From Streptomyces uncialis (GTDB lineage Bacteria > Actinomycetota > Actinomycetes > Streptomycetales > Streptomycetaceae), in assembly GCF_036250755.1 (NCBI RefSeq), contig NZ_CP109583.1:992001-1056000 (forward strand): a stretch of 64,000 nt of DNA. Reading direction: 5' to 3'. Each line of letters starts with the position of its first letter. Positions within the stretch are counted from its first letter, which is position 1. Below the pieces are notes generated by a model. The model was not told where the DNA came from. It searched no databases and saw only the letters and a list, made by a program, of their open reading frames with translations. Positions 1-64,000 of this stretch are shown one piece after another. Both the position numbers and the translations under genes were made by a program.

Positions 1-174
1 CATCCCGGCCTCCTGCATCTGCCCCATGTCGAAGTGCAGGGCGAAGGGCAGCCGCCACAAGCAGCTCGGCAGCAGGAGCAGCGGGAGCGCGTAGGCGAGG
101 CGCGTCGCCCAGCGGGGAACGGGCCGCTCGGTGTCACCGACGGTCGGGGGCCTGTGCAGGATGTTCAGCGTCAT
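1..174 (-). CDS. Membrane protein, N-terminal fragment
   Basis: The frame opens with an ATG at 174 and runs off the left edge, so only 58 residues are visible. The peptide starts MTLNILHRPPTVGD, has a basic stretch (RWATRL) and then a hydrophobic segment from about residue 27 to 45 (AYALPLLLLPSCLWRL), which looks like a first transmembrane helix after a short cytoplasmic N-terminus. A GGTGGAG lies just before the start. I do not recognise the family. The gene is transcribed leftward, away from the rest of the window. Confidence 0.6.
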   Translation of the reverse strand, partial: MTLNILHRPPTVGDTERPVPRWATRLAYALPLLLLPSCLWRLPFALHFDMGQMQEAGM

Positions 175-294
175 GGCTCCACCCTGAAGGAGCGGGGACG
201 ACGGGGAATCATCCATGGGAACCGAACCGCTAGCCCTCGCGGGGGAGTAGTACCGAGCAGCCTCCCTCCCGAGAGGTAGCGTTCCGATGCGCGG

Positions 295-780
295 TCAGCT
301 CCGCTCACCGTTCCCGCGTCCGGGCCGGCCCCGGGCGGAGGAGGGCGCGGTGCCCGTCGGTGCGGCCGGGGGCCCGTAGCGCTCGTAGTAGTCCTGGAGC
401 AGTCCCGATCCCTCCAGCACGGTGTCCGCCCAGGACGGGTCGAGGCCGGCCGGGGCGGGATCGGTCGCGACGGCGCACGCTCCGGTGAGCATCCCGGCGT
501 AGACGAAGTCGGAGTGGAGATTGCTGATGCTGTCCGTCTCATGGAAGTTGACGGGACGGCCGTCGGCCAGCACGGTGACCTCGACGCCTCCGCGGAGGGT
601 GTGCGTACGGGAGCAGGCCGGGAGCGCCGGGCGCGTGGCCGCGTCCTGGAAGGCGAGCGCTTCGAGGGCGGGAAGGTCGAACTCGCAGACGCAGACGCAG
701 CAGAGACGTTCGGGGGATCGTATTCCCTGCTCCCACCGTCGATGATCAGGCCCACGACCGCAGGAGGACACCGTGCTCAC
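295..780 (-). CDS. Hypothetical protein, uncertain or damaged 5' end
   Basis: From about 690 down to 295 the frame has strong third-position GC and reads like a real acidic protein (EFDLPALEALAFQD, FHETDSISNLHSDFVYAG, LLQDYYERYGPP), followed by a low-complexity tail. I do not recognise it. Upstream of about 690 codon use in this frame becomes poor, and the only in-frame starts (GTG at 780 and 771) overlap the start of the divergent cupin gene. Another frame reading GLIIDGGSREYDPPNV has moderate coding bias over the same 65 bases. The true N-terminus is therefore unclear. A single-base frameshift near the TGCGTC repeats at about 680-695, or loss of the 5' part, would explain it. The coding stretch is credible and the function is unknown. 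Confidence 0.5.
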   Translation of the reverse strand: MSTVSSCGRGPDHRRWEQGIRSPERLCCVCVCEFDLPALEALAFQDAATRPALPACSRTHTLRGGVEVTVLADGRPVNFHETDSISNLHSDFVYAGMLTGACAVATDPAPAGLDPSWADTVLEGSGLLQDYYERYGPPAAPTGTAPSSARGRPGRGNGERS

Positions 781-1357
781 GGCACGCTACTGGATCGACG
801 CCCTCGGCCTGGAGGCCCATGTGGAGGGCGGTTACTACCGTCGGACCTTCCAGGCGGACCACCGCCCCACCACCCGTACACCCGACGGTGACCGCTACAC
901 CCTGACCTCCATCCACTATCTCCTCACCCATTGGACAGCGATCGGGCACTGGCACCTGAACCGTTCCGACGTCCTCCACTTCCACCAGCACGGCGAACCC
1001 GTCACCTACCACCTGCTCCACCCCGACGGCCGTCACAGCACCGTCGTCCTCGGCCAGGACCCCCGGCAAGGACACACCCTCACCCTCGCCGTGCCCGGAG
1101 GTGTCTGGAAGGCCGCCCATCTCACCGCCGGGGACCACGCCCTCATCGGCGAAGCCGTCGCACCCGGATTCGACTGGGCCGACATGACCCTCGGCCGGTA
1201 CGAGGAACTCACGGCCCGCTTTCCCGGCCACAGCGAACTCGTCCACCGCTACTGCCGCCCCGACGGCCACCCGTCCCGTCCCACGAGTTCACCGGGCGCC
1301 CCGGCCGCCGGAACCCATGCTCATGAGCAACCCTTGACACCTCCGGCTCCGCCCTGA
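773..1357 (+). CDS. Cupin family protein (DUF985-like)
   Basis: The protein has 194 residues from a GTG start with an ideal AGGAGG about 6 bases upstream. The sequence matches the DUF985/RmlC-like cupin pattern: a substrate-pocket stretch near the N-terminus (HVEGGYYRRTFQ, residues 15-26), then the beta-barrel core SIHYLLTHWTAIGHWHLNRS and VLHFHQHGEPVTYHLLHPDG at about residues 45-85, and GFDWADMTLG near 140. The family is a small single-domain jelly roll usually annotated as of unknown or sugar-binding function. The last 30 residues are a Pro/Ala-rich tail outside the fold. It is monocistronic and faces a bidirectional terminator. No pathway can be inferred from its neighbours. Confidence 0.85.
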   Translation: MLTARYWIDALGLEAHVEGGYYRRTFQADHRPTTRTPDGDRYTLTSIHYLLTHWTAIGHWHLNRSDVLHFHQHGEPVTYHLLHPDGRHSTVVLGQDPRQGHTLTLAVPGGVWKAAHLTAGDHALIGEAVAPGFDWADMTLGRYEELTARFPGHSELVHRYCRPDGHPSRPTSSPGAPAAGTHAHEQPLTPPAPP

Positions 1358-1431
1358 CCGGACGGCGTCGCCGCGGGAGCGCCGGACGCGCGCGTACCGG
1401 CGCGGGCCGGGGTCGGCCGTCCGCGCGGTGC

Positions 1432-1465
1432 CCGGTGTCCCGGACCGCGAGGGCCGGGACACCGG
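1432..1465. terminator. Bidirectional hairpin terminator
   Basis: A perfect 12-bp inverted repeat (CCGGTGTCCCGG / CCGGGACACCGG) with a 10-nt loop lies between the convergent cupin gene and the barrel-beta-domain gene, 13 bases past the stop of the latter. Confidence 0.7.
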
Positions 1466-1477
1466 TACAGGTGCGGG

Positions 1478-2911
1478 TCAGACGCCCCAGCGCAGCGCGA
1501 TCGTGTCGCCGACCTGGACGACCCGGTCACGGGTCGCGGCGGCGGGCGCTGAACCGTCGACGCTCACCTTCCATGTCGAAGTGCCGCTGTTGGCCTTGCC
1601 GTTGACGGCCGTGATGGTGCCCGTCGCCCCGCTCGCCGGGGTGACGGACGTGACACAGCCCGCCGGGGTCGCCGCGCCCGTGGCGGCGGTCAGCACCTCG
1701 CCGAGGGTGGTCGTGGTGCCGGTCGGGGTGAACGCCACCGAGCACACCGACAGACCGCCCGCGCCGTCATCGACGGACAGGGCGAGTTCGGTGGCCGTCC
1801 CCGGGGTGAACGCGCTCTGCGCGACCCACTGCGGAGCACCCGCGGTCACCGGCACCGGAGGCGCGGCGGTGAAACCGCCGCCTGCGACGGCGCGGAGCGC
1901 GTCGATCGACGCGTACGCCGACGGAGTGGTGTTGGCGGGCTGGTACTTGAAGCCGCCGCCGGGGTTGAACTGCTGGGCGATCAGGAAGTCGATCGGGGTG
2001 CGGCCGGCCGGGGTGAGGAAGTCACCGGTCTGCGGGTTGATCCCGCAGGCGTTCAGCCCGGAGACGGCCCAGCCGTTGGAGTTGGTGTTGACGCCGTACA
2101 TCGCGTTGAACGCGCCCGACGTGCTGACCAGTTTGCTCTTCAGGAACGCCTTGGCCTGGACGATGTCCGGGTCGGTCGCGGGCACCCCCGCCGAGCAGAG
2201 TGCCGCCATGGAGGCTCCCGTCATATCGATGTCGGACGCCGCGCCGAGCTGCGCGGGGTTGCCCTCGGCCTTGCTGTAGTTCCAGCCGCCGTCGTTGTGC
2301 TGGTTGGCGCGGACCCGGGTGACGATCCGGTCCAGCAGCGCCTGCGGCACGCGCTGCGCGCCGGACTGGGTGCGCGCGCCCGCGAGGGAGAGCCCCGCGA
2401 AGACGGTGCCGTTGTAGTTGGCGGACGGACCGAAGTACCCGGCCTCGGCGGTCTGCCAGTAGCCGTAGATGTCGGCGATGAGGTTGCGGGACGCGGATAT
2501 CCGGGCGGGGTCGATGCCCGCGGCGTACGCGTTGAGCGTGCCGCGTTCGTAGTCGGTGACCACGGGGGTCGCGGACGGCCAGCCGGAGGTGGCGAGCAGA
2601 TCGCGGTACACCTTGCGGGCGTTCTTGGTGGCATCGCCGCCGGGCGTCACATCGACCGCGGCGGTCCCCGCCGCGGCGAACGCGCTGAACGCCCACTCGT
2701 TGGACAGCCCGGAACCGGCGTACGAACCGTCCGCGGCCTGAAGGGACTTGAGGTAGGTGACGCCGTTGGTCTTCGAGGTGGCGATCTGCGCGGGGGTCGA
2801 GGTCGCCGAGGCGGGCGGCGCGGTGAGCGCGGCGACCGCGCCGAAGGTGGCGAGAGCGGCGGGCACCGTGACGGCGAAACGGGCACGGCGGGAGGTACGG
2901 GGTCTGGACAT
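1478..2911 (-). CDS. Secreted alpha-barrel + beta-domain protein, cobalamin-binder-like
   Basis: The 477-residue protein starts at ATG 2911, preceded by AGGAG. It has a Sec signal peptide (residues 1-36, ending PPASA). Residues 40-350 hold prenyltransferase/terpene-cyclase-type alpha/alpha barrel repeats (ANQHNDGGWNYSK at 202-214, SDIDMTGASMAAL at 226-238, QQFNPGGGFKYQ at 313-324). Residues 360-477 form a small beta domain ending STWKVSVDGSAP...VQVGDTIALRW, which resembles DUF4430/intrinsic-factor beta domains. Barrel then beta domain, secreted, is the layout of vertebrate intrinsic factor and transcobalamin. The cyclase DXDD motif is absent, so enzymatic cyclisation is unlikely. A cobalamin riboswitch lies in its leader. 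I infer extracellular corrinoid binding; the domain similarity is by eye and binding is not shown. Confidence 0.75.
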   Translation of the reverse strand: MSRPRTSRRARFAVTVPAALATFGAVAALTAPPASATSTPAQIATSKTNGVTYLKSLQAADGSYAGSGLSNEWAFSAFAAAGTAAVDVTPGGDATKNARKVYRDLLATSGWPSATPVVTDYERGTLNAYAAGIDPARISASRNLIADIYGYWQTAEAGYFGPSANYNGTVFAGLSLAGARTQSGAQRVPQALLDRIVTRVRANQHNDGGWNYSKAEGNPAQLGAASDIDMTGASMAALCSAGVPATDPDIVQAKAFLKSKLVSTSGAFNAMYGVNTNSNGWAVSGLNACGINPQTGDFLTPAGRTPIDFLIAQQFNPGGGFKYQPANTTPSAYASIDALRAVAGGGFTAAPPVPVTAGAPQWVAQSAFTPGTATELALSVDDGAGGLSVCSVAFTPTGTTTTLGEVLTAATGAATPAGCVTSVTPASGATGTITAVNGKANSGTSTWKVSVDGSAPAAATRDRVVQVGDTIALRWGV

Positions 2912-3000
2912 GACCGGCTCCTGGGGGTGGGGGACGCCGGCCCCGCCGCGTCCGGCCGGGTGCGGGCACGCCGGTGGGACGGGTGGCCGCCGTCCCATCG

Positions 3001-3135
3001 CGTGATACGGCTTCCTGATCGGTGCACCACCGTGCGGGCATTCGGGCTCGGGACGGCCCCCTGCCGTCCCACACCGCTGCGCGTCAGCCCCGGACTCCCA
3101 CCGGGTTCCCCCACACGGCGGTCCCGGACGCTACC
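3001..3135 (-). promoter_or_regulatory. Cobalamin riboswitch for the 1478-2911 gene
   Basis: Read on the minus strand, the leader contains the B12-box core: GGAACCCGGTGGGAGTCCGG followed by GGCTGACGCGCAGCGGTG (about 3105-3070), and at about 3020-3009 the distal element GATCAGGAAGCC, which matches the conserved CAGGA-ACC side of the junction. A TAGCGT that could serve as -10 lies at about 3134. The aptamer ends about 90 bases before the ATG, consistent with control of translation or early transcription. Boundaries are approximate. Confidence 0.8.
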
Positions 3136-3207
3136 CGAGGCGGCGGGGGCGCGCCAGCGGTCCCGCCATGGAGGCCGCCGCGGGGAAGGGCCGCGGTCCG
3201 GGTCACC

Positions 3208-3385
3208 TTGACGCTCCGTTCGCAGCCGTGTTCCAATCCGGCTGATACACACTCAAGTTCAGGGGAAGCCGGTCGAACTCCGGCGCTGACCCGCAACCGT
3301 AGGCCCGTCGCACCGCGCACGGGCGAGCCGGACTGCCTGGACTTGGCTCTACGCAGCGAGAGGCGCCGTCGCGGACTACGGCGTG
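3208..3385 (+). promoter_or_regulatory. Promoter and cobalamin riboswitch, copy 1
   Basis: TTGACG at 3208-3213 and TCCAAT at 3232-3237 with an 18-base spacer form a plausible promoter. The aptamer follows: GGGAAGCCGGTCGAACTCCG at 3263-3282, GCGCTGACCCGCAACCGTAG at 3283-3302, and GAGCCGGACTGCC at about 3325. After it comes a 6-bp stem with an 8-nt loop (CGCCGT at 3364-3369, ACGGCG at 3378-3383). Promoter, aptamer and stem are all repeated, nearly base for base, at 20515-20687. The element sits 125 bases before the 1023-residue protein gene and is divergent from the riboswitch at 3001-3135. Confidence 0.88.
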
Positions 3386-3507
3386 GTTCGGAACGGCCTC
3401 CCCGGCGCACGCCGCCCAGGAGGGGAGCCGCCTGCCACGCACTGCTCCACACGCACGGCACGACCGACGACATGACCGGACGGACACGTCCGGCGACGTG
3501 AGGGGCC

Positions 3508-6500
3508 GTGGTGGGGACCGGAGACAGATCCGAACGGCGGGCGCGGCCGGGGAAGTTGCCCGCGTTGCTGACCGCGCTGCTGCTGGCGGTGGGTACGGGC
3601 GTGGCGTTCGTCACGGTGGCGCCCGCCGCCGCCGATCCGGTGGAGGACTGCACGCCGACGCGAGGCGCGGTCGTCGCCGTCGACTTCGCCCCGTTCGGCG
3701 GCGGGGTGGTCCGTGGCTGCGACCTGACCCCGACCACGGGCTACGAACTGCTGCGCGAGGGCGGGTTCACCACCACCGGCACCCAGCACGACGGCCCCGG
3801 GTTCCTGTGCCGGATCGGGCACAGGTCGTACGCGTCGGGCACCGAGTACCCGACACCGGACCGTGAGGACTGCGTGCTCACCCCGCAGGCCACCGCCTAC
3901 TGGTCGTACTGGATCGCCTCACCCGGGCAGAGCCGTTGGCGGTACAGCCCGTTGGGTGCCATGAGCCGTACCCCGAAGGACGGTGACGTGGACGCCTGGG
4001 TGTTCGGCGGCACCGATGTCGGCGGTTCCACCGGACGGCCCTCGTTCACCCCGGACGAGGTCCGCGCGGGCGGCGGTGTCACCCCCGGCCCCTCGGTGAC
4101 ACCGTCAGCGACACCATCGGCGTCCCCCTCCCCGACCGGGCCGTCCGGGTCGGTCGATCTGGACGCCGCCGCCGAGTGGGTGCGCGGCAGGCTCACCGAC
4201 GGTGACCACATCGCCGTCGACGGGAGCGACGCGCCGGACCATATGCTCACCACGGAGGCCGCGTTCGCGCTGGCCGCCGCCGACGGCCCGGGCACCGCGC
4301 TCGACAAGGTCACCGCGTTCATGGCGGGCCGTACCGACGCCTACGCCTATCCGGGCGGCGCCGGCGAGGCACCGGACACCAACGCGGCGGCACGGCTCGC
4401 GCTCCTGGCGTCGGCGACCGGCGGCGACCCCCGTGACATGGGCGGGCACGACCTGGTGGGCGATCTCGCGAAGCACGTCTGCGACAAGGGACCCGACGAC
4501 GGCGCGGGACCCGAATGCACCGCCGTGGGCGACTTCCGCTCCGCCGGGTACGCCGACGGGCAGGCCCTCGCGGTCCTCGCCCTGCTGCGCGCCGGGCTCG
4601 AACCGCCCGCCGCGAGCGTGTCCCGGCTGGCCGCGCTCCAGTGCGAGGACGGCGGCGTGACCAGCGTCCTGATCCGGCCCGGTGAGAACTGCGACGGCGA
4701 TCCCGGGACGACGGGCCTGGTCGCGCTGGTCCTGGACCGGGCGGGCGGCCACACCGGCACCGTCGACCGGGCGAAGCGGTACCTGCTCGGCGCACAACTG
4801 GCGTCCGGCGCGTTCCCCGGGTACACGGGGTCGACGACCGGCACGGCGTGGACCACCGGCTACGCGGCGCAGGCGCTGCGCGCGCTGGGCGAGACCGGTC
4901 CGGCCGACGCGGCCGTGGGCTGGCTCGGCACCCAGCAGTTGCCGGACGGCGGCTTCGCCTTCGAGGAGGGCGGTACGGACGCCGCCGTGTACGCCACGTC
5001 CCCCGCGGTTCTCGCGGGCGCCGGAACGAGTCTGCTGACCCTCACCCGTGAGGCACCGCAGCCGACCGGCACGCCGACGGGCCCCACACCCCCCACAAGT
5101 CCCCCGCCGTCGCCCACCGGACCGTCGTCCCCCACCCCGACCGGCCCCTCACCCACACCTCCGACGAGCCCGCCCCCGTCGCCCACGGGTCCGTCACCCA
5201 CGGGTCCGACGACGACACCGCCGCCCAGGCCGCCCGGTACGACCCCCGATCTGCGCAAGGGCGTCGCGTATCTCACCGGCCGGGCGAACCTCGTGGGCGG
5301 CCGCTACTACGAGTCGGCCGGCGGCGGTGGCCGGGCGGACTTCGGGCTCACCATCGACGGTGCGTACGCCCTGGCCGCGACCGGTCTCGACAACGACGCG
5401 CTGCGCGGGGTCGTGGACTTCCTCGACACCGGCGAGGACGTCACCGGGCGCGCGGTGCACGACTGGACCGGGGTCGGCCGCGGCGCTGTGGTGGGCGGCG
5501 CGCTCGGCAAGACCGCGCTGCTGGCCGTGGCCGTGGGACGGGACCCGAGGGACTTCGGCGGCCAGGACCTGGTCGCGGCGCTGAAGGACGCGGTGTGCAA
5601 GGCACCGAGCACGGCACCGGACCGTTCGTGCGCGGCCAAGGGCGCCTACACCTACGCCCAGTCGGTGTTCTCGCAGTCCCTCGGTGTGATCGCGCAGATC
5701 AGGGCCGGGGACGAGGAAGCGGCCCGGGAGCCGCTCGGGTATCTGCGGGGCCTCCAGCGGGACTCGGGCGCCTGGCCGAGCCTGATCCCCGCGACCGGCG
5801 ACGCGGACGTGGACTCCACCGCGATGGCCGCGATGGCGGTGGACACCGCGGACGGCGGCGACCCGGATCGCGTCGTCTCCAGGGCGCTGGCCTGGATCGC
5901 GGACCAGCAGCTCCCGGACGGGGGTTTCCCCGGGGCGGCCGGGAACTCGGTCAACTCGGCGGCGCTCGCCGTACAGGGGCTGTCACTGGCTCCCGCGACC
6001 TACGAGGCCGAGATCACCAAGGCTCTCAAGTTCCTGGCGTCGCAGCAGAACCGGGACGGCGGATTCAACGTCGCCAAGGGCGGTCAGCCCGGTTCCGATC
6101 TGCGGGCCTCGACGCAGGCGGTCGGCGGGGCGACCGGGACGCCCTTCGGGGAGCTGACCCGGGATCTCACCGACACGTCCCCGCAGCCCACCCGGCCCGG
6201 TCCCGGACCCACGTCGTCACCCGGACCGGACCCCTCGCCCTCCACCCCGGGGATCGTCACCCCGGGCGACCCGGGCGGAGCCACCGGCTCCGGCGGAGCG
6301 AACGGCGCGAACGGGAACGGCGGTTCAGGCGGTTCGGGGAACGCGGCCGGGTCCACCGGCGCGACGGGCTCCGGCGGCTCCGGCTCCGGTACGGGCGGTG
6401 GTTCGGGAACCGACGGCGGCACGGGCGCCCATGGGGCGGCCGGGGACGGCGGGGCGCTCGCGAGCACCGGCGCCCAGGTGGGGCTGTTCGCCCTGCTCGC

Positions 6501-6579
6501 CACCGGACTCGTCCTCGCGGGATGGCGGACCGTCGTCGTGGCCAGGCGCCGCACGGCGGCGGACGGAGGAACACGATGA
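3508..6579 (+). CDS. Cell-wall-anchored beta-domain/double-barrel protein, putative cobalamin binder
   Basis: This 1023-residue surface protein starts at GTG 3508 (a second GTG follows directly). Layout: signal peptide 1-42; Cys-containing beta domain 48-170 (C48, C71, C101, C122; AYWSYWIASPG at 130-140; WVFGGTD at 164-170); Pro/Ser/Thr linker 190-215; alpha/alpha barrel one, 216-512; a TP/PSP-rich linker 515-580; barrel two, 581-885, with QQLPDGGFPG and QQNRDGGFNV repeats; a Gly/Ser-rich spacer 900-980; LASTG at 984-988; a transmembrane helix; and RRR. LAxTG is the recognised sortase E motif class in Streptomyces, so covalent anchoring to peptidoglycan is expected. The cobalamin riboswitch upstream and the intrinsic-factor-like domains suggest B12 capture at the cell surface. 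That role is inference. Its stop overlaps the next start (ATGA). Confidence 0.8.
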   Translation: MVGTGDRSERRARPGKLPALLTALLLAVGTGVAFVTVAPAAADPVEDCTPTRGAVVAVDFAPFGGGVVRGCDLTPTTGYELLREGGFTTTGTQHDGPGFLCRIGHRSYASGTEYPTPDREDCVLTPQATAYWSYWIASPGQSRWRYSPLGAMSRTPKDGDVDAWVFGGTDVGGSTGRPSFTPDEVRAGGGVTPGPSVTPSATPSASPSPTGPSGSVDLDAAAEWVRGRLTDGDHIAVDGSDAPDHMLTTEAAFALAAADGPGTALDKVTAFMAGRTDAYAYPGGAGEAPDTNAAARLALLASATGGDPRDMGGHDLVGDLAKHVCDKGPDDGAGPECTAVGDFRSAGYADGQALAVLALLRAGLEPPAASVSRLAALQCEDGGVTSVLIRPGENCDGDPGTTGLVALVLDRAGGHTGTVDRAKRYLLGAQLASGAFPGYTGSTTGTAWTTGYAAQALRALGETGPADAAVGWLGTQQLPDGGFAFEEGGTDAAVYATSPAVLAGAGTSLLTLTREAPQPTGTPTGPTPPTSPPPSPTGPSSPTPTGPSPTPPTSPPPSPTGPSPTGPTTTPPPRPPGTTPDLRKGVAYLTGRANLVGGRYYESAGGGGRADFGLTIDGAYALAATGLDNDALRGVVDFLDTGEDVTGRAVHDWTGVGRGAVVGGALGKTALLAVAVGRDPRDFGGQDLVAALKDAVCKAPSTAPDRSCAAKGAYTYAQSVFSQSLGVIAQIRAGDEEAAREPLGYLRGLQRDSGAWPSLIPATGDADVDSTAMAAMAVDTADGGDPDRVVSRALAWIADQQLPDGGFPGAAGNSVNSAALAVQGLSLAPATYEAEITKALKFLASQQNRDGGFNVAKGGQPGSDLRASTQAVGGATGTPFGELTRDLTDTSPQPTRPGPGPTSSPGPDPSPSTPGIVTPGDPGGATGSGGANGANGNGGSGGSGNAAGSTGATGSGGSGSGTGGGSGTDGGTGAHGAAGDGGALASTGAQVGLFALLATGLVLAGWRTVVVARRRTAADGGTR

Positions 6580-7775
6580 ACGGCTGGACGACACGGCGTA
6601 CCGGGCCGGCGGGACCGAGGGCGGCGGGGGTGCCCGCTCCGACCGGGGCCCGCCGGACGGTACGGGCACTGGCCCGGCTGGGGGGCGCGCTGGCCCTGAC
6701 GGTCACCGCCCATACGGTCGGCGCCGGTCAGGCGACGGCCGCGCCGAAGCCGATCGGCCACTGCACGACCTCCCAAGGGGTCGTCCTCGCCGTCGACTTC
6801 AGCGACTGGGGCGGTCCGGTGTACCGCTCGTGCGGGACCACCCCGACCACGGGGTACGAGCTGCTGAACCAGGGCGGCTGGCGGACCACCGGTACGGGTC
6901 ATGACGGTCCCGCGTTCATCTGCCGGATCGGGTACAGCGGTCACCAGAGCGGCAAGCAGTTCCCGCCGCCCCGGCAGGAGGACTGCGTCCTCACCCCGCC
7001 CGCCTCCGCGTACTGGTCGTACTGGCACGCGGACCCCGGGGAGAACACCTGGGAGTACAGCCAGCTCGGCGCGATGAGCTACCGGCCGAAGCCGGGCAGT
7101 GTCGATCTGTGGATCTTCGGCGGCACCGACATCGAGGGCACGCGGGGCCGCCCGACGATCTCCCCCGACCAGCTACGCGCCCACAACGTCCGTCCCACGG
7201 GCAGCAGTTCGGGCGGCGGCTCGGGAAGCTCCTCCGGCGGCGGTTCGGGAGGCGGTTCCGGTGGCTCGGGCGGCTCCCGTGGCGGTTCCGGCTCCAGCGG
7301 CGGTTCGGTGGGGAGTCCGGGCGGCGGCTCCGGTGGGGGCGCGCCCGCGCCGGAGCGGACCGGCGGCGGAACGTCCGGCGCCCGGAACGGCGGACAGCCG
7401 ACCGCGCGGGACGACGGGCCAGGGCAGCCGCGGCGTACGGACGGTACGGAGCGCGGGCGGGAGGCGCAGCCGCGGCCGTCGCGGACCACGAAGCCGCCGA
7501 AGTCCCCCCGGTCGGGGTCCCCGTCGGCCGGCCGTCCGGCGAAGCCGAGCCCTACGGCGAGCCCGACCGTGGGCGGCTCACCATCCGCGACCGGTTCGAG
7601 CGGTTCGGCCGGCGCTGTGGCCGCCCCGGCGACCAGCAACGAGGTCGTCGACGCGCCGATCGCCAAGGCCGCCCGGCACGACAACGGATCGGTGCTTCCG
7701 GTGGTCGTGACCGTGGTCCTGGTCGTACTGATCGGCGCGGCGGCGATCATCGCGAAACGGCGCCGCGCCGGATAG
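6576..7775 (+). CDS. Membrane-anchored beta-domain protein, putative cobalamin binder
   Basis: The 399-residue product starts at ATG 6576 inside the previous stop codon (ATGA), with GGAGG 8 bases upstream, so the two are translationally coupled. A signal peptide ends near residue 56. Residues 61-185 form a beta domain clearly paralogous to that of the upstream protein: the same four Cys (63, 86, 116, 137), TTGYELLNQGGWRTTGTGHD against TTGYELLREGGFTTTGTQHD, AYWSYWHADPGENTWEYSQL, and LWIFGGTD. A Gly/Ser-rich spacer (200-260) and a Pro/Arg/Ser-rich stretch lead to one transmembrane helix (about 372-392) and a basic RRR tail. No barrel and no LAxTG are present, so it is held by its membrane helix. 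It may pass ligand from the wall protein toward the membrane transporter; this is inference. Confidence 0.78.
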   Translation: MNGWTTRRTGPAGPRAAGVPAPTGARRTVRALARLGGALALTVTAHTVGAGQATAAPKPIGHCTTSQGVVLAVDFSDWGGPVYRSCGTTPTTGYELLNQGGWRTTGTGHDGPAFICRIGYSGHQSGKQFPPPRQEDCVLTPPASAYWSYWHADPGENTWEYSQLGAMSYRPKPGSVDLWIFGGTDIEGTRGRPTISPDQLRAHNVRPTGSSSGGGSGSSSGGGSGGGSGGSGGSRGGSGSSGGSVGSPGGGSGGGAPAPERTGGGTSGARNGGQPTARDDGPGQPRRTDGTERGREAQPRPSRTTKPPKSPRSGSPSAGRPAKPSPTASPTVGGSPSATGSSGSAGAVAAPATSNEVVDAPIAKAARHDNGSVLPVVVTVVLVVLIGAAAIIAKRRRAG

Positions 7776-7854
7776 CGGCGGATGGTGGGCAGCGATACGG
7801 TTCGCCGCCCACCGCCATCCCTGAGCACCCGTCCCGGACGGGCTGTCCGTCCGG

Positions 7855-7926
7855 GTCGGGTGGTCAGCCGTGGTCGGGCGGTCAGCCGTGGTCGGGTGGT
7901 CAGTCGTGGTCGGGTGGTCAGTCGTG
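7855..7926. repeat. Four 18-bp direct repeats
   Basis: Four consecutive copies of GTCGGGTGGTCAGCCGTG with one or two substitutions lie between convergent genes. The last copy overlaps the final codons of the ferric-reductase-like gene. There are no spacers, so it is not a CRISPR array. It may be simple slippage, possibly shaping the 3' end of both transcripts. Confidence 0.85.
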
Positions 7927-8997
7927 GTCGGTGTGGCTGGACGTGGTGTCGGCGGGGGGTTCTGCACGGCCTCCGTCGCGGCCGGTGATCAGTACGGCCA
8001 GCAGTACGCCGAGGACGGCGACCGCGGCGATCCGTACGGTCAGCCGCAGTGTCCAGACGGTACGGGACCCGGCGGCGCGGGCCGCGGCGAGGCGCTCCGA
8101 GCGCCGGGCGGGGCTCAGCATCCGGATCAGGAACAGCGCGGCGATGGGGAGTTGGAGCAGCCAGACGGTGGTGCGGAACCAGCCGTCGTACCAGACGTTG
8201 GTGCCGTACAGCAGGGTGTGCCAGACGCTCAGCACATAGATGACGAGGATGCACCGGTGCAGGACGCGCCAGGTCTTCGGGCCGACGCGGTGGCGGACGT
8301 AGAAGAGCAGCCCGAGCGGGATCGCGAGATAGAGGGCGGCCTGGCCGACGGGGATGGCCACGGCGCCGGTACCGGAGTCGTAGCCGCCGGGGACGAAGGT
8401 CTCCACGAAGGCCGTCCAGGTGCGGCCGTACCAGCTGTCGGTGTCGTGCCGGATCAGCTCGGCGGCGAAGAACAGCGCGTGGGCGGCGATCAGGGCGATC
8501 GTGTTGAGGCTGGTGGTGCGGTGCAGCCGTTCGAGACGGGGACCGGTGAGCGGCAGCCATCGGGGCCGGGGTCCGGACATGAGGAGTCCGAGCACGACGG
8601 TGCCCCAGGCCCACAGCAGCGCGGACCAGCCGAACGCCTGGCTGACGAAGTACAGCCAGAAGGCGCCCGCGTCGGCCATGAACGGCATGACGGTGAGGGT
8701 GGACGAGGTCTTCGCCCTGATCCGGAGGTAGATGACGACGAAGACCACGGCGGTGATGGCGAGGGCGACCAGCCCGTCGTAGAGGCTCGCGCGCAGGTCG
8801 GAGCGGAGGGTGATCCGGGGCGGCCCGGTACGGCGCGGGGCGGTTCCCGGACCGCCGGGTCCGCCCGGGGCGGACACGGCGCCCGGGGCGGAGGAGGGCT
8901 GGGCGGGCGACGGGACCGTGGGGGGCGGTCCTGTCCGGGTGCCGGGGCCTGGGGTGGGTTCCTGGCCTGGCACGGCGGGGTCGGTGGGGGGCTGCAT
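7918..8997 (-). CDS. Ferric-reductase-like transmembrane protein
   Basis: The predicted product has 359 residues from ATG 8997. A GTG at 9105 in the same frame would add 36 residues; neither start has a strong ribosome site. A Pro-rich N-terminus of about 75 residues precedes six or more hydrophobic helices (ALAITAVVFVVIYLRIR, TIALIAAHALFFAAELI, ALYLAIPLGLLFYV, CILVIYVLSVWHTLLYG). His residues in helices (ERLHRTT, AAHALF, VLHRC, VWHTLL) fit the b-type heme ligands of ferric reductase-like/YedZ-type membrane domains. There is no FAD or NAD domain, so it would need a partner. It is convergent with the surface-protein operon. A role in reducing a metal or corrinoid at the membrane is possible but unproven. 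Confidence 0.75.
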   Translation of the reverse strand: MQPPTDPAVPGQEPTPGPGTRTGPPPTVPSPAQPSSAPGAVSAPGGPGGPGTAPRRTGPPRITLRSDLRASLYDGLVALAITAVVFVVIYLRIRAKTSSTLTVMPFMADAGAFWLYFVSQAFGWSALLWAWGTVVLGLLMSGPRPRWLPLTGPRLERLHRTTSLNTIALIAAHALFFAAELIRHDTDSWYGRTWTAFVETFVPGGYDSGTGAVAIPVGQAALYLAIPLGLLFYVRHRVGPKTWRVLHRCILVIYVLSVWHTLLYGTNVWYDGWFRTTVWLLQLPIAALFLIRMLSPARRSERLAAARAAGSRTVWTLRLTVRIAAVAVLGVLLAVLITGRDGGRAEPPADTTSSHTDHD

Positions 8998-9277
8998 GGC
9001 GGGCGGCTCCGCTGCGTTCGGGTGGGACCCCCGCCGGGGGGCGGGGCATGACCTGAAGGTCGTCGGACGGGGGGCCCGGACGGTTCCCGGCACCCCGAGT
9101 GACACGAGTCACACCACTTTGCGTAGCGATGTGTCACCGGTACCGGGAGCCTCTTCCCGGCGGCCCCCTGGGGGCGGAACGGACCATCCGTGGCGGGACG
9201 ACCCCCTCGCGGGCAGGACAGCCCTCGCGGAGGATCATGGCACCCGGACCATCGACACCCTCGGCAGGGAAGTGACC

Positions 9278-10510
9278 ATGAGCGACCAGCCCGAAGGCAT
9301 CCCCCACGACCGCGGCGCTGCCGACGGCGTGGCCCGGATCACCGTTCCCCTGGCATCGGAACTCATCCGCGGCGCGCTCGAACTGGAGCGGACCGCCCAA
9401 GGAGTGCTGCCGCACCGGCTCCCCGCGCGGGCCCGCGCCCAGTGCTCCGACGGACAGCTGGCGATGGCGGAGGCCCAGCCGTCAGGGGTCCGGCTCGTGT
9501 TCCGTACCCGGGCCACCACGGTCGAACTGGACACGCTGCCCACGAAGACGCGCTACGTGGGTGCCCCGCCGCGACCCGACGGTGTGTACGACCTGCTCGT
9601 CGACGGGCAGCTGACCGATCAGGGCAGTGCGACCGGGGGCAACGCCTTCATCGTGGACATGCTCAAGGGCACCACCGAGTCCAGGTCCGGACCGGTCGGC
9701 ACGCTCCGGTTCACGGGCCTGCCCGACCGGGTCAAGGAGGTCGAGATCTGGCTCCCGCACAACGAGGTCACCCAGCTGGTCGCCCTGCGCGCCGACGCTC
9801 CCGTCGAGGCGGTGCCGTGGGAGGGCCGCCGGGTCTGGCTGCACCACGGCAGTTCGATCAGCCAGGGGTCCGACGCAGCGAGTCCGTCCACGACCTGGCC
9901 GGCGCTGGCCGCGTCGCTCGGTGGCGCGGAGCTGGTCAACCTCGGTCTGGGCGGCGGCGCCCTGCTCGATCCGTTCACCGCCCGCGCCCTGCGGGACACC
10001 CCCGCGGATCTGATCAGCGTCAAGATCGGCATCAACCTCGTCAACACCGATCTGATGCGTCTGCGTGCCTTCGTCCCGGCGGTGCACGGTTTCCTCGACA
10101 CCGTCCGCGAAGGGCATCCGACCGCGCCCCTGCTGGTCGTCTCGCCCCTGCTCTGCCCCATCCACGAGGACACTCCCGGCCCCAGCGTCCCGGACTTCGG
10201 CGATCTCGGCGCGGGCAGGCTGCGGTTCCGTGCCGAGGGCGACCCGGCGGAGCGCGCCGAAGGGAAGCTGACGCTCGCCGTCGTCCGGGAGCAGCTCGCC
10301 GGTCTGGTGGAGCGGCGGGCCGTCGACGACCCGCATCTGCACTACCTCGACGGCCGCGAGCTCTACGGCACGGCGGACTTCGACGAACTCCCGCTGCCCG
10401 ACCAGCTCCACCCGGACGCCGCCACGCACCGCCGCGTCGGGGAACGCTTCGCCGCGCTCGCCTTCGGCCCCGGCAAACCCTTCGCCGCCGGACGTACCCG
10501 GGCGTCCTGA
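9278..10510 (+). CDS. SGNH/GDSL-family hydrolase with N-terminal jelly-roll domain
   Basis: The 410-residue protein starts at ATG 9278 with GGGAAG upstream. Residues 1-175 form an all-beta region typical of carbohydrate-esterase jelly rolls (VRLVFRTRATTVELDTLP). The SGNH hydrolase core follows: block I HHGSSISQG with the Ser nucleophile, block II NLGLGGGALLD, block III SVKIGINLVNTD with Gly/Asn of the oxyanion hole, and block V DQLHPD with the catalytic Asp-His pair. There is no signal peptide, so it is cytoplasmic. Members deacylate sugars or lipids; the substrate here is unknown. It stands alone and is convergent with the response-regulator operon. Confidence 0.85.
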   Translation: MSDQPEGIPHDRGAADGVARITVPLASELIRGALELERTAQGVLPHRLPARARAQCSDGQLAMAEAQPSGVRLVFRTRATTVELDTLPTKTRYVGAPPRPDGVYDLLVDGQLTDQGSATGGNAFIVDMLKGTTESRSGPVGTLRFTGLPDRVKEVEIWLPHNEVTQLVALRADAPVEAVPWEGRRVWLHHGSSISQGSDAASPSTTWPALAASLGGAELVNLGLGGGALLDPFTARALRDTPADLISVKIGINLVNTDLMRLRAFVPAVHGFLDTVREGHPTAPLLVVSPLLCPIHEDTPGPSVPDFGDLGAGRLRFRAEGDPAERAEGKLTLAVVREQLAGLVERRAVDDPHLHYLDGRELYGTADFDELPLPDQLHPDAATHRRVGERFAALAFGPGKPFAAGRTRAS

Positions 10511-10574
10511 CCCGGGGTGGCCGGTCGCGTCCCCTCCGGATGGCCGCGTGGATCCGGTCCCCCGGCGAAGGGCG

Positions 10575-11195
10575 TCATGTGAGCAGGCGACGGCGGTAGC
10601 CCTCGGCCACCGCCGCGGCTCGATCACGAACGCCGAGTTTGCCGTAGATATGTTGCAGATGGGTCTTGATGCTCGCTTCGCCGATGAACAACGCGGTAGC
10701 GGCCTCCCGGTTCGAGTTGCCGTTCGCGACCAGTTGCAGCACCTGCTTCTCCCGATCGGTCAGTGTGCCGGCGCCGGGCCTGCGCACCTGCCCCATGAGG
10801 TGCTGCGTCACCGACGGCGCGAGCACCGACTCCCCGCGCGCGGCAGCGCGGACAGCGCGCATCAGTTCGTCCGGCAGGGCATCCTTCAGGAGATATCCGA
10901 TCGCGCCCGCCTCGATCGCGGGCAGTACGTCGCTCTCGCTGTCGAAGGTGGTCAGGATCAGCACCCGGACGCTCGGGAGCAGGTCGCGCAGGGCCGCGGT
11001 CGCGGCGACGCCGTCCATCCTGGGCATCCGCAGGTCCATGAGCACGACATCCGCCGCCAGCAGCTTCGCACGTTCGACGCCCTCGGCGCCGTCCCCGGCC
11101 TCACCGACCACCACGATGTCCTCGGCGTCCGCGAAGGTGTCGCGAAGACCGCCCCGCACGATCGGATGGTCGTCGACAACCACGAGTCGGATCAT
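10575..11195 (-). CDS. NarL/LuxR-family response regulator
   Basis: This 206-residue regulator has a receiver domain (acidic pair D8-D9, phosphoacceptor D54 in VVLMDLRMPRMDG, conserved Lys in YLLKDALPDE) and a C-terminal LuxR helix-turn-helix (LTDREKQVLQLVANGNSNRE...IKTHLQHIYGKLGV). Its ATG overlaps the stop of the upstream sensor kinase (ATGA), so the pair is co-translated. It ends a four-gene operon of ABC ATPase, permease, kinase and regulator, and probably controls that transporter in the manner of DesK/DesR or LiaRS-like systems. Confidence 0.95.
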   Translation of the reverse strand: MIRLVVVDDHPIVRGGLRDTFADAEDIVVVGEAGDGAEGVERAKLLAADVVLMDLRMPRMDGVAATAALRDLLPSVRVLILTTFDSESDVLPAIEAGAIGYLLKDALPDELMRAVRAAARGESVLAPSVTQHLMGQVRRPGAGTLTDREKQVLQLVANGNSNREAATALFIGEASIKTHLQHIYGKLGVRDRAAAVAEGYRRRLLT

Positions 11196-12544
11196 CGGTC
11201 GTCCTCCCCCTTCGCTCTCGTGCCCCCGGGGGCGATCGCCGGAACGCGTGCGCTGACGGATGTCCCTTCACCCGGTGCGCTCTGCACCTCGATGTGACCG
11301 CCGACCCCTCTGACGCGCTGGCGCATGCTCGTCAGGCCGAAGCCGGTGCCGACCCCTTCCGTGAACCCGCGTCCATCATCCCGCACGTCCAACAGCACCT
11401 CGGTGCCCGTGTACGACAGCGTGACACCGACGCGCGAGGCCCCCGCGTGCTTCGCCACGTTGGTCAGCGACTCCTGCGCGACCCGGAAGAGCGACACCTC
11501 GATCGCCGGGCTCAGGGGCTCCCGGGTCCCGGTGACCTCCATCCGCGCGCTGATCCCCTGCTCCCGCGACCAGCGCCCGGTCAAGGTGCGCAGCGCGTCG
11601 GGGAGGTGCGCCCGCCCGAGTTCCTGGGGAGCGAGCGCCCGCACGGACCGTCTGGCCTCGGTCAGACTGCCGCGCGCGAGCCGAAGGGCACGCGCGACGT
11701 GCTCGTCCGTCTCGCCCCGCGTGCTCGCGGAACGCTCCGCCGCCTGGAGCTGGGTGATGATGCCGGCGAGTCCCTGGGCCAGCGTGTCGTGGATCTCGCC
11801 GGCCAGTCGCTGCCGTTCGTCCTGCGCACCGGATTCACGGGCCTGGGCGACCAGTTGCGCATGGAGCCCTGCGTTCTCGTGCAGTGCCGCCTCAAGCCGC
11901 TCGACGAGTTCCTCCCGCTTGCGCTCCTCGGGTTCGCTGCGCGCCGTCAGCAGGATGCCCACCCCGATCGCCGCGGTCTGCACGGCGACGATCAGGAGGA
12001 ATTCCGCGAGCGTGTCCGGAGTCGGGTCGGCCCACACGCGCATAGCCGAGCCGTTGAGGGCCACGGAGGTGGCCAGGACTCCGAGCACCCCCAGCGGCCA
12101 CGGCCTGAGCAGGTACGCGTGGAAGAAGCCCGCGATGGTGAAGACGAGAAAGATGTCGGAGTACGTCATGAGGGTGACGCACAGCGCCAGCAGCCCGAGG
12201 AAGAAGATGCCCGCCGGCACGGGCCGGAGCGCCTTTTTCCTGAGGGGCAGCGTATGACCGAACAGCACCCACAGCACCGAGACCGCGACCAGCCCGAGGA
12301 CGGACGCGCCCCCGGGCCGGAAGCGTTCACCGGAGGCCGGAAGCACCCATGAGAAGTAGACCGCCGTCGAGATCGTCAGCAGCAGCCACGGTGTGATCAG
12401 TTGCAGAAGGTCCCAGACCCGTAGCTGCTCCTTCTTCCAGGCCAACCGGGAGCGGTTCGCGCTCCGCGCCTCTTCCGCGACGGCGGATTCGTGCGTCCCG
12501 GAACTCGGGCGCTCAGCGGCCCCGGCATCCCGCGTCATCGGCAT
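11192..12544 (-). CDS. Sensor histidine kinase, HisKA_3 type
   Basis: A 450-residue membrane kinase. Residues 45-200 hold about six hydrophobic helices, so sensing is likely in or at the membrane. A coiled-coil stretch (EERKREELVERLEAALHENA) leads into the HisKA_3 dimerisation helix with the phosphorylated H252 in AGEIHDTLAQGLAG. The HATPase_c domain has ESLTNVAKHAGA (N box), DVRDDGRGF (G1) and GFGLTSMRQRV (G2). The start ATG directly follows the permease stop codon (TAGATG); a second ATG two codons on is also possible. It phosphorylates the response regulator encoded next. The ABC transporter genes upstream suggest response to a membrane-active compound. Confidence 0.93.
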   Translation of the reverse strand: MPMTRDAGAAERPSSGTHESAVAEEARSANRSRLAWKKEQLRVWDLLQLITPWLLLTISTAVYFSWVLPASGERFRPGGASVLGLVAVSVLWVLFGHTLPLRKKALRPVPAGIFFLGLLALCVTLMTYSDIFLVFTIAGFFHAYLLRPWPLGVLGVLATSVALNGSAMRVWADPTPDTLAEFLLIVAVQTAAIGVGILLTARSEPEERKREELVERLEAALHENAGLHAQLVAQARESGAQDERQRLAGEIHDTLAQGLAGIITQLQAAERSASTRGETDEHVARALRLARGSLTEARRSVRALAPQELGRAHLPDALRTLTGRWSREQGISARMEVTGTREPLSPAIEVSLFRVAQESLTNVAKHAGASRVGVTLSYTGTEVLLDVRDDGRGFTEGVGTGFGLTSMRQRVRGVGGHIEVQSAPGEGTSVSARVPAIAPGGTRAKGEDDR

Positions 12545-13309
12545 CTACTCCCAGCGGAAGAACTTGGCGGCGATCGCGCTCGCGGTCACCGCGATACCCG
12601 CCATGACGGCGATCTGCAACCAGAAGGGCTGCCCACCGGCGGTGGCGGTGACCTCGCCCGCCTCGGCGGACCACGCCGCGGTGAGGGCCTGGAGGCCGGG
12701 CGGTATGAATTCGCCGATCTCGCGCAGCACGTCGGGCATGAGGACACGGGGCAGAAAGGCTCCGCCGAAGAACATCAGCGCGACGAACAGGAGGGTACCG
12801 ATCTGGTTCGCGGCACTGCTCGTGCGGGCCACGGCAGCGGAGATCATGCCGATCCCGAGAAGTGTCGCATAGCCGACGACGAAGGCGACGGCGAACTCCA
12901 GGGGCCGCTCGGGCGGCGCGATGTCCAGCACCGCCCACGCGAAGAAGATCATGAGTGCCGCGGAGACGACCACGGAGGCGAACGCGACGATCATCTGCGC
13001 GAGCAGGACACTCCGCGGATGCGCGGGAGTGGTCGACAGCCTGCGCAGGATGCCGCGCTCCCGATACGTCGCGATCACCGCCGGAATGTGCTGCACGGCG
13101 ATCATCACCATCCCGAACACCAGCGCGGTCGGCGCCCAGATGTCGATGGACCGGAGCCCGCCGGTTTCCGGCGACGGCTCCCTGAGCGCCGGGACGGCAC
13201 CCAGCCCGAGCAGGAGTCCCGTCGGGAACAGCACACCGAACATGACGGTGGCGGAGTCCCGGAGGAGAAGTTTCGTCTCGATCTTGACCATCTTCGGAAG
13301 GGCACGCAT
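12545..13309 (-). CDS. ABC-2 type transporter permease
   Basis: The 254-residue protein has about six hydrophobic helices (SATVMFGVLFPTGLLLGLG, VLFGMV-like segment near 55-75, VVVSAALMIFFAWAVL, FAVAFVVGYATLLGIGMI, LLFVALMFFGGAFLPR, and a C-terminal helix), the layout of ABC-2 permeases of the daunorubicin/NatB class. Its ATG overlaps the TGA of the ATPase gene, and the kinase begins immediately after its stop. With the ATPase it should form a homodimeric-permease exporter for a lipophilic compound or peptide. The substrate is unknown. Confidence 0.9.
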   Translation of the reverse strand: MRALPKMVKIETKLLLRDSATVMFGVLFPTGLLLGLGAVPALREPSPETGGLRSIDIWAPTALVFGMVMIAVQHIPAVIATYRERGILRRLSTTPAHPRSVLLAQMIVAFASVVVSAALMIFFAWAVLDIAPPERPLEFAVAFVVGYATLLGIGMISAAVARTSSAANQIGTLLFVALMFFGGAFLPRVLMPDVLREIGEFIPPGLQALTAAWSAEAGEVTATAGGQPFWLQIAVMAGIAVTASAIAAKFFRWE

Positions 13310-14244
13310 CAGTCGACCGTCCTGTCGGAGGGTTCCGGGGTCTGCGGGGCGCGTCCCGTGAAGGCCACGAACGCGTCGTCGAGGTTGCGCTGGTCGACGC
13401 GGAGTTCCTCCGCCACGACCTGCGCCCTGGCGAGAGCCCCCGCGACGCTGCTCAGCAGCTGTCCCCTGCCGGTGACCAGCCAGCGGTCGTCGGTGATCTC
13501 GACACCGGTCACGTCGGGAAGCCCGGTCAGGACACTCCTGTCCAGCGGTTGACTCACCCGGAACCGGACCTGCTGCTCCGCGCTCGACCGCGCGATCAGC
13601 CCCGCGGGCGTATCCACCGCGGCGACCCGGCCACCGTCGATGACGGCGATCCGGTCGCTGAGGCGCTCCGCCTCGTCCATGAAGTGCGTGACGAGGAGGA
13701 TCGTGACGCCCGTGTCACGGACCTGCTCGACAAGGGTCCAGGTGTCGCGCCTCGCCTGCGGGTCCAGTCCCGTCGTGAGCTCGTCGAGAATCGCGACCTT
13801 CGGATTGCCGACCAGGGCGAGCGCGATCGAAAGCCGCTGCTTCTGCCCGCCGGAGAGAGCCTTGTACCGCGTGTCGCGCTTCTCGGTGAGACCAAGGAGC
13901 TCCAGGAGCTCACGCCGGTCGGCGGGGTCCCGGTAGAAGGAGCTGTAGAGCTCAAGGGCTTCGGCGACCTTGATCGCGTCCGGGAAGCCGCTCTCCTGCG
14001 GTTGCACGCCGAGCCGCTCACGCACCTCCGCCCGGTCCTTGACCGGGTCGAGTCCCAGCACGGAGACCGAGCCCGAGTCGGGCGTCCGCAGCCCGGCGAC
14101 ACACTCGACGGTTGTCGTCTTGCCGGCGCCGTTGGGCCCGATGATGCCGAAGATCTCCCCCTCCTCGACGGTGAAGGAGACATCATCGACGGCGATGTGC
14201 CGTCCGTAACGCTTGTGCAGATTTCGCACTTCCAATGCGGTCAT
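13309..14244 (-). CDS. ABC transporter ATP-binding protein, drug-exporter type
   Basis: This 311-residue ATPase starts at ATG 14244. It shows Walker A GPNGAGKTTT (about 37-46), the Q loop, signature LSGGQKQRLSIALAL, Walker B VAILDELTTGLD and the H-loop LLVTHFMDEAERL. The C-terminal extension of about 90 residues is typical of DrrA-like and CcmA-like multidrug exporters. It is first in an operon with the permease, kinase and response regulator, each joined by overlapping stop and start codons. The promoter must lie in the gap to the right. Self-protection or antimicrobial resistance is the likely role. Confidence 0.93.
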   Translation of the reverse strand: MTALEVRNLHKRYGRHIAVDDVSFTVEEGEIFGIIGPNGAGKTTTVECVAGLRTPDSGSVSVLGLDPVKDRAEVRERLGVQPQESGFPDAIKVAEALELYSSFYRDPADRRELLELLGLTEKRDTRYKALSGGQKQRLSIALALVGNPKVAILDELTTGLDPQARRDTWTLVEQVRDTGVTILLVTHFMDEAERLSDRIAVIDGGRVAAVDTPAGLIARSSAEQQVRFRVSQPLDRSVLTGLPDVTGVEITDDRWLVTGRGQLLSSVAGALARAQVVAEELRVDQRNLDDAFVAFTGRAPQTPEPSDRTVD

Positions 14245-14847
14245 ACCGCGAAGTTACGGGCGCACCGCGCCCCGCCACATCGACCGTGGCGTCTCAGCTC
14301 CGGTTGATTCGCGACTCCACCGTTCGGTGGATGCACAGCACCTGCGGAGCGCCCGAAGCCCTGTCGGGTGGCGCGCTGACTGTTTCCGCGGCACGCGGTC
14401 GGCCCAGGAAGACGGAGGGCGCCTCGCCCCTCCCCCGCCTCGCCCCTCCCCCACCGAGCGACCCGTAGGCAACCGCCGCACCCCGTCCGCGAAGAACTCC
14501 ATTACCGGCGCCGTCCGCTGTTTCTCCCGGGAATCGCCCCTCGGCCCGGCGCCGAACCGGATACCCGCACACACCAGGGACGGGACACCGGTTTGCGGCA
14601 AGGCGCGGATACCGGTACGCGGCGGGGCGCGGTCCGCCTTCACCCCTTTCCGGGGAACGTAGCCACATATACGCGCACACTCAACAGCAAGGCACCCGAG
14701 TCGGATTCCGTACACCATGGGCGGCGATTCATCGGTGGCCGGATCGGAACCACTCACGGAATTCCATGGGGATTGCCCGACATGGTGATCATGGGCATGT
14801 GCAACTACGTTCTCCGGTGAAGACTGCATTCCTCACAAGGAGAGTAA
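14245..14847. other. Intergenic region with divergent promoters
   Basis: No convincing gene is visible in these 603 bases; the open frames here lack coding bias and ribosome sites. The left part holds an exact 16-bp tandem pair (GCCTCGCCCCTCCCCC at 14421-14436 and 14437-14452). The right 200 bases are clearly less GC-rich and should contain the promoter of the S37-like gene. Confidence 0.6.
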
Positions 14848-16173
14848 ATGCGCCACACAGTCAGATGGTTACTGTCATTGGCGATGCTTTTCGGCATCGT
14901 GGGTGTTTCCGGCTCCCCGGCCACCGCACTTCCCGACAATCCCATCCCGGACATCAACGCCCGCCTCGCCGCGCTTCCCGGGGTGGTCTCCTCCCGGGAG
15001 ATCACCAACAGCGAGCACCCCGACCAACGCGCCTACGAGGTCCGGTTCGAACAGCTCAAGGACCACCAGAACCCCGCGGCCGGCACCTTCCAGCAGCTGG
15101 TCGTCATCCACCACAGGGACGACCGGCTGCCGACGCTGCTCACTCCCACGCAGCACGGCCTGTCGACACCCACGGGCATCAACTTCCCCAAGAACGACGT
15201 ATGGGTGGAGCAGCGTTTCTTCGGCACCTCGCAGCCGAGCCCGAAGGACCTGACGAAGCTGGACGCCCGGCAGGCGGCGACCGATCTGCACCGGGTGACG
15301 GTCGCGCTGAAGGGGATCTACGGCCAGAAGTGGCTGTCCTCCGGTATGGGGGTGACCGGCCAGATCGCGACCTATCACCGCCGTTTCTTCCCGGCGGACG
15401 TGCAAGGGACGTATGTCCTGGGCGCGCGCAACGACGTACGGAACGACGACGATTCGGCGTACGACGCGTTCTTCGCCCAGGTGGGCACTCCCGAGTGCCG
15501 GGCCCGTATCGCGGCCTTCCAGCGCGAGGCCCTGCTCCGCCGGGACGAACTGGTGGAGCTCTACCGTCAGCAGGCCCAGCTGGACGGGCTGACCTTCGAG
15601 CTGATCGGCTCGGTGGACCGCGCCTTCGAGCTCTCGATCACGGACTACATGTGGAAGTTCTGGGAGCTCAAGTCCGAGCGGCTGTGCCGGACCGTGCCGC
15701 TTCCCTCGGCCACCACGGCCGCTATCTGGTCCGAACTCCGCTGGACCACCACGAGCTATATCCGGAGCGACCAGCATCTGCGCTGGGACGAGCAGAATCT
15801 CTATCTGGCCGGAACCCAGACCGGCTGGCCCACGGTCAGCACTCCGCATTTGGACGACCTGCTGCGTTATCCGGGCATCAACAATCCGCGCACCTTCGTC
15901 GACCGCGGCATTCCGCTGCCGTTCGACAACGGGGCGATGGCCGACATCGACAGGTGGGTGCGTGAGGAATCCTCCGAGATGATCTACATCTACGGGAAGA
16001 CCGACCCGGTGAGCGCCGAGGGCTTCCGGGTCGACGGTGGCAGCCGCGACTCGAAGGTCTATGTCGGGACCAAGGGCGGGCTCGCCTTCCTGACCCCGGC
16101 GGAGCAGCAGGAGATCACCGCAAAGCTGAAGCGGTGGGCCGGGGTGGCGGACCAGCCGCCCGCGACCGGCTGA
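14848..16173 (+). CDS. Secreted S37-family peptidase homologue, apparently inactive
   Basis: The 441-residue protein starts at ATG 14848 behind AAGGAGAG. It has a Sec signal peptide (about 1-28, ending ATALP). The whole length follows the Streptomyces PS-10/S37 prolyl-aminopeptidase family: QLVVIHHRDD, VWVEQRFFGTSQPSP, ATDLHRVTVALKGIYGQKW, TYHRRFFPADVQGTYV, YIYGKTDPVSAEGF. As I recall the family, the nucleophile sits in a GGSKGG loop. Here residues 166-171 read GMGVTG, placing G168 where Ser is expected, and the usual C-terminal GGNHG is replaced by VGTKGG (about 406-411). The Asp region (D386) remains. It is therefore probably a pseudoenzyme. Codon 8 is TTA (14869-14871), so translation may need the bldA tRNA. 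Confidence 0.85.
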   Translation: MRHTVRWLLSLAMLFGIVGVSGSPATALPDNPIPDINARLAALPGVVSSREITNSEHPDQRAYEVRFEQLKDHQNPAAGTFQQLVVIHHRDDRLPTLLTPTQHGLSTPTGINFPKNDVWVEQRFFGTSQPSPKDLTKLDARQAATDLHRVTVALKGIYGQKWLSSGMGVTGQIATYHRRFFPADVQGTYVLGARNDVRNDDDSAYDAFFAQVGTPECRARIAAFQREALLRRDELVELYRQQAQLDGLTFELIGSVDRAFELSITDYMWKFWELKSERLCRTVPLPSATTAAIWSELRWTTTSYIRSDQHLRWDEQNLYLAGTQTGWPTVSTPHLDDLLRYPGINNPRTFVDRGIPLPFDNGAMADIDRWVREESSEMIYIYGKTDPVSAEGFRVDGGSRDSKVYVGTKGGLAFLTPAEQQEITAKLKRWAGVADQPPATG

Positions 16174-16735
16174 GACAGCACCGGACCCCCGCGAGCCCCG
16201 CCCCGCGTTTCGGGACCGGAGCCGCGTGAGCCCCGCCCCGCGTTCAGGACCGGTGACCCGCGTGAGCCTGCCCTGCGTCAAGGACCGGACCTCGTGAACC
16301 CTGCCCGTACCCGGTCCTGAACGCGTGACCCGCGCCCGCCGCGCGCTTCCAGCCCGGCGGGCGCGGCGCCTTTCCCGCGGCGGCGTCCTGCGGGTTCCCC
16401 GCGGCGGCATTCCCGCGGACTCCCCCGGCCCCTTCCCGCACGGTCGGATCAGCGGCCCGGGCCGTGGCGGCATTCCGCCAGCCTCGTCCCGGCATTTCGG
16501 ACCTGCCGGGCGCCGCACGGGTGAGGGGCGGTACCGATCCGGCCACCCGAGATCACCGTGTCCGCGCTCCGGCCCGAACGACCCTCTTCCCCTGGCGGCG
16601 GATCACCCCACGGCCACGCGCTTCACGCCGCCGGGCAGGCCGGCGGTGACGCCTGAAGGGAAGATCAACAACGGTGCCGAGCTGCCATAGAGTGCCCCTG
16701 CTCAATGATCACATGTCCATACAGGGAGGGATTGA
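16174..16735. other. Intergenic region with degenerate tandem repeats
   Basis: From about 16185 to 16320 there are three to four imperfect copies of a unit of about 35 bases built on CGCGTGAGCCCCGCCCCGCG and GACCGG. No gene is apparent in either strand. The promoter of the next gene should lie in the last 60 bases, which are AT-richer (GCTCAATGATCACATGTCCA). Confidence 0.55.
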
Positions 16736-18292
16736 ATGCACCGTTTCCTCAGATCACTCGCGGCTCTTTGCGCCGCGATGGTCGGGTTCCAGATGTTCCT
16801 GGCTCCACCGGCGAGCGCCACGGAGGTGTCGGAGGACGCCGCGGCCATCGCGAAGTCGGCCGGGCAGAAGTGGGCCCTGAAGTCGCTGGCGAACGGCATG
16901 TATGTGTCGGTGGGCCTCAACGACGCCGGCGCCCAGGAGTGGCGGATGCGGGCCATGACCGGCACAGCGCCCGGCTCATGGGAGCGCTTCACCCTGCACA
17001 CGAACCACGCGGCCAAGACGGTCGGTTTCCGGTCCGAGATCACCGGATTCTTCGCCACGGCCGAGTTCTCGGACCCCGGCGACCAGAAGGGGAAGCTCCG
17101 GGCCAGGGGTGTCCGGCTCGGGCACTGGCAGCAGTTCACCCCCGGTTACACCGCCGAGGCGCCGCCCGCGGGATCGCCCGCCGGGTCGGTCGTCCTGACC
17201 CTGCGGGCCAGCGAGAAGGCCGCGGACGACCCGACCGCCACTCCGGAGCAGCGTGCGCTGAAGTACGTCTCCGCCAATGCGGACCCCGGCGGCGACGGTC
17301 TGCTGCGGGCCCGCGCCGACTCGGCCGGTTCCTGGGAGAAGTTCGTGCTGGAGCCGGTGGTCGGCGCGATCAGCGCCGATCCGCCGACGGCGGGTGCCGC
17401 TCCGGCCTCCGGTCTCGACGTGATGTCCTGGAACATGTGCGCGAACAACAAGAACTGCACGAAGTGGAGCGGCGGCCTCGCCGGTTACGAGGAGCTGAAC
17501 ACCGAGCTGAAGGGCCGGCTGGCGAACTCGGCGAGCGGCCATCTGCCCGACGTCGTCTTTCTCCAGGAGTTCTGCGAGAAGCACGCCAAGCGGGTCGAGC
17601 TGATGCTGGAGCAGCCGGTGACCCAGGGCGGGACCGGAGTCCAGTGGGACGTCCGGTTCGCTCCCCTCCATCACCGGACGAACGGCCCGCTGATCCAGAA
17701 GCAGTGCCAGATCACCGACACCGGCGGCAATACGGTGGCCGACCGCGGCTCCTACGGGGTCGCGATCGCCGTCCCCGAGGAGAACGTCTGGTACGAGCGG
17801 CACGATCTGCCCTCCCCCGACGGGAAGGAACAGCGTACGGCGATCTGCGCGGCCGTCCCGTCCCGCGCCGTCATGGCGTGCAACGCGCACTTCAGTTCCG
17901 GTGGGGGCGACAACTCCGACGACCAGTCGGGGGCGGCGCGCACGAAGCAGGCCGCTGCGCTGCTGGGCATCGTCGGGCAGTACGAGCAGAAGGGGTACCG
18001 GGTGGTCTTCGGCGGTGACCTCAACTCCGTACCGACGGACTCCATGTCCTCGGACACCCCCAAGGACATCCTCACCCAGACCTATACCCGGTACCGCGAG
18101 TGCGACGAGGGGTACTGGGCGGCGCGGCCGTTCGACGGGCGGGCGACGAAGCCGTTCGACACCCGGTCCATCAAGATCGACTACATCTTCGCCCCGGACA
18201 GCGCGCCGATCGACGCGTGCATGGTCACTCCGGACGCCGGGAAGTCGGACCACTACCCGATCCACGGCCGGGTGAATCTGCCCGCCACCTGA
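16736..18292 (+). CDS. Secreted endonuclease/exonuclease/phosphatase-fold protein
   Basis: A 518-residue protein with start ATG 16736 (AGGGAGG upstream) and a Sec signal peptide (1-28, PPASA). Residues 40-205 look like a fascin/beta-trefoil-type binding module (WALKSLANGMYVSVGL, GKLRARG, SWEKFVLEP). Residues 225-518 are the EEP catalytic fold: LDVMSWNMCANN, DVVFLQEFC with the metal-binding Glu, AHFSS, VVFGGDLNSVP, IDYIFAP and GKSDHYPIHG with the catalytic Asp-His. Family members are DNases, sphingomyelinases or inositol phosphatases. The export signal and binding domain suggest an extracellular nuclease or phosphodiesterase, but substrate cannot be read from sequence. It is a single-gene transcription unit. 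Confidence 0.87.
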   Translation: MHRFLRSLAALCAAMVGFQMFLAPPASATEVSEDAAAIAKSAGQKWALKSLANGMYVSVGLNDAGAQEWRMRAMTGTAPGSWERFTLHTNHAAKTVGFRSEITGFFATAEFSDPGDQKGKLRARGVRLGHWQQFTPGYTAEAPPAGSPAGSVVLTLRASEKAADDPTATPEQRALKYVSANADPGGDGLLRARADSAGSWEKFVLEPVVGAISADPPTAGAAPASGLDVMSWNMCANNKNCTKWSGGLAGYEELNTELKGRLANSASGHLPDVVFLQEFCEKHAKRVELMLEQPVTQGGTGVQWDVRFAPLHHRTNGPLIQKQCQITDTGGNTVADRGSYGVAIAVPEENVWYERHDLPSPDGKEQRTAICAAVPSRAVMACNAHFSSGGGDNSDDQSGAARTKQAAALLGIVGQYEQKGYRVVFGGDLNSVPTDSMSSDTPKDILTQTYTRYRECDEGYWAARPFDGRATKPFDTRSIKIDYIFAPDSAPIDACMVTPDAGKSDHYPIHGRVNLPAT

Positions 18293-18400
18293 CGGGCCGG
18301 GGTTCCCGTACGGCGTGGGCCGCGCGGTACGGGAACCCGGGAACCCCGGTCCTTGGGGCGGGCCACGGCTGAGCCGGGCGCCGCCTTCGAGTCGCCCGGT

Positions 18401-19114
18401 TCAGCGGTCCCCGGCGCCCTGTTCCGTCGCCGGACAGCCCGGGTGGCCCCAGCCCTTGCCGAGCTTCGTGATCTTGCTTCCGGCCGGGTATCCGGTCCCG
18501 CAGGGGCATCGCCCTGCGAACTTGGCCGTGATGGTCGGGGCGCCGCCCGTGGAACCGCTGCCGCGCTTGCGCTGGGCGGGGGCCTTGCGCTTGGCGCGGG
18601 GCGGCGCACCGGCCCGTTCCGGTGCGGGGACCGGCAGCTCGTGGTGGCCGAGCGCGGTCCCGGCGGGTTCCTGGGTTCCGGCCGCGTCGCTCGCGGCCTG
18701 GTCGGCGATGGCGTTCAGAGGATCGCCGTCCTGCTGGTGCGCGGGGACGTACACGAGTTCCACGTCCCGGCCGCTCAGCAGGGTGTCGATCCGCTCCACG
18801 AGCTCACGGTTGGCGACCGGGCCGCCGCCCGAGGTCCGCCAGCCGTTGCGCTTCCAGCCGGGCAGCCACTGGGTGACCGCCTTCATGGCGTACTGGGAGT
18901 CCATCCGGACCTCCAGCGGGGTGCCGGGAGGGGTGGCCTCCAGAAGGCGTTCCAGGGCGGTGAGCTCGGCGACGTTGTTCGTGGCGGTACCGAGCGGCCC
19001 GGACTCCCAGCGCTGCGGGCGCCCTTGCTCATCGGCGGCCACCCAGGCCCATCCGGCTCTGCCCGGGTTCCCCTTCGACGATCCGTCTGCGGCGGCGATG
19101 ATGCGGTCGTTCAT
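18401..19114 (-). CDS. Ribonuclease HI family protein with C-terminal Cys motif
   Basis: The 237-residue protein starts at ATG 19114; an ATG four codons earlier (19126) is an alternative. The RNase H fold is complete: D9 in AADGSSKGNPGRAG, E in NNVAELTALERLLEATP, D in VRMDSQYAMKAVTQW, and D in NAIADQAASDAA. It should cleave RNA in RNA-DNA hybrids. After a basic Ala/Pro/Lys-rich linker, the last 45 residues carry FAGRCPCGTGYPAGSKITK and GWGHPGCPA, a small Cys/His motif that may bind zinc or nucleic acid and is not part of classical rnhA products. Many actinobacteria have several RNase H paralogues, so a gene symbol is not assigned. Confidence 0.85.
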   Translation of the reverse strand: MNDRIIAAADGSSKGNPGRAGWAWVAADEQGRPQRWESGPLGTATNNVAELTALERLLEATPPGTPLEVRMDSQYAMKAVTQWLPGWKRNGWRTSGGGPVANRELVERIDTLLSGRDVELVYVPAHQQDGDPLNAIADQAASDAAGTQEPAGTALGHHELPVPAPERAGAPPRAKRKAPAQRKRGSGSTGGAPTITAKFAGRCPCGTGYPAGSKITKLGKGWGHPGCPATEQGAGDR

Positions 19115-19407
19115 GGCCCCGATCATGCCAGGTACGGAACGTACGGCGTCCCGGGCGCCGGCCGGGTACGCAGGGTCGCCGCCCGCCCACGCCCGCGCCG
19201 GCCTGCGTACCCGCGCGACCCGCCCTGCTGGTACCCACGCCACCCGCCCTCCCGGTGCCCGCACCCGACTCACCGCCGTACCCACGCGAGCCGCTCCGCC
19301 GATACCCGTGCCGCACCGCCCGCCCGGCGCCCGCGTGGCAGTGGCGGGGGCCGGGGGCAGCCGGGCGGCACCCGGTGCGGCCGGTCCGGCTCGCCGGGGC
19401 GGGCATC

Positions 19408-19578
19408 ATGGACGTCGGACCGGACCCGCCGCTGATCAGCGGCAGCGGGCTACGTGTGCTGGAGGAGCAGATGGCCGACCACCCCGGGTATGCCGGGCCC
19501 ACCGCCCGTAGCGGCGGTTCCGTACCCCGGTCACCGCGCGGACCCGCCGCTCCGGGACACCGGGGGACGGTCCGATGA
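19408..19578 (+). CDS. Small ORF coupled to the downstream hydrolase
   Basis: A 56-residue frame (MDVGPDPPLISGSGLRVLEE...) starts at ATG 19408 behind GGGGCGGG and ends with a TGA overlapping the ATG of the alpha/beta hydrolase. The first half reads like a natural amphipathic peptide and the second half is low-complexity. It resembles no family I know. It could be a real small protein or just a translated leader that delivers ribosomes to the next gene. The rest of the 460-base gap to its left holds nothing recognisable. Confidence 0.35.
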   Translation: MDVGPDPPLISGSGLRVLEEQMADHPGYAGPTARSGGSVPRSPRGPAAPGHRGTVR

Positions 19579-20381
19579 GCGCGGCGGCGGAGCCGGACCG
19601 TGTGAACCCCGGGGGCGACGGCCCGGCGGACGGCGACGAGGCGAGCGGCGACGTGGATGCCCGTGGCGGGGCGGGTGCGTTGGTGATCCGACGGGCACCG
19701 ACGGAACCCCGGGCCGCCGTCCTCCTTCTGCACGGCGGCCGGGAGGACGCGCTGGAGCCACCACCCCTGATGAACCTTCCCGCCGTGCGCATGCGGCCGT
19801 TCGCTTCGGATCTCGTCCGCGCGACCTCCCAGGAGCGGGTCCTGATCGGCCGGGTGCGCTATCGGCACCGCGGCTGGAACGGCCCCCGCGAGGACGCCGT
19901 CCACGACGCGCGGCGCGCGCTGCGGGCGCTGCTGGACGCGGCGGGACCGGTTCCCGTGGTGCTGATGGGTCACTCCATGGGAGCCCGCGCCGCCCTGCGG
20001 GTGGCGGGCGACGATCCGCAGGTGCGCGGGGTGGTGGCGCTGGCCCCTTGGTGCCCGCCGGGCGAGGCCGTCGGGCAGCTCCGCGACCGGATGGTGGCCG
20101 CCCTGCACGACCCGGCGGACCGGGTGACCCAGGCCGGGCGGACCTGGGAACATCTGACGCGCGCGAGCGCGGCGGGCGCCCGGACCCTGGGTATCCGGAT
20201 GCCCGGAGGGGGTCACGCGATGCTGCGTGACGCCCGCACCTGGCAGCGGATCGCCACCTCGCTCACCCTGGGAATGCTCGGCCTGGCCCCGCTACCGGAC
20301 CCCCTGGCACGCCAGGACCACTCGGGCGCAACCTATATGACAGCCAGTCAGGTTCTTGCGGAGACCGACGGCAGGCCCTGA
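19575..20381 (+). CDS. Alpha/beta hydrolase
   Basis: The 268-residue cytosolic protein starts at ATG 19575. It has a typical alpha/beta-hydrolase core: VLLLHGG (oxyanion loop), the nucleophile elbow GHSMGARAALRVAG, the strand VRGVVALAPWCPPGE, and a late GGGHAML that supplies the catalytic His. An acidic and Gly-rich N-terminal tail of about 35 residues precedes the fold. Similar actinobacterial proteins are annotated as dienelactone-hydrolase-like or lysophospholipase-like. The substrate is unknown. The next gene on this strand has its own promoter and riboswitch. Confidence 0.82.
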   Translation: MSAAAEPDRVNPGGDGPADGDEASGDVDARGGAGALVIRRAPTEPRAAVLLLHGGREDALEPPPLMNLPAVRMRPFASDLVRATSQERVLIGRVRYRHRGWNGPREDAVHDARRALRALLDAAGPVPVVLMGHSMGARAALRVAGDDPQVRGVVALAPWCPPGEAVGQLRDRMVAALHDPADRVTQAGRTWEHLTRASAAGARTLGIRMPGGGHAMLRDARTWQRIATSLTLGMLGLAPLPDPLARQDHSGATYMTASQVLAETDGRP

Positions 20382-20514
20382 CCCTCCCGGCCGGAGACGC
20401 GCGGAGGGCCGCTCCGAGGCGGGCCGATGCCTACCGCGTCGCGCCGGGCGGAGCGTGACGTGAGCGGTACCGACCGTCCTCGGCGACCGCCGCACGGCAG
20501 CGAGCCGGGTCACC

Positions 20515-20687
20515 TTGACGCTGTCTTCGTCCGCGTGTTCCAATCCGGCTGATAAGCAGTCAACTTCAGGGAAAGCCGGTCGAAGTCCGGCGCTGACCCG
20601 CAACCGTAGGCCCGGCGGCAGCCGGGTGAGCCGGAATGCCTGAGGTGGCAGATTCCAGCGAGAAGCGCCGTCGCGGACTACGGCGTG
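20515..20687 (+). promoter_or_regulatory. Promoter and cobalamin riboswitch, copy 2
   Basis: TTGACG (20515-20520), an 18-base spacer and TCCAAT (20539-20544) repeat the promoter of copy 1. The aptamer core AGGGAAAGCCGGTCGAAGTC (20568-20587), GCGCTGACCCGCAACCGTAG (20590-20609) and GAGCCGGAATGCC (20629-20641) match the cobalamin consensus better than copy 1. The stem CGCCGT/ACGGCG (20666-20671, 20680-20685) is identical to copy 1. A leader of about 300 bases follows before the ECF transporter genes; I see no gene in it. Confidence 0.9.
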
Positions 20688-20985
20688 GTCGACCGGCGTT
20701 CCCCTGCGGCACACCCAGGGAGCCGCCCTCCGCCACGTCCTGCCGCTCGGGGAAGCGACGAGGGGCCGGGGTGGAGACGGACAGACGGACACGACGGAAA
20801 CGGCGGACGGGTCCCGCCGTACGAAGCGCGGCGGTGTCCCCTGCCGACGGTACGACCGCCAGCCCGGTCCGCACCGCCCCCGCCCGTACCACCCGGGTCC
20901 GGGACGCCCGGGTCCGTACCGCCCATGTCGGCACCGCCCGTACGGCGCTCGCCACGGCCGGACCCCGCCGCGGCGAGCGGGACCG

Positions 20986-22200
20986 ATGACCTCACCCTCC
21001 GGCCCCGCACCCGACGCACGTACCCCCGGTGCCCGAAAGCCCGCCGCTCGTAGGCTCGTTGGGGAACCGGACCCGGGCGGGCGCCGGTTGCCCCGTACCC
21101 TGCACCCGGTGGCCTGGTGGATCTGGGCCCTCGCGCTCGCCACCGCCGTCAGCCGCACCAACAATCCGCTGCTGCTGTTCCTCGTACTCGCGGTGCTCGG
21201 GTACGTGATCACCGCGCGGCGCACCGAGGCGCCGTGGGCCCGCGGCTTCAAGTACTACCTCTACCTCGCGCTGATCGTCGTCGCGATCAGGGTGGTGTTC
21301 CGCGCGGTGTTCGCGACCGGCATCACGCCCGACGACCACTTCCTGTTCTCCCTGCCCCGCATCCCGACCCCCGACTGGTACGCCGGGATCGAGATCGGCG
21401 GCCCCGTCTCCCTGGAAGCGCTGCTGTCCGCCGCCACCGACGGACTGCGCATCGCCTGCATGCTGTGCTGCATCGGCGCGGCCAACACCCTCGCCAACCC
21501 CAAACGCGCGCTGCGCGTGCTGCCCGGGGCCCTGTACGAACTCGGGGTCGCCGTCACCGTGTCGCTCAGTGTCGCCCCGCAGCTCGTGCAGAGCGTGCAG
21601 CGTGTGCACCGGGCCAAACGGTTGCGCGCGGGCCGCGCCAAGGGCCTGGGCGCGCTGCGCGGCATCGTCGTCCCGGTGCTGGAGGACGCGCTGGAACGCT
21701 CGCTGCGGCTGGCCGCGGCGATGGATTCCCGCGGCTACGGCCGGGCCGGTACGGCCACCCGGGCGTCCCGGCGGATCACCGGAGGGCTGATGCTGGCGGG
21801 TATGTGCGGTCTGTGCGCCGGTGCGTACGGGCTGCTCGACGCGACCGCGCCCCGGGTGCTCGGGCTGCCCGCGATGGCGGCGGGGGCGCTGCTGTGCGTC
21901 GCCGGTCTGCGGACGGGCGGGCGGCGGGTCACCCGGACGACCTACCGTCCGGACCCGTGGCGGTTCGCGGAGTGGGCGGTGGCCGGGTGCGGTGTGCTGT
22001 CGGCCGTCGTCCTGTTCGGCGGCGCCGGGTTCGACGCCGCCGCGCTGAACCCGTCGATCTATCCGCTGAGCTGGCCCACGCTGCCGCTCGTCCCGGCGGC
22101 CGCGATCCTGCTCGCGGGGGCCGCCGGATTCCTGTCGCCGCCGCCGAGGGCACCCGTTCCGCCGTCCGTCCCGTCCCCGCGCAGCGAGGCAGTCACGTGA
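20986..22200 (+). CDS. ECF transporter T component (CbiQ/EcfT-like)
   Basis: The 404-residue membrane protein starts at ATG 20986. A charged, Pro-rich N-terminus of about 45 residues precedes helices starting at WWIWALALATAVSR, NPLLLFLVLAVLGYVI and YYLYLALIVVAIRVVF. The two Ala-Arg-type coupling-helix motifs expected of EcfT are visible in RAKRLRAGRAKGL and LAAAMDSRGYGR (about 212-255), which dock on the ATPases. A C-terminal pair of helices extends beyond the usual CbiQ length of about 270. It is first in a three-gene operon with fused ATPases and an S component, behind a cobalamin riboswitch, so the transported substrate is most likely cobalamin or a corrinoid. Confidence 0.9.
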   Translation: MTSPSGPAPDARTPGARKPAARRLVGEPDPGGRRLPRTLHPVAWWIWALALATAVSRTNNPLLLFLVLAVLGYVITARRTEAPWARGFKYYLYLALIVVAIRVVFRAVFATGITPDDHFLFSLPRIPTPDWYAGIEIGGPVSLEALLSAATDGLRIACMLCCIGAANTLANPKRALRVLPGALYELGVAVTVSLSVAPQLVQSVQRVHRAKRLRAGRAKGLGALRGIVVPVLEDALERSLRLAAAMDSRGYGRAGTATRASRRITGGLMLAGMCGLCAGAYGLLDATAPRVLGLPAMAAGALLCVAGLRTGGRRVTRTTYRPDPWRFAEWAVAGCGVLSAVVLFGGAGFDAAALNPSIYPLSWPTLPLVPAAAILLAGAAGFLSPPPRAPVPPSVPSPRSEAVT

Positions 22201-23846
22201 TCACCTTCGACGAGGTCAGTGTCCATTACGAGGACATGGCGGAGCCCGTGCTGCGCGATGTCGGTCTGACGGTGGACGAGGGTGAGCTGTGTCTGGTCGT
22301 CGGGCACACCGGGGTCGGCAAGTCGACGCTGCTCGGCGCCGTCAACGGCCTGGTGCCGCACTTCACCGGCGGCACCCTGTACGGGCGGGTCACGGTCGAC
22401 GGCCGTGACACCGCGGACCATCCGCCGCGTGAACTCGCCGATGTGGTGGGCGTGGTGGGCCAGGACCCGCTGGACGGTTTCGTGACCGACACCGTCGAGG
22501 AGGAACTGGCCTACGCGATGGAGCAGTTGGCCGTACCGCCCGCCACCATGCGCAAGCGCGTGGAGGAGACCCTGGATCTGCTGGGGCTGGCCGATCTGCG
22601 GCATCGCGCCCTGTACGAGCTCTCGGGCGGCCAGCAGCAGCGCGTCGCCATCGGTTCCGTCCTCACCGCGCATCCCCGTGTCCTCGTCCTGGACGAACCC
22701 ACCTCGGCGCTGGACCCGTCGGCGGCGGAGGAGGTGCTTTCGGCGGTCACCCGGCTCGTGCATGACCTCGGGGTGACCGTGCTGATCGCGGAGCACCGTC
22801 TCGAACGCGTCATCCAGTACGCGGACCGGGTCATCCATCTCCCGGGCGGGGGCCGGGTGGTGGCCGGGCGGCCCGACGAGGTGTTCCGTACGTCGTCCAT
22901 CGCGCCGCCGATCGTGGAGCTGGGGCGGACCGCCGGGTGGGATCCGCTGCCGCTGTCCATCCGGGACGCCCGCCGCAAGGCCGCTCCGCTGCGGACCCGG
23001 CTCGCCGACGCTCCCCCGCCGCCCGCCCGGCCGGGCGTCCCGGCCGTGGGCCCGCCGCTGCTGACGGCGCGCGGTATCACCGTGAGCTACGACCGGGTAC
23101 CCGCCGTCCGGGAGGTCGGCCTCGAACTCCACGGCGGCCGGGTCACCGCCCTGATGGGCCGCAACGGTTCCGGGAAGTCCTCCCTGCTGTGGGCGCTCCA
23201 GGGTTCCGGGCCACGGTCGGGCGGGACGGTACGGGTCACGGCGGCCGACGGCGGGAAGGGGGGCGATCCCCGCGATCTGTCCCCGGCCGACGCGCGCCGG
23301 CTGGTGGGGCTGGTTCCGCAGACGCCGACCGATCTGCTGTATCTGGAGAGCGTCGAGCAGGAACTCGCCCAGGCCGACCGGGAGTCCTTCACCCTGGGGA
23401 AGGATGTCCACGCGCGGGCCGTCCTCGACCGGCTCGCCCCGGGGATCGACGGCGCCACCCATCCGAGGGATCTGTCCGAGGGGCAGAAGCTGGCCCTGGT
23501 CCTGGCGATCCAGCTCACCGCGGCCCCCCGGGTGGTGCTGCTGGACGAGCCGACGCGCGGACTCGACTACCGGGCCAAGACCGAGCTGATCCGTGTCGTC
23601 GACGCTCTCGCGGCCGAGGGGCGGGCAGTGGTGATCTCCACGCACGACGTGGAGTTCGTCGCCCGCGCCGCCGACCGGGTCGTGGTGATGGCCGAGGGCG
23701 ACATCGTGGCGGACGGTCCGACCGCCGATGTCATCGTGGCCTCGCCCGTCTTCGCCCCGCAGGTCGCGAAGATCCTCGCGCCGCTCCCCTATCTCACGGT
23801 CGCGCAGGTGGCCGCGGCCCTCCCCGACGACGAGGCGGACTCATGA
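22197..23846 (+). CDS. ECF transporter fused A1-A2 ATPase
   Basis: A 549-residue double ATPase starts at GTG 22197, overlapping the T-component stop (GTGA). Domain one: Walker A GHTGVGKSTLL (36-46), signature LSGGQQQRVAIG, Walker B VLVLDEPTSALD, H-loop IAEHRLER. Domain two, from about residue 282: Walker A GRNGSGKSSLL, signature LSEGQKLALVLA (Glu for Gly in the motif, common in EcfA proteins), Walker B VVLLDEPTRGLD, H-loop STHDVEF. Fusion of both ATPases in one chain is usual for actinobacterial ECF systems. It powers uptake by the T and S components encoded on either side. Confidence 0.95.
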   Translation: MITFDEVSVHYEDMAEPVLRDVGLTVDEGELCLVVGHTGVGKSTLLGAVNGLVPHFTGGTLYGRVTVDGRDTADHPPRELADVVGVVGQDPLDGFVTDTVEEELAYAMEQLAVPPATMRKRVEETLDLLGLADLRHRALYELSGGQQQRVAIGSVLTAHPRVLVLDEPTSALDPSAAEEVLSAVTRLVHDLGVTVLIAEHRLERVIQYADRVIHLPGGGRVVAGRPDEVFRTSSIAPPIVELGRTAGWDPLPLSIRDARRKAAPLRTRLADAPPPPARPGVPAVGPPLLTARGITVSYDRVPAVREVGLELHGGRVTALMGRNGSGKSSLLWALQGSGPRSGGTVRVTAADGGKGGDPRDLSPADARRLVGLVPQTPTDLLYLESVEQELAQADRESFTLGKDVHARAVLDRLAPGIDGATHPRDLSEGQKLALVLAIQLTAAPRVVLLDEPTRGLDYRAKTELIRVVDALAAEGRAVVISTHDVEFVARAADRVVVMAEGDIVADGPTADVIVASPVFAPQVAKILAPLPYLTVAQVAAALPDDEADS

Positions 23847-24685
23847 CGCTGCCCGCCCGCACGACGGCGATCCGTATCGGCCCGCGCGCCGCGGTCGTCG
23901 TCGCCATGGCGGCCTTCCTCGGGGTGGTCGCCTTCTTCTGGCCGTTCCTCGTCGCCCCCGGCAGGTTCGCCTCGCACTACGCGCCGCCGCTGATCTTCGG
24001 GGTGCTGCTCGTCCTCGTGCTGTGCGTGGTGATCTCGGAGATCGCCGAGGGCGGGATCAGTTCCAAGGCCCTCGCCATGCTCGGGGTGCTCTCCGCGGTC
24101 AACGCGGCGCTGCGTCCGCTCGGCGCGGGGACCGCGGGCGTCGAGACCGTGTTCTTCGTGCTCGTCCTGGCGGGGCGCGTGTTCGGTCCCGGGTTCGGCT
24201 TCACCCTGGGCTGCACCTCGCTGTTCGCGTCGGCCCTGATCACCGGGGGTGTCGGTCCGTGGATGCCATACCAGATGTTCGGCTGCGCGTTCGTGGGGAT
24301 GCTCGCCGGGTTCCTTCCCCGGGCCACCGGCCGCCGGGAGGTGCTGCTGCTCGCCGGGTACGGTTCGCTGTCCGGCTATCTCTTCGGGTTCCTGCTGAAT
24401 CTGTCGTTCTGGCCGTTCTCCCTGGACCCGGGCAGCTCGATCGCCTATCTTCCCGGGCTGCCCTTCACCGAGCAGTGGCAGCGTTACATCGCCTTCGACA
24501 TCGCCACGTCCCTGGGCTGGGACACCGGCCGCGCGGTCACCAACTTCGTGTGCGTCGTCCTCGCGGGACCCGCCGTGCTGACCGTCTTCCGGCGGGCCGC
24601 GCGCAAGGCCCGTTTCCAGGCCCCGGTCCGCTTCGCCGCCCGCCACGGCGACGGGGACGCCGGGCCACCGTCCCTGACGAAGTAG
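23843..24685 (+). CDS. ECF transporter S component, probable cobalamin (CbrT-like)
   Basis: The 280-residue protein starts at ATG 23843 within the stop of the ATPase gene (ATGA). It has about six hydrophobic helices (AVVVAMAAFLGVVAFFWPFLV, PPLIFGVLLVLVLCVVI, VETVFFVLVLAGRVFGP, QMFGCAFVGMLAGFLP, LLLAGYGSLSGYLFGFLLNL, FVCVVLAGPAVLTVF) and the FGP/SALITGG-type loops of ECF substrate-binding subunits. The riboswitch and the nearby metE and surface-protein loci argue for vitamin B12 as ligand. It is the only uptake route for B12 visible here; no BtuCDF set is present. Confidence 0.85.
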   Translation: MTLPARTTAIRIGPRAAVVVAMAAFLGVVAFFWPFLVAPGRFASHYAPPLIFGVLLVLVLCVVISEIAEGGISSKALAMLGVLSAVNAALRPLGAGTAGVETVFFVLVLAGRVFGPGFGFTLGCTSLFASALITGGVGPWMPYQMFGCAFVGMLAGFLPRATGRREVLLLAGYGSLSGYLFGFLLNLSFWPFSLDPGSSIAYLPGLPFTEQWQRYIAFDIATSLGWDTGRAVTNFVCVVLAGPAVLTVFRRAARKARFQAPVRFAARHGDGDAGPPSLTK

Positions 24686-24687
24686 CC

Positions 24688-24727
24688 CCGGAGCGCGGGG
24701 GCCGGGTGCCCGGCCCCCCCGCTCCGG
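24688..24727. terminator. Bidirectional hairpin terminator
   Basis: Arms of 19 bases at 24688-24706 and 24709-24727 pair with one mismatch around a 2-nt loop, between the convergent S-component and metE genes. It should stop both transcripts. Confidence 0.8.
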
Positions 24728-24732
24728 TGCGG

Positions 24733-27057
24733 TCAGGCGTCCCCGGCCGTCAGACCTGAGCGGACCTCACGGGCGGCGGTGACCAGGTTCTCCAGCGAGG
24801 CGCGGGTCTCGGGCCAGCCGCGGGTCTTCAGCCCGCAGTCGGGGTTGACCCAGAGCCGTTCGGCCGGGATGGCCTCAAGTCCCTTGCGCAGCAGACCGGC
24901 CGCCTCCTCGGCGCTGGGCACGCGCGGGGAGTGGATGTCGTAGACGCCGGGTCCCGCCTCGCGCGGGTAGCCGTGCTCGGCGAGTTCGGTGGCGACCTGC
25001 ATATGGGAGCGGGCGGCCTCCAGACTGATGACGTCGGCGTCGAGATCGTCGATGGCCTGGACGATGTCGCCGAACTCGGCGTAGCACATATGGGTGTGGA
25101 TCTGGGTGTCCGGACGTACGCCGCTGGTGGTGAGACGGAACGACTCGGTGGCCCATTCGAGGTAGCCGGCGTGGTCGGCGGCGCGCAGCGGGAGGGTCTC
25201 GCGCAGCGCGGGTTCGTCCACCTGGATGACGGAGGTCCCGGCGGCTTCCAGGTCGTCGACCTCGTCGCGCAGGGCGAGGGCGACCTGGCGGGCGGTGTCA
25301 CCGAGGGGCTGGTCGTCGCGGACGAAGGACCAGGCGAGCATGGTGACCGGCCCGGTGAGCATGCCCTTGACGGGCCGTTCGGTGAGCGACTGGGCGTACG
25401 AGGTCCAGCGGACGGTCATCGGCTCGGGGCGGGAGATGTCCCCGGCGAGGACGGGCGGCCGGACGTAGCGGGTGCCGTACGACTGGACCCAGCCGTGCTG
25501 GGTGGCCAGGTAGCCGGTGAGCTGTTCGGCGAAGTACTGCACCATGTCGTTGCGTTCGGGTTCGCCGTGGACGAGGACGTCGATGCCCGCCTTCTCCTGG
25601 AAGGCGAGGACGTCGCGGATCTCGTCCTTGATGCGCTCCTCGTACCCGGCGGTGTCGATACGCCCGGCGCGCAGATCGGCGCGGGCGGCGCGCAGTTCGT
25701 CCGTCTGGGGGAACGATCCGATGGTGGTGGTCGGCAGCAGGGGCAGCCGCAGGTGCGCGCGCTGGGCGACGGTCCGTTCGGCGTAGGGCTGGGAGCGGCG
25801 TCCGTCGGCGTCGGTGACGGCGGCGGTACGGGCGCGTACGGCGGGGTCGTGGGTGAGCGCGGACCCGGCGCGGGACGCCAGGTCGGCGCGGTTGGAGGCG
25901 AGTTCGGCGGTGATCGCCTCGGTGCCCTGGGCCAGTCCCTTGGCGAGGGTGACGATCTCGGTGGTCTTCTGCTGGGCGAAGGCGAGCCAGCGGGCGATCT
26001 GCGGGTCGATGTCGCGTTCGGCGTCGGCGTCGAGCGGGACGTGCAGCAGCGAGCAGGAGGCGGCCACGTCGACCCGGTCGGCGAGGCCGAGCAGGGTGCC
26101 GAGGGTGGCGAGCGACTTCTCGTAGTCGTTGATCCAGATGTTGCGGCCGTTGACCACGCCCGCGACCAGTCGCTTGCCGCGCAGTCCGCCGACGGCGGCG
26201 AGGTCCTCCAGATTGCCCGCGGCGCGCTCGGTGAAGTCGAGGGCGAGGCCGTCGACGGGTGCCTTCGCCAGGACGGGCAGGGCCTCGCCCAGCCGGTCGA
26301 AGTAGGAGGCGACGAGCAGCTTGGGCCGGTCGGTGAGCGCGCCGAGGTCACGGTAGGCGCGGGCGGCGGAGTTCAGTTCGGCGGGGGTGCGGTCCTGGGC
26401 GAGGGCGGGTTCGTCGAGCTGTACCCATCCGGCTCCGGCGGCCCGCAGATCGCCGAGGATCTCGGCGTAGACGGGGAGCAGCCGGTCCAGCAGGGTCAGC
26501 GGCTCGAAGTCGGCGGGCACCCCGGGGGCGGGCTTGGCCAGCAGGAGGTAGGTGACCGGGCCGACGAGGACCGGCCGGGGGTCGAGACCGAGTGCGAGGG
26601 CTTCCTTCAGCTCGGCGACCTGCTTGGCGGGGTCGGCGCCGAAGACGGTGTCGGGGCCGAGTTCGGGGACCAGGTAGTGGTAGTTGGTGTCGAACCACTT
26701 GGTCATCTCCAGCGGCGCGACGTCCTGGGTGCCGCGTGCCATGGCGAAGTAGCCGTCGAGCGTGTCGGCGGCGACGGCCGCGCGGTGCCGGGCGGGGACG
26801 GCGCCGACCATGACACTGGTGTCCAGCATGTGGTCGTAGTACGAGAAGTCGCCGGTGGGCACCTCGTGGATGCCGGCGTCGGCCAGTCGGCGCCAGTTGG
26901 TCCGGCGCAGACCGGCGGCGGTCTCCCGGAGGGCGTCGGCGGTGACGCGGCCCTTCCAGTAGCCCTCGACGGCCTTCTTCAGTTCCCGGTTCGGTCCCTG
27001 GCGGGGGTAGCCGTACACGGTGGCCTGTGCTGCCGCGGCTGCGGACTTCGGTGTCAC
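24733..27057 (-). CDS. metE: Cobalamin-independent methionine synthase
   Basis: The 774-residue enzyme transfers a methyl group from 5-methyltetrahydropteroyl-triglutamate to homocysteine without B12. The start is GTG 27057, behind AAGGAGAG. The N-terminal barrel begins ATVYGYPRQGPNRELKKAVEGYWKG. The C-terminal catalytic barrel begins near residue 430 (PLLPTTTIGSFPQT) and holds the zinc ligands His and Cys in IHTHMCYAEFGD, Glu in DVISLEAARS and Cys in NPDCGLKTRGW. Length and motifs are normal, so it should be active. Its leader carries a cobalamin riboswitch, the classical arrangement in which MetE is made only when B12 is scarce and MetH cannot work. Confidence 0.97.
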   Translation of the reverse strand: MTPKSAAAAAQATVYGYPRQGPNRELKKAVEGYWKGRVTADALRETAAGLRRTNWRRLADAGIHEVPTGDFSYYDHMLDTSVMVGAVPARHRAAVAADTLDGYFAMARGTQDVAPLEMTKWFDTNYHYLVPELGPDTVFGADPAKQVAELKEALALGLDPRPVLVGPVTYLLLAKPAPGVPADFEPLTLLDRLLPVYAEILGDLRAAGAGWVQLDEPALAQDRTPAELNSAARAYRDLGALTDRPKLLVASYFDRLGEALPVLAKAPVDGLALDFTERAAGNLEDLAAVGGLRGKRLVAGVVNGRNIWINDYEKSLATLGTLLGLADRVDVAASCSLLHVPLDADAERDIDPQIARWLAFAQQKTTEIVTLAKGLAQGTEAITAELASNRADLASRAGSALTHDPAVRARTAAVTDADGRRSQPYAERTVAQRAHLRLPLLPTTTIGSFPQTDELRAARADLRAGRIDTAGYEERIKDEIRDVLAFQEKAGIDVLVHGEPERNDMVQYFAEQLTGYLATQHGWVQSYGTRYVRPPVLAGDISRPEPMTVRWTSYAQSLTERPVKGMLTGPVTMLAWSFVRDDQPLGDTARQVALALRDEVDDLEAAGTSVIQVDEPALRETLPLRAADHAGYLEWATESFRLTTSGVRPDTQIHTHMCYAEFGDIVQAIDDLDADVISLEAARSHMQVATELAEHGYPREAGPGVYDIHSPRVPSAEEAAGLLRKGLEAIPAERLWVNPDCGLKTRGWPETRASLENLVTAAREVRSGLTAGDA

Positions 27058-27181
27058 GGAACTCTCCTTCGCGAGATGTCTCCTGAACATCCCGGCGACG
27101 GGGCGGGAGCGCGAAGGGGGTGACAGACCGGACGGAACCCGTGCCCGCGCGCGAGGCGCGGCCGTCCGCCGGTATGTGCCG

Positions 27182-27258
27182 CCCGGACGATTGTCCGGGG
27201 TTCCTCCGACCCGCCCACGAGGTCACCGGGATCGCCGCGCACGAGGGGTCGTGCGCGG
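27182..27258 (-). terminator. Expression-platform hairpins of the metE riboswitch
   Basis: Just downstream of the aptamer on the minus strand there is a perfect 10-bp stem with a 4-nt loop (27235-27258, CCGCGCACGA arms), then a 7-bp stem (27182-27199, CCCGGAC/GTCCGGG). The first is strong enough to act as a terminator or anti-RBS element, though there is no U-run. Confidence 0.55.
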
Positions 27259-27460
27259 ACAGCGGGCAGGTCTTCGGACTCGCGGGCACGTACGCCGGTC
27301 TCCCGGCGGACTCCTACTGGCCGTCGCTTCCCAGACCCGGCCGGGCCCAGTGCGTATGACGGCGGTCGTTCCCGCTCACCGCTGCGGGGCAGTCCCGGAT
27401 TCCCACCGGGTTCCCTCTTGCGACGCCTCTGTCTGGCGGACAGGGCGAACCAGCTGCACC
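27258..27460 (-). promoter_or_regulatory. Cobalamin riboswitch of metE
   Basis: On the minus strand the core GGGAACCCGGTGGGAATCCG (27416-27397), GGGACTGCCCCGCAGCGGTGA (about 27398-27378), GCACTGGGCC, TCTGGGAAGCGACGGCCAG and the distal AGTCCGAAGACCTGCC (27283-27268) make a full-length canonical aptamer, longer than the two plus-strand copies. A TAGGCT at about 27465-27470 could be the -10. Confidence 0.92.
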
Positions 27461-27700
27461 GGCCAGCCTAGAGGGGTCGCCCCGCTTCGGACAGTGGTGT
27501 TCACATACCGGACCGTGACATGAGACACGGAGGGAGCAGGGTTGACGCCGTCCGGCACCGACGGGGCACGCCTTCCCGTGGACGTCCGAGCGGGTACGGG
27601 GACCTGGGCGGATACGACGTGTCCGGGCGGGTAGGGCATCGTGGGACCGGTCCGCGCGTCTGCGGGCCCCCGTCAGATCCTGGAAGGAACGGAAGAGATC

Positions 27701-27754
27701 ATGCGCCTCATGTGCCTCGTCGTGGCCGGGTCCCGGACCGGGGCCGTCCGGTGA
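27701..27754 (+). CDS. 17-residue leader ORF (MRLMCLVVAGSRTGAVR)
   Basis: An ATG at 27701 with a GGAAGGAACGGAAG ribosome site opens a 17-codon frame whose TGA overlaps the GTG start of the hydrolase gene (GTGA). The downstream start has no good ribosome site of its own. It probably couples translation or acts as a regulatory leader peptide. No obvious run of a single amino acid suggests classical attenuation. Confidence 0.5.
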   Translation: MRLMCLVVAGSRTGAVR

Positions 27755-28875
27755 CCGGGGGCGAGGACACCGTCCTGACCCGGGTCGAGGGCCGTTGCGG
27801 CATCATCACCCTGAACCGCCCCCGGGCCCTCAACTCCCTCACCCACGCGATGGTCCGCCGGATCGCCGCCGCGCTCGACTCCTGGGAGCACGACCTGGCG
27901 GTCCGCACGGTGGTGATCACCGGGGCCGGTGAGCGCGGACTCTGCGCCGGTGGCGACATCCGCGCCATCCACGAGGACGCCCGCGCGGGCGGCACCGCGT
28001 CGGCGGCCTTCTGGCGCGACGAGTACCGGCTCAACGCCCGGATCGCCCGCTACCCCAAGCCGTATGTGGCGCTCATGGACGGCATCGTGATGGGCGGCGG
28101 GGTCGGTGTCTCGGCGCACGGCGATGTCCGGATCGTCACCGAGCGGTCCCGGGTCGCGATGCCGGAAACGGCGATCGGCTTCGTACCGGATGTCGGAGGG
28201 ACGTATCTGCTGGCCCGGGCGCCCGACCGGCTCGGTGTCCAACTGGCCCTGACGGGGCAGGCGGTGGGGGCGGCGGACGCCCTACTGTGCGGGCTCGCGG
28301 ACCACTTCGTCCCGTCCGGCCGGCTGCCGGACCTCCTCGCGGCGCTGACCGGGGCCGAGGTGTCCGAGGTGCTTCCCGGGTTCGCCGGTGAGGCGCCCTC
28401 CGGGGAACTGGACGCCTGCCGGGAGTGGTCCGGGCACTGCTACGCGGCGGACACGGTGGAGGAGATCGTGCGGCGGCTGCTCGGCAGCGGCGCACCGGCC
28501 GCGAAGGAGGCCGCGGAGGTGATCCTCACCAGGTCGCCCACGGCGCTGAAGGTCACGCTGGCGGCCCTGCGCCGCGTACCGGGGCTCGGGCCGCTGGAGG
28601 CGGTGCTGGCACAGGAGTACCGGGTGTCCTGCGCCGCCCTGTCCGCACCCGACCTGCTGGAGGGCATCCGTGCCCAGGTGATCGACAAGGACCGCTCCCC
28701 CCGGTGGACCCCGCCCTCTCTCGACCAGGTGACGGACGCCGATGTGGCCCGGCACTTCGCCCCGCTCGGCGACCAGGAACTCGTCCTGGCCCCCGGTCCC
28801 GGTCCGGGCCCCACCTCCGTTCCCGGTTCCGGCGCGGGCTCCGGCTCCGGCTCCGGTCGGGAGGCGCACAGCTGA
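27751..28875 (+). CDS. 3-hydroxyisobutyryl-CoA hydrolase / enoyl-CoA hydratase family
   Basis: The 374-residue protein of the crotonase superfamily starts at GTG 27751. It has GIITLNRPRALNSLT (CoA-binding strand), GLCAGGDIRAIHED (oxyanion hole), MDGIVMGGGVGVSAHGDVRI, and MPETAIGFVPDVGGTYLLAR. The last pattern, with Glu and Asp, is characteristic of 3-hydroxyisobutyryl-CoA hydrolases of valine breakdown rather than simple hydratases. Length agrees (about 350). The C-terminus is a Gly/Pro/Ser-rich tail of about 30 residues. The start is chosen because the conserved fold begins TVLTRVEGRCG. It may be translated by coupling to the leader ORF at 27701. No other valine-pathway gene is close. Confidence 0.88.
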   Translation: MTGGEDTVLTRVEGRCGIITLNRPRALNSLTHAMVRRIAAALDSWEHDLAVRTVVITGAGERGLCAGGDIRAIHEDARAGGTASAAFWRDEYRLNARIARYPKPYVALMDGIVMGGGVGVSAHGDVRIVTERSRVAMPETAIGFVPDVGGTYLLARAPDRLGVQLALTGQAVGAADALLCGLADHFVPSGRLPDLLAALTGAEVSEVLPGFAGEAPSGELDACREWSGHCYAADTVEEIVRRLLGSGAPAAKEAAEVILTRSPTALKVTLAALRRVPGLGPLEAVLAQEYRVSCAALSAPDLLEGIRAQVIDKDRSPRWTPPSLDQVTDADVARHFAPLGDQELVLAPGPGPGPTSVPGSGAGSGSGSGREAHS

Positions 28876-28993
28876 GCGTGACGGCGGCCTACGGCCCGGC
28901 CGACGGGTGCTGGACGGGCCGGGCCGGGGTGCCGAGCGGGCGTCAGACCGGCGTGGGTGTCGTGACGGACGGGGATGTCGTGCCGGGCGGACT

Positions 28994-29860
28994 TCAGATC
29001 CGCGAGGGCTTCGGGGGCGACGGGGGCGACGGGTTGACGGCGGTGGCCTTGAAGAACGTGTAGTGGAAGGTCCCTTCGCGGGCGGTCCGGTGCAGATCGG
29101 CGATCCCCCGGTCCCAGTCGGCCGACGTGATGAGGGCGGCGGCCAGCGCGTCGCCCCGGACGGCCTCAACCATGGCGGTGAACGTGTCGCGGGTGAAGCC
29201 CTCGGCCAGCGCGGGCCGGGTGCGGTCGGCGTAGACGGTGCGCGGGCGGACCTCGACGTCCTCGTACCCGGCGCCGGTCAGCAGGGGGTGCAGTTCCCGG
29301 CCGAGCAGCGGGTTCCCACCGGCCGCCGTCTGAAGGCTGATCTGGCACTCGATCGCCGCGCGGGCGTACAGGCTGTCCGGGTGGAAGAAGGCCGATCCGT
29401 GGTCACCCTCGATGACGGTCAGGGTGCCTCCGGGTCGCAGCACACTCCGCAGTACGGCCAGCGCCTGCCGGGGAGCGGGCAGATGCTCCAGGACGAAGCA
29501 GACGAAGACATGGTCGAACTCCCCGTCGGCGAACGGCAGATCGTACACATCGGCGCGATGCCACTCCATCCGCGCGTCCGGCACGGCGGCCGCGACATGG
29601 GCGCGGGCCCGCGCCAGGGACTCCTCGGACCGGTCGGCCGCGACGATGTGCGCGCCGGGACTGGACCTGAGCAGATGGACCGTCTGGGCGCCGACCCCGC
29701 AGCCGATCTCCAGTACCCGGCTGCCGGCCGGGTAGGACGTGCCGTCGTGCAGCAACCGCGCCAGGGTGTCCGCCTGGTCGCCCAGTCGGCGGCCCTCGCG
29801 CCGGGAGTATCCGTGAACGTAGTCGACTGTCGGGACGGGGCCGGGACGCGCTGTTTCCAT
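28994..29860 (-). CDS. Class I SAM-dependent methyltransferase
   Basis: The 288-residue enzyme starts at ATG 29860. Motif I is VLEIGCGVGAQTVHLL (about 50-65), motif II IVAADRSEESLARA, the acidic adenine contact EWHRADVYDLPFADGEFDHVFVCFVLEHLP, then LRPGGTLTVIEGD. A substrate-binding C-terminal region follows (GRELHPLLTGAGYEDVEVRPRTVYAD). It resembles UbiE/Coq5-like small-molecule methyltransferases. The substrate is unknown. It is divergent from a MocR regulator whose start lies only about 30 bases away, suggesting a regulator-target pair. The last 13 residues are Pro/Ser-rich. Confidence 0.88.
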   Translation of the reverse strand: METARPGPVPTVDYVHGYSRREGRRLGDQADTLARLLHDGTSYPAGSRVLEIGCGVGAQTVHLLRSSPGAHIVAADRSEESLARARAHVAAAVPDARMEWHRADVYDLPFADGEFDHVFVCFVLEHLPAPRQALAVLRSVLRPGGTLTVIEGDHGSAFFHPDSLYARAAIECQISLQTAAGGNPLLGRELHPLLTGAGYEDVEVRPRTVYADRTRPALAEGFTRDTFTAMVEAVRGDALAAALITSADWDRGIADLHRTAREGTFHYTFFKATAVNPSPPSPPKPSRI

Positions 29861-29888
29861 GGGTTCACCCTGCTGCCAGCATGGCCCG

Positions 29889-31379
29889 GTGAACAGATCC
29901 AATGACCATGCTTCCGACAGGTCCATAACGGCGGGGTCCGACTTCCTGCATCTGAGCATCGACGAGGCTCCGACGGGCGGGAAGGCGGACTGGCTGACCT
30001 CGCAGATCCGGCGCGCGCTGACGGACGGCCGTCTGCCGGTGGGCAGTCGGCTGCCGGCCACCCGGGTCCTGGCCGCCGAACTGGGGGTGTCACGCGGTGT
30101 GGTCACCGAGGCGTACCAGCGCCTGATAGAGGACGGACATCTCGCCGGACGGGGGCGGGGCGGCACGATCGCGGTCGGCGCCCCCGCGGCGATCCCGGCG
30201 GGTGGACCGGCCACGCCCGCCGGTCCGCCCTCGCCGCGGGACCTGTTCACCGCGGCGCCCGGCCCGGACGTCTTCGATCTGATACGCACCGTCCGCGCGC
30301 GGATCGACCTGTCGCCGGGGCTGCCGGACCTCGCGGCGTTCCCACGGGCCGAGTGGCTGCGCGCCGAACGCCGCGTCCTCAACTCCCTCGTGGCGGCCGA
30401 CCTCGGGTACGGCGACCCGCGCGGAACACCGGCGCTGCGGCTGGCCGTGGCGAACTGGATCGCCCGCAACCGCGGTATCAGGGCCGATCCGGAGGAGATC
30501 CTCATCGTCTCCGGCACGGCCCAGACGCTCACCCTGCTCGGGCAGGTGCTGCGTGACGACGGCGTCCCCGCGGTCGCCGTCGAGGACCCCGGTTCACTCG
30601 GAGCCCGCCAGCATCTGCGCAACTGCCGGCTGGACACCCCGCCCGTCGCCGTCGACTCCGAGGGCGTCCGCGTCGACGAGCTGCGCGCCATGGGCGCGGC
30701 AGCCGTGCTGCTGACACCCGCGCACCAGTTCCCGACCGGTGTGGTCCTGCGCGGCACCCGGCGCGGCGAACTGACGCGCTGGGCCCGGGAGAGCGGCGCG
30801 CTGATCATCGAGGACGACTACGACGCCGAGCACCGCTACGACCGGACCCCGGTACCCGCGCTGCGGTCCGTGCTGGCCGAGAACGTCTGCTACGCCGGGA
30901 GCGTGTCCAAGCTCCTCGCCCCCGCGCTGCGTATCGGATGGGTCCTCGCCCCGCCGAGGTACCGGGCGGCCCTTGTCGACGCCAAGCGGTTCGCCGACCT
31001 CGGCAGCGCCGTCCTCCCCCAGCTGGTGCTGGCCCGGTTCATGGAATCGGGCGAGATGGAGCGCCAGTTGCGCCTGCGCCGCAGACACCATCGCCGCCGC
31101 CGGGACGCCATGGTCAAGGCGATCGGCACCCGTCTTCCGGGCGCGACCGTGCACGGCACCGCCGCCGGTCTGTATGTGACGGTCACCTTCGACGCGGGCT
31201 TCGCCGACACCGATCTCGCCGCCGCCGCGCTCGCCCGAGGGGTGAAGGCGCAGCCCCTGTCCTGGCACAGTCAGCGTCCGCACCGGCCGGGGCTGGTCCT
31301 CGGCTACGCCGCGAGCACGGTCACGGAGATCGAGGAGGGCGTGACGACCTTGGGCGAGGCCCTGCGAAAGCTGCTGTGA
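29889..31379 (+). CDS. MocR/PdxR-type GntR regulator with aminotransferase domain
   Basis: The 496-residue protein from GTG 29889 has a GntR winged helix (WLTSQIRRALTDGRLPVGSRL, RVLAAELGVSRGVVTEAYQRL, about residues 27-75), a flexible Pro/Gly linker, then a fold-type I aminotransferase domain (DLGYGDPRGTPALR, IIEDDYDAEHRYDR) with the PLP-binding Lys at residue 341 in AGSVSKLLAP. MocR proteins sense PLP or amino-acid adducts and act as dual repressors/activators. An earlier in-frame ATG at 29859 would overlap the divergent methyltransferase start. GTG 29889 is preferred, although it lacks a clear ribosome site and the transcript may be leaderless. Confidence 0.9.
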   Translation: MNRSNDHASDRSITAGSDFLHLSIDEAPTGGKADWLTSQIRRALTDGRLPVGSRLPATRVLAAELGVSRGVVTEAYQRLIEDGHLAGRGRGGTIAVGAPAAIPAGGPATPAGPPSPRDLFTAAPGPDVFDLIRTVRARIDLSPGLPDLAAFPRAEWLRAERRVLNSLVAADLGYGDPRGTPALRLAVANWIARNRGIRADPEEILIVSGTAQTLTLLGQVLRDDGVPAVAVEDPGSLGARQHLRNCRLDTPPVAVDSEGVRVDELRAMGAAAVLLTPAHQFPTGVVLRGTRRGELTRWARESGALIIEDDYDAEHRYDRTPVPALRSVLAENVCYAGSVSKLLAPALRIGWVLAPPRYRAALVDAKRFADLGSAVLPQLVLARFMESGEMERQLRLRRRHHRRRRDAMVKAIGTRLPGATVHGTAAGLYVTVTFDAGFADTDLAAAALARGVKAQPLSWHSQRPHRPGLVLGYAASTVTEIEEGVTTLGEALRKLL

Positions 31380-31616
31380 CCGTGGGCCGAGCACAGGAAG
31401 GGGGACGGGGGTACGCAGACGGGTACGCAGCCACGGACGCGCACCCGTACCCGTACCCGTACGCCGACACGGACCGGCCTGACGCGGACACCGGCGGACC
31501 CTGCCCGGCGGCCGGCGGCACGCTCCGGAGGGCCGGCCCCTCGACCGCCCATGGCGGGAAGCCGCCTGCTTTGCGGGTCTGCGGGGAAGAGCCGCTGGTC
31601 ACGCGGCTTCGATCGG

Positions 31617-31635
31617 CGGGGAATCTCATTCCCCG
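31617..31635. repeat. 8-bp inverted repeat beside the iron box
   Basis: CGGGGAAT and ATTCCCCG flank a 3-nt spacer. It lies between the MocR regulator and the iron-regulated isochorismatase gene, and may be a weak terminator or a second operator. The gap from 31380 to here otherwise holds only short GTACCC repeats. Confidence 0.5.
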
Positions 31636-31640
31636 AGATC

Positions 31641-31659
31641 GTTGTTTAGGCTAGCCTAA
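31641..31659. promoter_or_regulatory. Iron box (DmdR/IdeR type)
   Basis: The site contains the perfect palindrome TTAGGCTAGCCTAA (31646-31659), 13 of 14 bases of the right part of the consensus TTAGGTTAGGCTAACCTAA; 15 of 19 over the whole site. It lies 79 bases before the isochorismatase-like gene. Confidence 0.8.
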
Positions 31660-31737
31660 GCTTAGTTCGGACTGGTCGGAGTCGCCGTTCCCGGTCGCTA
31701 CCGGTCGTCCTGTCGTGCCGTCAGCGAGGAGATTCCC

Positions 31738-32367
31738 GTGGGTCCGCCTGCCGTCGCGTCCTACCCCATGCCCGCCAGGGCCGAAGTACCTTCCTCGGCG
31801 GCGTCGTGGACGATCGATCCCGCGCGTGCCGCGCTGCTCGTCCTCGACATGCAGCGGCATCACCTGGGCCGTTTCCCGACGGACGACGCGCCGACGGAAC
31901 AACTCGTCGGCAATGTGAGCGCGCTGCGGGAACTGGCCGGGGTGCTCGCGATACCGATCGTGTTCGGCGTGGAGCAGGCCGTCCGGCAGCCCGATCAGCG
32001 GGGCGTCCTCGGTGACCTCTGGGGTCCTGGGATCACCGATGCCGCCGACGCGGCACTCATCGACACGCTCACGCCGCGCGCGGGAGAGCATGTCGTCGTC
32101 CACACCCGGCCGAACGCCTTTCTCGGCAGCCAACTGGAACGGACCCTGCGGGGTTACGGGCGCGACCAGTTGATCGTGTGCGGGCTCTTCGCCGGGCTCG
32201 GTGTGCTGCTCACCTCGGCCGATGCCGTGATGCAGGGCATCCAGCCGTTCGTCGTCGCCGACGCCGTGGCGGATCTGTCCGCCGAGGAGCACACCGGCGC
32301 GCTGCGCTGGATGGCCGTGCACAGCGCGGTGGTCACCCGGACCGAGCAACTGCTGCACGCGGGCTGA
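31738..32367 (+). CDS. Isochorismatase-family protein
   Basis: The 209-residue protein starts at GTG 31738 with GAGGAG upstream. The isochorismatase fold is clear: AALLVLDMQRHHLGRFP with the catalytic Asp, AIPIVFGVEQAVRQPDQRGVL, TRPNAFLGSQLERTLRGYGR, and LIVCGLFAGLGVLLTSADAV followed by GIQPFVVADAVADLS. It aligns best with the EntB/DhbB group, which makes 2,3-dihydro-2,3-dihydroxybenzoate for catechol siderophores. The aryl-carrier domain of EntB is absent. The usual Lys before the SAF-type loop is not evident and the Gly-Cys position reads Gly-Val, so activity is uncertain. No EntA, EntC or EntE gene is nearby. The iron box upstream indicates induction in iron starvation. Confidence 0.85.
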   Translation: MGPPAVASYPMPARAEVPSSAASWTIDPARAALLVLDMQRHHLGRFPTDDAPTEQLVGNVSALRELAGVLAIPIVFGVEQAVRQPDQRGVLGDLWGPGITDAADAALIDTLTPRAGEHVVVHTRPNAFLGSQLERTLRGYGRDQLIVCGLFAGLGVLLTSADAVMQGIQPFVVADAVADLSAEEHTGALRWMAVHSAVVTRTEQLLHAG

Positions 32368-32592
32368 CCTTCACCCGCGAACGGGCTTGAGGCACTGCCT
32401 CCCCACAGCCCGGCGTCCTCACAGCCCGGCGTCCCCACAATCCGGCGCTCCGGCGCTCCGCCGCTCCCGGGGAGCTCACGATCTGCCGCTCCGCCGATCA
32501 GGCGCACCCACCGCGCGGTGTTTCCCCCCTGACCCGCGTGTCCCACGACTCCCGATGCCGGTGAGAGCCGACGGACCGGGCCCTGCCCGTCA

Positions 32593-32620
32593 GGCGGGGG
32601 CCGATGGACCGGCCCCCGCC
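32593..32620. terminator. Hairpin terminator
   Basis: A perfect 10-bp inverted repeat GGCGGGGGCC / GGCCCCCGCC with an 8-nt loop lies between the convergent isochorismatase and ABC transporter genes. Confidence 0.75.
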
Positions 32621-32633
32621 CACCGGGCCGCTC

Positions 32634-34370
32634 TCAGCCCTCCGCCAGGACCATCCCGTCGTCGAGACGGACCACCCGGGGAAGCCGTTCGATCGTCGAC
32701 TCGCGGTGGGCGATGACGATCAGGGTGCGGTCCGCGCGCAGCGTGTCGACGGCGATCTCCAGCCGCCGGGCGGTGTCCGGGTCGAGATCGGCGGTCGCCT
32801 CGTCCAGGACCAGGACGGCCGGGTCGACCAGCGCCGCCCGTACCAGACCGATGAGCTGGAGTTCACCCGCGGACAGCGCCTCGGCGCCGCGGCCGACCCT
32901 GGTGCGCAGACCGTCCGGGAGACCCCGTGTCCAGTCCTCCAGGTCCAGCCGGGCCACGGCGGCGGCGATCCGCTTCTCGTCCGGGGTGCCGGGCACCAGA
33001 CCCAGGTTGTCCAGGAGGGAACCGTCGATCAGGTGCACCCGTTGCGGCACGAGGACGACGCGGCGGCGCAGTTCGGCGGCGGAGAGCTCGCGCAGATCCC
33101 TGCCGTCGTAGTGGACGCTGCCCGAGTCGGGGGTGTAGAGCCCGGTGACCAGTTTGGCGAGGGTGGTCTTCCCGGCGCCCGTGGGTCCCGCGAGCCCGAG
33201 CCGTTCACCGGGCTCGACCCGCAGCGAGAGGCCGTGCAGCACCTCCCGGCCACTCAGGTACGAATAGCGCACCGCGCGGATGTCCAGCACTCCACGGGCG
33301 GCGGTCAGCGGCCCACTCCTCCCGGTGTACGGCCCGCGGGGCGGCACCACCACGGACGGACCCGGTCCGGGGTCTTCGCGGGACGCGGTGGTGGCGAGCA
33401 GGTCGAGGAGCCGGGCGAGGCCGACCAGGGTGAGCTTGACCTGGCCGACCAGGTTGGACGCCTGGGCCGCCGAGTCGAAGAGCTGGCGCGTGGCCAGGAC
33501 GAACACGACGACGGTGCCCACACTCACGCGCCCCTCGGCCACCAGCCGGCCGCCGAGCAGCAGCAGTACCGCGGTCGTCGCCCCCTGCACCACACGGGCG
33601 AGGCTGATGAGGGACAACGACCGCTGGCTCCGGCGGGCCGCTCGGTAGCGCCGCTCGCCGTCGCGCAGGAAACGCGTACGCCAGAAGTCGGTGCCGCCGC
33701 CGGTCCGGAGCATCTCGTGGGACTGCACCAGCTCGCGGTAGGTGGTGGCGACCCGGCCCGCCGCGGCCGCCTCGGCGGCGAACGCGGGATCGGCGGCCTT
33801 CTTGAACAGCCGCAGCACAACGATGATGGCGGGCACGAACACCACCAGCAGGGCCGATGCCAGCAGGGGCGAGTAGCCGAACAGCACGATCGTGGTGAGG
33901 AGCAGTTGTCCGGCGACGGTCAGGACATCGGGCAGCTGGGCCCGGACGAAGTTGGCCAGATCGGCGATCTCGGTCGTGGCGCGCCGCAGCAGATCACCCG
34001 AGGGCTGGGCCTCCAGGAACCGCAGCGGGGCCCGGGAGAGCCGTTCGACGACGAGGTCCCGCAGTTCGCGGACCACCCGTTCGCCGACGGTGGTGAGCCG
34101 GATCTCCGACTGCCGGAAGAGCAGCAGCCGCAGCAGGGCGAGCGCGGTCAGGACCGCCACCGCGGTCATCAGCCCGGCCCGGTCGCCGTCCAGCAGGCGG
34201 TCGACGCCCGCGCCGATGACCGCGGGTACGGCCACGGTGGTCGCGGTGGCAGCCACGCTCAGGGCCAGTGCGGCGAGGACGCCGCGGCGCTGGGTACGCA
34301 GATGGGGCCAGGCGCGCCGGAGCACGGCGCGCTGGTCGGGGCTCGCGGACAGCCGTGCCTGTTCAGCCAC
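32634..34370 (-). CDS. ABC half-transporter, exporter fold (IrtB-like)
   Basis: The 578-residue half-transporter has an N-terminal six-helix ABC_membrane domain (from residue 25) and a C-terminal nucleotide-binding domain: Walker A GPTGAGKTTLAK, signature LSAGELQLIGLVRAA (a degenerate LSGGQ), Walker B VLVLDEATADLD, H-loop IAHRES. Its ATG overlaps the stop of the partner at 34363, so the two are co-translated and likely form a heterodimer. Order and partners (siderophore-interacting protein, ABC, ABC) mirror mycobacterial IrtAB, an exporter-fold transporter that imports ferric siderophores. Import rather than export is therefore the favoured but unproven role. Confidence 0.9.
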   Translation of the reverse strand: MAEQARLSASPDQRAVLRRAWPHLRTQRRGVLAALALSVAATATTVAVPAVIGAGVDRLLDGDRAGLMTAVAVLTALALLRLLLFRQSEIRLTTVGERVVRELRDLVVERLSRAPLRFLEAQPSGDLLRRATTEIADLANFVRAQLPDVLTVAGQLLLTTIVLFGYSPLLASALLVVFVPAIIVVLRLFKKAADPAFAAEAAAAGRVATTYRELVQSHEMLRTGGGTDFWRTRFLRDGERRYRAARRSQRSLSLISLARVVQGATTAVLLLLGGRLVAEGRVSVGTVVVFVLATRQLFDSAAQASNLVGQVKLTLVGLARLLDLLATTASREDPGPGPSVVVPPRGPYTGRSGPLTAARGVLDIRAVRYSYLSGREVLHGLSLRVEPGERLGLAGPTGAGKTTLAKLVTGLYTPDSGSVHYDGRDLRELSAAELRRRVVLVPQRVHLIDGSLLDNLGLVPGTPDEKRIAAAVARLDLEDWTRGLPDGLRTRVGRGAEALSAGELQLIGLVRAALVDPAVLVLDEATADLDPDTARRLEIAVDTLRADRTLIVIAHRESTIERLPRVVRLDDGMVLAEG

Positions 34371-36171
34371 CGGTGGTCACCCGGGCCTCCGTGCCGGTGA
34401 TCCCGGCCGGGGTGGCGGGCTCCAGCGTGACGACCTGGTCGGCGGCGGCCAGCGGGGCCGGCCGGTGGGTGGCCCACACCACCGCCGTGCCCTCGGCCCA
34501 GGCCCGTAGCCGTGCCACGATGATGCGTTCGGTGGCGGTGTCGACGGCCGAGGTGATGTCGTCGAGGAGCAGGACGGCCGGTCGGCGCAGTACCGCGCGG
34601 GCGAGGGCGAGGCGTTGGAGCTGTCCCCCGGAAAGGGTGCTGCCGCGCTCCGCGACCTCGGTCCCCAGTCCGTCGGGCAGCGAGTCGAGGTAGCCGTCCA
34701 GGGCGGCGACACGGCAGGCGTCGCGCAGTTCGTCGTCGCTGAAGGTGCCGCCCAGCCGCAGATTGTCGGCGAGTGTGCCGCTGATGGTGCCCGAGCGCTG
34801 GGGCACGAATCCGATGCGGGTGTGGACATGGAGCGGGTCGGCATCCCTCAGCGGGACACCGCCGAACCGGACCTCCCCGTCGCCGGGGTCGACGAGCCGG
34901 GCGAGGACACGCAGCAGAACGGTCTTGCCCGAGGCCATGGGTCCGGTCACGGCTGTCAGGGTGCCGGGTGCGGCCGTCAGGGTGACCGGGGCGAGCGCGG
35001 TGCGCCCGCCGACGGTGACGGACACGGACTCCGCTTCCAGCAGACCTTCCACCGGCAGGTCACGGGCGGGCCGCTCAGCCGGCCGCTCGCCGGGCCCGGG
35101 CAGGAGCACCTCCTGGAGTCTGCGGGCCGCGGTGACGGCCTGGCTGAGCTGGCTCAGCCGCATGGTCAGCACACCCACCCACAGCACCAGCATGCTCATC
35201 CAGCTGGTGAACGCGACGATCCCCCCTACCGACATGTCGCCCCGCAGCACGGCGAGTCCGCCGAGGCCGAGCCCGGCGCCGATCGCCAGGGCGGGCACGA
35301 ACGGGGAGAGCGCGGCCCAGTCCGCCGAGATCCTGGCGGCGGCGAGCGTGTGCTCGGTGACGTCCCCGCTACGGGCCGCATGGCGCCGTACGAGGGCCGG
35401 TTCGCCTCCGATGCCGCGTACGGCGGCGCTCGCGGACAGCAGGTCCTCGACGGCGTCGGCGCGGTCGGCGTGCGCCGTGGAGAGCGCGGTGTTCGCCCGG
35501 CCGAAGCGCCGGGGGAACCAGTACGTGTTGATCCACACCAGCGGCGGCACACAGGCGAGACCGACGACGGCGAGCAGCGGGTCGAGGCGGACGATCGCGG
35601 CGATCATCACGGCGAATCCCACCGCACCGGTGACGAAGGACGGGACTCCCATCAGCCAGGTGCGGACGAGGTCGACGTCGCGGGTGCCGCGCATCCCCAG
35701 ATCTCCCTCGCCGAACCGTCCCAGCGAGCGGCTGTCGAGCCGGGCGACCCGGTCGGCGAGGGCGAGTTGGAGGCGGTTGCCCTGGAGGGTGCCGACGAGG
35801 GTGGAGAACCAGCCGACCGCCATCTCGGCACCGGCGGCGACGAGTCCGGCGGCCAGGATCAGCAGCGCCCAGTTCCACAGGGCGTCCTCGTCGCCGCCGA
35901 CGACGCCCCGGTCCACGGCGCGTTCGATGAACCACGGGAGCGCGATGAGCGCCAACTGGTAGAGCAGGCCGCTGAGTACGGCCGAGGTGAGGAGTCCGGC
36001 GCCGCTCCGCAGACAGGCGCCGAGCAGTCTCCGTCCGTCCTTGGCCGTGGGGCCGGAGGCGGGGTCGGGGCCAGGACCCGGGTCGGGACCTGAGTCGGGA
36101 AGGCCGGACCGGTCGCCGTCGGTCGGGGTGGTGTCGTCCGGGGCGGTGTCGTCCGGGGATGGGGCGGTCAT
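34363..36171 (-). CDS. ABC half-transporter, exporter fold (IrtA-like without SIP domain)
   Basis: The 602-residue protein starts at ATG 36171, 7 bases after the stop of the siderophore-interacting gene. An acidic Asp/Pro-rich N-terminal tail of about 45 residues precedes six transmembrane helices. The nucleotide-binding domain has Walker A GPMASGKTVLL, signature LSGGQLQRLALARAV, Walker B AVLLLDDITSAVD and H-loop ATHRPAPL. Walker B carries Asp instead of the catalytic Glu, so one of the two ATP sites of the heterodimer is probably weak. The alternative upstream start at 36204 lies inside the previous gene and adds only 11 residues. It is controlled with its neighbours from the iron box at 37047. 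Confidence 0.9.
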   Translation of the reverse strand: MTAPSPDDTAPDDTTPTDGDRSGLPDSGPDPGPGPDPASGPTAKDGRRLLGACLRSGAGLLTSAVLSGLLYQLALIALPWFIERAVDRGVVGGDEDALWNWALLILAAGLVAAGAEMAVGWFSTLVGTLQGNRLQLALADRVARLDSRSLGRFGEGDLGMRGTRDVDLVRTWLMGVPSFVTGAVGFAVMIAAIVRLDPLLAVVGLACVPPLVWINTYWFPRRFGRANTALSTAHADRADAVEDLLSASAAVRGIGGEPALVRRHAARSGDVTEHTLAAARISADWAALSPFVPALAIGAGLGLGGLAVLRGDMSVGGIVAFTSWMSMLVLWVGVLTMRLSQLSQAVTAARRLQEVLLPGPGERPAERPARDLPVEGLLEAESVSVTVGGRTALAPVTLTAAPGTLTAVTGPMASGKTVLLRVLARLVDPGDGEVRFGGVPLRDADPLHVHTRIGFVPQRSGTISGTLADNLRLGGTFSDDELRDACRVAALDGYLDSLPDGLGTEVAERGSTLSGGQLQRLALARAVLRRPAVLLLDDITSAVDTATERIIVARLRAWAEGTAVVWATHRPAPLAAADQVVTLEPATPAGITGTEARVTTGG

Positions 36172-36178
36172 CTGCGGG

Positions 36179-36982
36179 TCAGACCTCGCTGTCCTGTGTC
36201 TCACCCCTGGTCCAGTAGGCGGTCAGATGGGTGTCGGAGCGTTCCATGCCGAGTCCGCGCACGAAGTGGTGGCGCAGGCCGCGGACGACCTCCCGTTCGG
36301 CTGCCCCCCATATCCGCCCCCGGCCGACGGGCAGCTTCAGCGCCGAGGCCCGTTCGTGCAGCAGCAGTCCGGGGGTGCGGCCGTCGCGGTGCAGCCACTG
36401 GACGCGGGCGTCGGCGCGGGTCGTGAGTTGCTGTTCCTCGGCGGCGTCGGCCACTTCGATGAGCGCCGACACCCGGTGATCCGGCGGGAGTTGTTCCAGC
36501 AGGGCGCCGATCGCCGGGAGCGCGGTCTCGTCGCCGAGCAGGACGGTCCAGTCCGCTTCGGGGTCGAGCGTGTAGGCGGGGGTGGGCCCGAACCAGATGG
36601 ACTCGTCGCCGGGTGCGGCGTGCTCCGCCCAGCCGGAGGCGAGTTGGTCGGCGCCGTGCAGGACGAAGTCCATGTCGACCTCGCCGAGTTCGGGACGGTG
36701 GTGGCGGATCGTGTAGCGGCGCAGCCGTGGCCGGGCGGCGGGGAGCAGGCTTCGCGCGGCGTCGATGGTGAACGGCCTCGGGAGGACGACGTCCGGCGCG
36801 TAGAAGTAGAGGGCGACGTGCTGGTCGGTGCCGTTGTCCGGGAGGTGCGCCAACTCCTCGCCGGTGAAGGTGATACGGGCCATCCGGGGGGTGACGCGGC
36901 GCACCCGACGCACCCGCGTCACATGAAGTCCTCCTGGTCGGCTGTGCGCACCTGGACGGTGCTGGGTCGACGCCCCGCTCAT
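36179..36982 (-). CDS. Siderophore-interacting protein (ferric-siderophore reductase, ViuB/SIP family)
   Basis: The 267-residue flavoprotein has a ferredoxin-reductase-like FAD domain (VRRVTPRMARITFTGEEL, RPFTIDAAR...RRYTIRHHRPELGEVDMDFVLHG) and an NAD(P)-binding half (WTVLLGDETALPAIGALLEQLP), ending with IWGAAEREVVRGLRHHFV and HLTAYWTRGE. SIP proteins use NAD(P)H to reduce ferric siderophores and free iron in the cytoplasm. It is first in an operon with two ABC half-transporters, an arrangement equivalent to the SIP domain fused in mycobacterial IrtA. The start ATG 36982 is followed by a Gly/His-rich stretch. The shared iron box is 65 bases upstream. Confidence 0.93.
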   Translation of the reverse strand: MSGASTQHRPGAHSRPGGLHVTRVRRVRRVTPRMARITFTGEELAHLPDNGTDQHVALYFYAPDVVLPRPFTIDAARSLLPAARPRLRRYTIRHHRPELGEVDMDFVLHGADQLASGWAEHAAPGDESIWFGPTPAYTLDPEADWTVLLGDETALPAIGALLEQLPPDHRVSALIEVADAAEEQQLTTRADARVQWLHRDGRTPGLLLHERASALKLPVGRGRIWGAAEREVVRGLRHHFVRGLGMERSDTHLTAYWTRGETQDSEV

Positions 36983-37046
36983 CTCCTGGAGCTCCTCGCT
37001 CTTGATCCTCAGGCCAACACGTCAGATCTTGCTCGGAACGAGTACG

Positions 37047-37065
37047 TTAGGCAAGCCTTACCTAT
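37047..37065. promoter_or_regulatory. Iron box between divergent siderophore genes
   Basis: TTAGGCAAGCCTTACCTAT matches the DmdR/IdeR consensus at 14 of 19 positions. It lies between the siderophore-interacting protein gene (left) and the binding lipoprotein gene (right) and can repress both. Confidence 0.8.
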
Positions 37066-37129
37066 TGCCCTCTCGTTCATGGCGAGGGGGCGGCTTCACG
37101 CTGCGCAACCGACGGAGGAGCAAGACATC

Positions 37130-38116
37130 ATGACCCGTTCGCACACCATGACCGTTTCCCTGGGCCGCAGGCGGTTCGTCGGAGGACTCACGGGTGCCGC
37201 CACGGCCCTGGCCCTGACCGGTTGCGGTGTGAGCGAATCGTCCGGTGACGACAACTCCGGTGCGGACAAGGGCGCCGAAGGCGGTCTGCGCAGCGTCAAG
37301 ACCGACAACGGCACGGTGAGACTGCCGCGGAACCCCGAGCGGGTCGTCGTCACCGACAACTACGCGGCCCTGATGCTGCTGGAGCTGGGGCTCGTGCCCG
37401 TCGGGGTGCCCGACGGAACCGCCAACCCGACCCTGATGCCGAAGCGGGACCACGAGCGGCTGAAGGATGTGAAGACGATAGGCGCGGTCGGCTCGCCCAA
37501 CTCGCAGGCCGTCGCGGCGCTGAAGCCCGACATGATCCTCGACCAGTTCTACAAGGACAAGTCCGCGCCGTTGAAGTCCGTCGCCCCCGTGGCCCACTTC
37601 GACTGGGCCACCAGCGGGGCGCTGTGGCACGACCAGATCGCCAAGGCCGCGCTGGCGGTCAACCGGGAGGACAAGCTCACGGAGATCAAGAAGCGCTACC
37701 AGGACCGGATCGGCGAGGTGAAGGCCGCGTACAGCAAGCAGATCGCGACCTCCACCTGGGCCCCGCTGAGCGGTGGCCAGAGCGGCCAGTTCTTCCTCGG
37801 TACGCCGCTCGTCACCGTGATGCGTGATGTGGGGCTCAAGATCGGCGCGGGCATCCCGGCCGACAAGGCCGGTTTCCTGGCCAAGAGTTACGAGGAGATC
37901 GATGTGCTCGACGACTGCACGGCGCTGATCTACCCGGTGCAGTTCGACGGCAAGCCCACCCCCACCACCCAGCAGCTGCTGGACAACAAGCTGTGGAAGA
38001 AGGTGCCCGCGGTGAAGGCGGGCCGGGCCTTCTCCTCCCAGCACTTCCTCATGGCCAACTACACCTTCGCCATCGGCGCGGTGGACGAGATCGAGGAGAT
38101 GCTGAGGAAGCTCTGA
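37130..38116 (+). CDS. Iron-siderophore ABC transporter substrate-binding lipoprotein (set A)
   Basis: The 328-residue FecB/FepB-type binding protein starts at ATG 37130 behind GGAGGAG. The N-terminus combines a twin-arginine pattern (LGRRRFVGG) with the lipobox LTGC, so it is probably a Tat-exported lipoprotein. Conserved periplasmic-binding-fold stretches: RNPERVVVTDNYAALMLLELG, IGAVGSPNSQAVAALKPDMIL, and WKKVPAVKAGRAF near the C-terminus. It should deliver a ferric siderophore to the FecCD permeases encoded on the opposite strand just downstream. It is not in an operon with them, but iron boxes at 37047 and 40689 give common control. Confidence 0.92.
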   Translation: MTRSHTMTVSLGRRRFVGGLTGAATALALTGCGVSESSGDDNSGADKGAEGGLRSVKTDNGTVRLPRNPERVVVTDNYAALMLLELGLVPVGVPDGTANPTLMPKRDHERLKDVKTIGAVGSPNSQAVAALKPDMILDQFYKDKSAPLKSVAPVAHFDWATSGALWHDQIAKAALAVNREDKLTEIKKRYQDRIGEVKAAYSKQIATSTWAPLSGGQSGQFFLGTPLVTVMRDVGLKIGAGIPADKAGFLAKSYEEIDVLDDCTALIYPVQFDGKPTPTTQQLLDNKLWKKVPAVKAGRAFSSQHFLMANYTFAIGAVDEIEEMLRKL

Positions 38117-38252
38117 CCGTCACGGTGTGCGGCGCGGCGCCGGTGTCGTTCCCCCGGCCTCGCGCCGCACACCACCCGGCCTCGCGCCGCGCACCCCGCC
38201 CCACGCCGCACACCACTCCCCGCACCGCCTCGCCGCACTTCCCCCGCGACGT

Positions 38253-38282
38253 GCCCCCCGTCACCGACCGGCGACGGGGGGC
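38253..38282. terminator. Hairpin terminator
   Basis: A perfect 10-bp inverted repeat GCCCCCCGTC / GACGGGGGGC with a 10-nt loop lies between the convergent binding-lipoprotein and permease genes. Confidence 0.75.
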
Positions 38283-38299
38283 CTGCGGCGGCCCGTACG

Positions 38300-39466
38300 T
38301 CAAGCACGCCCCGTTCCACGCCGCTTGAAGAGCACCCAGGCGAGGTACACGCCGCCGAGGACCGCCGTGGTGACCCCCACCGGCAGCTGGTTGTTGCGCT
38401 GGGACTCGTCCACCAGCCGCAGCGGTCCCAGCAGGTCGCCCACCCACGCCAGCGTGGTGAACAGCTGGGCGGACGCGAGGTGCGCCGCCGAGAGCAGCGC
38501 GGCCCCCACGGTCCCGGCGGACAGCACGCTGACCCCGGGGCCGCGGGTGAGCATCGCGGCGATCTGCGGCGCGGCCAGTGCCACGAAGGGGATCGGTCCC
38601 GCGCTGGCCACCGCGACCCCGCACAGCCCGATGCCCAGTACGGTCAGCGCGAGCCGCACCCGGTCGACGCGGACGCCCAGACCGCTCGCGAGGTCGTCGC
38701 CCAGCTCCAGCATCCGCAGCTGTCTGCCGAGCAGCACGGTGGCCGGGAACAGGACGGCGAGGGCGACGGCCATCATCTGCACCGAGCTCCAGCCGCGGCC
38801 GTTCAGGGTGCCGACCAGCCAGATGTGCGCGTTCTGGGCGTTGTCGAGGCTGGAGCGGGTGAGCAGATAGGAGTTGACCGAGCCGAGCATCGCGGTCACC
38901 CCCAGCCCGACCAGGACCAGCCGTACCCCGTGCAGTCCGCCCCGGCTGGCCAGCACGAAGACCAGGAACGCGGTCATCAGGCCACCGGCGACCGCGCCCG
39001 TGGCGACCGTGGCGGCGCCGCCCCCGAAGGTGACGATCGCGAGGATCGCGCCGGTCGACGCGCCGCTGTTGAAGCCGATCACGTCCGGGCTGGCCAGCGG
39101 GTTCCTGGAGATGCTCTGGAAGATCGCGCCGCTGACCCCGAGCGCGGCGCCCACCAAGGCGGCGAGCAGTGCCTGCGGCAGTCTCTCGTGGTTCACGAAG
39201 TGCACGGCGAGCCGGTCGCCGGTGCCGTGGAAGAGCGCCTGGGCGACGTCCGGGAGCGGGACCGTGTAGGCGCCCACGCAGAGGCTGACGACCAGCGACA
39301 GCAGCGCCAGTACCAGTGCGGCGAGGGACACCACGGCCGTACGCGGGTGCACCCGGAAGGTGACGCGGCCCGACCACAGCCGTACCGGTCGGGTCGTGGA
39401 GGTGCGGCGGGGCGTAGCGGTGCTGTCGGAGCTGTCGGTGCCCGGACGGGTTCTGGTCACGGTCAC
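38300..39466 (-). CDS. FecCD-family iron-siderophore permease (set A, second subunit)
   Basis: The 388-residue membrane protein has about nine or ten helices and FecCD hallmarks: LPQALLAALVGAALGVSGAIFQSISRNPLASPDVIGFNSGAS, here given as its segments SGAIFQSISRNPLAS and DVIGFNSGAS; the coupling loop LGDDLASGLGVRVDRVR; and ASAGPIPFVALAAPQIA. Near the C-terminus a longer, unusual insert (LAWVGDLLGPLRLVDESQRN) precedes the conserved QLPVGVTTAVLGG. A hydrophilic Thr/Arg-rich N-terminus of 35 residues is cytoplasmic. It overlaps the upstream permease by 4 bases and should pair with it. No ATPase gene follows. Confidence 0.92.
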   Translation of the reverse strand: MTVTRTRPGTDSSDSTATPRRTSTTRPVRLWSGRVTFRVHPRTAVVSLAALVLALLSLVVSLCVGAYTVPLPDVAQALFHGTGDRLAVHFVNHERLPQALLAALVGAALGVSGAIFQSISRNPLASPDVIGFNSGASTGAILAIVTFGGGAATVATGAVAGGLMTAFLVFVLASRGGLHGVRLVLVGLGVTAMLGSVNSYLLTRSSLDNAQNAHIWLVGTLNGRGWSSVQMMAVALAVLFPATVLLGRQLRMLELGDDLASGLGVRVDRVRLALTVLGIGLCGVAVASAGPIPFVALAAPQIAAMLTRGPGVSVLSAGTVGAALLSAAHLASAQLFTTLAWVGDLLGPLRLVDESQRNNQLPVGVTTAVLGGVYLAWVLFKRRGTGRA

Positions 39467-40524
39467 AGTGAGATCTCCTTGCGCCTGCGCACCATCGCGA
39501 TGAAGACCGGCGCGCCCACCAGCGCGGTGACCGCTCCGACCTCCAGCTCCCCCTCGGGCAGCACGACGCGGCCCAGGATGTCGGAGGTCAGCAGCAGGAT
39601 CGGGGCGAGCACCATGGAGTAGGGCAGCACCCAGCGCAGATCAGGTCCGGTCAGCCAGCGCGCGACCAGCGGGACGACGAGCCCGACGAAGCCGATGGGA
39701 CCGGCGGCGGCGGTTGCCGCGCCGCACAGCAGGGTCACCGCGAGCACGGCCGCCATCCTGGTGCGGGCGATCCGCGCGCCCAGGGCCTTGCCCAGGTCCT
39801 CCCCCAGCGCGAGGGCGTTGAGCGGGCGGGCCAGCAGCAGCGCGACCACCAGACCTGCCACCACGAACGGCACCAGGTCCCTCATCAGCTCCGGGTCCCG
39901 GCCGGCCAGCGAACCGACCATCCAGAACCTCATATGGTCGAAGGTCGCGGCGTTGAACACGGTGAGTCCGCCGATGATCCCGCCCAGGCTCGCGCTCACC
40001 GCCGCCCCGGCCAGCGCGAGCCGTACGGGCGTGGGCCCGGCACGGCCGGACGCCCCCAGGAGGTAGACGACGACGGTGGCCAGCGCCGCGCCGAGGAAGG
40101 CGAACCACACCAGCGAGGTGAAGGTGGTCAGCCCGACGACGCCGATACCGAAGACCACGGCGGCCGAGGCACCGGCGTTCACCCCGAGCAGTCCGGGGTC
40201 GGCGAGCGGGTTGCGGGTCATGGCCTGCATCACCGCACCGGCGACCCCGAGCCCCGCGCCGACCATCAGGCCCACCAGGGTGCGCGGCAGCCTGAGTTCA
40301 CGTATCACTCCGGTGGTGTACGAGTCGTCGCTGCCCAGGAGCGCGGCCCAGACCTGGGCCGGGGAGGTGTCCTTGGCGCCGATCCAGGTGCTGAGCACGA
40401 CGAGGAGGACCAGTACGCCGGTGAGCGCGAGCAGCGCGGACCCGCGCAGCACCCAGCGGGCGCCGTCCCGCTTCCCGTTCTGCCGGGGGTCGGGCGGGGC
40501 GGCCAGGGGGGAACGTCGGGTCAC
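39463..40524 (-). CDS. FecCD-family iron-siderophore permease (set A, first subunit)
   Basis: The 353-residue permease from GTG 40524 shows LRLPRTLVGLMVGAGLGVAG, AVMQAMTRNPLADPGLLGVNAGAS (seen as MQAMTRNPLADP and LLGVNAGAS), LGEDLGKALGARIARTRMA and AAAGPIGFVGLVVPLVAR, ending LPEGELEVGAVTALVGAPVF. The same frame extends to an ATG at 40686, but that start falls in the iron box/promoter area. GTG 40524 overlaps the stop of a 21-codon leader ORF (GTGA) and fits the usual family length. With the 38300-39466 subunit it forms the channel of a ferric-siderophore importer. It is iron-regulated through the box at 40689. Confidence 0.9.
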   Translation of the reverse strand: MTRRSPLAAPPDPRQNGKRDGARWVLRGSALLALTGVLVLLVVLSTWIGAKDTSPAQVWAALLGSDDSYTTGVIRELRLPRTLVGLMVGAGLGVAGAVMQAMTRNPLADPGLLGVNAGASAAVVFGIGVVGLTTFTSLVWFAFLGAALATVVVYLLGASGRAGPTPVRLALAGAAVSASLGGIIGGLTVFNAATFDHMRFWMVGSLAGRDPELMRDLVPFVVAGLVVALLLARPLNALALGEDLGKALGARIARTRMAAVLAVTLLCGAATAAAGPIGFVGLVVPLVARWLTGPDLRWVLPYSMVLAPILLLTSDILGRVVLPEGELEVGAVTALVGAPVFIAMVRRRKEISL

Positions 40525-40586
40525 CGCGGCGGCGCTCCCCGTGTACGGCGTCCCCGGGCCCGGTGGCCGGACATCGCAACCCGCAT
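40521..40586 (-). CDS. 21-residue leader ORF upstream of the set A permeases
   Basis: An ATG at 40586 with GGGGAAG upstream opens MRVAMSGHRARGRRTRGAPPR, whose TGA overlaps the GTG of the permease gene (GTGA). The peptide is very basic. It likely serves to load ribosomes onto the permease message. The same design occurs at 27701-27754. Confidence 0.45.
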   Translation of the reverse strand: MRVAMSGHRARGRRTRGAPPR

Positions 40587-40688
40587 GATGGCGCTTCCCC
40601 GTTCTCACGATCGTGTGGCGGCGGCGACCGGAGTCCGACAGCTGTTTCTTTACAGGCAGTTGGCACGCCGGAGCGCCCCGCCCCATTG

Positions 40689-40707
40689 CAAAGTAAGGCT
40701 AACCTTA
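40689..40707. promoter_or_regulatory. Iron box between permease and N-hydroxylase genes
   Basis: The site centres on TAAGGCTAACCTTA (40694-40707), 12 of 14 bases of the core consensus and 14 of 19 overall. It lies between the divergent set A permeases and the N-hydroxylase gene, 36 bases before the latter. Confidence 0.8.
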
Positions 40708-40742
40708 CCTACGATCGCGTCGGTTAGGGAGGCGATGCTGCG

Positions 40743-42155
40743 GTGAACCGAATCCGCCGCGAACAGGATTCCGACTGCGACGTGCTGGGGATCGGCTTCG
40801 GCCCGTCCAATCTGGCACTGGCCATCGCGATCGAGGAGCACAACGGACTCACCACCGGGAACGACGAGTTAAGGACCGGCTTCCTGGAGAAGCAGCCGGG
40901 GTTCGGCTGGCACCGGGGGATGCTCATCGACGACGCGACGATGCAGGTGTCGTTCCTCAAGGACCTGGTCACGATGCGTGACCCCACCAGCCGGTACAGC
41001 TTCCTGTGTTTTCTGAAGGAGCGCGACCGGCTGGTCGACTTCCTCAACCAGAAGACGCTGTTCCCGCTGCGGATCGAGTTCCACGACTACTTCGCGTGGA
41101 TCGCGGAGCGACTGTCGCACCTGGTGGACTACGCGCACGAGGTCGTCGGCGTGGAGCCCGTGTTCGACGGTGACGACGTCCGCTGGTTCGATGTGCTGAG
41201 CCGGGTCGGCGGTCCGCGGGGGAAGCTGGTGACCCGCCGGACCCGCAATCTGTGTGTGGCCACCGGTATGACACCCCGGATACCCGCGGGTGCCGAGATC
41301 AACGACCGGATATGGCACAACCGGGACCTGCTGCCCGGGGTGGCGGGCTGGAGCGGCCGTCCGCCCGCGCGGGTGGTGGTGCTCGGCGCCGGACAGAGCG
41401 CCGCCGAGACGGTCGCCTATCTGCACCGGGAGTTCCCCACCGCGGAGGTCGTCTCGGTGTTCGCCAAGTACGGCTACACACCGGCGGACGACAGTCCGTT
41501 CGCCAACCGGGTCTTCGATCCCGAGGCGGTGGACCTCTACTACCGGTCTCCCCCGGAGGTGAAGAACTCGCTGATGGGCTATCACCGGAGCACCAACTAC
41601 TCGGCGGTGGACATGGACCTGATCGAGTCGCTGTACCGCACGCAGTACCGGGAACGCGTGCAGGGACGGCAGCGGCTGCGGTTCCTCAATGTCTCCAGGC
41701 TCCGGGAGGTCACCTCGTACGACGACGGGCTCCGGGTCACCGTCGAGCATCTGCCCACGGGTGAGCGCACGACGCTGGAGGCGGATCTGCTCGTCTACGC
41801 CACCGGATACCAGCAGGCGGACCCCGCGGCACTCCTCGGCAAGGTCGGCAAGCTCTGCCTGCGCGACGAGGACAACGAGCTGCGGGTGCGCCGGGACCAC
41901 CGGGTCGAGACCGTGGACCATGTGTCGGCGGGCATCTATGTGCAGGGCAGCACCGAGCACACGCACGGGATCACCTCGACCCTGCTGTCGCACACGGCCG
42001 TCCGGGTGGGCGAGATCCTCGACTCGCTGCTCGCCCACCGGAAGGAAGCCCAGCGGGGGAACGCCCCGCACGAACCCGCCCAGCGGGAGGACGCACACCG
42101 GAGGGGCGTTCCCCGCGACGAGGAGGGATCACTGACCGGCACCGCGCCGCACTGA
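40743..42155 (+). CDS. L-ornithine/L-lysine N-monooxygenase for siderophore synthesis
   Basis: The 470-residue flavin monooxygenase (SidA/PvdA/IucD family) N-hydroxylates the side-chain amine of ornithine or lysine, the first step toward hydroxamate siderophores. FAD motif: DVLGIGFGPSNLALAIAI (13-30). Substrate/FAD region: MLIDDATMQVSFLKDLVTMRDP. NADPH motif: VVVLGAGQSAAETVAYL. C-terminal family motif: DLLVYATGYQ. The sequence looks closer to ornithine enzymes such as PvdA and CchB, but substrate is not certain. Start GTG 40743. Codon 43 is TTA (40869-40871), so translation may depend on bldA. A 45-residue charged tail follows the fold. No NRPS or NIS synthetase is adjacent. Confidence 0.93.
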   Translation: MNRIRREQDSDCDVLGIGFGPSNLALAIAIEEHNGLTTGNDELRTGFLEKQPGFGWHRGMLIDDATMQVSFLKDLVTMRDPTSRYSFLCFLKERDRLVDFLNQKTLFPLRIEFHDYFAWIAERLSHLVDYAHEVVGVEPVFDGDDVRWFDVLSRVGGPRGKLVTRRTRNLCVATGMTPRIPAGAEINDRIWHNRDLLPGVAGWSGRPPARVVVLGAGQSAAETVAYLHREFPTAEVVSVFAKYGYTPADDSPFANRVFDPEAVDLYYRSPPEVKNSLMGYHRSTNYSAVDMDLIESLYRTQYRERVQGRQRLRFLNVSRLREVTSYDDGLRVTVEHLPTGERTTLEADLLVYATGYQQADPAALLGKVGKLCLRDEDNELRVRRDHRVETVDHVSAGIYVQGSTEHTHGITSTLLSHTAVRVGEILDSLLAHRKEAQRGNAPHEPAQREDAHRRGVPRDEEGSLTGTAPH

Positions 42156-42170
42156 CCCGCCGCCCTCGGC

Positions 42171-42212
42171 AACCGGCCCCCGACGGGAACACCCGCTCGT
42201 CGGGGGCCGGTT
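42171..42212 (+). terminator. Strong hairpin terminator
   Basis: A perfect 15-bp inverted repeat (AACCGGCCCCCGACG / CGTCGGGGGCCGGTT) with a 12-nt loop lies 15 bases after the N-hydroxylase stop codon. Confidence 0.85.
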
Positions 42213-42342
42213 CCACGCCCCGAACCTTCGTGGGGGAGGACGGCACGGTCGGGAAGGGAACTCGTGGCGGCTGCGGGCCGACTACTGCTGCGTCCGGCGA
42301 ACGGTGTCCACCGTTCGCCCACACGACGGAGGTGCGGCGGAG

Positions 42343-43161
42343 TTGACGACGGAACACGAACGGAGCCGGCGCGGGGTGCTGCGCGGCGCGGCGGCAGTCA
42401 CCCTGGGCACGGGGTTCGCGGCGGGCGCGACGGCGGGAACGGCGGCGGCCGTCGGGGGAACGTCACGGGCCGACGAGCCGGTGAGCGGTGCATCCGCCCG
42501 GGAGCGGGGCGGGCGGCGGCTGGATGTGGCGGTGCTGCTGTACGACGGGTTCACCGCCCTGGACGCGGTCGGCCCGTACGAGACGCTGTGCCGGGTGCCC
42601 GGTGTGCGGGTGACCATGGTCGCCCGGAGGGCGGGGCCGGTGCGCACCGACACCGGTGAACTCTCGGTCACCGCCGAGAGGTCGCTGCGCGAGATGCCCC
42701 GCGCCGATGTGCTGCTGGTACCGGGCGGCGGGGAGCGGGGCACGACCACGACCATGGCCGACGCGGGCACCCTCGACTGGATACGCCGGGTGCACCGGCG
42801 CAGCACCTGGACCACCTCGGTCTGCACCGGTGCGCTGATCCTGGGGGCGGCCGGGCTGCTGCGGGGTCTGCCCGCCACCACGCACTGGGCCTCGGGCCCC
42901 TATCTGGGGGAGTTCGGGGCCACGTACACCCCGGGACGGTTCGTCGAGGCCGGGAAGATCATCACGGCGGCCGGTGTCTCCGCCGGTGTCGACATGGCGC
43001 TGCATCTCGCCGCGCGGCTGTCCGACGAGAAGGTGGCGCAGGCGATGCAACTGGCGCTGGAGTACGACCCGGACCCGCCGTACGACACCGGAAGCCCGGA
43101 GAAGGCCGACGCGGAACTCCGGGCGCTGGCGCTGCGGCTGATCGCCGACGCGGCCGTCTGA
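42343..43161 (+). CDS. Tat-exported DJ-1/PfpI-family protein
   Basis: From TTG 42343 (GGAGG 10 bases upstream) the product has 272 residues; GTG 42304 is an in-frame alternative without a ribosome site. The N-terminus has a twin-arginine signal (SRRGVLRGAAAVTLGTG). The mature part is a DJ-1/PfpI (class I glutamine-amidotransferase-like) domain: DVAVLLYDGFTALDAVGPYE, DVLLVPGGGERG, and the nucleophile elbow TSVCTGALILGAAGLLRG with the reactive Cys, then THWA and SAGVDMALHLAARL. Similar domains occur in isonitrile hydratases and in AraC-type regulators, but those are cytoplasmic. Here there is no HTH. Its extracellular function is unknown. Confidence 0.85.
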   Translation: MTTEHERSRRGVLRGAAAVTLGTGFAAGATAGTAAAVGGTSRADEPVSGASARERGGRRLDVAVLLYDGFTALDAVGPYETLCRVPGVRVTMVARRAGPVRTDTGELSVTAERSLREMPRADVLLVPGGGERGTTTTMADAGTLDWIRRVHRRSTWTTSVCTGALILGAAGLLRGLPATTHWASGPYLGEFGATYTPGRFVEAGKIITAAGVSAGVDMALHLAARLSDEKVAQAMQLALEYDPDPPYDTGSPEKADAELRALALRLIADAAV

Positions 43162-43386
43162 GTCCGGCGGGCGCGATCCGCCGTCCCCCGGTGCCCGTCC
43201 CCGGAGCCGTCTCCCGTGCCCGTCCCTCCTCGCCGCCGGACCGGGGTCGCCCGAACCACCCGGATGTGTGGCTTGCGTCGGGCTGGTGGGAGCGGGCCGT
43301 CCGTCCTACTGTCGAGTGCCGCCGGTGGGGCGGTGTCCGACGCCGCCGGCCGTCCGCGCCGGAGCGGCACAGTCCAGGAGGTCCCC

Positions 43387-43539
43387 ATGACCGTCCGTCG
43401 TCTCTCGCTCGCCCTCGTCGGCCTGGTGGCCTCCGCCGCTCTCGTCGGGGCCGCGTCGCAGCTCGCGAAGATGGTCGTCCCCGACGACCGTCCGGCCTCC
43501 TCCGTGAGCGCCATGAACAAGGCGGAACTCGTCGGCTGA
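43387..43539 (+). CDS. 50-residue secreted or membrane peptide
   Basis: ATG 43387 is preceded by AGGAGGT at ideal spacing. The peptide MTVRRLSLALVGLVASAALV... has a basic start, a hydrophobic stretch (residues 7-26) and a short polar tail (KMVVPDDRPASSVSAMNKAEL). It could be a small membrane peptide or a secreted peptide with an uncleaved signal. It is unrelated to anything I recognise. It lies between the DJ-1-like gene and the convergent set B permeases. Confidence 0.6.
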   Translation: MTVRRLSLALVGLVASAALVGAASQLAKMVVPDDRPASSVSAMNKAELVG

Positions 43540-43660
43540 GCCGGACGCTGCCGGGGGCGCGGTCGCCCGGAGGCCCTGGCGGCGCCGGGTCGGACCGCGC
43601 ACCCGGGGGCACGCGCGGGCACACCGCCCATTCCAGGGCTCCTGGGCCGGACAGCGCGGG

Positions 43661-44734
43661 TCAGGCGGACCTGCGGGCCTCGCGCACCAGCAGCCAGACG
43701 AAGTACAGCCCGCCGATCGAGACGGTGACGATACCGACCGGGAGCTGGACCGGGGCGAAGAGCCGCTGGCCGATCAGATCGGCGAGGACGAGCAGGAACG
43801 CCCCGAGCACCGCGGACGGCAGCAGGGCGACCGAGGCGGAGCGGGTGACCCGGCGGGCGATCTGGGGTGCCACGAGGGAGATGAAGGCGATGGGCCCCGC
43901 CGACGCCGTCACCAGTGCGGTGAGCGCCACCCCGAGGACGACCGCGGTGAGCCGTACGGCGTTGACGCGAATACCGAGCGCCGACGCCGCGTCGTCGCCG
44001 AGTTCGAGCTGCCGCAGGGCCGGACCGGTCGCGAGGGTCAGGGGGACGAGCACGGCGAGGATGCCGAGGACGGGCCAGAGCTGGTCGTAGCCGAGGCTGT
44101 TGAGGGAGCCACCGCCCCAGACCGCGGCCAGCATCGCCTCCTCGATGTCCGCCCGCAGCACCAGCCAGGTGTTGAACGCGCCGAGCATGGCGGAGATCGC
44201 GATACCGACGATGATCAGCTGGAACGCCCGTGTCCCCTGGCGGTAGGCCAGGACGAAGACCAGGAACGCGGTCGCGATCCCGCCGATCAGCGAACCCGCG
44301 GCGACCTGGTAGTAGCCGCCGCCGCTGATCAGCATGACGACGAGCGCGCCGGTGTAGGAGCCGGAGGAGAAGCCGATGATGTCCGGTGAGCCGAGGGGGT
44401 TCCTGCTGACCGACTGGAAGATCGCCCCGGCGACGGCGAGGGCCGCGCCGAAGAGCACGGCGAGCAGCACCCTGGGGAGCCGCCACTCGACGACGATCTT
44501 CCTGGTGCCGCCCTCACCGCCGCCCGTGAGGGTCCGGAGCACCTCGCCCAGCGGGATGTCATAGGTGCCGTACGCGAGGGAGACCAGTACGGCCACCGCG
44601 GTGAGCAGCCCGAAGACCGTACAGCTGACGGCGGTACGGACGTCGAGGCGCAGTGACCAGCGGGGGCCCCGGGAGACCAGGATCGTTCTGCCGAAGTCGA
44701 CGCGGGTGCGCGGACCCGCGGGTGCGCCGCTCAC
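43661..44734 (-). CDS. FecCD-family iron-siderophore permease (set B, second subunit)
   Basis: The 357-residue membrane protein has FecCD motifs: WRLPRVLLAVLFGAALAVAG, FQSVSRNPLGSPDIIGFSSG, LGDDAASALGIRVNAVRL, and ASAGPIAFISLVAPQIARR, ending VQLPVGIVTVSIGGLYFVW. It overlaps the stop of the 44731-45843 permease by 4 bases. With that subunit and the lipoprotein at 45896 it forms a second ferric-siderophore importer, complete except for the ATPase. Confidence 0.94.
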   Translation of the reverse strand: MSGAPAGPRTRVDFGRTILVSRGPRWSLRLDVRTAVSCTVFGLLTAVAVLVSLAYGTYDIPLGEVLRTLTGGGEGGTRKIVVEWRLPRVLLAVLFGAALAVAGAIFQSVSRNPLGSPDIIGFSSGSYTGALVVMLISGGGYYQVAAGSLIGGIATAFLVFVLAYRQGTRAFQLIIVGIAISAMLGAFNTWLVLRADIEEAMLAAVWGGGSLNSLGYDQLWPVLGILAVLVPLTLATGPALRQLELGDDAASALGIRVNAVRLTAVVLGVALTALVTASAGPIAFISLVAPQIARRVTRSASVALLPSAVLGAFLLVLADLIGQRLFAPVQLPVGIVTVSIGGLYFVWLLVREARRSA

Positions 44735-45843
44735 AGTCCGCTCACCTTCCTGCGGCGTACGAGGAGGATGAGCACGGGGGCTCCGATGAACGCGGTCACG
44801 ATGCCGACCTGGAGTTCCTGGGGGGTGAGGACGATCCTGCCGACGGTGTCGGAGACGATCAGCAGGATCGGCGCGCAGACGATGGTGTACGGGATGATCC
44901 AGCGCTGGTCGGGTCCGACGAACCAGCGGGCGACATGGGGGACCATCAGGCCGACGAAGCCGATGGGTCCGGCCGCGGCGGTGGCGGCCCCGGCCAGCAG
45001 GGTCACGGCGACGACGACGGTGACGCGGGTGCGGACGATGCCCGCGCCCAGCGACCGGGCGAGGTCGTCGCCGAGGGCGATGGCGTTCAGGGGGCGCGCG
45101 GCGAGGAGTGCCAGCACCAGACCCGCCGCGATGAAGGGCAGCACGGTGTGGAAGACGTCCCAGCCGCGGGCGGCGAGCGATCCGGCCGCCCAGCCGCGCA
45201 TGGCGTCGTACACCTCCGGGTTCAGCAGGGTGACGGCCGCGGAGATCCCGGCCAGTACCGCGCTGAGCGCCACGCCGACGAGGGTCAGTTGCACCGGTGT
45301 CGCACCGGCCCGTCCGGCGGACCCGAGGACGTACACCAGGGTCGTGGTGACGACGGCGCCCGCGAAGGACATGGCGAGGTACTGGCCGGTCGAGGAGAGC
45401 CCGAGGAAGGCGACGCCGATGATGACGGCGAATCCGGCGCCCGCGTTGACGCCGAGGATGCCGGGGTCGGCCAGCGGGTTGCGGGTGAGGGCCTGGATGA
45501 GGGCGCCGGACACCCCGAGTGCCGCGCCGACGGCCAGCGCGAGGAAGGCGCGCGGGACCCGCAGGTCACGCACGATGAAGGCGTCCTCGGACCCGTCGTA
45601 GGTGGTCAGCGCGTGCCAGACGTCCGTGACGGGGATGGACTTGGCGCCGAAGGCGAGGCTCAGTACCAGGCAGCCGCCGAGTACGAGAAGGCAGACGAGC
45701 AGTCCGAGGGCGCGGCCCGCGTGGGTGCTCACCAGTCCGGGGCGGTGCCGCCCCCTGTCCCCGCCGCCGCGGCCGGTCGGTCCGGACGGCGGGGCCTTGT
45801 CCGGTCCGGGCCGCCCGGCCGCGGCGGCCACTGTGGTGCTCAT
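44731..45843 (-). CDS. FecCD-family iron-siderophore permease (set B, first subunit)
   Basis: The 370-residue permease starts at ATG 45843. Conserved segments are LRVPRAFLALAVGAALGVSG, IQALTRNPLADPGILGVNAG, LGDDLARSLGAGIVRTRV, AAAGPIGFVGLMVPHVARW and the C-terminal ELQVGIVTAFIGAPV. A Pro/Gly-rich cytoplasmic N-terminus of about 45 residues precedes the first helix. It is in the middle of an operon (lipoprotein, permease, permease) reading leftward from the iron box at 46966. The gap to the lipoprotein stop is 52 bases. Confidence 0.94.
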   Translation of the reverse strand: MSTTVAAAAGRPGPDKAPPSGPTGRGGGDRGRHRPGLVSTHAGRALGLLVCLLVLGGCLVLSLAFGAKSIPVTDVWHALTTYDGSEDAFIVRDLRVPRAFLALAVGAALGVSGALIQALTRNPLADPGILGVNAGAGFAVIIGVAFLGLSSTGQYLAMSFAGAVVTTTLVYVLGSAGRAGATPVQLTLVGVALSAVLAGISAAVTLLNPEVYDAMRGWAAGSLAARGWDVFHTVLPFIAAGLVLALLAARPLNAIALGDDLARSLGAGIVRTRVTVVVAVTLLAGAATAAAGPIGFVGLMVPHVARWFVGPDQRWIIPYTIVCAPILLIVSDTVGRIVLTPQELQVGIVTAFIGAPVLILLVRRRKVSGL

Positions 45844-45895
45844 GTTCCGGGACGCTCCCGCTGCGCTTCGCGGGGTCCGTGTCCGGGTGCGCCGC

Positions 45896-46915
45896 TCATG
45901 ACCCGGCCTTCGCGTCGAGCTTCGCGAGGATGCCGTCGAGGTGGCCGAGGCTCTCGGTGCCCCATGCGAAGGAGGAGACCACGGCGGCCGGGGTGTTCTC
46001 GACGACGAGACCGTTCTTGACGGCCGGGAGGTTGTTCCACACCTTGTTCCCGGAGAGCTTGGTGACGAAGCCGTCGAGGCCGTAGCCGTGGACGAGGATG
46101 TCCGCGTTGGACAGCTTCCCGATCTGTTCGAGCGACAGCCACTGGCTCACGGTGCCGGGCTCGCCCTTGTGCTCGCCCTCGGTGAAGGGGCGGAACTTGG
46201 CGCCGACGGCGTCCCAGACGGGGACGTAGAAGTGTCCGGCGGGGTAGGTGCCCCAGGTGGACTGGTCCTGGCCGTGGGCGAAGACGGCGATGGTGTTCTT
46301 CTTCAGGACGTCCGCGTACTTGGTCTTGAGCTCGTCGGCGCGCTTCTTGAACACCGCCTGCTGCCGCTTGCCCTCCTCGGCCTTGCCGACGGCCGCGGCG
46401 ATCATCAGTGTCCGGTCCTCCCAGGCGCCGATGCCCGAGGCGTCGAGCTGGACGACGGGGGCGATGCTCTGGAGCCGTTCCAGTTCGCCCTTCCGGAGGA
46501 AGCGGGTCTCGGCGAAGATCATGTCGGGGTCCTGCTTGGCGACGGCCTCGACGTTGAGCTCGTAGTAGGTGCCGACGGTCGCGGTCTTCTTGAGTGCTTC
46601 GTGGTAGCGCAGGGGCCGCAGGTTCGGGTCGTCGTCCGCGAACCCCTCGACGACCCCGATCGGCTTGACGCCGAGGTCCACCAGGGCGGCGGGCGAGTAG
46701 AAGTCGACGGAGACGATGCGCTCGGGCTTCGCCGGGACCTCGACCTCGCCCGCGATGTCGGTGACCGTGCGGGTCTGGGCGCCCGACGACTTCCCGGATT
46801 CCGTTCCGCCCGCCGAGCAGGCGCTCATGATCAGCACGGCGGCGGCGCTCGCCGCGGCCGTGGCGAGAAGCCTGGGTCCCCGCGGTCGGGACGCAGGGGT
46901 GGTGCGGCGTGTCAT
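45896..46915 (-). CDS. Iron-siderophore ABC transporter substrate-binding lipoprotein (set B)
   Basis: The 339-residue FecB-type protein starts at ATG 46915 and has a Sec lipoprotein signal with lipobox MSAC (Cys33). The mature part shows VPAKPERIVSVDFYSPAALVDLG, ELNVEAVAKQDPDMIFAETRF, and VWNNLPAVKNGLVV. It should bind a ferric siderophore different from that of set A, since the two proteins share little beyond the fold. It heads the set B operon, with the iron box 51 bases upstream of its start. Confidence 0.94.
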   Translation of the reverse strand: MTRRTTPASRPRGPRLLATAAASAAAVLIMSACSAGGTESGKSSGAQTRTVTDIAGEVEVPAKPERIVSVDFYSPAALVDLGVKPIGVVEGFADDDPNLRPLRYHEALKKTATVGTYYELNVEAVAKQDPDMIFAETRFLRKGELERLQSIAPVVQLDASGIGAWEDRTLMIAAAVGKAEEGKRQQAVFKKRADELKTKYADVLKKNTIAVFAHGQDQSTWGTYPAGHFYVPVWDAVGAKFRPFTEGEHKGEPGTVSQWLSLEQIGKLSNADILVHGYGLDGFVTKLSGNKVWNNLPAVKNGLVVENTPAAVVSSFAWGTESLGHLDGILAKLDAKAGS

Positions 46916-46965
46916 CGGACTCCTTCAGGGGCCCCGTACGGCGGTGGAGAACCGCGCCGTCGGGC

Positions 46966-46984
46966 TTAGGGCAGGCTTACCTAA
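46966..46984. promoter_or_regulatory. Iron box of the set B importer
   Basis: TTAGGGCAGGCTTACCTAA matches the consensus TTAGGTTAGGCTAACCTAA at 16 of 19 positions. It lies upstream of the set B lipoprotein gene and after the AraC gene stop. Confidence 0.87.
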
Positions 46985-47033
46985 GTAAGGTAACCCAGTT
47001 CCCATGAGGGTATGGGGACACTCTGTTCCGGTT

Positions 47034-47924
47034 TCACGACACGGTGGGGCGGGGCACCGCGGATAACGGCGCGGCGTCGTCCAGCCCGCTCACCGACCGG
47101 AAGTACGCGGCGGGCGTATGCCCGGTGACCTGGCGGAAGAGGTCGATGAAGGTGCTCGGATTGGCGTATCCCAGCCTGCGGGAGACGGCCACGACCGGGG
47201 TGCCCGCCGCGATGTCGATGAGGGCGCGGCGGACCCGGACGAGGATGCGCCACTGGGTGAGGCTGACACCGGTGTCCCGCTGGAACCAGCGCATCAGGGT
47301 GCGGCCGCTCAGCCCCAGCTCCCTCGCCCATTCCTCCGTGGTCCGGTCGTCCGCCGGATCGGCGATGATGCGGTCGGCGACCGAGCGCAGCTCCGGGGTC
47401 TTCGGCAGCGGGATGTCCAGGGAGGCCGCCTGGACCGGCCGGACGAGGTCCACCCCGACCTGCTGGAGCCGCAGCCGCGCCTCGTCGGGCATCTCCTCCC
47501 GCTGGTTGTGGAGCAGGATCTCCCGCAGGAGCCGGCTCATCGGGATACCCGTCACGGTGGGTGAGACCGACGTGGTCAGCCCGGGATTGAGGAAGGTCGC
47601 GTACGTGACCGTGCCCGCGCTGGCCTTGACCCGGTGCGGCATCCCGGCGGGCAGCCAGATCCCCAGCGCGGGCGGCACGAGCCAGACGTGTCCGGCGGCC
47701 TCGACCGTCACATTGCCCGTACCGGACCACAGGAGCTCGGGCTCGGGGTGGGACACCGTCTCCCACTCCATCGGCTCGGGCGCGCGGAAGGTGCCCGTGG
47801 TGAGCAGCCAGGGGTCCTCGACCTGGCGTTCACCGCTCGGGACGTACGCGGTCCACTCGTCGGGCTCCAGGGTGGGCGCGCCCCACAGCCGCACCGCGGA
47901 CGCCCTTTGTCGCTTTACCGTCAT
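47034..47924 (-). CDS. AraC-family transcriptional regulator
   Basis: The 296-residue regulator has an N-terminal cupin-like sensor region (HVWLVPPALGIWLPAGMPHRV) and a C-terminal AraC double helix-turn-helix (TEEWARELGLSGRTLMRWFQRDTG and IAAGTPVVAVSRRLGYANPSTFIDLFRQVTGHTPAAYF, the latter cited as VVAVSRRLGYANPSTF). The His-containing cupin loop is typical of regulators that sense small molecules. It lies directly upstream of the iron-controlled set B operon and may regulate siderophore uptake. Codon 287 of 296 is TTA (47064-47066), in the tail after the DNA-binding domain, so full-length product may need bldA. Start ATG 47924. Confidence 0.93.
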   Translation of the reverse strand: MTVKRQRASAVRLWGAPTLEPDEWTAYVPSGERQVEDPWLLTTGTFRAPEPMEWETVSHPEPELLWSGTGNVTVEAAGHVWLVPPALGIWLPAGMPHRVKASAGTVTYATFLNPGLTTSVSPTVTGIPMSRLLREILLHNQREEMPDEARLRLQQVGVDLVRPVQAASLDIPLPKTPELRSVADRIIADPADDRTTEEWARELGLSGRTLMRWFQRDTGVSLTQWRILVRVRRALIDIAAGTPVVAVSRRLGYANPSTFIDLFRQVTGHTPAAYFRSVSGLDDAAPLSAVPRPTVS

Positions 47925-48100
47925 GGCGCGAAACCATACCTGGTTGTGTCGCTCTCCCCCGGTGCCGCCGGACGGACGACGGCAGCCGCCGCGGCCGGGC
48001 CCGACAATGGAGCCGGACGTACTGTTCGAGCCGGTCGGACCGAGCCGGGCGACGACGCCGGGGACCGCGCGGACGGTCCCGCCCCACAGAGGGAGACACG

Positions 48101-50506
<2,406 letters not shown>

Positions 50507-50548
50507 CCGGACCCGCCCGGTCGCGCTCCGCCCGGCACGAACGCGGCG

Positions 50549-50577
50549 GCGGGGATCCGCGATACGCGAATCCCCGC
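50549..50577. terminator. Hairpin terminator
   Basis: Arms GCGGGGAT and ATCCCCGC (8 bp) flank a 13-nt loop between the convergent UvrA-like gene and the small secreted protein gene. Confidence 0.6.
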
Positions 50578-50666
50578 AGCCAGGGCCGTGCGGCCCGCGC
50601 GTGCTACGCGCCGACGGGCTTCAGGGGCCCGTCCGCGCGTCCCGCTCGCCCCGAGGGGCGGGTGGG

Positions 50667-51068
50667 TCAGGCCTTCTTGGTGTACTTGGTGGTGCAGTGA
50701 CCGACCTCGGTGCCCTTCACCATGCATCCCCACCACGTCACGGAGGTGCCCTCTTCGAGGTTGCCGGTGGCCCAGCCGGTGCAGTACGGCGAGTTGTGAC
50801 CCTGGGTGCTGACAGTACGGTTGACGCTGCCGTTGCTGCCGATGTCCATGTAGGTCTTGATGCCCCAGCCGTCGGCCGCGTCGTCGCACGCCCTGATCGC
50901 GTCCCCGGGCTTGTTCCCGCTCGGGTCGGCGTTGAAGATGGCCTTGCCCGCGCCGTTGCTGAACCAGACCACCCCTGACGTCACGTCAGCGCTGGCCGGG
51001 CTGACGGCGACAGCGGTGAACAACGCCGCTGCGGACACGGCAAGGATGCTTTTGACGGCAATGCGCAC
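50667..51068 (-). CDS. Small secreted Cys-containing protein
   Basis: The 133-residue protein starts at GTG 51068 (GAAAGG upstream) and has a Sec signal peptide (1-27, SPASA). The mature part of about 106 residues is rich in Gly, Thr and Trp and has four Cys (IRACDDA, PYCTGW, WWGCMV, GHCTTKY), enough for two disulfides. GVVWFSNGAGKAIFNADPSG looks like the start of a compact beta fold. I do not recognise a family. The upstream region to 51474 has no gene, and the promoter should lie in the AT-richer stretch at about 51075-51165. Confidence 0.75.
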   Translation of the reverse strand: MRIAVKSILAVSAAALFTAVAVSPASADVTSGVVWFSNGAGKAIFNADPSGNKPGDAIRACDDAADGWGIKTYMDIGSNGSVNRTVSTQGHNSPYCTGWATGNLEEGTSVTWWGCMVKGTEVGHCTTKYTKKA

Positions 51069-51474
51069 TCGGTAACCCTTTCACTGCGTCACTCCGTGTG
51101 AGTGAACGTCTGTTCCCAGAGTGTGTACGACACTTGATCGATGCACAACCCAATTATTCCCTTGATCGCGCGACGGCGGTGGGGGGAACGCGCGGCAACA
51201 CCGCAGGTACGGGGCGTGGGCCGCACCGGTACGACGGAGCGGGGCGGGGGGCGGCGACCCCGGTTCGGCGACCCGGGTCCGTGACTCCAACGGTTCGGGC
51301 GCGGGGCCGGGCGACCGGTGGCCGCGGCGAGCGCGCCCCGGACGGCGACCGTCCGTGTCCGCCCGGCGGAAGGACCCGGTCCGTCCGGCCTCCGGGACGG
51401 CGCCGCGACCTCATGCCGGTCGCGGGAGTCCCGCTCCCGGAGACCAGCGGGGACAGAAACTCCCCCGGAGCACA

Positions 51475-51493
51475 TCAGGTTAGGCTACCCTCA
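51475..51493 (+). promoter_or_regulatory. Iron box before the alpha/beta hydrolase
   Basis: TCAGGTTAGGCTACCCTCA matches the DmdR/IdeR consensus at 16 of 19 positions, including an intact AGGTTAGGCTA half. It ends 38 bases before the hydrolase start. Confidence 0.82.
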
Positions 51494-51531
51494 CCAGTCC
51501 TTGAGTGGCGTCGGCGGTGAGGGCGGTCGGG

Positions 51532-52515
51532 ATGCGGAAGCGGCTGGGGCGGGGCGGGGAACGCGCGGCGAGGGGAGCGGCACCGGCCGGGCGGGGCCCG
51601 GGCGGTCCGGCCGCGACGGCGGGCGGCGGCCCGCACAGCCAGGGGAACGCGGCTGTCGCGACGACCCGCGACGGCAGGAAGCTGTTCCATATGCGCCGCG
51701 CGGGCCCGGACGCGGCGGCGACGGCGCCCACGGTGGTGTTCGAGGGGGGCCTTGCCGCGAGCCGTTCGTACTGGGCGCTGGTCCAGTCGGCCGTGGCCGC
51801 GCGGGCGACGACGGTGGTCTACGACCGGAGCGGCCTCGGCCGCAGCCCCCGGGACCCGGGCGCCCGGACCCTGGGCAGGATGGCCGGGGACCTGGGCGAC
51901 CTCCTCGGCCATCTCGGGCCGGGCCCGTTCCTCCTCGTCGGCCACAGCTGGGGCGGGCCGCTGGTGCGCCTCACCGCCGCCGCCGCTCCCGAACGGATCG
52001 CGGGCGTCGTCCTGGCGGACCCGACCGACGAATCCTGCGATCTGCTCCTCGAACCCTCCATGCGCCGCCAGGAGAGGATCGGCCAGCTGGTCAGCAGTGG
52101 CCTCGCCCACGTCGGACTGCTCGCCCACGCCTATCGCGAGGTCCTCGCCGCGCTGCCGTCCGACGCCGCCGCCGATATGCGCGAGGAGGGCTTCACCGTG
52201 CGGGCGATGCGCACGCGCGCGGCGGAACTGGTCTCCGTCGTCGCGGACCTGACCGCCCTGCGCGAGAGCCCTCCGCACCTCGCGGACGTCCCCGTGACGG
52301 TCATCTCCGCGGGCAGGACATCGGTGGGCATGAACACCCGGGTCCGTGAACTCGCCACCGCCTCCCATGCCCACCGCGCCGCGCGGTACCCGCGAGGGCG
52401 GCACGTCATCGGCCCTCATGCGGACCACATGATGCCGGTGACCGGGCCGGACGTCATCGCCGCCGAGATCCTGCGACTGATCGACGGCGCCGCCGGGGCC
52501 GAGGAGTCCGGCTGA
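51532..52515 (+). CDS. Iron-regulated alpha/beta hydrolase
   Basis: The 327-residue protein from ATG 51532 (GTG codons at 51505 and 51517 are in-frame alternatives) has an Arg/Gly/Pro-rich N-terminal 50 residues, then the hydrolase fold: TVVFEGGLAASRSYWA, VVYDRSGLGRSP, nucleophile elbow VGHSWGGPLVRL, VVLADPTDES with a likely Asp, and a C-terminal HADHMMP with the catalytic His. There is no clear signal peptide, so it is probably cytoplasmic. The iron box 38 bases upstream places it in the iron-starvation regulon. A siderophore esterase or siderophore-tailoring hydrolase is a reasonable inference but is not established. Confidence 0.83.
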   Translation: MRKRLGRGGERAARGAAPAGRGPGGPAATAGGGPHSQGNAAVATTRDGRKLFHMRRAGPDAAATAPTVVFEGGLAASRSYWALVQSAVAARATTVVYDRSGLGRSPRDPGARTLGRMAGDLGDLLGHLGPGPFLLVGHSWGGPLVRLTAAAAPERIAGVVLADPTDESCDLLLEPSMRRQERIGQLVSSGLAHVGLLAHAYREVLAALPSDAAADMREEGFTVRAMRTRAAELVSVVADLTALRESPPHLADVPVTVISAGRTSVGMNTRVRELATASHAHRAARYPRGRHVIGPHADHMMPVTGPDVIAAEILRLIDGAAGAEESG

Positions 52516-52618
52516 ACGGGCGGTCACCGCCACCGGGAGGAAGCACGCCGGAGGCGGCGGGTACTGTCTGCGCACATCGGCCCCGCTCGAAGGGCCGGGC
52601 TTGTCTGGAGGGCTTGCC

Positions 52619-53581
52619 ATGACGAAGCTGCGCTGTGCGGTGCTGGACGACTACCAGGGCGTCGCCCGCTCCCTGGGAGACTGGCGGAGGATCGCTCCCC
52701 AGGTGGACACGGAGTTCCTGGACACCCATCTCGTCTCCCAGGACGACCTGGTGCACGCCCTTGAGGACCGCGAGATCGTCGTCGTCATGCGTGAGCGGAC
52801 CCCGTTCCCCGCCGGTCTCCTCGCACGGCTGCCCCGGCTCCGGCTGCTGATCACCTCGGGGATGCGCAATGCCGCCATCGATCTGGAGGCGGCCGGACGC
52901 CAAGGGGTCACCGTGTGCGGCACGGTCAGCAACTCCGAGCCGCCGGCCGAACTGACCTGGGCGCTGATCCTCGGTCTGGCCCGCCAGGTGGTGCCCGAGA
53001 GCACCGCGCTCCGTTCGGGCGGGCCGTGGCAGCACTCCCTGGGAGCCGATCTCCACGGGCGCCGCCTCGGACTGCTGGGGCTGGGCAAGATCGGCCGCAA
53101 GGTGGCACGCGTCGGCGCCGCGTTCGGGATGGACGTGATGGCGTGGAGCCCGCACCTCACCCCCGAACGCGCCGCCGAGGGCGGGGCCGTCGCCGCCGCC
53201 TCCAAGGAGGAGCTGCTGGAGAGCAGCGACTTCGTGTCGGTTCATCTGGTGCTCGGGGACCGCACCCGGGGACTGATCGGTGAGAAGGAACTGCGCCGGA
53301 TGCGCGACAGCGCCTATCTGGTCAACACCTCACGTGCGGCGATCGTCGACCAGGCCGCGCTGCTGCGGGCCTTGGAGGAAGGCTGGATCGCGGGGGCGGG
53401 CACCGATGTCTTCGAGACGGAACCCCTGCCGCTCGACGACCCGCTGCGCACCGCTCCCCGCCTCCTCGCGCTGCCGCACCTGGGCTATGTGACCCGGAGG
53501 AACTACGAGGGGTACTTCGGTCAGGCCGTCGAGGACATCGAGGCGTTCCTGGCGGGCAGCCCGGTACGGGTGCTGGGCTGA
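52619..53581 (+). CDS. D-2-hydroxyacid dehydrogenase family protein
   Basis: The 320-residue protein starts at ATG 52619, preceded by TGGAGGGC. The NAD-binding motif is LGLLGLGKIGRKVARVGAAFG (key part GLGKIG), followed by SDFVSVHLVLGDRTRGLIG, YLVNTSRAAIVDQAALLRAL and GAGTDVFETEPLP. The catalytic Arg lies in NTSRAAI, the Glu in FETEPLP and the His in LPHLGYVT. It belongs to the phosphoglycerate dehydrogenase-like superfamily without an ACT domain. The substrate is an unknown 2-hydroxy or 2-keto acid. It has no operon partner. Confidence 0.92.
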   Translation: MTKLRCAVLDDYQGVARSLGDWRRIAPQVDTEFLDTHLVSQDDLVHALEDREIVVVMRERTPFPAGLLARLPRLRLLITSGMRNAAIDLEAAGRQGVTVCGTVSNSEPPAELTWALILGLARQVVPESTALRSGGPWQHSLGADLHGRRLGLLGLGKIGRKVARVGAAFGMDVMAWSPHLTPERAAEGGAVAAASKEELLESSDFVSVHLVLGDRTRGLIGEKELRRMRDSAYLVNTSRAAIVDQAALLRALEEGWIAGAGTDVFETEPLPLDDPLRTAPRLLALPHLGYVTRRNYEGYFGQAVEDIEAFLAGSPVRVLG

Positions 53582-53628
53582 ACGCACCGGAGCCGGTGCG
53601 GGTGTTGGGCGGAACACCGCGCGACCGG

Positions 53629-53685
53629 TACGGATACCGCGGTGAGCGCGGCAGGTCCGTACGGATACCTGGGTGAGCGCGGCAG
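53629..53685. repeat. Two 26-bp direct repeats
   Basis: Copies at 53629-53654 and 53660-53685 (beginning TACGGATACC and ending GCGCGGCAG) differ at 2 of 26 bases. They lie between the convergent dehydrogenase and the small secreted protein gene. Confidence 0.8.
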
Positions 53686-53706
53686 TTCGGGGCCGCGCCC
53701 GTGCGC

Positions 53707-54123
53707 TCAGGCCGTGAACTCCTCGGCGGGCAGGTCCACCCCGTCGAACGTGACGAGCAGGGAGGTGTATCCGTGGTGCACCTCCGGGTTGGGGAAACTG
53801 GTGAGCTCCCAGGGCGCGTCGACCACGGCGGGGCCGCAGGGCAGGGTGCCCGAGCCGGACGGCAGGGCGAGGGGAATGATCTGGAAGCCGGTGAAGTGGA
53901 CCGGCACGGTGGTACCGGCCGGCGCGGTACAGGTGTACGTCCCGCCGATGGTGAGCGTGCCGTAACCGAACGGGCTGGTGGCGGGCTGGGCGTTCGCCCA
54001 CCGCACGTCCAGCGACTTGACGGACTGGGGCAGCGCGGCGGCGCCGGGTGCGCCGATGCCCAGCACGGCCAGAGCGGTGACGGCGAAGGCGGCGACAGCA
54101 CGGGGTCCGGTGGCCAGTCTCAA
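53707..54123 (-). CDS. Small secreted protein of unknown function
   Basis: The start is taken as TTG 54123 because GAGGAG lies 6 bases upstream and a signal peptide follows directly (LRLATGPRAV...GAPGAAALP). The 138-residue product has a mature part of about 108 residues with two Cys (TYTCTAPAG and TLPCGPAV) and a probable beta-sandwich (GTLTIGGTYTC, VPVHFTGFQIIPL, HHGYTSLLVTFDGVDL). Streptomyces genomes contain many such small exported proteins. I do not recognise this one. A longer frame to 54267 has no coding character upstream of the TTG. Confidence 0.72.
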   Translation of the reverse strand: MRLATGPRAVAAFAVTALAVLGIGAPGAAALPQSVKSLDVRWANAQPATSPFGYGTLTIGGTYTCTAPAGTTVPVHFTGFQIIPLALPSGSGTLPCGPAVVDAPWELTSFPNPEVHHGYTSLLVTFDGVDLPAEEFTA

Positions 54124-54332
54124 GCGAGGCTCCTCGGGTGGGGGCCGCCCGTGACGCGGGCGGCCCGGTGGTCGGGGCTGTCCCTGTGGACCAGGGAATC
54201 CAGGTCTATCGGTGCCCGGGGCGGACGGACAGTCGCACGGCACGGCGCGCGGGGGCAGGGCCGTCACACAGCCGGAAGGGGCCCTGGTCAGCGCCCGCCC
54301 CGCTGATCACCCGGCCGCCGGCGGCACGCTGA

Positions 54333-57173
54333 TCACCCGCCCGTCAGCAGCATTTCGAGCGCCACGGCCGTGTCCGGGTACCGGCCGACCAGTGCCGCGC
54401 CCGGCGGACCGGGGTCAGCCTTCTCCCATGTCCCCTCCCAGCCCAGCAGGTCCGCGAGCGCGTCGCAGGTGTCCGGGTGGGCGGTGAGCAGGACGCAGCC
54501 GCGGGCGCCCTCGGCGCGGGGGCCCGGGTCGATGCTGTCCGGCTCCGGTGGCGCCTGCCACGGCGGCACCCAGGCGTCGAGCTCGGTGAGGCGGCCGGGG
54601 AAGATCCGTCCGGCCTCACGGATCAGCAGCGGGGCCAGATCGGCGCCGTCCGACCGCAGGGTGGTGATCAGGGTCGGGAGCCAGGGCAGCAGGACCGGGT
54701 CCGGCAGGCGGGCGAACGCGTTCGACACCGCTTCGACGACGAAGTCGGCGAGGCCCGGGACGGGCTCCAAGGCGTGCACGAAGCCGCTGAGGTAGCGCGG
54801 ATAGGCGCTCACCAGCATCGGATTGGCCAGCAGCTCGTCGCACCTCGCCCGGAGATCCGCCCGGTCGAGCTGCCCCAGGTGCGTCCGGGCCGCCCACAGC
54901 AGTGCCGTCCTGGCCGGCTCGGCCGGGTGCGACTGGGCCACCGCCAGCTCCAGCTGGGTCCGGTCGCACCCCAGGGACAGCGCCAGGCTCTCCATGCCGA
55001 ACAGGAAGCCCAGCATCGCCGCCACCTGGCGGACCGTGGCGTCCTCGTCGGTGAACGCCGTCGGCAGCAGGGTGCAGTAGTGCGCGTAACCGGTCTTGGC
55101 GAAGGACTCGATCCAGGGCGGCAGCACCGGCTCGGTGGTGCGGTAGTACGCCAGCAGTCCGCGCACCCGGCGCAGCACCTCGGGTGCGCCGTCGACGCTG
55201 CGCTCGGCCGACAGGACCTCCAGCGCGCGGGTGCCCAGCTCGTCGGCGAGGCGGCGGCTGCGCAGATACAGCAGGGCGTCCTCGACGGCGCCGAGGACGG
55301 TCGCGGTGGTGGCCTGCGGGTCGTACGCGCGTCGGCGCAGCCGCTGTTCCAGGACCTGCTCGATGCTGACGCCCTCGTAGCCGAGTTCGATGAGCGCGCG
55401 CTGATGGGTGCCCAGTGCCAGGTCCCAGGACTCCTGGATCGACCGCTCCCCCAGCTTGCGCTCACCCATGATCGGCCGGGCGGCGCCATGGGGCATCAGC
55501 GCGCGCAGCATCCACAGGACGTCGGAGCAGCGGGCGAGTTCCGGGCGGCCGGCGATGTCGAGCAGTGCCCGGCGCACCCCGCGCTGCTGGAGCTTCAGGT
55601 CCAGCGGTGCGAGCCGGTCGTGGACATCACGGGCCAGGGGCGGCAGCGCGTCGTAGCCGACCTGGCCGGTCCGGTCGCCGCCCATCATGATCTCGACGAG
55701 GCGGCGCACATCGCGCCGGCCTGGGACGGTGTCCTTCTCGATGCAGGTGACGGCCGCGTCCTGGAAGTCGTACGGCGTGGGCCTGGCCCGGTCGCGCATC
55801 CCGGCCAGCAGGATCGACGTCTCGAACACCGCGATGGCGTCGGCGGTCGAGGCGAGGTAGCCGTTACGGCGGGCGGCCCGCACGATCTCCACCGACCAGC
55901 CGAGCAGTTCGGCCTCGTCCAGCGGGTCCAGGACGGGTGAGCGCTGGAGGAAACCCGTCAGCCGGTCGGAGGACTCCGCCGCGGGCCCGGGGGTCCCGGT
56001 GGCGGCGGTTTTCCCGGCCTTCGGCTTCCGCGTGCCCGTCTGCCCGGCCAGCCGGTACGGCTCCACCCGGGTGCGCCGGAGGTTCTGCGCCCAGACCGTC
56101 GCGGCGATCGACACGGAGCCCGCGGCGAGTCCGAACTGTGCCTCGATCGCCGTGTGGCTGGACGGGATCAGACCGTGCTGCCAGGTGGTGGCGGTGCGGG
56201 GGGTGATCTCGAAGGTGTCGGCGCCGTCCACACCGAACTCCGCCACCCGGCTGGCCGCGTGGAAGGCGCCGCAGATGTAGAGGCAGTCCGCGGGGTCCGT
56301 GCCGGTGGCGGCCAGGTGCTCGCGCATCCGTGTCCACATATAGCGCTCGCGGTACTCGTCCAGCCGGACCCGGTGCGGGTCGCCGGGTGCGAGGCGCCTG
56401 AAGAGGCTGCCGATCAGGAGCATCACCTGGCGGTAGGTGTCGTGGTCGCTGTCCCCGAGGGGCAGTTCGACGTACTGGTGCCACCACTCCGACCAGTGCC
56501 GCACCCGGCCGTGGCGCAGCAGATGTTCCTCCAGTTCCGCGAAGCGGGGCCGCAGATCGCCGATCTCCACGCCGACGGCGTCCCCGTGCAGGGCCGCCTC
56601 CGGCTCGGCGGGCGGTGCGTCCGGCCCTGCCGGGCTCTCCTCGGGCCCGGTGGACCGGGTCGCTCGCGCGTCCCACTGGAAGACATGGTCGGAGGAACGG
56701 TCGACCAGGACCAGCTCGACCCCCGGTGTGTCCAGCGCGTAGGCGATCGCCTGGTATTCGGCGGACGCCTCGGTGATCGGCGCCACCACCGACAGCGGGG
56801 ACCACTCGGCCGGGAAGCCGTCGGTCTCGGTCGCGAACGCCTGTACCGCCACCGGGAGTCGGCAGTTGCGGAGTTCGGTGAGCAGCGGCGCCATGTCCTC
56901 GCACAGCTCCAGGTACACGACCTTCGGCTGTTTCTGGCGCAGTCGGCGTGCCATGGCGGTGGCCGACGCGGGCGAGTGGTGGCAGACGGGGAAGATCTCC
57001 AGTGGTTCACGCACCGCGCGGTCGACGTCGTCGACGATGCCCAGCAGGATGCCTTCCAGGGCGTCGGTCCCACCGGCGAACTCTGCGGCGGCTTCCTGGA
57101 GCTGGGCGCGCAGCGCGGTGAACGTCTCGTCGTGCGTACCGGTCACGGCCGGGCTGCTCTGCGCGGTGCTCAT
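54333..57173 (-). CDS. DUF5682-like protein of a MoxR-VWA cassette
   Basis: The 946-residue protein starts at ATG 57173, overlapping the MoxR stop (ATGA). The N-terminal third has conserved His/Cys stretches: PLEIFPVCHHSPASATAMAR, KVVYLELCEDM and LYICGAFHAASRVAEFG. Spaced His residues of this kind resemble the TraB/EreA-type fold, although that is inference. A Pro/Ala-rich linker (about 205-225) and a second linker near 395 separate it from a long helical C-terminal half (RGVRRALLDIAG, LLGAVEDALLYLRSRRLADELG and similar), which suggests alpha-solenoid interactions. It is the last gene of a five-gene cassette. In E. coli the comparable partner of the YehL ATPase and YehP VWA protein is also uncharacterised. 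No signal peptide; cytoplasmic. Confidence 0.82.
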   Translation of the reverse strand: MSTAQSSPAVTGTHDETFTALRAQLQEAAAEFAGGTDALEGILLGIVDDVDRAVREPLEIFPVCHHSPASATAMARRLRQKQPKVVYLELCEDMAPLLTELRNCRLPVAVQAFATETDGFPAEWSPLSVVAPITEASAEYQAIAYALDTPGVELVLVDRSSDHVFQWDARATRSTGPEESPAGPDAPPAEPEAALHGDAVGVEIGDLRPRFAELEEHLLRHGRVRHWSEWWHQYVELPLGDSDHDTYRQVMLLIGSLFRRLAPGDPHRVRLDEYRERYMWTRMREHLAATGTDPADCLYICGAFHAASRVAEFGVDGADTFEITPRTATTWQHGLIPSSHTAIEAQFGLAAGSVSIAATVWAQNLRRTRVEPYRLAGQTGTRKPKAGKTAATGTPGPAAESSDRLTGFLQRSPVLDPLDEAELLGWSVEIVRAARRNGYLASTADAIAVFETSILLAGMRDRARPTPYDFQDAAVTCIEKDTVPGRRDVRRLVEIMMGGDRTGQVGYDALPPLARDVHDRLAPLDLKLQQRGVRRALLDIAGRPELARCSDVLWMLRALMPHGAARPIMGERKLGERSIQESWDLALGTHQRALIELGYEGVSIEQVLEQRLRRRAYDPQATTATVLGAVEDALLYLRSRRLADELGTRALEVLSAERSVDGAPEVLRRVRGLLAYYRTTEPVLPPWIESFAKTGYAHYCTLLPTAFTDEDATVRQVAAMLGFLFGMESLALSLGCDRTQLELAVAQSHPAEPARTALLWAARTHLGQLDRADLRARCDELLANPMLVSAYPRYLSGFVHALEPVPGLADFVVEAVSNAFARLPDPVLLPWLPTLITTLRSDGADLAPLLIREAGRIFPGRLTELDAWVPPWQAPPEPDSIDPGPRAEGARGCVLLTAHPDTCDALADLLGWEGTWEKADPGPPGAALVGRYPDTAVALEMLLTGG

Positions 57174-58282
57174 GACAGGGTGGCGATCGCTTCGCGTCCG
57201 CCCGCCAGGAACTCCGGCCATGATCCGCCTTCCTCCTTGCTGCGTGGTTCGACGACGCCGTGCAGGTACTTGTTGAGGATGGCGAGGTCCTCGGGCTCGC
57301 GCCGGGCCAGCGACCCGACGAGCGAGGAGGCCAGGGTGTGGGCGGTGAGGGCGCGTTCACCGAAGAAGTTGCTGTGCAGGATCGCGTCCTCAAGGACGCC
57401 GATCTGCTCGGCGGTGGACAGCGCGGACTCCAGCTTCTCGTCGTCGCTGCCCGCCGCCGCGGCCGAGGCACGCAGATCGGCGAAGCTCTGGAGCAGTACG
57501 TCGAGCAGCGTCGGCGGTACGTCGAGCTCGATCTGGTGGCGGCGCAGCAGTTCCTCGGTGCGGAAGCGGACGATCTCCGTCTCGCTCTTCTTGTTCGTCA
57601 TGACCGGGATACGGACGAAGTTGAAGCGGCGCTTGAGCGCGGAGGACAGGTCGTTGACCCCGCGGTCACGGCTGTTGGCGGTGGCGATGACCGAGAAGCC
57701 GGGCTTGGCGAAGACGATCCCGTCGCTGTTCAGTTCGGGGACCGAGATGTACTTCTCGGAGAGGATCGAGATCAGCGCGTCCTGCACATCGCTCGTGGAG
57801 CGGGTGAGCTCCTCGAACCGGCCTATCGCGCCGGTCTCCATCGCGGTCATGATCGGTGAGGGGATCATCGACTCGCGCGACTGGCCCTTGGCGATGACCA
57901 TGGACACGTTCCAGGAGTACTTGATGTGGTCCTCGGTGGTGCCGGCCGTGCCCTGGACGACCAGGGTGGAGTTGCGGCTGATCGCGGCGGACAGCAGCTC
58001 GGCCAGCCAGCTCTTGCCGGTGCCGGGGTCGCCGATGAGCAGCAGACCGCGGTCGGAGGCCAGGGTGACGATGGAGCGCTCGACGAAGCTGCGGTCGCCG
58101 AACCACTTCTGCGGGATCTTCCGGTCGAGGCCGTCCGCGCGTTCGGAGCCCAGGACGAACAGCCGGACCATCTTGGGTGACAGGCGCCAGGAGAAGGGCT
58201 TGGGCCCGTCGTCGACGGACTCCAGCCAGTCCAGTTCCTCGGCGTACTTGAGTTCGGCGGGGGCGCGCAACAGGTCGGACAT
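57170..58282 (-). CDS. MoxR-family AAA+ ATPase (YehL-like)
   Basis: The 370-residue ATPase has Walker A GDPGTGKS (84-91), Walker B-like AIGRFEELTRS with E157-E158, sensor 1 ATANSRD (N203 area) and a sensor 2/arginine region after SSALKRRFNFVRIPV. A MoxR-type insert, residues 120-145, includes KYSWNVSMVIAKGQS. An N-terminal stretch of about 55 residues precedes the AAA core. MoxR ATPases work as chaperones with VWA-domain partners to load metals or remodel proteins. Here the VWA partner is encoded 15 bases upstream and the large DUF5682-like protein overlaps its stop. Start ATG 58282. Confidence 0.95.
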   Translation of the reverse strand: MSDLLRAPAELKYAEELDWLESVDDGPKPFSWRLSPKMVRLFVLGSERADGLDRKIPQKWFGDRSFVERSIVTLASDRGLLLIGDPGTGKSWLAELLSAAISRNSTLVVQGTAGTTEDHIKYSWNVSMVIAKGQSRESMIPSPIMTAMETGAIGRFEELTRSTSDVQDALISILSEKYISVPELNSDGIVFAKPGFSVIATANSRDRGVNDLSSALKRRFNFVRIPVMTNKKSETEIVRFRTEELLRRHQIELDVPPTLLDVLLQSFADLRASAAAAGSDDEKLESALSTAEQIGVLEDAILHSNFFGERALTAHTLASSLVGSLARREPEDLAILNKYLHGVVEPRSKEEGGSWPEFLAGGREAIATLS

Positions 58283-58297
58283 GGCGGTGGGGCCTTT

Positions 58298-59845
58298 CTA
58301 GGTGAGGAACGTCTTGAGTTCGTGCACGAGCTTGCCGATATGACCGGAGATCACCGGTGTGCCGAGGTCCTTGAACCGCTCCCGGAACCAGGGGTTGACG
58401 CTGCCGCGTCCGGAGCTGGTCACGGAGCCCACGGGGATGAATCTGGCTCCCGAGCGGTGAACGGCGGTCATGCTCTCGAAGAGCGGCTCGGCCTGCCATT
58501 CGTAGAAGTCGGATATCCACACGACGGCGGTGTTGCGGGGTTCGGCGATCTTCGGCTGGGCCAGTGCCATGGCGACCGTGCCGTCGGTGCCGCCGCCGAG
58601 GTTGGTGCGCAGCAGGGTCTCGAAGGGGTCGTGCGCCCACGGGGTGAGGTCGAGTGCCCGGGTGTCGTACGCGATGAGGTGGACGTCCACCTTCGGGAGC
58701 CCGGCGAAGATCGACGCCAGGATGGTGCAGTTCACCATGGAGTCGACCATCGAGCCCGACTGGTCCACGACGACGATCAGCCGCTGGGGAGTCGTCTTGC
58801 GCGCGGTGTGCCGGTAGTAGAGGCGGTCGACGTACAGCCGCTCCTCCTCCGGGCTCCAGTTGGTGAGGTTCTTCCAGATCGTGCGGTCGAGATCGAGGTT
58901 GCGGTAGACGCGTTTGGGCGGGACGGAGCGGTCCAGGGGGCCCACGGTCGCCTTCTCCACCTGGGTGCGCAGCACGGCGGAGACCTCGTCGACGAATCGG
59001 CGGATCAGTGCCTTGGCGTTGGCCAGCGCCACACCGGAGAGGTTGTTCTTGTCCCGGAGCAGCTGTTCGATCAGGGACATGCTGGGGGTGAGGCGTGCGG
59101 CGAGTTCCGGGTCGGCGAGCACCTCACGCAGTCGCATGCGCTTGACCAGGTCGCCCTCGATGGCGTCGAGTTCCGGTCCGATCGTGGGAATGAGGCGGCT
59201 GAGATCGGGCGTCGCACGCGGGCCACCGGTGCCGGTCGCGGCCACGCCCGCCCCCGCGGCACCCGTACCTGACCCACCCGCCGCGGCACCCGATGCGGCG
59301 CGGCCACCGCGCAGTTCGCCGGGGCGGCAGCCGAGCGCGCGTTCCAGCCAGCCCGCGTCGGACTGCCAGCGGGTCAGCTGTCCGGCGGTGACCGCGCCGG
59401 AGCCGGAGGCGAAGACATTGAGCAGGACCTTCGACACGAGTGCCGCGCGCCGTACCTCGGCTGCCCGGTCGCGGGTGCCGTCGTCGTCGGGGGCGGGTGC
59501 CATCAGGCCGTCGAACTCGGAGCCGAGCTCCGGGTGGCGCTGCACGATCGAGTCCACGGAGACCTGCGGGTCCAGCAGCGCCGACGGCAGACCGATGTCC
59601 TCGACGACAGCGAGACCGGCGGATTCCAGCGCGGGCTGTTCCTCGGCGTCGAAGAGGCGGGCGAGCAGCCGCCAGTACAGGACCTGGCGGCGGTTGTCAT
59701 GGGCGTCGGCGGGGGCGGTTCCGTGGCCCCGCCCGGCCGGTGGTTCGCCCGCCGCGCCATCGGTCGGCCGCTCGGTCGCCTGATCCGTGGTGGAGGTGTC
59801 CTCGGTCGTATGGCCGGTCGTGCGGCCGGTCGTGCGCTCGGTCAT
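58298..59845 (-). CDS. VWA-domain protein (YehP/CoxE-like)
   Basis: The 515-residue protein starts at ATG 59845 within the stop of the upstream gene (ATGA). Residues 1-50 are Thr/Gly-rich and low in complexity. Residues 50-190 are helical, followed by an Ala/Gly linker (about 185-215). Residues 215-350 include TPDLSRLIPTIGPELDAIEG. The VWA domain begins at about 353 with a full MIDAS: D361, S363 and S365 in VVVDQSGSM, T421 in GGGTDGT and D447 in WISDFYEW. VWA partners bind Mg2+ and relay MoxR ATPase activity to a target. The pairing with MoxR directly downstream is characteristic. Confidence 0.92.
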   Translation of the reverse strand: MTERTTGRTTGHTTEDTSTTDQATERPTDGAAGEPPAGRGHGTAPADAHDNRRQVLYWRLLARLFDAEEQPALESAGLAVVEDIGLPSALLDPQVSVDSIVQRHPELGSEFDGLMAPAPDDDGTRDRAAEVRRAALVSKVLLNVFASGSGAVTAGQLTRWQSDAGWLERALGCRPGELRGGRAASGAAAGGSGTGAAGAGVAATGTGGPRATPDLSRLIPTIGPELDAIEGDLVKRMRLREVLADPELAARLTPSMSLIEQLLRDKNNLSGVALANAKALIRRFVDEVSAVLRTQVEKATVGPLDRSVPPKRVYRNLDLDRTIWKNLTNWSPEEERLYVDRLYYRHTARKTTPQRLIVVVDQSGSMVDSMVNCTILASIFAGLPKVDVHLIAYDTRALDLTPWAHDPFETLLRTNLGGGTDGTVAMALAQPKIAEPRNTAVVWISDFYEWQAEPLFESMTAVHRSGARFIPVGSVTSSGRGSVNPWFRERFKDLGTPVISGHIGKLVHELKTFLT

Positions 59846-61230
59846 TTCCGCAGCAGCCTTCCCGCGCGCTCGCGCAGCACGGTCACGGCGTCGGTGGCGG
59901 CCTTCTCGGCCCGGGCACCGGCCTTGTCGGTCGTGCCCGCGGCCCAGCCACCGGCGTGGATGACGACGGGCTTCTTCCGTACGATCGTCTCCACGGCCAG
60001 AGGCTGGACGCGGAACGCTCCGGCGTCCCAGCGCAGCAGCCCGACGCACGCGCGGGACGCCGCGACGGCCTCGGGGGTGAGGGGTCCGGCGGTCGGCACC
60101 CGGTCGATGTCGACCGTGAGCGGCTGCCCGGCGACGGTGAACGTCATCGCGTCCCCGTCGTCCTGGACGGCACATCCCTCCAGGAACACAGGCACGGCGA
60201 TGCGTGCCGGATGGCGGTCCAGCGGGGCGGTCGCCGCGTCGGTGGCGGCGGGCAGGGCGACGCGGGCCGTGGTCAAGGCGTCGGCGGGTTCCCCCGTACG
60301 CGCGTGCTCGTCGCTCCAGATCAGATCGCCCTCGGCGGTGACCGGCATGGCGTCGAGGACCATCGAACGGCCGTCCCGGACGGCCGCGAGCAGCGGCATG
60401 TGCGGGCGGAGCAGTTGCCAGAGCCCGGCTCCCACCACGGTGTCGGGCTTCGGCACCGACACACTGGCACGCACCAGCCGGGGCGCGCCGCCGTCCGCGG
60501 GTTCGAACACGGCGTGGATCTGTGCCTGCGCGGCGGTCGGGTGTTCCTGGAGGTCGACGCCGAGAGGGAGCAGACGGCCGGTGGCCGTGCCCGTCACAGG
60601 CATGTCGGCGGCTCCGGGGAGCGTCAGCAGCATCGCGCGCGACCACAGGTCGGCCCAGCGGCGTGCCGGGACGCGTTCCAGGGCGGCGCCCGGACAGGAC
60701 GCGGCGAGCTCGGCGGCGAAGCCGTCGAGGAGGGTCGCCAGACGGCGCAGGTCCGGGTCGGGGAGCATCGCGGAGATGATCCGCGCCGACCCGGAGACCA
60801 GCTCGTGGTCGATGCCCTGCCAGCCGCGGCCCGCCAGATCGGACAGCCAGGAGCGGGCGGCGGTCTGGAGATTCGCCGCCTGCCGTCCGCCCGCCGCCGG
60901 GGTGAACTCCTTGTCGCGCGGCCGTCCGGTCGCCTCCGCGATCCGGGTGATCAGCGCGTCGTGGACGGAACCGAGGAGGGCGGTGCGGGCGGCGGCCAGC
61001 GCGACGAGGTGGTCCTCGCCCGCGGCTCCGGCCGAGGCCTTCTGTGCCGCCTCGCCGACCCCGGCGGCGAGCGGGGTCCCCGCGACGGCGCGGGCGAGTC
61101 CGGTCAGGCCCTTGGCCTGGGCGGGCCCGGGACGGAGCAGTCCTCCGGCGAGTGCGAGGTCGAAGGCGTCGACGGCCGTCAGCGCTTCGTCGAGCCCGTC
61201 GACGGACGCGGTGAGCAGATCGGCGCGCAT
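59842..61230 (-). CDS. Unknown protein of the MoxR-VWA cassette (DUF5691-like)
   Basis: The 462-residue protein starts at ATG 61230, overlapping the SWIM gene stop (TGATG). The first half is helical and Ala/Leu-rich (LLGSVHDALITRIAEAT, LQTAARSWLSDLAGRGW, LLDGFAAELAASC). The second half looks beta-rich (RLLPLGVDLQEHP, AVFEPADGGAPRLVRASVSV, IAVPVFLEGCAVQDDGDAMTF). There is no signal peptide or membrane helix. Its position between SWIM and VWA genes is where a DUF5691 protein is often found, but I assign this by context rather than by a motif I can verify. It overlaps the next gene by 4 bases. Confidence 0.75.
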   Translation of the reverse strand: MRADLLTASVDGLDEALTAVDAFDLALAGGLLRPGPAQAKGLTGLARAVAGTPLAAGVGEAAQKASAGAAGEDHLVALAAARTALLGSVHDALITRIAEATGRPRDKEFTPAAGGRQAANLQTAARSWLSDLAGRGWQGIDHELVSGSARIISAMLPDPDLRRLATLLDGFAAELAASCPGAALERVPARRWADLWSRAMLLTLPGAADMPVTGTATGRLLPLGVDLQEHPTAAQAQIHAVFEPADGGAPRLVRASVSVPKPDTVVGAGLWQLLRPHMPLLAAVRDGRSMVLDAMPVTAEGDLIWSDEHARTGEPADALTTARVALPAATDAATAPLDRHPARIAVPVFLEGCAVQDDGDAMTFTVAGQPLTVDIDRVPTAGPLTPEAVAASRACVGLLRWDAGAFRVQPLAVETIVRKKPVVIHAGGWAAGTTDKAGARAEKAATDAVTVLRERAGRLLRK

Positions 61231-61730
61231 CACGCCGCCCTGGTCGGCGGGAACCACTGCATCTCCGGCAAGGGCGCCGTGACCGGGGTGAGCTCCAGAT
61301 AGGCCAGGTGGTGCAGGAAGCGGCTGAAGACGGACGCGGCGGCGGTGCTGTCCCCCTGCGGCGGACGGACCGCGCCCATGGCGGCGGTGATGGCCTGGGC
61401 GTCCGGCTCGCCGTCCGCGACATCGGCCTTCAGATAGCGGGCGACCCGCCCGGCACCGTACTGGAGCACCGACTCAGCGATCAGGGACCGGATGTGGTTG
61501 CAGAACGATCCCCGCGCGCCGCCGCAGGGCCGGTTGTTGTTGGTGCTGCATGTGAAGGCGTGGGTACCGGCCGCGACCGACGAGACATAGACCCGTCCGG
61601 CGTCGGACCCGCTGGACACCACACCCTGCAACCGCCCGTCGGCCAGCTCCACGAACGGGACCTTCGCGAGTTTGCGCGGCCTCGCGGATGCCGTCACCCG
61701 GGCCGTGCTGGACCTCTCCCAATAGGACAA
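61230..61730 (-). CDS. SWIM zinc-finger protein (YehQ-like)
   Basis: The 166-residue protein starts at TTG 61730, chosen because AGAGGAG lies 9-10 bases upstream and no other in-frame start exists. A SWIM-type zinc finger occupies about residues 58-82: FTCSTNNNRPCGG and SFCNHI provide the Cys and His ligands. The finger is preceded by a beta hairpin (LQGVVSSGSDAGRVYVSSV). SWIM fingers bind DNA or protein. It is the first gene of the five-gene MoxR-VWA cassette, and all five genes are packed with overlaps of 1-4 bases or a 15-base gap, so the cassette is one transcript. Confidence 0.88.
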   Translation of the reverse strand: MSYWERSSTARVTASARPRKLAKVPFVELADGRLQGVVSSGSDAGRVYVSSVAAGTHAFTCSTNNNRPCGGARGSFCNHIRSLIAESVLQYGAGRVARYLKADVADGEPDAQAITAAMGAVRPPQGDSTAAASVFSRFLHHLAYLELTPVTAPLPEMQWFPPTRAA

Positions 61731-62150
61731 CGCGCCATCTCCTCTGCGCCAGGGGGGTGCCCACGCCGGACCGGCGGGACACGACTGAACCTAGCGGCGA
61801 CCACTGACAACGCCGTCCCGCTGCACCCGAAGCCCGCCGTGGGCCGGGTGCCTTGTGACCAGGGCACCGGTGTTGTTCGTCGGGCTGAAGACCCTGTCGT
61901 GGTCGAGGAGGGGCGCCGCCGCTGTGGGGACGGTGTCGGGGTCGTTGATTCAGCTCCAGTGCGCGTACACGCCGACCGGCGCGGGGATTCCCGGGCAGGG
62001 CCGGTACGGCGGTTGTGGCCACCGTACGAGGGGCCGGCCCGTTCGGGTCCGGCTGTTCGGCCGGGATCACCGCGCGCCGGCCGTCGTCCCACGGCCCCTC
62101 CGTGGCCCCCGCGGACGGCCTTCTCGGACGGCGGTCCCGGACGAACGGGC
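61731..62150. other. Intergenic region upstream of the MoxR-VWA cassette
   Basis: These 420 bases contain no frame with coding bias on either strand. The promoter of the cassette should lie near the left end; TAGGTT on the minus strand at about 61790-61785 is a possible -10. Nothing else recognisable is seen. Confidence 0.5.
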
Positions 62151-62579
62151 TCAGCCGTCGATCCTCCAGTGCCAGTTGCCGCCCCGGGCCGAGAGCGCGA
62201 TGCCGTTCTCGCGTACGTGGAGGATGTCGTCCCGCTGCTCCCACTCCATGCGCAGGGTCTCGTCCCGTGGGTCGCCGCCCAGTACCCGCTTCCACAGCGG
62301 GCCCTCGGGAGCGCCGGGTGTGCCGAGCGCGAGGGAGGTCACGTCCTCCAGTACCAGGGTGACGGGGCCGAGTTCGCGGTACGGCTCGGTCCCGGACTCC
62401 GTGTACGCGCGGGCGAAGGACAGTTCCGCCCGCAGGGTGGCGCCGGTGGGCGACACGGTGAGTCCGAAGCCCTCGGACTCGATGTCCAGCTCACCGGTGC
62501 CCGGGACGCGCCAGCCGGTGATCTCCCGCCCGGAGTGTCCGGGCTCGTCGTCGAGGACCGGGGTACAGCCTTGCCACAT
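62151..62579 (-). CDS. Probable immunity protein of the Rhs toxin
   Basis: The 142-residue protein starts at ATG 62579, with GAAAGGTC about 10 bases upstream. It is acidic and beta-rich (ELDIESEGFGLTVSPTG, ATLRAELSFARAYTESGT, LGPVTLVLEDVTSLAL, NGIALSARGGNWHWRIDG) with no signal or membrane segment. I do not recognise its family. Its place directly downstream of the Rhs C-terminal toxin, on the same strand, and its small acidic character opposite a very basic toxin tip are the usual signs of a cognate immunity protein. This is inference from context. Confidence 0.65.
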   Translation of the reverse strand: MWQGCTPVLDDEPGHSGREITGWRVPGTGELDIESEGFGLTVSPTGATLRAELSFARAYTESGTEPYRELGPVTLVLEDVTSLALGTPGAPEGPLWKRVLGGDPRDETLRMEWEQRDDILHVRENGIALSARGGNWHWRIDG

Positions 62580-62682
62580 CGGGGTGTCGACCTTTCGTCG
62601 GAACGGAGGAAACGGTGGAGCGGTGGAACGCGGAACGGGGCGTGCGGGCTTGCGGGGCGGTGGGGTTCGGGGCCATGGCGAA

Positions 62683-62724
62683 GGGTGCGGGTGAGGAAGG
62701 GGTGTGCCTTCCTCACCCGCACCC
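62683..62724. terminator. 18-bp perfect hairpin behind the Rhs gene
   Basis: GGGTGCGGGTGAGGAAGG (62683-62700) and its exact complement (62707-62724) enclose a 6-nt loop, 19 bases after the Rhs stop codon. It should terminate or strongly attenuate transcription before the immunity gene. Confidence 0.8.
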
Positions 62725-62743
62725 GGGCTCACGTCAGCTCACC

Positions 62744-64000
62744 TCACAGGGAGCGCCACGCACGGTAGATGTGGCGCAGGCCGGGCCGGTAGGCCCACTT
62801 CCCGTACCGCTTGCCGCCCCGGTAGTACTGCACATGGGGGAAGCCCATGTACTTCTTCCGGTACCGGATGCGGCGCCAGCTCGCGCCGGCACCCTTGCCC
62901 TTGGGTCGCGCGCCCCACTTATTGTAGTGAGGCTTCTTGCCGCGGACGTCGACCCGGTAGCCCCGCTTGGTCTGGATGCTGTTCTTGACCGAGCGCTTGG
63001 CCAGGTACCGCGAGCCGCCCCGGATCGCGAGGCTGCGCAGGATTCCGCCGCCGGAGACCATCGAGACCGCGCCCGCGATCCTGCGGGTCCGCTTGCCCGG
63101 GCACCACCTGGAGCAGGCGTAGGCCGCCGCGCCGACCGCGAACCAGGCCCACCGGCCATCGAGGTCGTAGCAGTTGAGGGGCTGCCCGTAGCAGTAGTCG
63201 TAGGCGTTGGCGTTGCCCCCGAAGTCCGGGTCGGGGGACATGAAGCGGCCGGTGGCCGGGTTGTACAGCCGCGCGCCCATGAGGGTGAGACCGGTGAGGG
63301 TCTCGCTGGAGCGCTGCTTGCCGCCGAGCCAGCCGTAGCGGATCTCGGACTGTCCGCCACGCGGGTTGCCGTACTCGTCGGACTCCACCGCGACGGGTGC
63401 CTGGCCCGCGGTCAGCGGGAGTTGCAGGGACACGTCGCCGTGCAGGTTGGTGACCTGGAGGACGACGTCGCCGGTCTTCCCGGTGGTGGCGGCCAGATCG
63501 CCGCCCGCCGCGTCCACGTTGCGGGTCAGCGCGCCGGAGCCGTTCTCGGTGATCCAGCGCGGGTTGTCGCCGTCGCCGTCGTAGTGGTTGACCTTGGTGG
63601 CCTGGAGCGTCCAGGTGCTGCCGCTGCCGCTCTCCACCTGCCACGAACGGAACCGCAGCGCGGAGTCGAGGCTCCAGGTCTGGCGCTTGCCGTCGGCGGT
63701 CTGCCGGTGGACGAGGTCGTTGGCGTAGTAGCCGATCGTGCCGTTGCCCGGCGCCGTGGTGGTCCGGCCGAAGGCGTCGTACGCGTAGCCGGTGTCGACG
63801 ACGCGGTCGGCGCTGTCGTAGGTGTGGGTGGTGGTGGTGCCTCCCGTGGTCGGGCAGTCGGCGCCCTCGGTGCCGGTGGCCGCCGTCAGCGTGGTGCGGT
63901 TGCTGCGGCTGTCGAAGCCGTAGGCGCGCCGGGTGCACACCGTGCTGGCGGTGTCCTCGACGGTGGTGAGACGGCCGGTCGCGTCGTACCGGTACGTCTG
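62744..64000 (-). CDS. Rhs/YD-repeat protein, C-terminal part with toxin tip
   Basis: The frame runs off the right edge; 418 residues are visible. It opens with YD repeats (TYRYDATGRLTTVEDTAS, HTYDSADRVVDTGYAYDAFGR) and leads into the Rhs-associated core: VESDEYGNPRGG, GLTLMGARLYNPATGRFMSPDPDFGG, NAYDYCYGQPLNCYDLDGRW. Everything after DLDG, about 130 residues, is the variable tip: a hydrophobic patch (FAVGAAAYACSRWC, AGAVSMVSGGGIL) and then a very basic region (KRGYRVDVRGKKPHYNKWG, FPHVQYYRGGKRYGKW). The basic, His/Tyr-rich end suggests a nucleic-acid-directed toxin, but I recognise no named toxin family. The N-terminal export region is outside the window. Confidence 0.9.
   Translation of the reverse strand, partial: QTYRYDATGRLTTVEDTASTVCTRRAYGFDSRSNRTTLTAATGTEGADCPTTGGTTTTHTYDSADRVVDTGYAYDAFGRTTTAPGNGTIGYYANDLVHRQTADGKRQTWSLDSALRFRSWQVESGSGSTWTLQATKVNHYDGDGDNPRWITENGSGALTRNVDAAGGDLAATTGKTGDVVLQVTNLHGDVSLQLPLTAGQAPVAVESDEYGNPRGGQSEIRYGWLGGKQRSSETLTGLTLMGARLYNPATGRFMSPDPDFGGNANAYDYCYGQPLNCYDLDGRWAWFAVGAAAYACSRWCPGKRTRRIAGAVSMVSGGGILRSLAIRGGSRYLAKRSVKNSIQTKRGYRVDVRGKKPHYNKWGARPKGKGAGASWRRIRYRKKYMGFPHVQYYRGGKRYGKWAYRPGLRHIYRAWRSL

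Follow-up and report, generated by a model that had tools for sequence, protein, structure and literature searches.

A Streptomyces locus with a transcobalamin-like secreted protein, anchored surface proteins and an ECF transporter under cobalamin riboswitches: probable capture and import of corrinoids

The Isd haem relay supplies a membrane importer from receptors anchored in the wall, to which some species add free carriers, and BtuG, the B12-capturing surface lipoprotein of Bacteroides, belongs to a Gram-negative outer membrane and has an unrelated fold. The Streptomyces locus presented here differs from the Isd/ECF haem system in its probable ligand, its folds and its regulator. In outline it is similar to this relay combined with the ECF haem importer described for Staphylococcus lugdunensis (PMC7299338), and it would share with the Bacteroides lipoprotein, as described in PMC6143338, the capture of B12 at the surface ahead of a transporter. 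Among the closest known systems are those of Burroughs et al. 2007 (PMC1796856), who predicted transcobalamin-like SLBB proteins encoded with CbiO/CbiQ operons and proposed that they scavenge B12. The common ground with the systems described there is an SLBB domain that is secreted or displayed at the surface and adjoins an alpha/alpha toroid on either side, a Gram-positive anchor motif in several of the proteins, paralogous extracellular members in one operon, and a CbiO-like ATPase together with a CbiQ-like membrane protein. The first-pass annotation had named the locus as a candidate for an undescribed system, which is not supported: scavengers of this type had already been predicted for low-GC Gram-positives.

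The Burroughs clade was placed in low-GC Gram-positives, planctomycetes and less often euryarchaea, whereas the locus described here is from high-GC actinomycetes; the main text of PMC1796856 contains neither "Streptomyces" nor "riboswitch". Compared with the systems as that paper describes them, the Streptomyces locus has riboswitch control, free and anchored proteins side by side, an extra SCO2322-type domain and a wall protein with two barrels. We found no test of the bacterial B12 catchers predicted in 2007 in the literature, and Gram-positive B12 capture beyond the membrane appears to be largely untested.

The window, i.e. the whole stretch of 64,000 nucleotides of Streptomyces uncialis DNA that was analysed, contains the features listed in Table 1. 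The gene positions annotated earlier were correct. We collected 68 loci via P0003, so that the neighbourhood counts speak for P0003-bearing genomes only, and P0003 orthologs were present in 65 of them. The order of the six genes is constant: in all 48 loci that contain all six they form a single array with P0003 divergent from P0001-P0002-CbiQ-ABC-S. In two loci (L072 and L090) the frames are broken, and two others (L095 and L096) gave weak matches only. In S. uncialis the array is split, with the ECF genes approximately 13 kb away from the surface genes, and each piece has its own copy of the riboswitch leader (82% identity between the ECF leader and the P0001 leader over 199 alignment columns). 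The presence of a leader copy at both separated pieces suggests that co-regulation of the surface and ECF genes is under selection. A link to the distant ECF genes had been proposed from the paralogous riboswitch; it is supported and is stronger than could be seen from the window, because the genes adjoin each other in the relatives.

Table 1. Positions of genes, protein domains and riboswitches in the window
Feature	Position	Strand	Remarks
P0003	1478..2911	minus	open frame 1478-2998 = 506 aa; ATG at 2911 gives 477 aa
P0003, C-terminal DUF4430-like beta domain	~1478-1846	minus	structure model
P0003, alpha/alpha barrel	~1868-2803	minus	structure model
Cobalamin riboswitch, short form, 5' of P0003	3037..3110	minus	RF00174 31.3 bits (gathering score 31.5)
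Cobalamin riboswitch, short form, 5' of P0001-P0002	3203..3327	plus	RF00174 23.8 bits (gathering score 31.5)
P0001	3508..6579	plus	wall-anchored surface protein (predicted)
P0001, SCO2322-type beta domain	~3640-4032	plus	
P0001, barrel 1	~4147-5070	plus	well modelled; followed by Pro-rich linker
P0001, barrel 2	~5218-6141	plus	well modelled
P0001, LASTG sortase sorting motif	6457..6471	plus	read from translation; followed by hydrophobic segment and Arg residues
P0002	6576..7775	plus	surface protein with membrane tail (predicted)
Third, paralogous cobalamin riboswitch leader, 5' of ECF genes	20510..20661	plus	RF00174 27.5 bits (gathering score 31.5)
P0006, CbiQ-like ECF transmembrane (T) component	20986..22200	plus	PF02361, 1.1e-11
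P0005, double ECF ATPase, two ABC domains	22197..23846	plus	
P0004, ECF substrate-binding (S) component	23843..24685	plus	PF12822 31.9 bits (cut-off 30.7)

A scan of the window with Rfam at the gathering score reported the metE riboswitch alone. Judged from the sequences of the relatives, the two divergent cobalamin riboswitches are genuine although neither copy in the window reaches the Rfam cut-off. A B12-box motif, allowing two mismatches at most, was directed at both P0003 and P0001 in all 63 loci that have both genes, and the riboswitch core pattern was found 5' of 63 of the 64 P0001 copies and 55 of the 65 P0003 copies, while the reversed sequences used as control gave no match. Five further sequences were searched with RF00174 at the gathering score; four loci passed with one position each (32.4-37.4 bits), two on the P0003 side (L030, L065) and two on the P0001 side (L075, L081), and in L009 this search found no element. 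In the P0001 leader (alignment A1, 31 loci and two window leaders) 7 of 22 pairs were changed on both sides, which was matched by none of 500 shuffles; in the P0003 leader (alignment A2, 31 loci and one window leader) it was 9 of 23 pairs, matched by one of 500 shuffles. The structures pair in 98% (P0001 leader) and 97% (P0003 leader) of the cells, compared to 51% and 55% for the best slid structures; the scoring favours them, since they were derived from the same alignments. Both alignments thus contain a conserved core and pairing that is kept through two-sided changes, as in RF00174. A chance riboswitch-like sequence was rejected on the basis of the B12-box in 63 of 63 loci, the shuffle and slide controls and the reversed sequences.

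Other riboswitches of the genome are located 5' of metE, cobN, nrdA, cobQ and a CbtA-like gene, i.e. genes for B12 or cobalt. CbtA is a proposed cobalt transporter; the gene behind the riboswitch scores below the cut-off for this family.

The genes behind the third leader encode a T component, two ATPase domains and an S component, the composition of an ECF vitamin transporter. A comparison of P0004 with the PDB by sequence yielded no informative relative that would point to its substrate. The T component is of the CbiQ type and the riboswitches of this genome also precede cobN, cobQ and the low-scoring CbtA-like gene; this would fit uptake of cobalt or of a B12 precursor (cobinamide, dimethylbenzimidazole) in place of complete B12, with the surface proteins binding that ligand. 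However, P0004 matches PF12822, a family of ECF proteins for organic substrates, no CbiM-type match was among those listed for it, and a metal ion would hardly need a transcobalamin-like carrier. We regard uptake of cobalt or a precursor as unlikely overall, although a precursor may be the ligand.

The predicted carrier is P0003. It has a signal segment (read from the sequence by eye), and the structure model places a barrel and then a beta domain in one secreted chain, the order of animal transcobalamin and intrinsic factor. This order had been claimed before and is supported by the structure model. In a Foldseek comparison of the full-length model with the PDB the top 14 chains were 12 transcobalamins, one intrinsic factor and one haptocorrin, with alignments that span both domains. 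The structure comparison thus ranked the B12 carriers first to fourteenth, but the TM-scores were low, the barrel taken alone was not diagnostic, and the rmsd across both domains was approximately 19, which we read as a different orientation of the modelled domains. A profile search of the PDB with E values of up to 10 allowed did not list any transcobalamin. Since a recognisable sequence relationship is lacking, we call P0003 built like transcobalamin, and not a member of its family; a shared architecture with transcobalamin and intrinsic factor is supported by the model. In the model, helix 367-377 is followed by short strands, which might correspond to the beta-hairpin inserted after the helix in the SLBB transcobalamin-like clade. 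The beta domain stays below the DUF4430 cut-off (PF14478, 23.8 bits) with 18.0 and 18.4 bits, and 21.5 in the genome search; a DUF4430 match at E up to 0.01 was found in 6 of 33 orthologs. The alignment of P0003 (A3, 33 of 65 copies after a diversity filter, with L072 dropped and the window sequence replacing L029) contains a single invariant histidine, which might be a cobalt ligand.

P0003 had been described as a surface protein. This was not confirmed: neither LAxTG nor a hydrophobic tail, as membrane or wall anchor, was found in any of the 65 relatives, and P0003 is thus probably a free secreted protein. A free protein with its own riboswitch and its own transcription unit could also sequester B12 from neighbours during shortage, outside the import route, and in one locus (L076) P0003 and a relative of a small secreted protein are present and the other genes are absent nearby. 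On the other hand, P0003 is divergent from P0001 over a short gap in 63 loci, and expression in a starved cell would fit acquisition better, so that we consider sequestration improbable compared to a role of P0003 in uptake. The gene of the small protein, which consists of DUF4430 only, is located immediately outside the left end of the window and is preceded by a weak match to a riboswitch. The protein passes the PF14478 cut-off of 23.8 bits with 33.5 and 35.6 bits, and LAxTG or a hydrophobic tail was found in none of its 26 relatives.

P0001 and P0002 carry signals for attachment to the cell. P0001 has a signal segment (read by eye) and ends with LAxTG, a hydrophobic stretch and a positive tail, the arrangement of a sortase anchor. 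LAxTG is present in 57 of 64 relatives; the other seven are four short copies (463-854 residues) and three proteins with MASTG or MPVTG. Two class E sortases score above the cut-off in the genome. P0002 consists of a SCO2322-type beta domain, a linker rich in Gly, Ser and Pro and a C-terminal hydrophobic segment, the latter found in 54 of 58 relatives; its judgeable matches in the PDB fall into the linker. A separate search of a viral fold library gave no match at E up to 0.001. The description of P0001 as a beta domain with two barrels stood for the barrels, both of which are well modelled, but the model of the beta domain is of low confidence, with a strand order resembling DUF4430/SLBB. The beta domains of P0001 and P0002 are one family of the SCO2322 type. 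One recognisable family of beta domains across all three proteins was rejected: with the shallow profiles available, none of the four hhalign comparisons with DUF4430 proteins reached a probability of 2%.

The barrels might also belong to secreted enzymes that are merely co-regulated by B12, either terpene-cyclase-like or acting on sugars (the toroid fold of GH76 mannanases and epimerases). The D.DD motif of class II terpene cyclases was absent from all 65 P0003 relatives and from the barrels of all 64 P0001 relatives, as noted before for the window; the single D.DD among the P0001 relatives is located in the N-terminal beta domain. Alignment A4 of P0001 comprises 34 of 64 copies after a diversity filter, with the long L074 and L079 dropped. 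Secretion and wall anchoring would be unusual for a cyclase of membrane lipids, the genes are constantly linked to riboswitches and to an ECF transporter of the vitamin type, and the B12 carriers rank first by E-value for full-length P0003. Terpene cyclase function was rejected on the basis of the absence of D.DD from the barrels and of the genomic context, and enzymes of either kind are very improbable. The barrels contain the stretches DVDST and DIDMT.

Taken together, the locus probably serves the riboswitch-controlled capture and import of corrinoids, i.e. vitamin B12 or close relatives. This reading is based on the riboswitches at both units, the fixed ECF linkage, the carrier-like P0003, the anchoring signals, the riboswitch and CbiQ at the SCO2321-type loci described below, and the position of the other riboswitches of the genome. 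Genes, riboswitches, linkage, predicted architecture and anchoring signals were computed; the ligand, its binding, the direction in which the riboswitches respond, and the hand-over with its order are what we infer. During a shortage of cobalamin inside the cell, the riboswitches would permit expression, and P0003 would be released and could bind a corrinoid in the space between the barrel and the beta domain. P0001, which a class E sortase would attach to the wall, and the membrane-tethered P0002 may then take over the ligand and pass it to the ECF importer with P0004 as S component, P0006 as T component and P0005 as double ATPase; the small DUF4430 protein next to the locus might be an accessory binder. 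More tentatively, P0003 could be the bacterial equivalent of intrinsic factor: made under B12 shortage, this free "cobalophore" would collect corrinoids at a distance from the cell and bring them back to P0001 as a dedicated wall receptor with two barrels, from which they would reach P0002 and the ECF importer. If this is true, the locus would encode a complete relay of proteins that carries B12 across the thick Gram-positive wall. That intrinsic factor and transcobalamin of animals descend from surface proteins of bacteria is a proposal founded on the sequence prediction of 2007 (PMC1796856). Riboswitch control provides a link between carrier-like proteins and cobalamin that does not depend on sequence similarity, and the hosts are soil bacteria in which deletion and binding tests are routine.

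Such a relay would elaborate a simpler anchored operon that is present in almost all Streptomyces sampled, and would hint at what the SCO2321 and SCO2322 families do. This operon is the paralogous SCO2321-SCO2322 operon (NCBIfam NF053823, NF040672); the SCO2321 family was found in 95 of 101 Streptomyces genomes. In the genome analysed here the operon resembles the locus: the SCO2321-family gene (G000:C1:6664075) is located behind a riboswitch and is followed 3' by genes for a SCO2322-family protein and relatives of CbiQ, ABC and the S component. Among the 12 best-scoring SCO2321-type loci, which are not a random sample, 11 had cobalamin-type riboswitch matches and all 12 had a CbiQ relative. 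With approximately 405 residues the SCO2321 protein probably has a single barrel and, unlike P0001, no N-terminal beta domain; P0001 itself is well under the NF053823 cut-off (134.9 versus 300).

The first-pass annotation had described three secreted-protein genes behind two divergent cobalamin riboswitches, and this observation was confirmed: P0003 (barrel-then-beta protein built like transcobalamin), P0001 (two-barrel surface protein) and P0002 (membrane-tailed surface protein) are open frames at the positions and on the strands assigned to them, and the riboswitches are conserved in relatives (see table). The window comes from Streptomyces uncialis or a very close strain, the minus-strand product matching part of NZ_LFBV01000002.1 with 100% identity over 506 residues. 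The functional reading, capture and import of B12, is likely.

Features of the locus and related features of the same genome (G000). Positions are those of the window (G000:C1:992001-1056000) unless a contig or locus is named; L009 and L011 are named loci of this genome.
Feature	Position	Strand	Remarks
P0003	1478-2911	minus	open frame
RF00174 (cobalamin riboswitch)	3037-3110	minus	31.3 bits, gathering score 31.5; permissive scan of 2700-3700
RF00174	3203-3327	plus	23.8 bits, gathering score 31.5; permissive scan of 2700-3700
P0001	3508-6579	plus	open frame
P0002	6576-7775	plus	open frame
CbiQ-like ECF gene	20986-22200		
Double ATPase gene of the ECF set	22197-23846		
S component gene of the ECF set	23843-24685		
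metE, cobalamin-independent methionine synthase	24733-27090	minus	NCBIfam, above cut-off
Cobalamin riboswitch	27248-27469	minus	83.2 bits; before metE
Small secreted protein, 169 residues	L009 14773-15282 (G000:C1)		outside the window, some 0.7-1.2 kb to its left
SCO2321-family protein	G000:C1:6664075-6665319		operon L011 8854-14890

A default Rfam scan of the window found only the element before metE; the two matches at P0003/P0001 come from the permissive scan. Of five sequences scanned, four contain an element above the gathering score, always at a single position: in two of them it lies on the P0003 side and in the other two on the P0001 side. A B12-box motif with at most two mismatches points toward both genes in all 63 loci that contain both, and the cobalamin core is retained across the aligned leaders. 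Two-sided changes that leave the pairing intact were found in 7 of 22 pairs in the P0001-side alignment of 33 sequences and in 9 of 23 pairs in the P0003-side alignment of 32 sequences; shuffled alignments gave means of 3.4 and 5.1 such pairs, and the observed counts were reached by 0/500 and 1/500 shuffles, respectively. Sliding the structures lowered the share of paired cells from 98.3% and 96.9% to no more than 51% and 55%. These shuffle and slide controls are not strict, since the aligned sequences share ancestry and the same alignments also supplied the structures. A riboswitch-core pattern, run over the 1.33 Mb of the 68 named loci with P0003, lies upstream of P0001 in 63/64 copies, of P0003 in 55/65 and of the small-protein gene in 17/26, with 12 matches elsewhere and none on the reversed sequence.

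The products appear to differ in location. P0001 relatives carry LAxTG at the C-terminal end (57/64) and a hydrophobic tail (58/64), and two class E sortases of this genome score above cut-off; 54 of the 58 P0002 relatives also have such a tail. Neither the motif nor the tail was found in 65 relatives of P0003 or in 26 of the small protein. From this set of free, wall-bound and membrane-bound proteins in front of a single importer we infer a relay that would pass a B12-type ligand to the transporter; the order of its steps is likewise inferred. In L074, L075 and L079, the P0001 relatives have about 1,225 residues, around 200 more than the window copy.

At the thresholds applied, 48 of the 68 loci contain all six genes, and in every one P0003 is divergent from P0001-P0002-CbiQ-ABC-S in identical order. 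S. uncialis is an exception, with about 13 kb of other genes between P0002 and CbiQ and a riboswitch leader at each of the two split pieces. These two leaders share 82% identity over 199 alignment columns. The gene next to P0002, where the ECF genes are absent from their usual place, encodes a ferric-reductase-like membrane protein (7918-9105, minus strand). In L072 (Streptomyces niveus), ECF pieces adjoin P0003 with broken frames and no clear P0001 or P0002, reflecting loss or poor sequence. Five Kitasatospora-like loci (L077, L083, L086, L088, L094; at about 7-14 kb within each) have an extra weak P0001 relative beside P0003 with its own riboswitch-like pattern.

The small protein is of the DUF4430-only type, its match to that domain passing the Pfam cut-off, and its gene is preceded by a riboswitch-like element (28.9 bits, below the Rfam cut-off). 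In six of the nine loci where it lacks its own leader (6/26 overall; L045, L046, L054, L056, L063, L067), it lies directly 3' of the S-component gene. A riboswitch-like pattern occurs just beyond the small-protein gene in L046 (1399), L054 (1226) and L056 (1298, minus strand), followed in L056 by a weak P0001 relative (29 bits).

Further riboswitches of this genome lie upstream of metE, cobN and nrdA, and before cobQ, which is followed by a cobaltochelatase-type gene. A weak one (L014 8127-8218, 26.9 bits) precedes a CbtA-like gene (40 bits against a cut-off of 183), a proposed cobalt transporter. Another lies before the gene of an ABC substrate-binding protein; this protein matches a putative F420-0 binder best (183 bits) and BtuF weakly (48 bits), in both cases below cut-off. 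Given these riboswitch-preceded genes, S. uncialis probably makes B12 and may also salvage it.

The first-pass annotation had put the system forward as a candidate for an undescribed one, but its kind was already predicted by Burroughs et al. 2007 (PMC1796856), who described in bacteria a transcobalamin-like SLBB clade with fusions to alpha/alpha toroids and anchor motifs, and operons with paralogous extracellular members and CbiO/CbiQ neighbours. Their proposal was that these proteins scavenge B12 and that the gene was transferred to animals. The main text of that paper contains no match for Streptomyces or riboswitch. In the titles and abstract openings of open-access papers, which are weak evidence of absence, we found no test of a bacterial transcobalamin-like protein and no report tying SCO2321-SCO2325 to B12 uptake; the single paper found to mention SCO2321 concerns a skin-delivery peptide. 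As far as we found, the new elements are a high-GC form that is controlled by riboswitches, the mixture of free and anchored proteins in one locus, the SCO2322-type (small beta) domain within it and the tie to an operon present in most Streptomyces sampled.

In that simpler, paralogous operon of S. uncialis, a gene of the SCO2321 (barrel-protein) family, for which NCBIfam gives no function name, lies behind a riboswitch (35.8 bits). Downstream of it come a SCO2322-family gene and genes related to those for the CbiQ, ABC and S components. Among the 12 best-scoring SCO2321-type loci, all have a CbiQ relative and 11 a cobalamin-type riboswitch match (E <=0.05; four above the gathering score), the one without being L104. 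SCO2321-family proteins scored above cut-off in 95 of the 101 genomes of the genus sample; P0003 was found in 12 of the 101, own genome counted (11 strong), while a family sample, likewise of 101 genomes, gave 12 (10 strong). A phylum sample of 198 genomes yielded SCO2322-type domains in 32, nine of them above cut-off.
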